20,670 nt of DNA, taken from a virus. The stretch covers positions 1 through 20,670 of the IMG/VR virus record IMGVR_UViG_3300042897_000399. One strand, written 5' to 3'. The notes under the pieces are model-generated. The model was not told the origin of the DNA. It worked only from the letters and a program-made list of their open reading frames with translations, and made no database searches. The translations under genes were made by a program, and so were the position numbers. Of the stretch, positions 1-20,670 are shown piece by piece. Numbering within the stretch: the first letter of the stretch is position 1; the number at the start of each line of letters is the position of its first letter.

Positions 1-45
1 TGCCGCTGTCGGGGTTCACCTTGCATTGGAGTTGATCCGCCGTGA
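1..45 (+). other. 3' end of an unresolved upstream rightward gene
   Basis: All three forward frames are open into this edge and each could be the tail of a gene. Frame 1 stops with TGA at 43-45, making a GTGA overlap with the next start, the junction style used throughout this phage. Frame 3 stops at 33-35 and ends in residues PLSGFTLHWS. Frame 2 stops at 83-85. The sequence shown is too short to choose between them. Confidence 0.25.
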
Positions 46-248
46 GCGAGCAGGACGAACAGATCAGGGAACTATTCCGCGCTAAGGCTATCGCGGAAGG
101 TAAGTCCCTGCGCCAGTGGTGCCGAGATAGTGGCATCATCTACGAGACCCTCGTCGGGCGAGAGATCCCCTCTGACCTGCCCCTCTCTGCTATGCACGAC
201 CACGCTGGCAAGTACTTTGGTAGCTGCCCAGCCTGCGAAAAAGAATGA
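42..248 (+). CDS. small hypothetical protein (68 aa) with C-terminal CPAC motif
   Basis: The function is not recognised. The gene starts with GTG at 42, preceded by GGAG at 28-31 (10-base spacing). The protein has a charged, probably helical N-terminal half (EQIRELFRAKAIAEGKSLRQW) that looks like a short helix-turn-helix-type module (SLRQWCRDSGI). The C-terminus is SCPACEKE, a Cys pair that could bind a metal, though only one further Cys (in RQWC) is present. It is the last rightward gene before the convergent terminator at 247-278, which overlaps its stop codon. It may be the end of the rightward (late) operon if the genome is circularly permuted, but that is inference. Confidence 0.6.
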   Translation: MSEQDEQIRELFRAKAIAEGKSLRQWCRDSGIIYETLVGREIPSDLPLSAMHDHAGKYFGSCPACEKE

Positions 249-278
249 CCCCCATCTGCTATGCCTCAGATGGGGGTC
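247..278 (-). terminator. intrinsic terminator between convergent gene blocks
   Basis: A perfect 12-bp stem (247-258 with 267-278) carries an 8-base loop. Read on the minus strand, the hairpin is followed by ATTCTTTTTCGC (complement of about 235-246), a good T-tract, so it should stop transcription of the leftward block after the gene at 316-600. On the plus strand no T-run follows, although the stem could still slow readthrough from the gene at 42-248. Confidence 0.8.
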
Positions 279-315
279 GGAAGTCGGGTAGGGGGGCCAC
301 CCGATCTACTACATT

Positions 316-600
316 CTACTCTTCGTGAATGAGTTCGTCAAGTGAGCCGAGCCTGATGTACACGGGGGTGTTGACACCGACGTACCCGCCGACGATGTTG
401 AACTCGAAGTACTCCTCTGCCTCTGAGTAGTGGTCGCAATCCGAGTCCTCAACAAGGGCATCCTCACAGTTCTCAGCAAACTCCTCGGCTAACTTCTTGA
501 TGATCTTGTCTTGGTCATAGACTACGACGTCATGATTGAACTGTCGCCCAACTCCTACTACGCAGTCATCGAATCCGTCTGCCTTCAATCCCTCAAACAT
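316..600 (-). CDS. short conserved phage protein of unknown function (94 aa)
   Basis: This acidic protein has the pattern FDDCVVGVGR...VYDQDKII near the N-terminus and EEYFEFNIVGGYVG...TPVYIRLG near the C-terminus. That arrangement is familiar from a widespread family of small phage hypothetical proteins (a D-C/A-[IV]-[IV]-G-V segment, a Tyr-Asp segment, then N-[IV]-V-G-[AG]-[YW]-V-G and a final hydrophobic strand). No biochemical role is known to me. I chose the ATG at 600 because AAGGAG lies about 9 bases upstream. A longer in-frame reading from 672 would only add sequence overlapping dnaB. The start lies 1 base after the dnaB stop codon, so it is probably translationally coupled. It is the last gene of the leftward operon, just before the terminator. 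Confidence 0.75.
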   Translation of the reverse strand: MFEGLKADGFDDCVVGVGRQFNHDVVVYDQDKIIKKLAEEFAENCEDALVEDSDCDHYSEAEEYFEFNIVGGYVGVNTPVYIRLGSLDELIHEE

Positions 601-601
601 C

Positions 602-1912
602 TTACAAATCTCCTTCACTAAAGGTCGTCGTCGCCTTGACGAAGACCAGATCAATCTCTCCCGTCGGACCATTGCGGTGCTTCGAGAGCGACAACTTTAC
701 CCGCTCCCGTGCCTGCCCATGCTCCTGTCCGTTCGGGCGCCAAAGCAGCATCACTAGGTCAGCGTCCTGCTCAATCGCACCAGAGTCTCTGAGGTCAGCC
801 AATCGTGGCTGGCCTCCTTCTCTATGCTCGGCTGCTCGGCTCAACTGCGAGAGGGCGATGACTGGCACGTTCAGCTCACGAGCCATCGCCTTCAGCCCAC
901 GGCTGATGTCAGAGGTCTCGACCACGCGGTTGCCCTCCTTCGTCTGCTTCGTCGGCATCATCAGTTGCAGGTAGTCCACCACGATCAGGTCAAGTCCGCC
1001 GTCTGCCGCAAGCCGACGCGCCTTTGAGCGCAGGTCTACGGGCGAAGCGACTGGGCTGTCGTCAATGAAGATGGCTGCCGTCTCTAGGTGGTACACCGCC
1101 GTGGCGATGCGAGCCAAGTCCATACCCTCTACGTCGCCGCGTCGGATACGGAAGATGTCTACGCCAGACACGCCAGCCATGAGGCGGGTAGCCAACTGAT
1201 CCTTGCTCATCTCTAGCGAGAAGATTGCCACCCGCTTGCCCTCCTTGATGGCTGCGTGCTGCGCGATGTTGAGTGCCATCGCCGTCTTGCCTACGCTGGG
1301 TCGAGCAGCCAAGATGGTGAGGTCGGACTGCTGCCAACCCCCCGTCATCTCGTCAAGGGCGGCGAGGCCAGAGCCTACGCCCCTGCCGCTGCCCTTGTTG
1401 TGCCGAATCCAATCCAGCTTAGAGACTGCATCTTGCACGAGCGACGACATACCAGCGAAGTCGGACTTCTTGACAGAGCGAGCGACGGCATAGATCTCCG
1501 CCTCTGCCTTGTCGAGCGCCTCGTTCGCATCGGCTGGGTCAGCGTAGGCAATCTCCGAGATGCGGCTCGCCGCAGCAAGGATACGCCGCAACGTCGCCTT
1601 TGTGCGAACGGAGTCCGCATACTGGCTGGCGTTGGCGCTCGTCGGGGTCATCGCCATGAAGTCGGAGAGGCACGCATAGCCGCCGACATCATCGAGATGG
1701 CCGCTACGGGCGAGTTCCTCACCGACCGACACCACGTCAAGCACATCGCCACGCTGCTGCAAGGCAAGGATTGCCTTCCAGACGTATCCATTGCTAGGCT
1801 TGGAGAAGTCCGATGGTGTGATGTCTGATGCTAACGACGCAGCGTCTGCGTCAATAAGGCACGACCCGATGAGTCCTACCTCAGCTTCTACGCTTCTTGG
1901 TGGTTGCCGCAT
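602..1912 (-). CDS. dnaB: replicative DNA helicase, DnaB family (436 aa)
   Basis: DnaB hexamers unwind the replication fork using ATP and load or stimulate primase. An N-terminal DnaB-type helical domain spans about 1-110 (RSVEAEVGLIGSCLID) and a linker about 110-175. The RecA-like core begins at about 180 (GSGLAALDEMTGG). Walker A is RPSVGKT at 204-210, followed by FSLEMS at 231-236. Walker B is LIVVDYLQL at 309-317 with Asp313. LSQLSR is at 354-359, LADLRDSGAIEQDAD at 371-385, and the KHRNGPTG motif at 411-418. The length matches normal DnaB (about 440-470) and no intein or key-residue loss was seen. The start is the ATG at 1912, which has a GAAGGGGGG ribosome site; upstream in-frame ATG codons lack one. 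It overlaps the upstream gene by 32 bases. No primase or DNA polymerase lies in this window. Confidence 0.96.
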   Translation of the reverse strand: MRQPPRSVEAEVGLIGSCLIDADAASLASDITPSDFSKPSNGYVWKAILALQQRGDVLDVVSVGEELARSGHLDDVGGYACLSDFMAMTPTSANASQYADSVRTKATLRRILAAASRISEIAYADPADANEALDKAEAEIYAVARSVKKSDFAGMSSLVQDAVSKLDWIRHNKGSGRGVGSGLAALDEMTGGWQQSDLTILAARPSVGKTAMALNIAQHAAIKEGKRVAIFSLEMSKDQLATRLMAGVSGVDIFRIRRGDVEGMDLARIATAVYHLETAAIFIDDSPVASPVDLRSKARRLAADGGLDLIVVDYLQLMMPTKQTKEGNRVVETSDISRGLKAMARELNVPVIALSQLSRAAEHREGGQPRLADLRDSGAIEQDADLVMLLWRPNGQEHGQARERVKLSLSKHRNGPTGEIDLVFVKATTTFSEGDL

Positions 1913-2648
1913 TGCTTGCCCCCCTTCTTGCTTGCGATGAATCTTCACCATAATCAACGGCGTGCTCTCGGTCGAAGGCTGACTCTGGGTCAAACTCCTT
2001 GCCAAAGAGTTTATGCACCGCTTGTGGGTCGCACGACTCCGCCGCCAGAAGCTTACCAGTTTCGTACTCCGTAGAGAACTTATCCCGTGAGGAACGATGA
2101 CCGACTGCCGACCAGAGGCCGCAGCCATCGCACGCTAACGCCATCTCATAGTGCAGGTCTACGACCGCGCGAGCACGGGCGTGTCCCTTCTGGACAAGTA
2201 AGTATACACGATTCTCCGCCTCTAAGACGGCTTCCACCCACGGCTTGTAGGAGTACCGATTCACCCCGACGAGCACCTCGCTTGGTCGAGAGGCAATCCA
2301 GACCACGCCCTCTGGCTCTTGATCCTCGGAGTACCCATCATTTTCATGCGGATGCAGGTCGCCGCCGTCGTTCACCTTTGTGTACGGCGAGTTCACCGCC
2401 TCCATGATGAGCTTCATCGCCCTCTGCTCATCGCTCTGAACCTTATCCTCCCAAGCCCGCGTCTTGGCTCGATACCTTGCGCGCCTCTGGGCAAGGTATT
2501 GCTCCCTGTTGCGCTCTTGGTAAGCCCTCAGTTGGGCTAGGCGCTTCTCCCTATTCTTGTAGTAATACTCCTTGCATTTCTCTGCGTTGTTCACTTGGTT
2601 GCCAAGCCCATCGCAAAGAGCAGGAGCATTACCTTGACTATTGACCAA
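1881..2648 (-). CDS. hypothetical protein with Arg/Lys-rich helical segment and CDGC motif
   Basis: The function is not recognised. Residues about 24-65 form a highly charged helical stretch with the repeating pattern YYYKNREKRLAQ / YQERNREQYLAQRRARYRAK. This pattern is common in phage proteins related to HNH-associated or zinc-finger hypothetical proteins, but no HNH core is visible. A later CDGCG could be half a zinc site. The C-terminus is acidic, then basic. The start is uncertain: the longest reading uses TTG at 2648, and GTG at 2594 is an alternative directly before the charged repeat; neither has a strong ribosome site. It begins a few bases after the stop of the gene at 2655-2927 and its 3' end overlaps dnaB, so it belongs to the same operon. 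Confidence 0.65.
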   Translation of the reverse strand: MVNSQGNAPALCDGLGNQVNNAEKCKEYYYKNREKRLAQLRAYQERNREQYLAQRRARYRAKTRAWEDKVQSDEQRAMKLIMEAVNSPYTKVNDGGDLHPHENDGYSEDQEPEGVVWIASRPSEVLVGVNRYSYKPWVEAVLEAENRVYLLVQKGHARARAVVDLHYEMALACDGCGLWSAVGHRSSRDKFSTEYETGKLLAAESCDPQAVHKLFGKEFDPESAFDREHAVDYGEDSSQARRGASNAATTKKRRS

Positions 2649-2654
2649 ACAGCG

Positions 2655-2927
2655 TCAAGCATGAGGGCTGGCCTCAAAGCAATCGTCGCAGAGGTCTACC
2701 GATTCCTCATAGGCGTTCTCGGCTCCGTTCCAGCCGTAGCGGAAGGGTCGAGGCTTGACGTTCTCATGCTTCCAGTTGGGGTAGTGCTTGGCGTTCTCGC
2801 AGGTTCGCTCCTCCTCAGCCTCCTTGTACTCTTGCTCAAGCTTCTTACGCAAGGCCTTCTTGACATCAGCAGCCACCTTCTTATTGCTGCTGCTAACGAT
2901 AATGAAGTCATCAAAGTCGCTGCTCAC
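2655..2927 (-). CDS. small charged hypothetical protein (90 aa)
   Basis: The function is not recognised. The GTG start at 2927 overlaps the preceding stop codon as GTGA, with an AGGTGG-like ribosome site just upstream. The protein begins with an acidic/hydrophobic stretch (SDFDDFIIVSSSNKKV). A Lys/Glu-rich helix follows at about 22-42, then a region with ERTCENAKHYPNW, and it ends near VDLCDDCFE. The four Cys and His residues could form a small zinc site (CDDC pair plus C/H in the middle), similar to the other Cys-rich small proteins immediately upstream. Its place in the operon, between the SH3-domain protein and the charged protein, gives no functional hint beyond early expression. Confidence 0.65.
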   Translation of the reverse strand: MSSDFDDFIIVSSSNKKVAADVKKALRKKLEQEYKEAEEERTCENAKHYPNWKHENVKPRPFRYGWNGAENAYEESVDLCDDCFEASPHA

Positions 2928-3442
2928 TTGACCACCTGATACACCTTTCCCGCGATCTTTGCTTCGACAATCGCGTCTGTTGGGATTGACTTATACATAG
3001 CCGAGCGTGGCTCCCATACGATCATGAGGTTCATGGACTCAGGATCATACGCTCGTGCTCCACCCTTGAGGTGCTTCTTGACACCCAATCGGCAGGTCAT
3101 CGTGCGCTTCTCGCCCGTGCTGCGCTTGGTAAAGACGACGGTGAAGAATCTCCCCATCGACTTCTTGATCTTCTCAAGCAAGGCCTCGGTGCTGACGCGG
3201 TTGTCGTGCTGCTCCTCATCGGGGCAACGCGGCGTAGCGTCGGCTGGGTAATAAGCTGCGGCCTCAAACATCTTGCCGCAGTTGTGGCATCGGTACTCTG
3301 TTGTGAGCTTCATAGTTTCCTGATCCTCGCAATCATAAGATTCATACTCGCAGTTTCTGCATGAGGCAAAGAAACACCCTTCCTCATGGCCTTTCTTGTC
3401 GCAATCTATCCAGTCAATCTTGTGCTCGCATACCTCGCTCAT
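2924..3442 (-). CDS. zinc-ribbon protein with C-terminal SH3-like phage domain (172 aa)
   Basis: There are three visible parts. Residues 1-43 hold Cys/His pairs (CEHKIDWIDC, CFFASCRNC). Residues about 44-80 hold a second Cys cluster (YRCHNCGKMF ... PRCPDEEQH). From about 95, FFTVVFTKRSTGEKRTMTCR, GVKKHLKGG, MIVWEPRSAMYKSIP and IVEAKIAGKVY match a small beta-barrel (SH3-like) protein common in phages, where it is usually a separate gene of about 80-100 residues. Its role is unknown. The ATG at 3442 overlaps the upstream stop as ATGA and has AGGAAGGG upstream. A second in-frame ATG at 3313 (MKLTTEYRC) has an almost identical GGAAACTATG context, so a shorter product is possible. This may be a fusion of what are normally two genes. 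Confidence 0.75.
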   Translation of the reverse strand: MSEVCEHKIDWIDCDKKGHEEGCFFASCRNCEYESYDCEDQETMKLTTEYRCHNCGKMFEAAAYYPADATPRCPDEEQHDNRVSTEALLEKIKKSMGRFFTVVFTKRSTGEKRTMTCRLGVKKHLKGGARAYDPESMNLMIVWEPRSAMYKSIPTDAIVEAKIAGKVYQVVK

Positions 3443-3624
3443 AGTTTCCCTTCCTCTCGTGCGGCCTCGACACCGATCTCCTCGTGTGTTGAGATAGCCG
3501 CATCTGCTGCTGCTTCTTTCACGCACTTACCGACGTGGAAGTTTCCCCAATCTAGCGGTACGTATGGCTCCCGAATCTCAATCGGAGCACCGCACCAATC
3601 GCAGGTAAGTTGGTCAGTCATCAT
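3439..3624 (-). CDS. small zinc-ribbon-like protein (61 aa)
   Basis: The protein opens with LTCDWCGAPIEIREPYVPLDWGNFHVGKC, that is CxxC followed by H..xxC: a compact treble-clef or zinc-ribbon-like arrangement. The remaining residues are an acidic, alanine-rich helical tail. Function is unknown; small zinc proteins of this kind are typical of early phage operons and may bind nucleic acid or host proteins. Two consecutive ATG codons (3624 and 3621) can serve as the start. A GAGGT ribosome site lies in the end of the upstream gene, with which it overlaps by 11 bases. The stop codon overlaps the next gene as ATGA. Confidence 0.7.
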   Translation of the reverse strand: MMTDQLTCDWCGAPIEIREPYVPLDWGNFHVGKCVKEAAADAAISTHEEIGVEAAREEGKL

Positions 3625-3781
3625 CGCCTACCTCTGGCAGGCAAGCGTCGCAATACGGATTGCCCTTCAGCGTAGTAAGCTTGCCGTCCTCGGTAGCCCA
3701 CGACACATCATCTTCTCTAAACTCCTTGCCACATCCGTAGCAATCGTGGAATACCATTCCGTCCTCAATCCTGTCGCTCAT
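3614..3781 (-). CDS. very small Cys4 zinc-ribbon-like protein (55 aa)
   Basis: This 55-residue reading frame fills the gap between its neighbours exactly. Its ATG at 3781 overlaps the preceding stop as ATGA, and a G-rich ribosome site (AAAGGGGGG) sits upstream. Its end overlaps the next gene by 11 bases. The protein contains FHDCYGCGKEF and, about 27 residues later, PYCDACLPE, a CxxC...CxxC arrangement expected of a four-cysteine zinc ribbon, and is otherwise acidic. Function is unknown. It is the first of three consecutive Cys-rich small genes (3781 down to 2924), which suggests a module or repeated domain acquisition. Support comes from junction geometry and motif, not homology. Confidence 0.75.
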   Translation of the reverse strand: MSDRIEDGMVFHDCYGCGKEFREDDVSWATEDGKLTTLKGNPYCDACLPEVGDDD

Positions 3782-4134
3782 ACTGCCCCCCTTTCCATGT
3801 AGTTCTCGCTGAACAGCATACTCGTACGCATCACTAGGTCGGCCTCACGATCAAGGTTGTAGACGTAGAGTTCCACGTCGGCAGTCTCGTCAAGTACGGC
3901 GATGTCCCGCACCAACTTCTCTGCCCACTCCCGATCAAATACCTCCCAAGCGCAGCCGTAGCTCTTCGCCTCAATGATGAGGCCAGACTGATAGCGACCA
4001 ACCTGATACCGCTCCCTGTTGGCGGTATCGAAGCCAAGGTCATACAGCGCCGTATCAACGAGCGACTGAATACTACCCCTGATCTCCGTGTTCTGGTTGT
4101 CAATGCTGACGTATACCTCTGCTGATCCGCTCAT
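3778..4134 (-). CDS. hypothetical protein (118 aa)
   Basis: The function is not recognised. The protein is mixed alpha/beta and acidic: AEVYVSIDNQNTEIRGSIQSLVDTAL near the start, RYQVGRYQSGLIIEAKSY in the middle, and WAEKLVRDIAVLDETADVELYVYNLDREAD near the end. It looks like a small soluble domain with alternating strands and helices. The ATG at 4134 was chosen because it overlaps the upstream stop as ATGA and has GGGGGTG eight bases upstream; the longer in-frame reading (to 4209) would overlap the membrane-protein gene. The stop overlaps the 55-residue zinc-ribbon gene by 4 bases, so translation is probably coupled. Confidence 0.7.
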   Translation of the reverse strand: MSGSAEVYVSIDNQNTEIRGSIQSLVDTALYDLGFDTANRERYQVGRYQSGLIIEAKSYGCAWEVFDREWAEKLVRDIAVLDETADVELYVYNLDREADLVMRTSMLFSENYMERGAV

Positions 4135-4295
4135 GAGATTGCACCCCCTACTGCTACCCCTGCAAAAAACACCGCCAACGCCGCGCAGGTGATAGACACC
4201 CGACGCCATAAACGCCGTCGATTATTCCATGCTTGATAGTCCTGTGCCGCCGTCAGGATCAACTGCTTGCGGAGCTCCTTACCTGTCTTTACCAT
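4131..4295 (-). CDS. small single-helix membrane protein (54 aa)
   Basis: A basic N-terminus (MVKTGKELRKQL ... NNRRRLWRR) is followed by one hydrophobic segment of about 20 residues (VSITCAALAVFFAGVAVGG), which predicts one membrane helix with the basic end in the cytoplasm. Function is unknown. Possible roles in a phage early region include superinfection exclusion or takeover of a membrane process, but nothing here proves it. The ATG at 4295 has GAGGGG six bases upstream. A farther in-frame ATG at 4337 lies upstream of the operator-like palindrome at 4318-4331 and is less likely. It is the first gene after the promoter at about 4339-4368. Confidence 0.65.
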   Translation of the reverse strand: MVKTGKELRKQLILTAAQDYQAWNNRRRLWRRVSITCAALAVFFAGVAVGGAIS

Positions 4296-4317
4296 GCTAT
4301 TCCCCTCTCTTACTATG

Positions 4318-4331
4318 TTGGCAAGTGCCAA
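4318..4331. promoter_or_regulatory. operator-like palindrome at a predicted transcription start
   Basis: The 14 bases TTGGCAAGTGCCAA have perfect 6-bp arms around an AG/CT centre. It lies immediately downstream of the -10 region of the leftward promoter at 4339-4368, about where transcription would start. A repressor bound here would block initiation. Which protein binds is unknown; no repressor gene was recognised in this window. Confidence 0.45.
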
Positions 4332-4338
4332 CTGCATT

Positions 4339-4368
4339 ACCTTAGAATACCCCCATAGATTTTGTCAA
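4339..4368 (-). promoter_or_regulatory. leftward promoter with consensus -35
   Basis: On the minus strand a perfect TTGACA (4368-4363) overlaps the stop codon of the gene at 4365-4874. With an 18-base spacer the -10 candidate is TAAGGT (4344-4339); TTCTAA with 15 bases is an alternative, and neither is strong. The position, at the end of one gene string and just before the small membrane-protein gene, suits an internal promoter for 4295 down to 316. Confidence 0.45.
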
Positions 4369-4874
4369 TACCCCCGCCGCACACCTCCCAACTCTGTGAT
4401 CTCCACATACACCACGCCCCTCGATAGCGGGGCAAGCTGTCGGAATAGTGTCGGGCTTAGGTCGATGACGCGGCTCTTGCTATTCCATGGCTTGCGCAAG
4501 GCCTTCCACGCGCCGTGGCAATAGTCGCGCACGACGGCGATGACACACTTTGTGCCACCGCGTACACACACCCGCACGCGGTACGGCTTGGCGCGGTAGG
4601 TAAACGTGCCGACGGCGGCATAAAGCACAAGCTCGCCGCCGCGCCCGCCCTGCTTGACGCTCTTATACGGCGTGCAGGTATCGGTACGCCCATACACCGA
4701 CACCCCCTTCGGGCATCGTGCGCCGTACCACGTAGCAACGCCAGACATAGGTACGCCGTGCGGCGTACGGGGCGGCTCCTCAGCCCCCCGCACGCCCTCG
4801 ACATAGCTCAGCATGATGCACGCAACGATGAGGGCAGCCATGCCGTAGGCCGCCCACACCGCCCTGCTATGCAT
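4365..4874 (-). CDS. secreted RlpA/barwin-like double-psi beta-barrel protein (169 aa)
   Basis: A signal peptide or membrane anchor is visible at residues 1-30 (VWAAYGMAALIVACIMLSYVEGVRG). The mature part starts near AEEPPRTP and contains SGVATWYGARCPKG at about 44-57, then KPYRVRVCVRGGTKCVIAVVRDYCHG at about 96-121, then SRVIDLSPTLFRQLAPLSRGVVYVEI at about 134-159. The order ATWYG ... VxxxD ... IDLS..xFxxLA..xxGVVxVxI is the signature of double-psi beta-barrel proteins (RlpA, barwin and expansin relatives). These bind or cleave cell-wall polysaccharide. Asp117 is the likely conserved acid, and six Cys suggest disulphides. ATG at 4874 follows GAGG by six bases and overlaps the upstream gene by 8 bases. 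Its presence in the early block is unusual. Confidence 0.75.
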   Translation of the reverse strand: MHSRAVWAAYGMAALIVACIMLSYVEGVRGAEEPPRTPHGVPMSGVATWYGARCPKGVSVYGRTDTCTPYKSVKQGGRGGELVLYAAVGTFTYRAKPYRVRVCVRGGTKCVIAVVRDYCHGAWKALRKPWNSKSRVIDLSPTLFRQLAPLSRGVVYVEITELGGVRRGY

Positions 4875-5046
4875 AGATAGCCTCGTCAATCTCCTTCACA
4901 ATCGCATCGCGCTCGTACCATAGCCCTACGATCACGAGCTCAATGAGCGCCGCCCGTTGCGGGGCGGCCTCAATGAGCTCGCCAGATAGGTCAGACATAG
5001 CGCGGGTAATGCCGTCAATCTTCTTGCACTTTTCTTCGAGCGTCAT
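4867..5046 (-). CDS. small hypothetical protein (59 aa)
   Basis: A short, mainly helical protein (MTLEEKCKKIDGITRAMSDL ... IELVIVGLWYERDAIVKEIDEAIYA) with no motif I recognise. It may form a helical hairpin or dimer through the hydrophobic middle (ALIELVIVGLW). The ATG at 5046 overlaps the preceding stop as ATGA and has GAGGCGG upstream. An in-frame reading back to 5094 would intrude into the paralogue gene and is not needed. It ends by overlapping the RlpA-like gene, so the two are probably co-translated. Confidence 0.65.
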   Translation of the reverse strand: MTLEEKCKKIDGITRAMSDLSGELIEAAPQRAALIELVIVGLWYERDAIVKEIDEAIYA

Positions 5047-5303
5047 GATCGCGCCGCCTCGATCCCCTCGCGGTAGGCCGCGATCATCATGCACGCCTCG
5101 CGCTTAGTCTTAGCCGTGTAGCCCGCCGCTAGGCGACGTAGCCCGCCGCCGTCGTTAATCTGCTCAAATAGCGCGAGCGCCCCCGTAGAATCTACCGCCC
5201 GTAGTTGGTACGATCCTACGCCGCCCGCGACGGGTACGCCCGCCGCCCTGCATAGCCCTATGAGGGCGCGCTGCACGTCGAGCTTGGTGTATCGGTACGC
5301 CAT
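5043..5303 (-). CDS. small phage protein, paralogue of the gene at 5308-5610 (86 aa)
   Basis: The pattern is an N-terminal helix (TKLDVQRALIGLCRAAGVP), a strand region (GSYQLRAVD...ALFEQINDGGGLRRLAAGY) and a C-terminal helix (KREACMMIAAYREGIEAAR). The same order occurs in the next gene upstream: RDIDEALMALNITAGL, then GSYYVIGAYGGWQLVQVMGDTGGVRSI, then ATAREILDAISAYRSGMAAGR. The two genes look like a tandem duplication of one small-domain family. That family is familiar to me from hypothetical proteins of phages with high-GC hosts, with no known role. The ATG at 5303 is preceded by AAGGGGGTAGCATC. Confidence 0.7.
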   Translation of the reverse strand: MAYRYTKLDVQRALIGLCRAAGVPVAGGVGSYQLRAVDSTGALALFEQINDGGGLRRLAAGYTAKTKREACMMIAAYREGIEAARS

Positions 5304-5307
5304 GATG

Positions 5308-5610
5308 CTACCCCCTTACCGCTAGTCTACCTGCGGCCATGCCGCTGCGGTAGGCGCTGATGGCGTCGAGAATCTCCCGCGCCGTAGCGTATCCCTGCGT
5401 AATGGATCGCACGCCGCCCGTGTCGCCCATTACCTGCACGAGCTGCCAGCCGCCATACGCCCCTATGACGTAATAACTGCCGATAATCCACGCTTGCCCG
5501 TCATGCGGGGCGCTTGCCGCAACGTCGTGCGATAGCCCCGCCGTAATGTTGAGCGCCATAAGCGCCTCGTCAATGTCGCGCCGTGTAGCTCGATACTTTG
5601 CCCTTGCCAT
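5308..5610 (-). CDS. small phage protein, paralogue of the gene at 5043-5303 (100 aa)
   Basis: It shares with its downstream neighbour an initial helix with an R-D-[IV]-x-x-A-L core, a GSY strand and a GG-x-R loop. Both also have a G-Y segment and a terminal helix ending AYR-x-G-[MI]-x-A-[GA]-R. It is slightly longer through an insert after the first helix (SHDVAASAPHDGQAW). Function is unknown. The ATG at 5610 lies in an 18-base segment identical to the start region of the gene at 6204-6536 (GGGGGTGTAATCATGGC read on the minus strand), so ribosome site and start were probably duplicated or copied together. Only 4 bases separate it from the next gene. Confidence 0.7.
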   Translation of the reverse strand: MARAKYRATRRDIDEALMALNITAGLSHDVAASAPHDGQAWIIGSYYVIGAYGGWQLVQVMGDTGGVRSITQGYATAREILDAISAYRSGMAAGRLAVRG

Positions 5611-5612
5611 GA

Positions 5613-5915
5613 TTACACCCCCTCGATACTAGCGCGGCATGGATCGCACGCCGCCACAACTACGCCGCCGCACGTGCCGCACGATAGGCCACACCCGCCG
5701 CGATGATCCCCGCCCTCGCGGTATTCTTGCGCCTCGTCTACGTAAATCGGTCTAGGGGTATTATCCCCGCTAGTTTCGCCCGATAGCGTCGCCGCGTCGA
5801 AGCGGCTATCCGCGCACGCCGTGCATAGCCCGCCGCCGTCGAGCGTATAGCCCGCGATCGCCCAAGCTTTGCCCATGTGGGCGCGATTGTATGTCGCCGT
5901 ATAGCCCGCGCTCAT
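5613..5915 (-). CDS. Cys-rich hypothetical protein, putative zinc binding (100 aa)
   Basis: The N-terminal part (TYNRAHMGKAWAIAGYTLDGGGLCTAC) and C-terminal part (GGCGLSCGTCGGVVVAACDPC) carry seven cysteines, arranged as CTAC, CxxxCxxC and CDPC. This predicts one or two zinc knuckles separated by an acidic, disordered middle (SGETSGDNTPRPIYVDEAQEY). Function is unknown. The true start is the ATG at 5915, which overlaps the preceding short gene's stop as ATGA and has AGGGGG seven bases upstream. The longer frame back to 6158 contains Arg-rich sequence in the shadow of the neighbouring gene and was rejected. Confidence 0.7.
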   Translation of the reverse strand: MSAGYTATYNRAHMGKAWAIAGYTLDGGGLCTACADSRFDAATLSGETSGDNTPRPIYVDEAQEYREGGDHRGGCGLSCGTCGGVVVAACDPCRASIEGV

Positions 5916-6082
5916 GCTACACCCCCTGCACGTACCGCCTCGCGGAATAGCCGCACGGCCTCGCGCCGCGTATAGCCCAAGAACAGCCGCGACACATACG
6001 CGCCGCCTACCATCGCGGCGATCCGATAGCCGCCGCCGTTTACGCCCGCCGTGCGGGTGATGGTGAGCTCGATCCTGCTCAT
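5912..6082 (-). CDS. very small conserved phage protein (56 aa)
   Basis: The protein reads MSRIELTITRTAGVNGGGY ... YVSRLFLGYTRREAVRLFREAV. The three parts (an initial strand, a VSRxFxGYTRREA segment and an amphipathic final helix) recur in small phage hypothetical proteins as I know them; no function is established. The ATG at 6082 has GAAGGGGG eight bases upstream, and the TGA overlaps the next gene as ATGA. The FLGYTRREA-helix end loosely resembles the C-termini of the paralogue pair at 5043-5610 (a Gly-Tyr followed by a helix), though this is too short to claim homology. Confidence 0.75.
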   Translation of the reverse strand: MSRIELTITRTAGVNGGGYRIAAMVGGAYVSRLFLGYTRREAVRLFREAVRAGGVA

Positions 6083-6101
6083 GATTACCCCCTTCGATTC
6101 T

Positions 6102-6120
6102 GGCGGGGATTCTCCCCGCC
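6102..6120. other. intergenic GC hairpin with TTC loop
   Basis: GGCGGGGA (6102-6109) pairs with TCCCCGCC (6113-6120) around the trinucleotide TTC. It lies in the gap upstream of the 56-aa gene. It is the smallest of four similar hairpins in this block (also 6161-6187, 6557-6579 and 7051-7076). None is followed by a clear T-tract on the minus strand, so they look more like RNA-stability or processing elements than classical terminators. Confidence 0.6.
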
Positions 6121-6160
6121 CTACGCCATACCCTACGCCTAGCGGCGCGGGGTGTCAATA

Positions 6161-6187
6161 GGGGGCGGCGACGCCCTCGCCGCCCCC
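6161..6187. other. intergenic GC hairpin
   Basis: GGGGGCGGCG (6161-6170) pairs perfectly with CGCCGCCCCC (6178-6187) around a 7-base loop. It lies just after the stop codon of the gene at 6204-6536 on the minus strand, so it is the 3' end structure of that gene's message. No T-run follows. Confidence 0.6.
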
Positions 6188-6203
6188 GTAGCTATGCCGC
6201 CCC

Positions 6204-6536
6204 CTAATAGGCGGGCGGGGTGTCGATTGTAAACGCATACCCCCCTTCGATAGCGCCCGCCGATACGAGAACGGGCGCGTAGGCGTCGCCCTCGTGCCGC
6301 ATGCTATCGAGCAGGGCGAGCGCCGCCGCCGTGTGGCGGCCTAGATCGTCGAGCTCATACGGGTATCCGATGGATACGCGGGGGCGCTTCGCCGCCCCTG
6401 CTAGGCGTGCGACAATCCGCGCCCCGCGGGTATTTGTCGCGCCGTAGTAGCGCGTGATGATCGCGCAATGCGTGCCGCGTACCCGCGACGCTTCGGCGGC
6501 TACCCGTGCCGCGTCGATTGTGTACCCCTTGGCCAT
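6204..6536 (-). CDS. conserved phage hypothetical protein (110 aa)
   Basis: The order AARVAAEASRVRGTHCAIITRYYGATNTRGARIVARLAG, then RVSIGYPYELDDLGRHTAAALALLDSM and EGGYAFTID is familiar from a phage protein family found in many environmental phages. In it the T-R-Y-x-G-x-T-N-T-R-G-[AS]-R-I segment is the most conserved part. The family has no assigned function that I know of; the basic strand could bind nucleic acid. The ATG at 6536 sits in the shared 18-base ribosome-site cassette (6532-6549), identical to that of the gene at 5308-5610. The longer reading to 6668 was rejected because it crosses the hairpin and the next gene. Confidence 0.8.
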   Translation of the reverse strand: MAKGYTIDAARVAAEASRVRGTHCAIITRYYGATNTRGARIVARLAGAAKRPRVSIGYPYELDDLGRHTAAALALLDSMRHEGDAYAPVLVSAGAIEGGYAFTIDTPPAY

Positions 6537-6556
6537 GATTACACCCCCTAAGCTAT

Positions 6557-6579
6557 GGGGGCGGGATTCTCCCGCCCCC
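6557..6579. other. intergenic GC hairpin with TTC loop
   Basis: GGGGGCGGGA (6557-6566) pairs with TCCCGCCCCC (6570-6579) around TTC, a perfect 10-bp stem. It lies between the small membrane-protein gene and the gene at 6204-6536, immediately before the latter's ribosome site. It shares the preceding bases AGCTAT with the hairpin at 7051-7076. Confidence 0.65.
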
Positions 6580-6592
6580 TTCGATTGTACCC

Positions 6593-6754
6593 CTAGCACG
6601 CGTACCCCGCAAGGGGGTAGCACGGGATCGCCAGCGCCCCGATCGTGCCGATAATAAGCGCCGCCCATACGAGGCGGCGGATCATACGCGCACGGCGCTC
6701 CGCCGCTTCATGCTCCGCGATTGTGCGGAGCGATACGATAGGCCGCCCCCTCAT
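6593..6754 (-). CDS. small single-helix membrane protein (53 aa)
   Basis: A basic, helical N-terminus (RGRPIVSLRTIAEHEAAERRARMIRR) leads into one hydrophobic stretch (LVWAALIIGTIGALAIPCYPLAG), predicting a membrane helix with the basic end inside. Function is unknown. The ATG at 6754 overlaps the preceding stop as ATGA and has AAGGGG upstream within the end of that gene. It is the second one-helix membrane protein of the leftward block (the other is at 4131-4295), but they share no clear sequence. Confidence 0.65.
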   Translation of the reverse strand: MRGRPIVSLRTIAEHEAAERRARMIRRLVWAALIIGTIGALAIPCYPLAGYAC

Positions 6755-7029
6755 GATCGCGCCCCTTCGCCTAGCGGCCATACTAGCGCGGGCGTGCCGC
6801 CTAGCTCATCGTGCGTAGCGTTGCCGTGCATGCGCACGGCGGCCAGGAATCGCGCCCGATTGTAGCGCGGGCTAGAATCCTGCAAGCTATCGGCTACGGC
6901 GAGGGCTACCCGATAGGCCGCCCCCGTGCATAGCTCCGCCCGTGCGGGGCTATCCTCGATCGCTTCCACGGCTACGGCGCGGCCTAGCGTTGCCGCCAGC
7001 GCCTCATAGTTTTGTCGCGTCATGCTCAT
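6751..7029 (-). CDS. conserved small phage protein, TRxxY...RARFLAA type (92 aa)
   Basis: The N-terminal MTRQNYEALAATLGRA and the central VADSLQDSSPRYNRARFLAAV match a pattern seen in many phages. It is a short protein opening T-R-K/Q-x-[YF]-E-x-[IL]-A and ending N-P/S-x-[FY]-[DN]-x-x-[RK]-F-[LM]-A-A-[CV]. Its function is unknown, although it is one of the most common early-region small phage proteins. Here an insert and a C-terminal extension of about 25 residues make it longer than usual. Start at 7029 (or 7023) with GAGGAG upstream; the stop overlaps the small membrane-protein gene as ATGA. Confidence 0.75.
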   Translation of the reverse strand: MSMTRQNYEALAATLGRAVAVEAIEDSPARAELCTGAAYRVALAVADSLQDSSPRYNRARFLAAVRMHGNATHDELGGTPALVWPLGEGARS

Positions 7030-7050
7030 AGTTTTATTCTCCTCAGCTAT

Positions 7051-7076
7051 GGGGGGCGGGTACTACCCCGCCCCCC
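7051..7076. other. intergenic GC hairpin
   Basis: GGGGGGCGGG (7051-7060) pairs perfectly with CCCGCCCCCC (7067-7076) around TACTAC. It lies between the genes at 7108-7365 and 6751-7029 and is preceded by AGCTAT, like the hairpin at 6557-6579. It has the strength of a terminator stem, but the following minus-strand bases (ATAGCTGAGG) contain no T-run. Confidence 0.65.
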
Positions 7077-7107
7077 GTGTACCCGCTAGGCGCGGGCGGC
7101 CTCTCAG

Positions 7108-7365
7108 CTACGCCTCGACGGGCGCCCCCGCTAGGCGGGACGCGTCGCGCCCGCCCTTTACGCCCTCGGCGTAGCTACGGGCTAGGGCGGAGAGCCCAGC
7201 GTCCCCACGGTCGAGCACGCTCTGGACGGCGAACATCATCGCCCCCGTAGCGCGGGCAAAGCTTGCGCCCTGCTCCTTCGATCTCGCGGCCTCGAGCAGT
7301 TTAGCCGCCCGATAGCCCATTGCATAGCCGAGCTGGTATGCCTCGGCCTCGGTGTATTCCCTCAT
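7108..7365 (-). CDS. small helical hypothetical protein, first gene of the leftward block (85 aa)
   Basis: The protein is almost all helix: EAEAYQLGYAMGYRAAKLLEAAR near the start, FARATGAMMFAVQSVLDRG in the middle, and LSALARSYAEGVKGGRDASRL near the end. The repeated G-Y spacing (LGYAMGYRAA) is typical of small phage helical proteins of unknown function. The ATG at 7365 follows AAGGGGGTATCCC, the same style of ribosome site as downstream genes; the longer reading to 7410 would extend into a hairpin-containing leader. As the gene next to the control region it should be the first expressed leftward. Confidence 0.65.
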   Translation of the reverse strand: MREYTEAEAYQLGYAMGYRAAKLLEAARSKEQGASFARATGAMMFAVQSVLDRGDAGLSALARSYAEGVKGGRDASRLAGAPVEA

Positions 7366-7485
7366 GGGATACCCCCTTAGTTTTGGGCGGGGGTGTGAGC
7401 TCATGCCCACACTGGCCGCCTATGCATACCCTAACGGCTAGCTAGCCCCTTGCATAGGGGGTAAAGGTTGCAGTTTGGTTGTTGT

Positions 7486-7514
7486 TTGGATAAGTTTTCG
7501 CAATAATCTAGAAT
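7486..7514 (+). promoter_or_regulatory. possible rightward promoter in AT-rich island
   Basis: TTGGAT (7486-7491) and TAGAAT (7509-7514) are separated by 17 bases. The -10 is a five-of-six match and the -35 is weak. No gene follows for about 650 bases, so a transcript from here would be a non-coding or long-leader RNA. The SOS-like palindrome at 7515-7528 lies directly after the -10. A leftward promoter may overlap it (TATTCT on the minus strand), but I could not fix its -35. Confidence 0.35.
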
Positions 7515-7528
7515 AGAACATGTGTTCG
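7515..7528. promoter_or_regulatory. SOS/LexA-like operator
   Basis: AGAACATGTGTTCG contains GAAC-ATGT-GTTC, which fits the Gram-positive LexA (DinR) box CGAAC-RNRY-GTTCG except for the first base. It overlaps the start region of the rightward promoter candidate and lies near the -10 of a possible leftward promoter. A second half-site, TTCGAAC, follows at 7531-7537. It may instead bind a phage repressor with the same half-site. Confidence 0.45.
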
Positions 7529-7675
7529 GTTTCGAACATAGGCCAACGGGCAACGTAGCGGGGCGATAACGGGCGGGGCGGCACTATGTGCCACGGGCAA
7601 GCTATCGAGCCCCTACGGGGCGCGGGGCATGGCCTACGGGGTACGGCCTAGCTTGGGGGGTATCGGGTACGGCTA

Positions 7676-7695
7676 GGGCGGGGGGGTAGCTTGGG
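7676..7695 (+). other. G-quadruplex-forming motif
   Basis: Four G-triplets (7676-7678, 7680-7682, 7684-7686, 7693-7695) are separated by loops of 1, 1 and 6 bases, which satisfies the usual G3N1-7 rule. Longer G-runs nearby (7655-7660 and 7718-7725) provide alternatives. The position is within the non-coding control region. Confidence 0.5.
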
Positions 7696-7756
7696 GGTAT
7701 GGCACGGCCTATGCCATGGGGGGGGTATCGCCCACCTTCGCCCCCCTACCCCCCTC

Positions 7757-7798
7757 GACAATCCCCCTTGTCTTAGCACGACAACCCCCCTTGTCGTG
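7757..7798. repeat. two tandem C-loop inverted repeats (iteron-like)
   Basis: GACAA-TCCCCC-TTGTC (7757-7772) is followed after a short gap by CACGACAA-CCCCCC-TTGTCGTG (7777-7798), a perfect 8-bp inverted repeat around six C. The GACAA units start 23 bases apart, about two helical turns. Together they look like two binding sites for one dimeric protein, or two small hairpins with C-rich loops. Confidence 0.65.
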
Positions 7799-7816
7799 TA
7801 GGTTGCGGATTCTTAA

Positions 7817-7854
7817 CACCCCCCCTCCCCCCGTAGCATGTCTGAGGGGGGGTG
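7817..7854. repeat. strong GC inverted repeat, possible terminator
   Basis: CACCCCCCCTC (7817-7827) and GAGGGGGGGTG (7844-7854) are perfect complements separated by 16 bases. On the plus strand the stem is followed by CGTTTGTG, a weak T-stretch, so it could end a transcript started near 7520. It may equally be a structural element of the control region. Confidence 0.5.
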
Positions 7855-7986
7855 CGTTTGTGATAGGAACACCCAACCCCGCAATGAACACCCCTTCTGA
7901 TAAGGCCACCCCCCTTTTGAGAAGGGTTTCAGCCCAGTTTGTTAACGCAGCCCTGTTAAGTTGTGCTCGACAGCCTCCCTCATAAA

Positions 7987-8004
7987 GATTAAGACATCTT
8001 AATC
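7987..8004. promoter_or_regulatory. 18-bp palindrome upstream of late promoter
   Basis: GATTAAGA-CA-TCTTAATC has perfect 8-bp arms. It ends ten bases before the -35 hexamer TTGACA at 8014-8019. That placement suits a site for an activator or repressor of the rightward operon. As a terminator it would be weak because the stem is AT-rich. Confidence 0.5.
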
Positions 8005-8013
8005 ATGTTATTT

Positions 8014-8045
8014 TTGACATAAACCCCCCGTTTTTCTGGTTATAT
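8014..8045 (+). promoter_or_regulatory. rightward promoter for the late block
   Basis: A perfect TTGACA (8014-8019) is followed 20 bases later by TTATAT (8040-8045), preceded by TGG, which gives an extended -10 type element. The spacer is longer than the usual 17 bases and includes a C-run and a T-run, so the -10 call is tentative. It is the last promoter-like sequence before the first rightward gene at 8162. Confidence 0.5.
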
Positions 8046-8082
8046 GGGGGAGATAAAGAGGGGGCAACGAACTCAACCCTCC

Positions 8083-8131
8083 AGAGACTGGTCTCTCACT
8101 CAATAGAGTTCGCTCTGGCCGCTAGGCCAGA
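8083..8131 (+). ncRNA. structured 5' leader of the rightward operon
   Basis: Three hairpins are packed in 49 bases. AGAGA pairs with TCTCT (8083-8096). AGAG-TTCG-CTCT (8105-8116) carries a stable UUCG tetraloop in RNA. TCTGGCC-GCTA-GGCCAGA (8114-8131) partly competes with the second. The last ends 31 bases before the start codon at 8162. The folds could be alternatives of a switch or a message-protecting leader; no known riboswitch class was recognised. Confidence 0.4.
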
Positions 8132-8161
8132 TTAAGAATGGGGCAACCCAAGGAGTTTAAA

Positions 8162-8689
8162 ATGGTAATGAGAAGGAGTTTGCCAAAGCCGCCACGAGAT
8201 GACGTATATGGTAAGCCAGACCTAGAAGACGTGTATGGCAAGCGAGACCGAAGAGACGTATACCCTGGTCCGACAGACACGATCCGAAATTTTGATCGCA
8301 ACAAGAGGGCTAATCCAAAGCCAAAGCCAAAGCCAGAGCGCCGTCCAGTTGACGAGCGTGGCGTAGTCCGACGTGGGCCAGGCGGCCCAGCTAAGACAGT
8401 TGCGCCAAAGAAGCGCGGCATGAACCGTATGGAAGGACCAGTACGAAAGCGCGATGACTTTGATAAGCGCGGCCCAGTGAAGCCAAAAACCGCAGAAGAG
8501 AAAAAGTTCATCATGGATCAACTGCGAAAGAACCCTAGCCGACCAGATGGTGGGGTTAAGCCTGGCCCTCGTCCTAATAACTCCGCCCCAACTACCCGCG
8601 ATCCCAACCAGCTGCCATTGAGGCCTAAGGGGCCAGGCGGAAGGCCAGGCGGAAGGACCACGCCAGTAATGCCACGACGAGGCCGCTAA
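8162..8689 (+). CDS. basic, disordered Pro/Arg/Lys/Gly-rich protein (175 aa)
   Basis: It is the first gene of the rightward block and its function is not recognised. The sequence is low in hydrophobics and rich in Pro, Arg, Lys, Gly and Asp, with short repeats near the start (DDVYGKPD, EDVYGKRD, RDVYPG) and PKPKPKPERR in the middle. A short helical segment (TAEEKKFIMDQLRKN) is the only predicted order, and the C-terminus is GPGGRPGGRTTPVMPRRGR. It is likely disordered and DNA- or RNA-binding, perhaps a virion-packaged basic protein; this is inference. I chose the ATG at 8162 because AAGGAG lies six bases upstream. An earlier ATG at 8138 has no ribosome site. Confidence 0.65.
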   Translation: MVMRRSLPKPPRDDVYGKPDLEDVYGKRDRRDVYPGPTDTIRNFDRNKRANPKPKPKPERRPVDERGVVRRGPGGPAKTVAPKKRGMNRMEGPVRKRDDFDKRGPVKPKTAEEKKFIMDQLRKNPSRPDGGVKPGPRPNNSAPTTRDPNQLPLRPKGPGGRPGGRTTPVMPRRGR

Positions 8690-8722
8690 TAGTTACAACG
8701 CTACCGATTCAGAGGGGGTCGA

Positions 8723-9112
8723 ATGTCCAAGGCAGTTTCACAATACGTCAATCGCTGCAAGGACATCCTCGGACTGGGGCATTGGACAGTCACGGTAGGA
8801 GCTGGCGCTCCGCCTGACGATTCCTGGGCTGACGTAGAAGTCAGCACGAACCTGTACAACGCCACCATCCGCTTCTCTCCAGATCTCTGGAAGCAGAAGA
8901 AGGACGAGATCCGACGGGTGGTAGCGCACGAACTCATCCACCTGCACCAGGCAGGGGTGGAGCGTCTCGTTGAGGCGTTGGAAGAGTCGCTGGGATCAGC
9001 GGCGCATAGCATCCTCAGCCACGTATGGGATGTTGAAACGGAGCGAGCGGCTGACTCGCTTTCGGTACCTTTGGCTCGGCTCTTGCCGATGCCGAGCATA
9101 GGAGAAGACTAA
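8723..9112 (+). CDS. HExxH zinc metallopeptidase-like protein (129 aa)
   Basis: Residues 65-76 read RVVAHELIHLHQ, a zincin HExxH motif with zinc-binding His69 and His73 and catalytic Glu70. The later ETERAADSLS (about 105-114) offers an acidic third ligand, as in ImmA/IrrE and SprT-like gluzincin folds. The N-terminal half (HWTVTVGAGAP ... YNATIRFSPDLW) looks like the beta-strand region typical of small phage and toxin-associated HExxH proteins. It could mature a virion protein, cut a host regulator, or have lost activity. The start at 8723 has AGAGGGGG upstream, and the stop overlaps the next start by one base. No helix-turn-helix domain is fused to it, unlike many ImmA proteins. Confidence 0.8.
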   Translation: MSKAVSQYVNRCKDILGLGHWTVTVGAGAPPDDSWADVEVSTNLYNATIRFSPDLWKQKKDEIRRVVAHELIHLHQAGVERLVEALEESLGSAAHSILSHVWDVETERAADSLSVPLARLLPMPSIGED

Positions 9113-9744
9113 TGCCAAAGAAGAAGGAAATGAACCGAACCTCTGGGACTGCCAAGCGGAAAGCTAACACAGCAGGGAAACTACTTACTGGAAAAGAGAT
9201 TGGAACTGCCATCAAGAAGGGCGCACCCCTCACGGGTTCCGCCTCTGGCGTCAAGAGCATCAGTCTCAAGCAGGCTGGTGAGGTTCTGACCTCGGGTATC
9301 GTTACACTTGGCAAGAAGGGTCTCCAGTTTGACCCTGCTTCACTTGCTATGGCGTTGCCAATCGGCAAGGTTGTCAAGGCTGCCAGCGCACTTCGTGCTA
9401 TTGGTAAAGTTGGACGCGCAGGGCAACTTGAGGCTCGAATTGCCAGTAAAGTTGCTGGAAAAGAATATGCGAAAACAGTCGCGTATCTTAAAAAGTTTGG
9501 AAACGAGAGTGCTAGTGGTCGACTTACGTCGCCAGGCGAACGAGTTGGCTCAAAGGCGTATCCAAAGTCCTACGGACAGTTTGGTCAACGAGCACCAGTA
9601 TCAGAACTCGCTACTACAAAGACCCCAAGTGCTGGGACATTCAGGATTGGCTCTAAGGTTAGCGGATATAAGGTAGTGGATAATCGATACCGATTTAATA
9701 TGCCAAAGCCTCGCGTAGGTCGACAGGATCGAGGAGCAAAGTAA
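9112..9744 (+). CDS. basic hypothetical protein, possible virion component (210 aa)
   Basis: The N-terminus is very basic (MPKKKEMNRTSGTAKRKANT). A hydrophobic, helical middle spans about 78-115 (DPASLAMALPIGKVVKAASALRAIGKVGRA), which could insert in or contact a membrane. The C-terminal third is basic and probably flexible (GSKVSGYKVVDNRYRFNMPK ... GRQDRGAK). Function is not recognised. The combination resembles internal or ejected virion proteins, but this is inference from composition. The start uses a TAATG overlap with the metallopeptidase-like gene and AGGAG eight bases upstream; the end overlaps the next ATG the same way. Confidence 0.6.
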   Translation: MPKKKEMNRTSGTAKRKANTAGKLLTGKEIGTAIKKGAPLTGSASGVKSISLKQAGEVLTSGIVTLGKKGLQFDPASLAMALPIGKVVKAASALRAIGKVGRAGQLEARIASKVAGKEYAKTVAYLKKFGNESASGRLTSPGERVGSKAYPKSYGQFGQRAPVSELATTKTPSAGTFRIGSKVSGYKVVDNRYRFNMPKPRVGRQDRGAK

Positions 9745-9953
9745 TGCCAATGGTCGGTGGGAAGAAGTTCCCGTACACGAAGGCTGGTAAGGCTGCGGCG
9801 GAGAAAGCCGAGAAGGGCCTCTACGCAAACATCAACGCCAAGAAGAAGCGCATTGCCGCTGGCTCTGGCGAGAAGATGCGCAAGGTCGGCGCTAAGGGCG
9901 CCCCTACTGCCAAGGCATTCAAGCAGTCTGCTAAGACCGCGAAGGGCAAGTAG
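9744..9953 (+). CDS. small Lys/Ala-rich phage protein with GKKFPYT start (69 aa)
   Basis: The opening PMVGGKKFPYTKAGKAAAEKAEK is a pattern I associate with small basic proteins of environmental phages, such as those of cyanobacteria and abundant marine or freshwater bacteria. These are often found next to structural genes. Their role is unknown; the composition (about a quarter Lys) suggests DNA or capsid binding. The start at 9744 overlaps the previous stop as TAATG and has GAGGAG upstream. It lies directly before the tail-fibre gene. Confidence 0.7.
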   Translation: MPMVGGKKFPYTKAGKAAAEKAEKGLYANINAKKKRIAAGSGEKMRKVGAKGAPTAKAFKQSAKTAKGK

Positions 9954-9956
9954 CCC

Positions 9957-11741
9957 TTGTCCCGCTTTACCTCAACCAAGGTAATCAACAGCCGCTGGCG
10001 AAACAATGATTTCGTCGGCGCTGCTGGTTCTACCCACACGTTCCCAGATGCGTTCCATGAGGAGTTTCTTGTGGACTGGGCGTTGCAGATCTCCGATGGT
10101 TCTGTGATCATTACCGAAACCCCTACGACGGGGGTTATCCAGATGTCTAGCCTCACCGTTGGGGATATCGTCCTCACTGGTACGGCGACTGGTGACTTTG
10201 GTGCTGGTGGAGCAACCATCATTGGCACATCGCCCATCAGCGTTGCGACTGCTGCTGGTACCTCAACCGTCAGCCTTAATGCCAGCTACTCTACAACCAG
10301 CCACCTCCACGATGGCACCTACCAGCCATTCGGTACCTACATCACCTCCATCACTGGTGCCGCCCCAATCACCGCCTCTGGCACCACAGCAATTACTGTT
10401 GGCATTGACCAGTCCGCGATTACCGCTGGAAACGCCTCATCAGCACAGGCAACAGTGTACCTGGTACGAAACAACACCGCTTCCACAATTCTCAAGGGCA
10501 CGCTAGTTTCGGCAACTGGAGCCGAACCGAGCGGAAGAATTGACATCGCACCGTTCTCGGTTACTGGGCTTCAGGACTCAGAACTTCGAGTAATGGGTAT
10601 TGCAACTGAAAATATTGGTGTTGGCGTAAACGGAATTGTTATGAGTTTCGGAACGCTTACTGGCCTTGACACTAGGGGAACCGCAGCAAGCGCACTAGCG
10701 GTTGGCGATGAGGACTGGGATGAGGGGACCATTTTGTACGCCCACCCAACAGTCCCAGGAAAACTTACGGAAGTTCGTCCACAGCATGATCTAGCAGTTG
10801 CGTTCACGACCGTTCGACACGCAAGCACTGGACAAATCGCTATTAGAATCGTACCTGGAAATTTCCACCTAGAGTGGCTGCACGACGTATCCGCAGACAA
10901 CCCATCTGACGGAGACATCATTCAATACAAAACCTCCAGCAGCCTATGGACAAAAGATTCCATTTCTGGAGCTGGAATTGCCGCATCTGTCCATACCCAC
11001 CCCTACCAGCCATCTGGTACCTATATCACCGCCGTCAACGGCACGGCACCGATCACGGCGTCAACCGACACCGCTGGTGTTGTCACTGTTGGATTGAGCG
11101 CAAGTTATGCCTCTGACGTCCACACCCACACTACAAGCAGCATTACCAGCGGAAACTTTGTTGCCACTCTTGACGCTGGTACTGGCGTTACCGTTACTGG
11201 CGCGGATGCCAACGCTGCGGCAAAGACTGTTTCTATTGGCCAAGCGGTTGCTACAAGCAGCAACGTCACGTTTAATGATCTAAATATCAATGGCGCAAAC
11301 TCCTTGTATGTATCGCGTGCCAGCGTTGCATCAGCAACGCAGTCGATGACTAACAACACCTCAACGACAATCGCGCTGGACACGGCAAGCACCACACCTA
11401 CTACTGGAACATACGATCCAAAGAGTTGGTTCAGCAATGCAAATGATCGCATCGCTATTGGGCAGGCTGGCTTCTACTGCGTCACCGCAAACATCGCCTT
11501 TGCTGCTAACTCAACTGGTCGAAGAATTTTAGGCATCCATGTCAATGGGTCAGATGCTGGAAGTATTTCAGTTCTTGCTGCGCCAGCTGGGTCAACAACT
11601 CTTTCGGTTTCAACAAATCTTTACCTGGCAGCAGGTGACCTAGTCACTATTTCAGCCTTGCAGCAATCAGGTGGTGCACTCAACACAGTTGTGGTCGCTG
11701 GCGCGTATCCAGCACTCAGTGTTGGAAGGATCGGTGCGTAA
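9957..11741 (+). CDS. tail fibre / receptor-binding protein with C1q-like tip (594 aa)
   Basis: A beta-rich, Thr/Ser/Ala-rich fibre. Residues about 90-150 and 340-395 are two related modules carrying HLHDGTYQPFGTYIT and HTHPYQPSGTYIT, each followed by GxAPITAS...ITVG. Residues about 165-320 match a common fibre domain (VRNNTAST-ILKGTLVSATG, DTRGT, YAHPTVPGKLTE, ATGQIAIRI-like core and LHDVS). The C-terminal part (about 455-594: FYCVTANIAFAANSTGRRILGIHVNG) is a C1q/TNF-like jelly roll that probably binds the receptor. His-x-His repeats could bind metal along the shaft. The start is a TTG at 9957, supported by AAGGG about ten bases upstream; no ATG is available nearby, so the exact start is uncertain. 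Confidence 0.85.
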   Translation: MSRFTSTKVINSRWRNNDFVGAAGSTHTFPDAFHEEFLVDWALQISDGSVIITETPTTGVIQMSSLTVGDIVLTGTATGDFGAGGATIIGTSPISVATAAGTSTVSLNASYSTTSHLHDGTYQPFGTYITSITGAAPITASGTTAITVGIDQSAITAGNASSAQATVYLVRNNTASTILKGTLVSATGAEPSGRIDIAPFSVTGLQDSELRVMGIATENIGVGVNGIVMSFGTLTGLDTRGTAASALAVGDEDWDEGTILYAHPTVPGKLTEVRPQHDLAVAFTTVRHASTGQIAIRIVPGNFHLEWLHDVSADNPSDGDIIQYKTSSSLWTKDSISGAGIAASVHTHPYQPSGTYITAVNGTAPITASTDTAGVVTVGLSASYASDVHTHTTSSITSGNFVATLDAGTGVTVTGADANAAAKTVSIGQAVATSSNVTFNDLNINGANSLYVSRASVASATQSMTNNTSTTIALDTASTTPTTGTYDPKSWFSNANDRIAIGQAGFYCVTANIAFAANSTGRRILGIHVNGSDAGSISVLAAPAGSTTLSVSTNLYLAAGDLVTISALQQSGGALNTVVVAGAYPALSVGRIGA

Positions 11742-11947
11742 TGGACGCTGAACTTCAAGCACTCAACAACGCAACGGCTGCTGCCACATTGAGTGGCTTG
11801 CAGGTCACCCTGCTAGATCAGGTAGACGGCGTGTGGACTGCTGGTGCATCGGACGGTTTGTGGAGCGATCCCATCGTCACTGGCACTGGGGCAACTCGAA
11901 CTAAAGCACTAGTCTCCCTGACAGCCGCGCTGGAGTCACGTGACTGA
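11741..11947 (+). CDS. small hypothetical protein after the fibre (68 aa)
   Basis: The function is not recognised. The N-terminus is a short helix (DAELQALNNATAAATLSGLQ). Two strand-like segments with Trp (DGVWTAGASDGLWSDPI) and a final helix (TRTKALVSLTAALESRD) follow. It may be a fibre-associated or chaperone-like small protein by position only. The start overlaps the fibre stop as TAATG, and the end overlaps the next gene's GTG by 8 bases. Confidence 0.6.
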   Translation: MDAELQALNNATAAATLSGLQVTLLDQVDGVWTAGASDGLWSDPIVTGTGATRTKALVSLTAALESRD

Positions 11948-12428
11948 TCTGGCACCAGTCCTCACGGGATGCCACGTCTGCCGCAGCCCGCTGGTTGAGG
12001 CAATTAACAAGAAGATGCGCGACGGAATGTCCGATGTGCAGCTCTCCAAGTGGCTTGCAGACGCTGGTCACTACATCTCCCGCATTACCCTTGGCAAGCA
12101 CAAGCGTGACCACCTTACCGAAGACCACGAACACAAGCGCATCTCTGCCATCAACCACCTTCGCAAGCAGAAAAAGACCATCAAGGCGACGGGCGACCTG
12201 GCAATGCTGGTGCGGGACTACGTACATAGCGCGGTGCAAGACGGGGATTTGACCCCATCGCTCGCAGAGGGCCTTCGCGCACAGGAAATGATTGACCGAC
12301 GACAGGAGAAGGGCGCTGATCGAGAGGTTGCACTGCAACTTGCAGGCATCTTGGGCGGCGGCGCTACCTACCAGATCATTGAGGCAACAGAAATCAAGCC
12401 ATTAGGGGTCGGAGAATCGGAGTCATGA
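11940..12428 (+). CDS. zinc/HTH protein, candidate small terminase subunit (162 aa)
   Basis: The N-terminal CHVCRSPLVEAINKKMRDGMSD...LSKWLADAGHYISRITLGKHKRDHL has the layout C-x-x-C, helix, then a helix-turn-helix ending K/R-H-x-x-x-H-L. That layout resembles DNA-binding, small-terminase-like or regulatory phage proteins. A Lys-rich linker and a helical C-terminal half (LAMLVRDYVHSAV ... AEGLRAQEMIDRR ... ALQLAGILGG) could be an oligomerisation region. A role as small terminase subunit recognising the packaging site is plausible, since none is visible next to terL. It is not proven; a regulator is possible. The start is GTG at 11940, overlapping the previous gene. Confidence 0.6.
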   Translation: MTDLAPVLTGCHVCRSPLVEAINKKMRDGMSDVQLSKWLADAGHYISRITLGKHKRDHLTEDHEHKRISAINHLRKQKKTIKATGDLAMLVRDYVHSAVQDGDLTPSLAEGLRAQEMIDRRQEKGADREVALQLAGILGGGATYQIIEATEIKPLGVGESES

Positions 12429-13244
12429 TTGCGTTCCGCAGCCTTATTGGTACTTCTGGTCGCAGTAAGCCTTGTTCTTCCAAGAATTGCACGTGCAGAC
12501 CAGCAGGAAATTTGGTGCGGGGGAACGAATCCGTACACGGGGGAATGGCAACTATGGGGTCCATTCTGGTGGGCGGACGAGCCAGCCGAAGAACTGTGGG
12601 TGAGACTGTGCCTACCAAATCGACCGTGGGATCCGATTCCGTGGGAACCGAACCCAACGCCGAGCGCGAGTGTGGAGCCTAGCCTTGAGCCGACACCAGA
12701 GCCTACACCCAGCCCGACGCCTGAGCCGACGCCAGAGCCAACACCAGAGCCGACTCCGACTCCGACTGAAGAGCCGACGCCAAGCCCTACGCCAGAACCG
12801 ACTCCTACTCCGACGCCTGAACCAACGCTACAACCAACTCCAGAAGCTACGCCAACTCCTACCAGAACTCCAACTGTAACTCCGAGTGAGCGACCATCAC
12901 CAACTCCAACGAGAACTCCAGATCCTAGTCCAGAACAAAGCGGAACGCCGACTCCAAGCCCGACTCCAAGCGAAGAAATCACTCCGAGTCCTGAACCAGT
13001 TCCAAGTCCTAGCGTGGCTCCTGAAGGGCCAGCGGACGCAGTAGCAGAGGCTGTTGGCGAAGCAGTCGCAGCAATTTCAGAAAGCATCGGGGAAGCGATT
13101 ACTGCGGTAACCACCCTAGGCAAAGATCTCTCGGTCGAGGAGAAAAAGCAGGCTCAACCAGTTGCGGTGGCAATCATCGTAAGCCAGGTAGCCCAAGCAG
13201 CAGCGGCTGCTGTCGCAGCCTCCAACACAGGGAGAAAGAAATGA
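12429..13244 (+). CDS. secreted or membrane-tethered protein with Pro-Thr stalk (271 aa)
   Basis: A signal peptide of about 23 residues ([22 protein letters not shown]) ends before DQQ. A small Trp-rich domain with two Cys (C30 and C61) follows, then a long Pro-Glu-Thr-Ser repeat stalk at about 75-205. The C-terminal helix is Ala-rich ([27 protein letters not shown]), and a hydrophobic stretch near the end ([22 protein letters not shown]) precedes RKK. Function is unknown. The position before a holin-like and an endolysin-like gene suggests a lysis accessory (spanin-like or wall-contacting), but spanin features are not clear. The TTG at 12429, with GGAG seven bases upstream, is the only start that gives the signal peptide. 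Confidence 0.65.
12690..12890 (+). repeat. Pro-Glu-Pro-Thr coding repeat
   Basis: A short unit (GAGCCGACGCCA and variants, encoding EPTP) recurs about fifteen times in the stalk region of the gene at 12429-13244. The copies vary at third positions, so the array is probably ancient or under protein-level selection rather than a recent slippage expansion. Confidence 0.75.
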
Positions 13245-13411
13245 TTTCACGCATTATTAACGATCTCGTCGGTGGATCATGGACGATCCTCGGTCTGCTC
13301 TTCGCGGTAGTCGTACTGCCAGACGGGGCAACAAAAGACACCATGTCAGTAATCTTCACGGGTCTGACGCTAGTGTGGTTCCTTACTGGACCACTACGCT
13401 GGAAGGATTAA
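13241..13411 (+). CDS. two-helix small membrane protein, holin candidate (56 aa)
   Basis: It encodes 56 residues with two hydrophobic segments: about 13-27 ([15 protein letters not shown]) and about 34-50 ([17 protein letters not shown]). They are separated by a short polar loop (DGATKD), and the C-terminus PLRWKD is charged. Two helices with a polar hairpin and a charged C-terminus are the hallmark of class II holins, which form pores at a set time. The ATG at 13241 overlaps the previous stop as ATGA and has GGGAG ten bases upstream. Placement between the stalk protein and the endolysin-like gene supports a lysis role; a small accessory membrane protein is the alternative. Confidence 0.7.
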
Positions 13412-13414
13412 CGA

Positions 13415-14560
13415 ATGCAATATCGGGTCAAGTCGCAACTCTACTCTGACGCAGAAGCCCAGCAGAAGGGCGCCAAGCAGATCCTTGACGACTGCACGTG
13501 GTCGTCCTGTGCTGCTGCCGTTTCGTGGGCCTCTGGCTACACGGTAGATTACAGCGCGGCCCAGGGCGTAGAGGCAATGAAGAAGGTCACTGGTCGCAAG
13601 GATGTGCAGGGCAAGTCCGATAACGGCGGCTCTCTCGCTGAGGCTGCGAAGGTGATCGCCCACCTAGGTGGCAAGGCTCGCTACGCCAAGTCGTGGGAGG
13701 AGGCTGTCGCCGCCGCCAAGAATGGCGCTGCGCTGATGGTCTGGGTCCAGCAAGCAGTCGAATACCCAGCAGGCGTGAAGATCTCGGCATGGCATGACCG
13801 CTGGCACAAGTGGTGGTCAAAGAATAAGCCAGAGAAGATCAAGCTCGGCTACGGTCATATGACGTCGGCTGGCTGGTGCGAGGATCACGGCTGGCAGTGG
13901 ACTTGCCCTACGCGCGATGAGAAGGTAGCCTCCGAGAAGTTCGGCGTGCCAGTCACAGAGGCGCAACTCCGCCAGATCGCCAACAGCAAGGTCAAGGCAA
14001 AGAAGGTCAAGGCTGACTTCAAGTGCCTGCTGATCGTCACGCACCCAGGCAAGGTTGCCGCACCAGCGCCAGTCGCTGTGCCAGTGGCTGCCCCCGCTCC
14101 AGTGGTCGCGCAAGTGGCTCCCACAATCAACGTAGAGGCACCTAGGAAGCCCGTAGAGGCTAAGAAAGTAGAATCTGGTACTAAGACACCATCCGAGTTG
14201 GATGTGGCTGTAAAAGCCCTGGAAAAGGTCGACTGGGCATCAATCGGAGCAAAGGGTCTGGCTCTGGCAGGAAACGCGGCTGAGGCCGCTAAGAAGGAGA
14301 AGACCATCATGGGTAAGATTGGCGCATGGTTCAAGTACATCACAGACAACAGCAAGATTGACGAGATGCTGCTTGATGCAGTTCGGACGTTCCTCACCGT
14401 GTCGATCTCGGTCGCACTTGGTTTGGGCATCCCCCTGCTTGACATTAATGGCGGCGACTTCCGCACCATCGTAAGCGCAGGCCTGGCGTCCGCACTCCAG
14501 ATTGTTGTGAAGGCACTTGACCCAAGCTCCACGGACTACGGCGTTCAGAAGAAGAAGTAA
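13415..14560 (+). CDS. endolysin-like cysteine peptidase domain fused to holin-like domain (381 aa)
   Basis: N-terminal domain (about 1-210): DDCTWSSCAAAVSWASG at 25-41 looks like the catalytic helix of C39/papain-fold peptidases (Cys27 or Cys32 as nucleophile), with GYGHMTSAGW at 145-154 giving His148. A CHAP- or C39-like peptidoglycan or protein hydrolase is inferred. Linker (about 213-250): Ala/Pro/Val-rich, with VAAPAPV repeats. C-terminal domain (299-381): LLDAVRTFLTVSISVALGLGIPLLDI and FRTIVSAGLASALQIVVKALDPSSTDYG. This two-helix pattern ending in an [LN]-[DN]-P-x-x-x-x-[FY]-G motif is seen in actinophage holins. An in-frame ATG at 14309 has AAGGAG nine bases upstream, so the holin-like part may also be made alone (83 aa). 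Fusion of both lysis functions in one polypeptide is unusual. Confidence 0.75.
   Translation: MQYRVKSQLYSDAEAQQKGAKQILDDCTWSSCAAAVSWASGYTVDYSAAQGVEAMKKVTGRKDVQGKSDNGGSLAEAAKVIAHLGGKARYAKSWEEAVAAAKNGAALMVWVQQAVEYPAGVKISAWHDRWHKWWSKNKPEKIKLGYGHMTSAGWCEDHGWQWTCPTRDEKVASEKFGVPVTEAQLRQIANSKVKAKKVKADFKCLLIVTHPGKVAAPAPVAVPVAAPAPVVAQVAPTINVEAPRKPVEAKKVESGTKTPSELDVAVKALEKVDWASIGAKGLALAGNAAEAAKKEKTIMGKIGAWFKYITDNSKIDEMLLDAVRTFLTVSISVALGLGIPLLDINGGDFRTIVSAGLASALQIVVKALDPSSTDYGVQKKK
14298..14311 (+). promoter_or_regulatory. internal ribosome site and start within the endolysin-holin gene
   Basis: The bases around 14294-14311 read AAGGAG-AAGACCATC-ATG, an ideal ribosome site in frame with the long protein at residue 299. 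It is as good as the site at the main start and lies exactly at the boundary before the holin-like membrane domain. Confidence 0.6.
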
Positions 14561-14988
14561 TGCCTGAAGCGTGGGTCTATGTCGGTGGGACATTTGACCT
14601 CTTCCACTACGGACACGCAAAGTTTTTAGAAGAGTGCAGTAAGCACGGCAAGGTCATCGTCTCTCTTAATACCGATGACTTTGCTTCCCGCTACAAGAGA
14701 GAGCCAATCCTGTCGATTGGCGAACGGATGGAATCGCTTCGGGCGTGCAAGTGGGTTGATGATGTTTGCCTCAACATTGGGGACGAAGACAGCGGCTACA
14801 CCATTGACTTCCTCAGCAACCTAAACATCAAGCACATTGCCCACGGTGATGACTGGACTGGGGAAGCCCTGATGGGGCAACTGGGGATTAGCCAGGAGTG
14901 GCTAGACCGCAAAGGCATCAAGATGCTGTACATCCCCTACACCGCTGGCATTTCAACAAGCGACATCATTGGGAGAATCAAGGGTTGA
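14560..14988 (+). CDS. cytidylyltransferase (glycerol-3-phosphate or related, TagD-like; 142 aa)
   Basis: The signature GTFDLFHYGH (10-19, the nucleotide-binding HxGH), GDDW near 97-100 and YTAGISTSDIIGRI near the end match the TagD/GCT family (RTxGISTT in bacterial enzymes). Such enzymes join CTP to a phosphorylated alcohol or sugar, for example making CDP-glycerol for teichoic acids. The length (about 130-140) agrees and no key motif is missing. The substrate cannot be read from the sequence. The start overlaps the endolysin stop as TAATG, and the gene runs into the glycosyltransferase-like gene with a TTGA overlap, suggesting the pair acts together to decorate a polymer, glycan or virion part. 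Confidence 0.88.
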   Translation: MPEAWVYVGGTFDLFHYGHAKFLEECSKHGKVIVSLNTDDFASRYKREPILSIGERMESLRACKWVDDVCLNIGDEDSGYTIDFLSNLNIKHIAHGDDWTGEALMGQLGISQEWLDRKGIKMLYIPYTAGISTSDIIGRIKG

Positions 14989-15620
14989 AGCTCGCGGTCA
15001 TCATGACCATGTACGGTCGACACGAAAACACCTATCCGCTCATTGAGCGAGTCCTGACCTCTAGCAAGATTCCAGATGAGATTTGGATTATGTGTGAGGG
15101 GCAAGATGACTTTGATGTTGCGAGCGCGGCCCTAGACAAACTCTGGCGCGTGAACGTGACCCCCATCCTCCTGCCAACGCCACGAGATGGCGACCGATAT
15201 GCGGTTATCCCATACTCCAACAAGATTAACTACGTGCTGGACAGGACGAAGGCGGATGCCATTGTCTATGTGGACAATGGCTCCATGCCCTCAGAGACCA
15301 AGTTTGAGGTCATGCTCAAGGCTCTACTTGACAACCCAGATTGGGGCGCTGTATACTGCACGCAGCAGCGCACAGGGTACCGAGAAGAAACCAATGGAGC
15401 AGACCGCATCATTCCCGATGGGTACGGAATCCTAAACTACACCCAAGTGATGCACCGCCCAACAACCGTCCGATGGACAACGGACATGGGCAAGGCAAAC
15501 CCAGATCTTGCAGACGCAACCTTCTGGCGTGACCTTGGCGGACCATTCCATCCAGTTGACGGCCAAGTTGTCCACGATACCCACCACATGAATTCGGCTG
15601 CTGCCGAAGGAGTTATCTAA
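14985..15620 (+). CDS. glycosyltransferase-like protein, GT-A fold (211 aa)
   Basis: The N-terminus LAVIMTMYGRHENTYPLIERVL...PDEIWIMCEGQDD is the strand-helix start of family 2-like glycosyltransferases, where a sugar nucleotide binds. Residues AIVYVDNGSMPSETKFEVM offer an acidic metal site (a DxD-like position here reads VDN), and the end has DGQVVHDTHHM, where a His often completes the metal site. The protein is shorter than most bacterial family 2 enzymes (about 250-330), so activity should be checked. The start is TTG at 14985 (GGAG nine bases upstream, TTGA overlap); ATG at 15003 is an alternative. It follows a cytidylyltransferase, so a CDP-activated donor is possible. Confidence 0.7.
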   Translation: MKLAVIMTMYGRHENTYPLIERVLTSSKIPDEIWIMCEGQDDFDVASAALDKLWRVNVTPILLPTPRDGDRYAVIPYSNKINYVLDRTKADAIVYVDNGSMPSETKFEVMLKALLDNPDWGAVYCTQQRTGYREETNGADRIIPDGYGILNYTQVMHRPTTVRWTTDMGKANPDLADATFWRDLGGPFHPVDGQVVHDTHHMNSAAAEGVI

Positions 15621-15919
15621 TGCCCAAGAGTGCTGCATGGCAACGCAAGGAAGGCAAGAATCCGCAGGGCGGACTCAATGCCAAGGGTCGCGCGTCCTAC
15701 AAGGCGCAGACTGGCGGTACACTGAAGGCTCCAGTCAAGAGCGGAGATAACCCGCGACGAGCTTCATTCCTCGCCCGTATGGGCGGTATGCCTGGTCCAG
15801 AGCGTGACGCGAAGGGTCAACCGACACGCTTACTCCTTAGCCTTCAGGCTTGGGGTGCCAGCAGCAAGACGGATGCCCGTGCAAAGGCAGCCGCGATCAG
15901 CAAGCGCAACAAGGCTTGA
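15620..15919 (+). CDS. DUF6321-like small basic phage protein (99 aa)
   Basis: The opening PKSAAWQRKEGKNPQGGLNAKGRASYKAQTGG is the signature of a domain of unknown function seen in many environmental phages, which I recall as DUF6321. The rest (KSGDNPRRASFLARMGGMPGPERD ... KAAAISKRNKA) continues the same pattern, including the R-[RK]-x-S-F-x-A-R-M-x-G segment. It is basic and low in hydrophobics, so probably nucleic-acid binding or virion-linked; its role is not known. The ATG at 15620 overlaps the previous stop as TAATG with AAGGAG upstream. Its stop overlaps the terL start as TTGA. Confidence 0.8.
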   Translation: MPKSAAWQRKEGKNPQGGLNAKGRASYKAQTGGTLKAPVKSGDNPRRASFLARMGGMPGPERDAKGQPTRLLLSLQAWGASSKTDARAKAAAISKRNKA

Positions 15920-17415
15920 AGCAACTAGCCAATGAAGTTGCGGTCGATCTGGCTCGTGGTCGCTCTGACATCGAGTTCTTTGCTCGCAGGTGGCTTGGCA
16001 TCCAGGGGAATCCTGGGCAGGTTGCATGGTGGAAGTCCTGCTCCGAGCGCGATGACTCTGGGTACCGACCGAAATACATCACAACCGTCGTATCCGCTGG
16101 CAACCGTGCGGGCAAAACGATGGCAATGGCGGTGGTCTGTTTCCACCACGCCTTGTACAAACTGGGACTTCCAAACCCGAAATATGGTGATTCCCAGTCC
16201 CACCTTGCGTGGCTAGACTCTCCCTATGACTGGTTCCACATCGGTATCCAGCAGGAGACCGCAGAGCTAGTCTTCCGAGAAATTGAGACCATCCTCACTG
16301 GCCAGCACCCCGCCCAAAAAGGTCGTGGTTGCCCGATGGTCAAGGAACTTGGTAAGATCGTAGAGACCACCAAGAAGTATCGCGGTGAGTATCCGTGGAT
16401 CAAGTTCAACCCTATCGTGGGCGGAGCGAGCATCCACTTCCGAACTACACAGGATCGAGCCAAGGCTCTCCTTGGTAAGGACATGAACGGCATCTCGTTT
16501 GACGAAGCGGCGTTTGAACCCCATTTGCTCATGATCTACCAAGAAGTGCTAAACCTACGGCGACTCTCTACTGGTGGGCCACTCCACTTCATTGGAACGC
16601 CGACTGAGGGGTTCAACGAATACGCGGACCTGTGGGAGAAGGGCAACCCAGAGAACCCAGCCCGCGACGACAAGTTCATCTCGTTCCGATTGTCTACCCG
16701 TGACAACATCGGGTACGGGTTAACCCAAGAGAACTTTGATGATGTTGTTCGCCAGCAGGCTGAGTACCTCATCCCCCAGAACATTGACGGATTCTTCATT
16801 GAGGCTAGGGACGCATTCTTCTGGTCCCAGTCCATTCAGGCAGTATTCAAATCAGGAGTCGCAGAGTTAGGCCCGACACGTCACCATAAGTATGTCCAGG
16901 GTGTAGACCCAGGGATTTCACATGACGCAACGTGGGCGATTACACTCGACATTACTGACAGAAAACTCCTTCGCGGCACGCGGATTAGAAAGCGTGGCGG
17001 CAAGCAGAGCATCTCTGCCGTCGTGAACATGGTCCGCGAAGGACACCTCCTATACCAGCAAGACGGTGCGTACTGCACCACCATCGTCGATTCCACAGGA
17101 CTCGGTGGACGACTATTTCAGCAGGAGTTCAGCATCATCCGCCCGCTCCGAGGGTTTGACTTCGGTGGGACCAAGGCGAAGAAGGTGGAACTGCTCAATG
17201 ACTTGAAAGCGGTCCTAGACAAAGGACAAATCGAACTGCCAACTGGCGGTGCGTGGGATGAGATGCGCAGGCAACTCCTCACCTACAAATTGGATGATAA
17301 GAAGCTGGAGCAAGATGCAGTGATGGCACTGGCCATTGCTGTGCGACACGCTTTGCGAAACCCAGAGAAGCCCGTGAACGATCCAGTGTTCACATATTTT
17401 GGAGTGAGTGACTGA
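15916..17415 (+). CDS. terL: terminase large subunit (499 aa)
   Basis: This packaging motor cuts concatemeric phage DNA and drives it into the prohead using ATP. Walker A is GNRAGKT at 62-68; Walker B is GISFDEA at 192-198 with Asp196 and Glu197; the coupling motif IGTPT is at 226-230. The nuclease domain carries GVDPG (Asp331), VDSTGLG (Asp392) and EQDAVMALA (Asp467), three acidic positions expected of an RNase H-like active site. The length is in the usual range. The start is taken as TTG at 15916, which overlaps the previous stop as TTGA. Its ribosome site is weak, so coupling is likely; the farther in-frame TTG at 15850 would overlap the upstream gene by 70 bases. The portal gene follows directly. 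Confidence 0.93.
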   Translation: MKQLANEVAVDLARGRSDIEFFARRWLGIQGNPGQVAWWKSCSERDDSGYRPKYITTVVSAGNRAGKTMAMAVVCFHHALYKLGLPNPKYGDSQSHLAWLDSPYDWFHIGIQQETAELVFREIETILTGQHPAQKGRGCPMVKELGKIVETTKKYRGEYPWIKFNPIVGGASIHFRTTQDRAKALLGKDMNGISFDEAAFEPHLLMIYQEVLNLRRLSTGGPLHFIGTPTEGFNEYADLWEKGNPENPARDDKFISFRLSTRDNIGYGLTQENFDDVVRQQAEYLIPQNIDGFFIEARDAFFWSQSIQAVFKSGVAELGPTRHHKYVQGVDPGISHDATWAITLDITDRKLLRGTRIRKRGGKQSISAVVNMVREGHLLYQQDGAYCTTIVDSTGLGGRLFQQEFSIIRPLRGFDFGGTKAKKVELLNDLKAVLDKGQIELPTGGAWDEMRRQLLTYKLDDKKLEQDAVMALAIAVRHALRNPEKPVNDPVFTYFGVSD

Positions 17416-19643
17416 TGGCCGACAAGGTACGAAAGATCCCCGCAGCGTTCGAAGGAACGCGGGCGATTCCAGCGCAGTACACGACTGACCCTGATATCGC
17501 CACGCCTGAGCAGATTGCTTCTATTGGCTCTGCCACCGAGAAGGCTCGTAAACTAGCCAAGGGTCAGCGTATCGTTGCGGCTGCCGCTGCTGGTAAGCCA
17601 ATTGCCACCGCGCCAGTATTCAACAATATCACCATCAACAAGCAGGGTTCAGTCAAGGGCCAGGCAAACCAGTCAATTGCTGGCGGTGCTGGCATCGGCA
17701 TCAACGACCCATCCATCACGGCGCGAAACCGCGCCTCTACGCGCATCAAGCCGAACTTTGAGAAGCTCACCCTTGGCGAACAGGCTTCCGTCAAGATGTC
17801 CGAGACTTCCCTCAGCGGTCAGGGGATTGACCCAAGCAAGGACGAAGCACACCTTCTCCTTCAGGAAATCCTTGGTCGCAAGCAGTTGGTGGAGCCAGAG
17901 CAGAACCGCCTACGTTCACTCTTCCGCCGCATGGACAACCTCTACCACCCAGAGACCATCACCCTTGGCGGTGCTGACCACTGGGCAGATGACCCAAGCG
18001 CACGGCTCGCTGGTCGAGCACACGTCTCGGTCAACATCCACCACGCCTATGTCCAGATCCCAGCCTCCATCCAGGCTGTGCGACCAGTCGTCAACTATGT
18101 TGCCACTGGACCAACCCCCGAAGAGCGCGATGCCGCGCAACTGCGCGAGCGACTCTACTTCCGCTGGTGGGATGCCAACGAGATGGACTTGCTCCACGAG
18201 CACGCCGCGCTTCTCAAGGAACTTTATGGCCACACGGCGGCAAAAGTGTACTGGGATCCAGTTGCCGAACTGCCAAAGATCAGCGTCATTGAACGACCAG
18301 AGAACCTTTACCTTGGGTTCGGTGATAGCGACTTCAATCGCCTAGACTGGGCGCTCTACTGCTACGGTATGTCTCCGCAGTCAGTCCAAGAGGACTACGG
18401 CGTTGAGGTCATCCCTGTCAAGCAGGGCGACAAGTATTTCCCATACACCACCCGTGGCACACACGATGACCCAATCGGCAACGTGTGGTCCAACACCTTT
18501 GAGCGCAATCCGCTCCGCCGCGAGACTGCCTACGAGCAGATGCAGGTTGAGGTCTACGACTACTGGTACAAGGTGCCAACCAAGCCAGGTAAGGCTCCGC
18601 TCGTGTACAACGCAATCTTTGTCGGCAACTCGCTGGTGAAGAACGACGCGCACCCAGAATATCAGGGACAGATCCCGTATGTTCACCTACCAAACGGCAA
18701 GATCCCTGGTAGCCCATACGGTAAGCCAGCACTCTACGATGCTGAGCAGTTGCTCCGAGAGAAGGACGAGCGAGTCACCGCCATGGCGCAGATGATTCAG
18801 TCCATCGTCGGTGGGCAGATGTGGCAGCTCGTTGGGCCAGAGGCTCCTGATGAGGTACCGCCAAACGCGCTACCAAAGCCAGGCCGCGTCGCAACCCCTG
18901 GACCTGGCAACGAACTTCGTGCCATCCAGCCGTTCATTCCATCGTTCCAGATTGAGCAGTACATCGGTCGTATCGACCGAGAACTTGCTGTGGCAACGGG
19001 ATTGAACGACCTGCTCCTTGGTCTTGCACCAGCGCAGGTACTTGGTTCGTCACGAGCCATCGCCGCGCTCATCGCTAACTACGAAGCACGCCTTGCCCCT
19101 AAGCGCAAGGTGTTCTACCAGTGGATGCGACAGGTATGGGAGATGTGCGCCCGCATCTGGGAGATCAAGAATCCAGCCGTTGCCGAGATCATTGGCGGTC
19201 AGTACCGCATTGACATCGTTGCGCCAGAACTGACGCCGCGAGACACGCTGGAACTTGCCAGTACCGCGATCAACCTTGTCCAGAACCGACTGTGGAGCGC
19301 CGAGCGTGCCATGGATCGAGTGGGCGTGGAAGATCCGATTGGCGAGAAGGATCTCATCCGTGATGAGCAGACTGATGCCACACTGAACCCTGCCGCCGTC
19401 GCCACGATGTCGCAGGTCATGCAGCAGATGGCCATGATGCAGCAACAGCAGGCGATGATGTCGCAAGAACAAGCTGCGAATGCCCAGCGAACGCTCCAAC
19501 AGGGCGTTCCTGGGAGCCAGTCTCTAAACCAGCCAGAGAACCAGGCGCAGTTGCCGCCTGAAGCCATGCCAGAAAACGCCGCAGCGCCAGGAGAAGAGAA
19601 CCTTGTCCCAGCGCCGACTGGCACCAATGAGGTACCTGCATAA
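17415..19643 (+). CDS. portal protein (742 aa)
   Basis: The portal forms the dodecameric ring through which DNA enters and leaves the capsid. The order after terL with a TGATG overlap, the large size, and the central region identify it: LLLQEILGRKQLVEPEQNRLRSLFRRMDNLYHPE, VNIHHAYVQIPASIQAVRP, the wing/stem segment around QIEQYIGRIDRELAVATGLNDLLLG, and SRAIAALIANYEARLAPKRKVFYQWM. An N-terminal extension of about 130 residues, low in order (AKGQRIVAAAAAGKPIATAP), is unusual. The C-terminus has a Gln/Met-rich helical tail (MQQMAMMQQQQAMMSQEQ) and a Pro/Gln-rich end, as in several podovirus-like portals where the tail forms a barrel inside the head. Confidence 0.88.
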   Translation: MADKVRKIPAAFEGTRAIPAQYTTDPDIATPEQIASIGSATEKARKLAKGQRIVAAAAAGKPIATAPVFNNITINKQGSVKGQANQSIAGGAGIGINDPSITARNRASTRIKPNFEKLTLGEQASVKMSETSLSGQGIDPSKDEAHLLLQEILGRKQLVEPEQNRLRSLFRRMDNLYHPETITLGGADHWADDPSARLAGRAHVSVNIHHAYVQIPASIQAVRPVVNYVATGPTPEERDAAQLRERLYFRWWDANEMDLLHEHAALLKELYGHTAAKVYWDPVAELPKISVIERPENLYLGFGDSDFNRLDWALYCYGMSPQSVQEDYGVEVIPVKQGDKYFPYTTRGTHDDPIGNVWSNTFERNPLRRETAYEQMQVEVYDYWYKVPTKPGKAPLVYNAIFVGNSLVKNDAHPEYQGQIPYVHLPNGKIPGSPYGKPALYDAEQLLREKDERVTAMAQMIQSIVGGQMWQLVGPEAPDEVPPNALPKPGRVATPGPGNELRAIQPFIPSFQIEQYIGRIDRELAVATGLNDLLLGLAPAQVLGSSRAIAALIANYEARLAPKRKVFYQWMRQVWEMCARIWEIKNPAVAEIIGGQYRIDIVAPELTPRDTLELASTAINLVQNRLWSAERAMDRVGVEDPIGEKDLIRDEQTDATLNPAAVATMSQVMQQMAMMQQQQAMMSQEQAANAQRTLQQGVPGSQSLNQPENQAQLPPEAMPENAAAPGEENLVPAPTGTNEVPA

Positions 19644-20670
19644 TGGCACGACGAGGACGATTCACAAGCCCGAATTCGGGCGGACAGAACCTTACCGCGC
19701 TGATTACCAGCCTTCTGCGTGAGCGAAAAAACGCAGAGGAGCAGGCACTTCTCGATGCCTACCGAACTGGGACTGCCTATAATGGCGTTGTCCCAACGGC
19801 GGCTGACATTCAGTCGTTCTATGACCAGTGGGCTTCGGCATCTGGCTACGCCCCAGGTTCGCTTGAGTATCAGGCAATCTTCCAGAAGAAGTCTGACCTC
19901 AATAACTACGATCTGAAGAAGCAGTTCAATGCGCTGATCTCGACCTTCAATACGACCGACGGCTCAAACTATCAGGAGATCATTGACTTCCTTGGCAATG
20001 AGGCGCAGACATCCACTGATCCTAACGACATTGCGGATTACGCAAACTCCATTGAGACGACCACAAGCGCCTATCTAAAGTATCAGGGCCAGCGTCTTGT
20101 CCGTGGCGAGTTGACCGCAGCCGAGTATCAGAAGATTACCCTGGAGTCGCTCAAGGTTCTTGATCCTGGGAGCGTTGCCTACACCAATGCGGTGTATGAC
20201 GCATTCCAGTACGAGTGGAACGCAGAGGCGAACAAGTGGTCTAACCGTGTCAAGGCTGGAACCGCAACCAACGCGCAGTTCCGTTCGTGGGCAAACTCCT
20301 TCAAGAACCGACTGGTACAGTCTGGCATCTCAAAGGACAGCGACCTCTACACATCCGTTGGCGCAAGCATTAGCCAAGCAAGCATTGCCGTTGGCGATAG
20401 CCCAACCAATACTCGACTAAACAAGACCCTTGGCGACCTTAATAACGTATTCGCCCTAGCGCAGGCCGTCATCGGCGGCGTTGAGGTTAGCGTTGAAGAC
20501 ATCATGCCAGATCCCAAAGATGTACTGGATAAGCTCACCAAGAACCCAGACCTCATGGGTCTGTACGCTGACTGGATTGACGATAATCCGTCATCTATCG
20601 GACCGACGCTTACCGCCCTTGGAATCACTGACGGGGCAAGTTTCCGACAGTGGTTTGATGGTGCACTGAA
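19643..20670 (+). CDS. long structural or internal virion protein, 5' part only (at least 342 aa)
   Basis: The reading frame opens with ATG at 19643, overlapping the portal stop as TAATG, and runs without a stop to the right edge, so the 3' end is outside. The protein is hydrophilic, helical and rich in Asn, Ser, Asp, Tyr and Trp. Segments such as IQSFYDQWASASG, YDAFQYEWNAEANKWSNRVKAG and FRSWANSFKNRL recur with spaced aromatics, as seen in long helical internal or tail-associated proteins. The exact role (scaffold, internal virion protein or tail hub) is not recognised. Position directly after the portal favours a head- or neck-associated function. Confidence 0.8.
   Translation, partial: MARRGRFTSPNSGGQNLTALITSLLRERKNAEEQALLDAYRTGTAYNGVVPTAADIQSFYDQWASASGYAPGSLEYQAIFQKKSDLNNYDLKKQFNALISTFNTTDGSNYQEIIDFLGNEAQTSTDPNDIADYANSIETTTSAYLKYQGQRLVRGELTAAEYQKITLESLKVLDPGSVAYTNAVYDAFQYEWNAEANKWSNRVKAGTATNAQFRSWANSFKNRLVQSGISKDSDLYTSVGASISQASIAVGDSPTNTRLNKTLGDLNNVFALAQAVIGGVEVSVEDIMPDPKDVLDKLTKNPDLMGLYADWIDDNPSSIGPTLTALGITDGASFRQWFDGAL

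Follow-up and report, generated by a model that had tools for sequence, protein, structure and literature searches.

The replication origins of Ceduovirus, the lactococcal phages of the c2 type, are proven and lie in a non-coding gap that separates the early operon from the divergent late one; they also replicate plasmids. The sequences of these gaps fall into types without similarity to one another, and a non-coding transcript is believed to be required at these origins (PMC7150918). SPP1 offers a second model, as its theta origins oriL and oriR combine initiator repeats with a DnaB-family helicase (PMC6316719).

The locus described here shares several features with Ceduovirus, namely a non-coding gap of approximately 0.6-0.7 kb, flanked by an early and a late operon that diverge from it, and a helicase in the early operon (PMC7150918; MH779521, MH779520), and a gap sequence that occurs in types lacking similarity (PMC7150918). 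It was found in a window of 20,670 bp, which constitutes the whole of an IMG/VR virus record. The gap is bounded by the last minus-strand ORF (7108-7410) and the first plus-strand ORF (8138-8689). The minus operon carries a gene for a DnaB-type helicase (602-2128) and the plus operon those for TerL (15850-17415) and the portal (17415-19643), and from this gene content the former is presumed to be early and the latter late. Within the minus operon, the GC-rich early region at 4900-7400 is composed of small, fast-changing ORFs made of recurring words, several of which are without relatives in distant members of the family. The plus operon includes an ORF of 271 aa (12429-13244) with a long proline/threonine/glutamate repeat of the PTPEPT type.

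The window belongs to a family of uncultured phages with genomes of approximately 40-41 kb, the size of its seven complete-length relatives. Relatives of the TerL were encoded in 147 stretches, and 80 IMG/VR contigs were kept. Exact overlaps of head and tail of 127, 123 and 27 bp in three contigs are consistent with circular assembly. A search of the TerL against 50,697 phage records gave no match at the limit used, the portal gave only two weak matches in phage records, both to Gordonia phages, and the DNA of 7400-8200 gave no similarity match in them. No relative of the TerL was found in genome contigs, and therefore no host is assigned.

The preliminary description had reported a sharp change of the plus strand from G-rich to C-rich within the gap, and both counts and shuffles bear this out. 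The left block (7560-7728) contains 80 G against 38 C, a skew of +0.356, with nine G-runs of at least four and one C-run. The right block (7729-7920) contains 37 G against 79 C, a skew of -0.362, with nine C-runs of at least four and one G-run. A further C-run at 8024-8029, beyond this range, is part of the promoter-like element of the plus operon. Measured as left-minus-right skew over 170 bp and 190 bp, the switch tops out at position 7725 with a value of 0.473, the largest in the window, the next distinct peak being 0.366 at 12682. None of 1000 dinucleotide shuffles of 7411-8137 matched the observed value. The switch itself is marked by the plus-strand element GGGTATCGCC (7723-7732), the family form of which is GGGTRNCRCC.

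The gaps of Ceduovirus differ in this respect. They have a G+C content of approximately 30% and a local switch of the opposite sign (-0.173) in both records analysed. The change from C-rich to G-rich in the gaps at 6983-7595 (L223) and 6575-7259 (L224) is unusually strong, as only 0.0005 and 0.0002, respectively, of the sampled genome positions are as extreme. The use of skew polarity as a criterion for Ceduovirus is a comparison made here, not a published one.

The switch segment is overlapped by two mechanically called ORFs, one of 66 aa and one of 89 aa. Towards its 3′ end the longer ORF has an in-frame part that can be aligned in relatives (18 rows, some with indels), and codon positions 1, 2 and 3 vary there in 24, 25 and 23 columns. 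Given this equal variation nothing suggests coding in the gap, and a protein-coding function was ruled out.

Relatives of the region were gathered by the exact promoter-like pattern TTYCTGGTTAWATGGGGG, which was found in 32 stretches; members with an altered promoter were missed, since the exact pattern selected the relatives. The 21 distinct regions that were kept, the window's own included, each hold at least 420 bp upstream of this pattern. All 21 have the motif GGGTRNCRCC at the switch, with the promoter-like pattern following 283-349 bp downstream; the motif was derived from the same sequences in which it is counted. Skew is positive in the left block of 20 regions, the exception being L113, and negative in the right block of every region. 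The switch is the strongest in its locus, among the positions sampled, in 19 of the 21; in L018 and L113 it is reached by 0.0002 and 0.0082 of positions, respectively. The comparison with related phages thus shows the segment to be conserved, with switch, motif and palindromes kept.

What is conserved in the left block is composition, its sequence being hypervariable. The median identity of left-block pairs is 0.625, barely above the 0.604 of shuffled pairs, which indicates that composition persists while the letters turn over. The promoter block (-60 to +20) has a median pair identity of 0.80. This turnover, together with the repeated words seen in window-like members, might suggest that the skew has no function of its own, the blocks being a fast-changing spacer of repeated GC-rich words produced by slippage or recombination, with function confined to the flanks. 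Such an explanation is considered unlikely, as the sign of the skew is positive in 13 of the 14 clusters formed by left blocks at 0.70 identity and is kept even in members made of different words (L032, L038 and L208). Divergent gaps in general also seem to be without such a switch: among twelve gaps of at least 300 bp from 54 unrelated phage contigs the highest value is 0.29, and most do not exceed 0.19, in a rough control whose crude ORF caller missed the family's own control gap in 10 of 10 family loci.

Directly to the right of the switch, two or three palindromes of the form GACA-N8-TGTC are found in 17 of the 21 regions, always as 16-mers with a centre spacing of 22-23 bp. In the window they lie at 7757-7772 and 7780-7795, the arms of the second reaching 7777-7798 and the centres being 23 bp apart. 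The GACA form is absent from four regions, of which L065 and L208 carry ACCTGAG-N5-CTCAGGT in its place and L038 and L113 carry neither. In the seven complete-length genomes it is confined to the control region, apart from one extra copy in G011, and G018 has none. The number of TGGCAC-N5-GTGCC palindromes varies among relatives. Further to the right lie an inverted repeat, CACCCCCCCTC...GAGGGGGGGTG (7817-7854), which includes the conserved CCCCCCTCCCCCCGTAGC, and a conserved plus-strand block, AGGAACACCCAACCCCGCAATGAACACCCCTTCTGATAAGG (7865-7905), with no sign of coding. No intrinsic terminator was found at the switch by the terminator scan, and an Rfam search of the window returned zero matches. 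A symmetrical G-quadruplex model is not supported, as the standard four-run motif near the site is on the minus strand in six of the seven complete-length genomes and on the plus strand in one.

The plus operon is preceded by a conserved promoter-like element on the plus strand, TTGACA...CTGGTTATAT (8014-8045), which was missed by the sigma-70 scan. The palindrome GATTAAGACATCTTAATC (7987-8004) is situated directly upstream of it. Close to where the minus operon starts is the dyad GAACATGTGTTC (7516-7527), one of the GAAC-N4-GTTC dyads, which have a LexA-like form of Gram-positive hosts. Such dyads occur in seven of the 21 regions, either on the side of the minus promoter or at about -180, hinting at SOS-linked control.

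Downstream of the promoter-like element, the plus operon has a structured 5′ leader at 8068-8130. Of 29 distinct leaders, 28 have a perfect long-range helix of 7-10 bp, which occurs in three sequence forms; the helix is missing from L103, the contig of which ends there. In the hairpin that follows the helix, CCGCTAGG is invariant and the stem enclosing it varies, being either CTGG/CCAG or CCAG/CTGG. The leader has no match in Rfam and one well-paired copy per genome. It is apparently an RNA element of a kind so far undescribed, perhaps with a role in antitermination or leader control.

These elements permit a close rival to a replication function. The palindromes may be operators through which a regulator, encoded by the phage or by its host, switches between the divergent promoters of the early and late operons, with replication starting elsewhere. 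The lambda-type system has tandem operators between divergent promoters, and lambda OR is a cooperative operator array with comparable spacing. The two or three dyads described here, 22-23 bp apart and between divergent operons whose promoters are predicted, resemble such an arrangement, and the TTAAG-N4-CTTAA palindrome, which in 17 of the 21 regions immediately precedes the plus promoter-like element, approximately 44 bp upstream of the promoter-like pattern, points the same way, as do the GAAC-N4-GTTC dyads in seven regions. In contrast to the lambda-type system, the gap holds no ORF of its own and no repressor gene, and neither an HTH_3 protein, the only repressor fold searched for, nor an integrase was found in any of the seven complete-length relatives. 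Over 200 bp also separate the GACA palindromes from the plus promoter-like element, and operators would leave the hypervariable, composition-keeping G-rich block unexplained. A purely transcriptional role is regarded as somewhat less likely than a region that contains the origin.

The switch had initially been proposed to mark an origin of replication or a packaging site. For the second of these (a cos site, a pac site or terminal repeat ends), an excess of contig ends is one argument: of 26 TerL contigs extending as far as 8050, 10 stop within the next 550 bp or so, against 7.6% expected (binomial p 1e-5 versus the rate further right), the ends being placed by nearest alignment, with a weak anchor in L042 (24 bits) and with the promoter motif used for L038, where the alignment anchor was spurious. 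The near-complete contigs G001 and G004 also break here, with exact overlaps of 27 and 123 bp. However, in 12 of 32 motif contigs the ends, which are contig ends and not virion ends, precede the promoter-like motif by 15, 34, 61, 104, 139, 167, 169, 195, 212, 282, 475 and 522 bp, and this scatter over approximately 500 bp argues against one fixed packaging end. In addition, G019 closes as a circle through its 127-bp overlap and breaks elsewhere, and the TerL gene is approximately 8 kb distant. Strain variation together with the G- and C-runs would account for the assembly breaks and is probably the simpler cause. The packaging proposal is therefore weakly disfavoured, and a packaging site at this position is thought very improbable. 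The 162-aa protein encoded at 11940-12428 was considered as a small terminase and set aside, its model being too poor for a fold search (mean pLDDT 46).

For an origin, the argument from skew is not supported. In the seven relatives of approximately 40-41 kb, the cumulative GC skew drops across the minus operon and is then mostly flat, and its minima are scattered (34453, 13166, 19517, 7709, 8275, 33828 and 20045). Gene orientation by itself would lead one to expect such a change of slope, which provides no independent origin signal. Third-codon skew has no step in the plus operon, and the site lacks the genome-scale change of sign that characterises a skew-marked bidirectional origin. At a bidirectional origin the leading-strand skew normally has the reverse of the order G-rich left, C-rich right, and the local feature is therefore not the usual replication-driven mutation bias. 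The absence of a genome-scale skew change combined with a lack of conservation had been expected to count against the proposal; no independent skew change was seen, yet conservation is clear.

There is good support for a conserved site without coding function that works between the divergent operons, and this part of the initial proposal stands. An origin is plausible, given the Ceduovirus-like position, the evenly spaced palindromes, the phage-encoded DnaB-type helicase and the fact that no phage DNA polymerase was recognised among the ORFs scanned. The resemblance to oriL and oriR of SPP1 lies in repeated sequences that look like binding sites and in a phage helicase of the DnaB type (PMC6316719). 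Unlike in SPP1, the repeats consist of two or three palindromes without an adjacent AT-rich unwinding element, the nearest 40-bp windows with an AT fraction of at least 0.65 starting at 7971-7991 and 7471-7491, and a gp38/gp39-like protein was not recognised in this phage. The only DnaA-box-like 9-mer with one mismatch is at 7485, and no initiator or loader protein was recognised in the ORFs scanned. The 255-aa protein encoded beside DnaB was considered as an initiator and set aside, having no confident fold match and no convincing Pfam family.

The preferred reading, with a probability of roughly 0.45, is that the segment, lying between the early and late operons, acts in cis as a control region and most likely holds the replication origin. 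Replication would then start at the segment, with the palindromes binding an initiator and the skew serving to load the helicase. A dimeric protein is envisaged to bind the two or three GACA-N8-TGTC palindromes beside the switch, where a spacing of approximately two helical turns would place the dimers on one face of the DNA. Opening of the DNA at the switch would allow loading of the DnaB-type helicase outward on either side. If the forks are bidirectional, the strands encircled by the helicase, plus to the right and minus to the left, would both be C-rich, G-poor and little structured, and the complementary templates would carry the G-runs. The need for G-poor helicase strands could be the reason that composition, rather than sequence, is kept. 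In a variant of this mechanism the origin would be RNA-primed, as in lactococcal phage c2, and a phage initiator would not be needed. A stronger form, regarded as rather doubtful, holds that the strand composition is itself selected: the origin or initiation zone would be set by the switch from G-rich to C-rich, the short motif and the spaced palindromes, leaving the sequence free to turn over as long as the helicase-loading strands stay G-poor.

The region provides a candidate origin that is open to testing, in a family of uncultured phages with a terminase unmatched, at the limit used, among the phage records searched. The retention of strand composition without that of sequence bears on how phage origins and control regions may be recognised where alignment fails.

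Follow-up and report, generated by a model that had tools for sequence, protein, structure and literature searches.

A candidate two-start lysis gene in a virus record: a papain/C39-type peptidase linked to a two-helix holin-like module

Can one viral gene supply both a probable wall-cutting enzyme and a membrane-piercing protein, which in phages are usually the products of two genes? The question is raised by the window analysed here, i.e., the whole of the IMG/VR virus record IMGVR_UViG_3300042897_000399 (20,670 bases, probably a fragment), in which an earlier note had described a peptidase-like domain, a Pro/Ala linker and a holin-like C-terminus in a single 381-codon frame with an internal start. 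That frame is present and all the coordinates given for it are correct (Table 1); the in-frame ATG does have an AAGGAG nine bases 5' to it (spacer AAGACCATC, 9 nt), and the Pro/Ala linker occupies roughly residues 210-260. On balance, we favor the view that this gene serves lysis by joining a C39/papain-type endolysin, through a flexible linker, to a holin-like module of two helices, and that translation can also begin at the boundary between the two domains.

Table 1. Features of the candidate lysis gene and the two genes 5' to it
Feature	Position	Strand	Basis
381-aa fusion gene (stop included)	13415..14560	+	ORF calls; 77 distinct fused relatives
Papain/C39-like cysteine peptidase domain, residues 1-210, candidate endolysin	13415..14044	+	AlphaFold2, Foldseek, alignment, L102 Pfam match
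Pro/Ala-rich linker and helical stretch before membrane module	14045..14293	+	Synonymous-variation scan
AAGGAG, putative internal ribosome-binding site	14294..14299	+	Sequence; kept in fused relatives; same AAGAAGGAG in split relatives
Internal ATG and 83-aa two-helix holin-like module	14309..14560	+	Hydropathy; stand-alone homologues; low-confidence AlphaFold2 model
Secreted-type protein	12429..13244	+	Hydrophobic signal at the N-terminus, repeat rich in Pro/Thr/Glu, hydrophobic helix at the C-terminus
56-aa protein, second holin/antiholin candidate	13241..13411	+	Two hydrophobic segments; adjoins fusion 5'

The separate examination of the two domains proposed in the earlier note yielded a clear fold for the first and no profile match for the second. 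As modelled by AlphaFold2 (pLDDT 92 for residues 1-210), the N-terminal ~210 residues are a clan CA papain/C39-fold cysteine peptidase, whose closest solved folds in a Foldseek search of the PDB are staphopain, the pseudomurein endoisopeptidase PeiR, the Bacillus anthracis C39-like peptidase 3erv and the ComA peptidase domain, each at a probability of 1.00 with TM-scores of only about 0.4-0.6; the closest viral models are uncharacterised proteins from uncultured Caudovirales. The N-terminal domain of the window protein has no direct match in the Pfam, PHROGs or NCBIfam libraries, including Pfam Peptidase_C39_2 (PF13529), and a profile search of the PDB gave a single weak, irrelevant match. The relative L102 does match Peptidase_C39_2 just below the gathering cut-off of 24 (E 2.3e-4, 22.2 bits), over a stretch running from the catalytic Cys onward. 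Cys27, Cys32 and His148 had been named as the hallmark residues of the domain: in an alignment of 44 relatives Asp25, Asp26, Cys27 and His148 are unchanged throughout, whereas the position of Cys32 is occupied by Ala or Leu in several. Since Cys27 and His148 are invariant and Cys32 is not, the catalytic dyad is likely Cys27/His148. We infer that this domain cleaves peptidoglycan, i.e., that it is a candidate endolysin.

The C-terminal module contains the two hydrophobic segments and the LDPSSTDYG end that had been claimed for it; a match to a holin profile above the cut-off is lacking, both for the module (Pfam, PHROGs) and for the whole protein (NCBIfam). The first segment, FLTVSISVALGLGIPLLDI, has a mean hydropathy of 1.96 and the second, TIVSAGLASALQIVVKALD, is a weaker helix at 1.40; with its 83 residues, these two segments and a lysin candidate adjoining it, the module fits the general make-up of a holin, a small protein that has at least one transmembrane helix and lies in a lysis cassette. 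Its positively charged flanks suggest that both ends lie inside (N-in/C-in), and AlphaFold2 renders it, at low confidence, as two long helices. The corresponding slot in the relatives holds a graded series of related proteins, and its most distant occupant, that of L227, has sub-threshold matches to holins, viz., a PHROG holin (E 0.033), Phage_holin_3_1 (0.064) and the r1t holin (0.15). We infer that the module is a holin.

The relatives searched comprise more than 200 metagenomic loci, many of which are overlapping views of one contig; among the distinct peptidases 77 are fused to a two-helix module via a Pro/Ala linker, 31 are split from it and 1 is cut by a contig end. In the split relatives the module is a gene of 79-82 aa with its own start, which begins at the stop codon of the peptidase and in most cases follows a AAGAAGGAG or AAAGGA ribosome site. 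One split group displays the junction ACGAAGAAGGAGAACCTATGAGC, with AAGAAGGAG lying within the last peptidase codons and the ATG overlapping the TGA stop; because the module starts where the peptidase stops, AAGAAGGAG is the only evident ribosome site in this group. Likewise, in another split group with the peptidase/module junction TGAAAGGAAAAGAAATGAGC, the junction site is the only evident ribosome site of the separate module gene. Fused genes carry AAGAAGGAGAAGACCATCATG (window type) or AGAAAGGAAAAGGGCATG (L016 type) at the domain border; judged by sequence, this border site is of the same kind as that of the split genes, but in frame and without a stop. Well-supported branches of the unrooted peptidase tree force at least two changes between the fused and split states, and as the tree is unrooted the order of fusion and splitting is left undecided. 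Different module types sit in the same slot behind the peptidase. Against 50,697 phage records no tblastn match to named phages was recovered for the fusion, the terminase, the L102 peptidase or several module types, and the portal gave weak Gordonia and Salmonella matches only. The sole host clue is the relative L141, which lies on a 6-kb contig binned, possibly wrongly, as a Rhodobacteraceae MAG.

The earlier note had regarded relatives devoid of both the AAGGAG and the internal ATG as evidence against an internal start; the SD and start are kept in the relatives, and the split relatives use the same type of site. Given also the clear fold of the N-terminal domain, neither outcome named in that note as refuting was obtained, and its interpretation is borne out in part. 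A linker cluster was counted as having a site when the duplex energy of its best ATG/GTG start in the 25 codons around the border was -4.6 or lower. By this measure an SD with a start is present in 16 of 20 linker clusters, as against 16% of random 25-codon windows from other genes (binomial p of 5.5e-10 if the clusters were independent, a value that overstates the strength because they share descent); a comparison with random whole-linker segments gave a combined p of 1.4e-4, with independence again overstated owing to common ancestry. The site persists through differing peptides, viz., KKEKTI-M, KETT-V, KEHG-V, KVKGAPAK-M and SKGDQT-M. Where the start column holds Val, it is encoded by GTG in 18/18 unique tails, with GTG making up 30% of Val codons (30.5% of Val elsewhere in the C-termini of eight representatives), a result weakened because a recent Met-to-Val change gives GTG by default. 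In four of the 20 clusters the border has no good site, two of these having a strong one further upstream; the L194 and L190 clusters have poor sites. The module class of L171, L173, L175 and L182 is devoid of the border start and has a strong site (TAAGGAGGT or near) with an ATG further upstream, such that in L175 and L182 TAAGGAGGT precedes an ATG for a predicted product of 141 aa; in L213, whose module is of a different kind, AAGGGAG precedes an ATG for one of 70 aa. A per-sequence synonymous codon null for AAGGAG was not rejected (median fraction 0.36), as the motif is fairly likely from codon choice alone once the Lys-Glu residues are present. No internal promoter or RNA structure was found near the internal start. 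Taken at the sequence level, the putative ribosome site and its start are conserved across diverged relatives, to a strength limited by their shared ancestry, and the fused gene probably also yields a free 83-aa holin by internal initiation.

Between about 14120 and 14290 (about residues 236-290) the relatives show very little synonymous variation: the lowest 9-codon window of the linker has 15 synonymous changes where 57 would be expected. We considered this constraint as proof of the ribosome site and rejected it, because the suppression spans the whole linker, and thus fails to single out the site, and accompanies low protein variation. In L083 the peptidase is only about 30% identical, and the linker and module are near-identical. 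We read the linker as a probable recombination junction through which the two halves are exchanged; modular recombination has been proposed at the junctions of mycobacteriophage lysins (PMC3314691), and Bxz2 gp11 and the lysin A of Gordonia phage RedRaider resemble the present system in such modular exchange at conserved junctions (PMC3314691, PMC12821328).

As to how such a gene might operate, we tentatively propose, short of calling it probable, that a single two-start gene runs lysis by making a holin-tied lysin and a free holin whose ratio provides the timing, with the holin half exchanged via the conserved linker and the internal start preserved each time. In this scheme, whose activity, topology and timing are predicted, the membrane hairpin of the full-length product would hold the peptidase on the cytoplasmic side, and the short product from the AAGGAG-ATG would be the free 83-aa holin. 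Most likely, mixed oligomers of the two would then gather in the membrane, so that upon opening every lysin would already be at the lesion and could get to the wall on the ~80-residue linker, or once this linker is cleaved; lysis timing would depend on how often initiation occurs at the internal start relative to the first one.

This proposal must be weighed against other accounts of the same gene. It is unlikely that the full-length fusion alone is made in meaningful amounts, as a membrane-anchored lysin with its own pore former, and that the AAGGAG-ATG either survives from an ancestor in which the module had its own gene or arises incidentally from Lys-Glu codons: the chance favoring of AAGGAG by those codons and the poor sites in a few clusters fit such an account, but the retention of the site in most clusters despite different peptides, the restriction of start codons to ATG or GTG, and the strong site at a new position in the L175/L182 class speak against it. 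Somewhat doubtful, too, is the notion that the module acts as a membrane anchor or an antiholin, the role of holin falling instead to the 56-aa two-helix protein encoded just upstream. That protein recurs in the inspected cassettes, fused and split (L102, L068, L115 and L116, with split relatives among the cassettes inspected), and the second helix of the module is only weakly hydrophobic, both of which favor this notion; yet the module is a gene in its own right in the split relatives, and other two-helix proteins replace it in the same slot, as happens with holins.

The peptidase half admits of a different role as well, namely the membrane-associated processing of a protein from the phage or its host rather than cleavage of the wall, which we deem quite improbable. 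Compatible with it are the third catalytic residue position, which reads DPT in the L102 (split) and L083 types and CPT in the window type, the lack of any wall-binding domain found on the peptidase, and the failure of sequence searches to find a named lysin relative. Nevertheless, C39-like peptidase domains are part of lysin A in both mycobacteriophages and Gordonia phages: the N5 domain of lysin A (Bxz2 gp11) was also matched by Payne and Hatfull to the B. anthracis C39-like peptidase (PMC3314691), and RedRaider has a protease C39 lysin A (PMC12821328), though in these phages the holin genes are separate, unlike in the window, and no sequence match to named phages was obtained here. The presence of a wall endoisopeptidase among the nearest solved folds and the adjoining holin-like genes likewise argue for a lysin, as does the near full-length 41-kb relative, in which no second wall hydrolase was found among the larger proteins scanned, save a weak RlpA-like DPBB match.

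Lysin-holin fusions and internal starts each have precedents; the lysin-first order and the combination of the two look new. The TpeE family protein of Clostridium sporogenes (WP_163247266.1) also has a holin and an endolysin on one polypeptide, but in the opposite order to the window gene, with the holin N-terminal, the endolysin C-terminal and one transmembrane helix, and it belongs to a bacterial non-lytic export context; an internal start is not reported in the accessible portion of that source (PMC9527704). Conversely, the mycobacteriophage Ms6 gene for LysA contains an embedded in-frame lysA241 with a consensus ribosome site, so that one lysis gene gives two products (PMC3111421), and internal starts are known in other endolysins too (PMC12203907); in all these, what the internal start yields is a truncated endolysin rather than a membrane protein (PMC3111421, PMC12203907). 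In size and layout alone, the module may be likened to LysF1a of the F1 mycobacteriophages, which is described as a two-helix, N-in/C-in holin-like protein of 88 aa, against 83 for the module, encoded, unlike the latter, by a separate gene (PMC13056207). Within the open-access literature searched, no gene was found that encodes an endolysin followed by a holin and has a separate start for the holin inside its frame. How folded lysins cross the membrane when the holin opens is still debated; in a naturally occurring fusion that places the lysin ahead of the holin, the enzyme would not have to find the lesion by diffusion, and related phages that carry these parts as two genes offer a ready comparison of tethered versus separate parts. 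A published survey of lytic proteins dropped endolysin candidates containing transmembrane regions (PMC12596118); a lysin-holin fusion family would therefore be discarded by that filter, which constitutes a blind spot.

Among the neighboring genes, the secreted-type protein has a counterpart at the same position in the 41-kb relative, whose genes for a capsid protein and a Dit tail protein mark it as siphovirus-like, and the 56-aa protein has a weak sub-threshold match to the TcpD family membrane protein. A gene for a cytidylyltransferase-like protein starts at 14560, overlapping the fusion stop, and is followed by genes for a glycosyltransferase-like protein, the terminase and the portal, such that the first two (14560-15620) separate the lysis gene from the terminase. 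Elsewhere in the window, 4365-4889 (- strand) encodes a small protein with an N-terminal hydrophobic segment, whose counterpart in the 41-kb relative is the one weakly matching RlpA-like DPBB (lytic transglycosylase), making it a possible second lysis factor. Finally, 8723-9112 encodes a SprT-like metallopeptidase with a HELIH motif, just below the Pfam cut-off.
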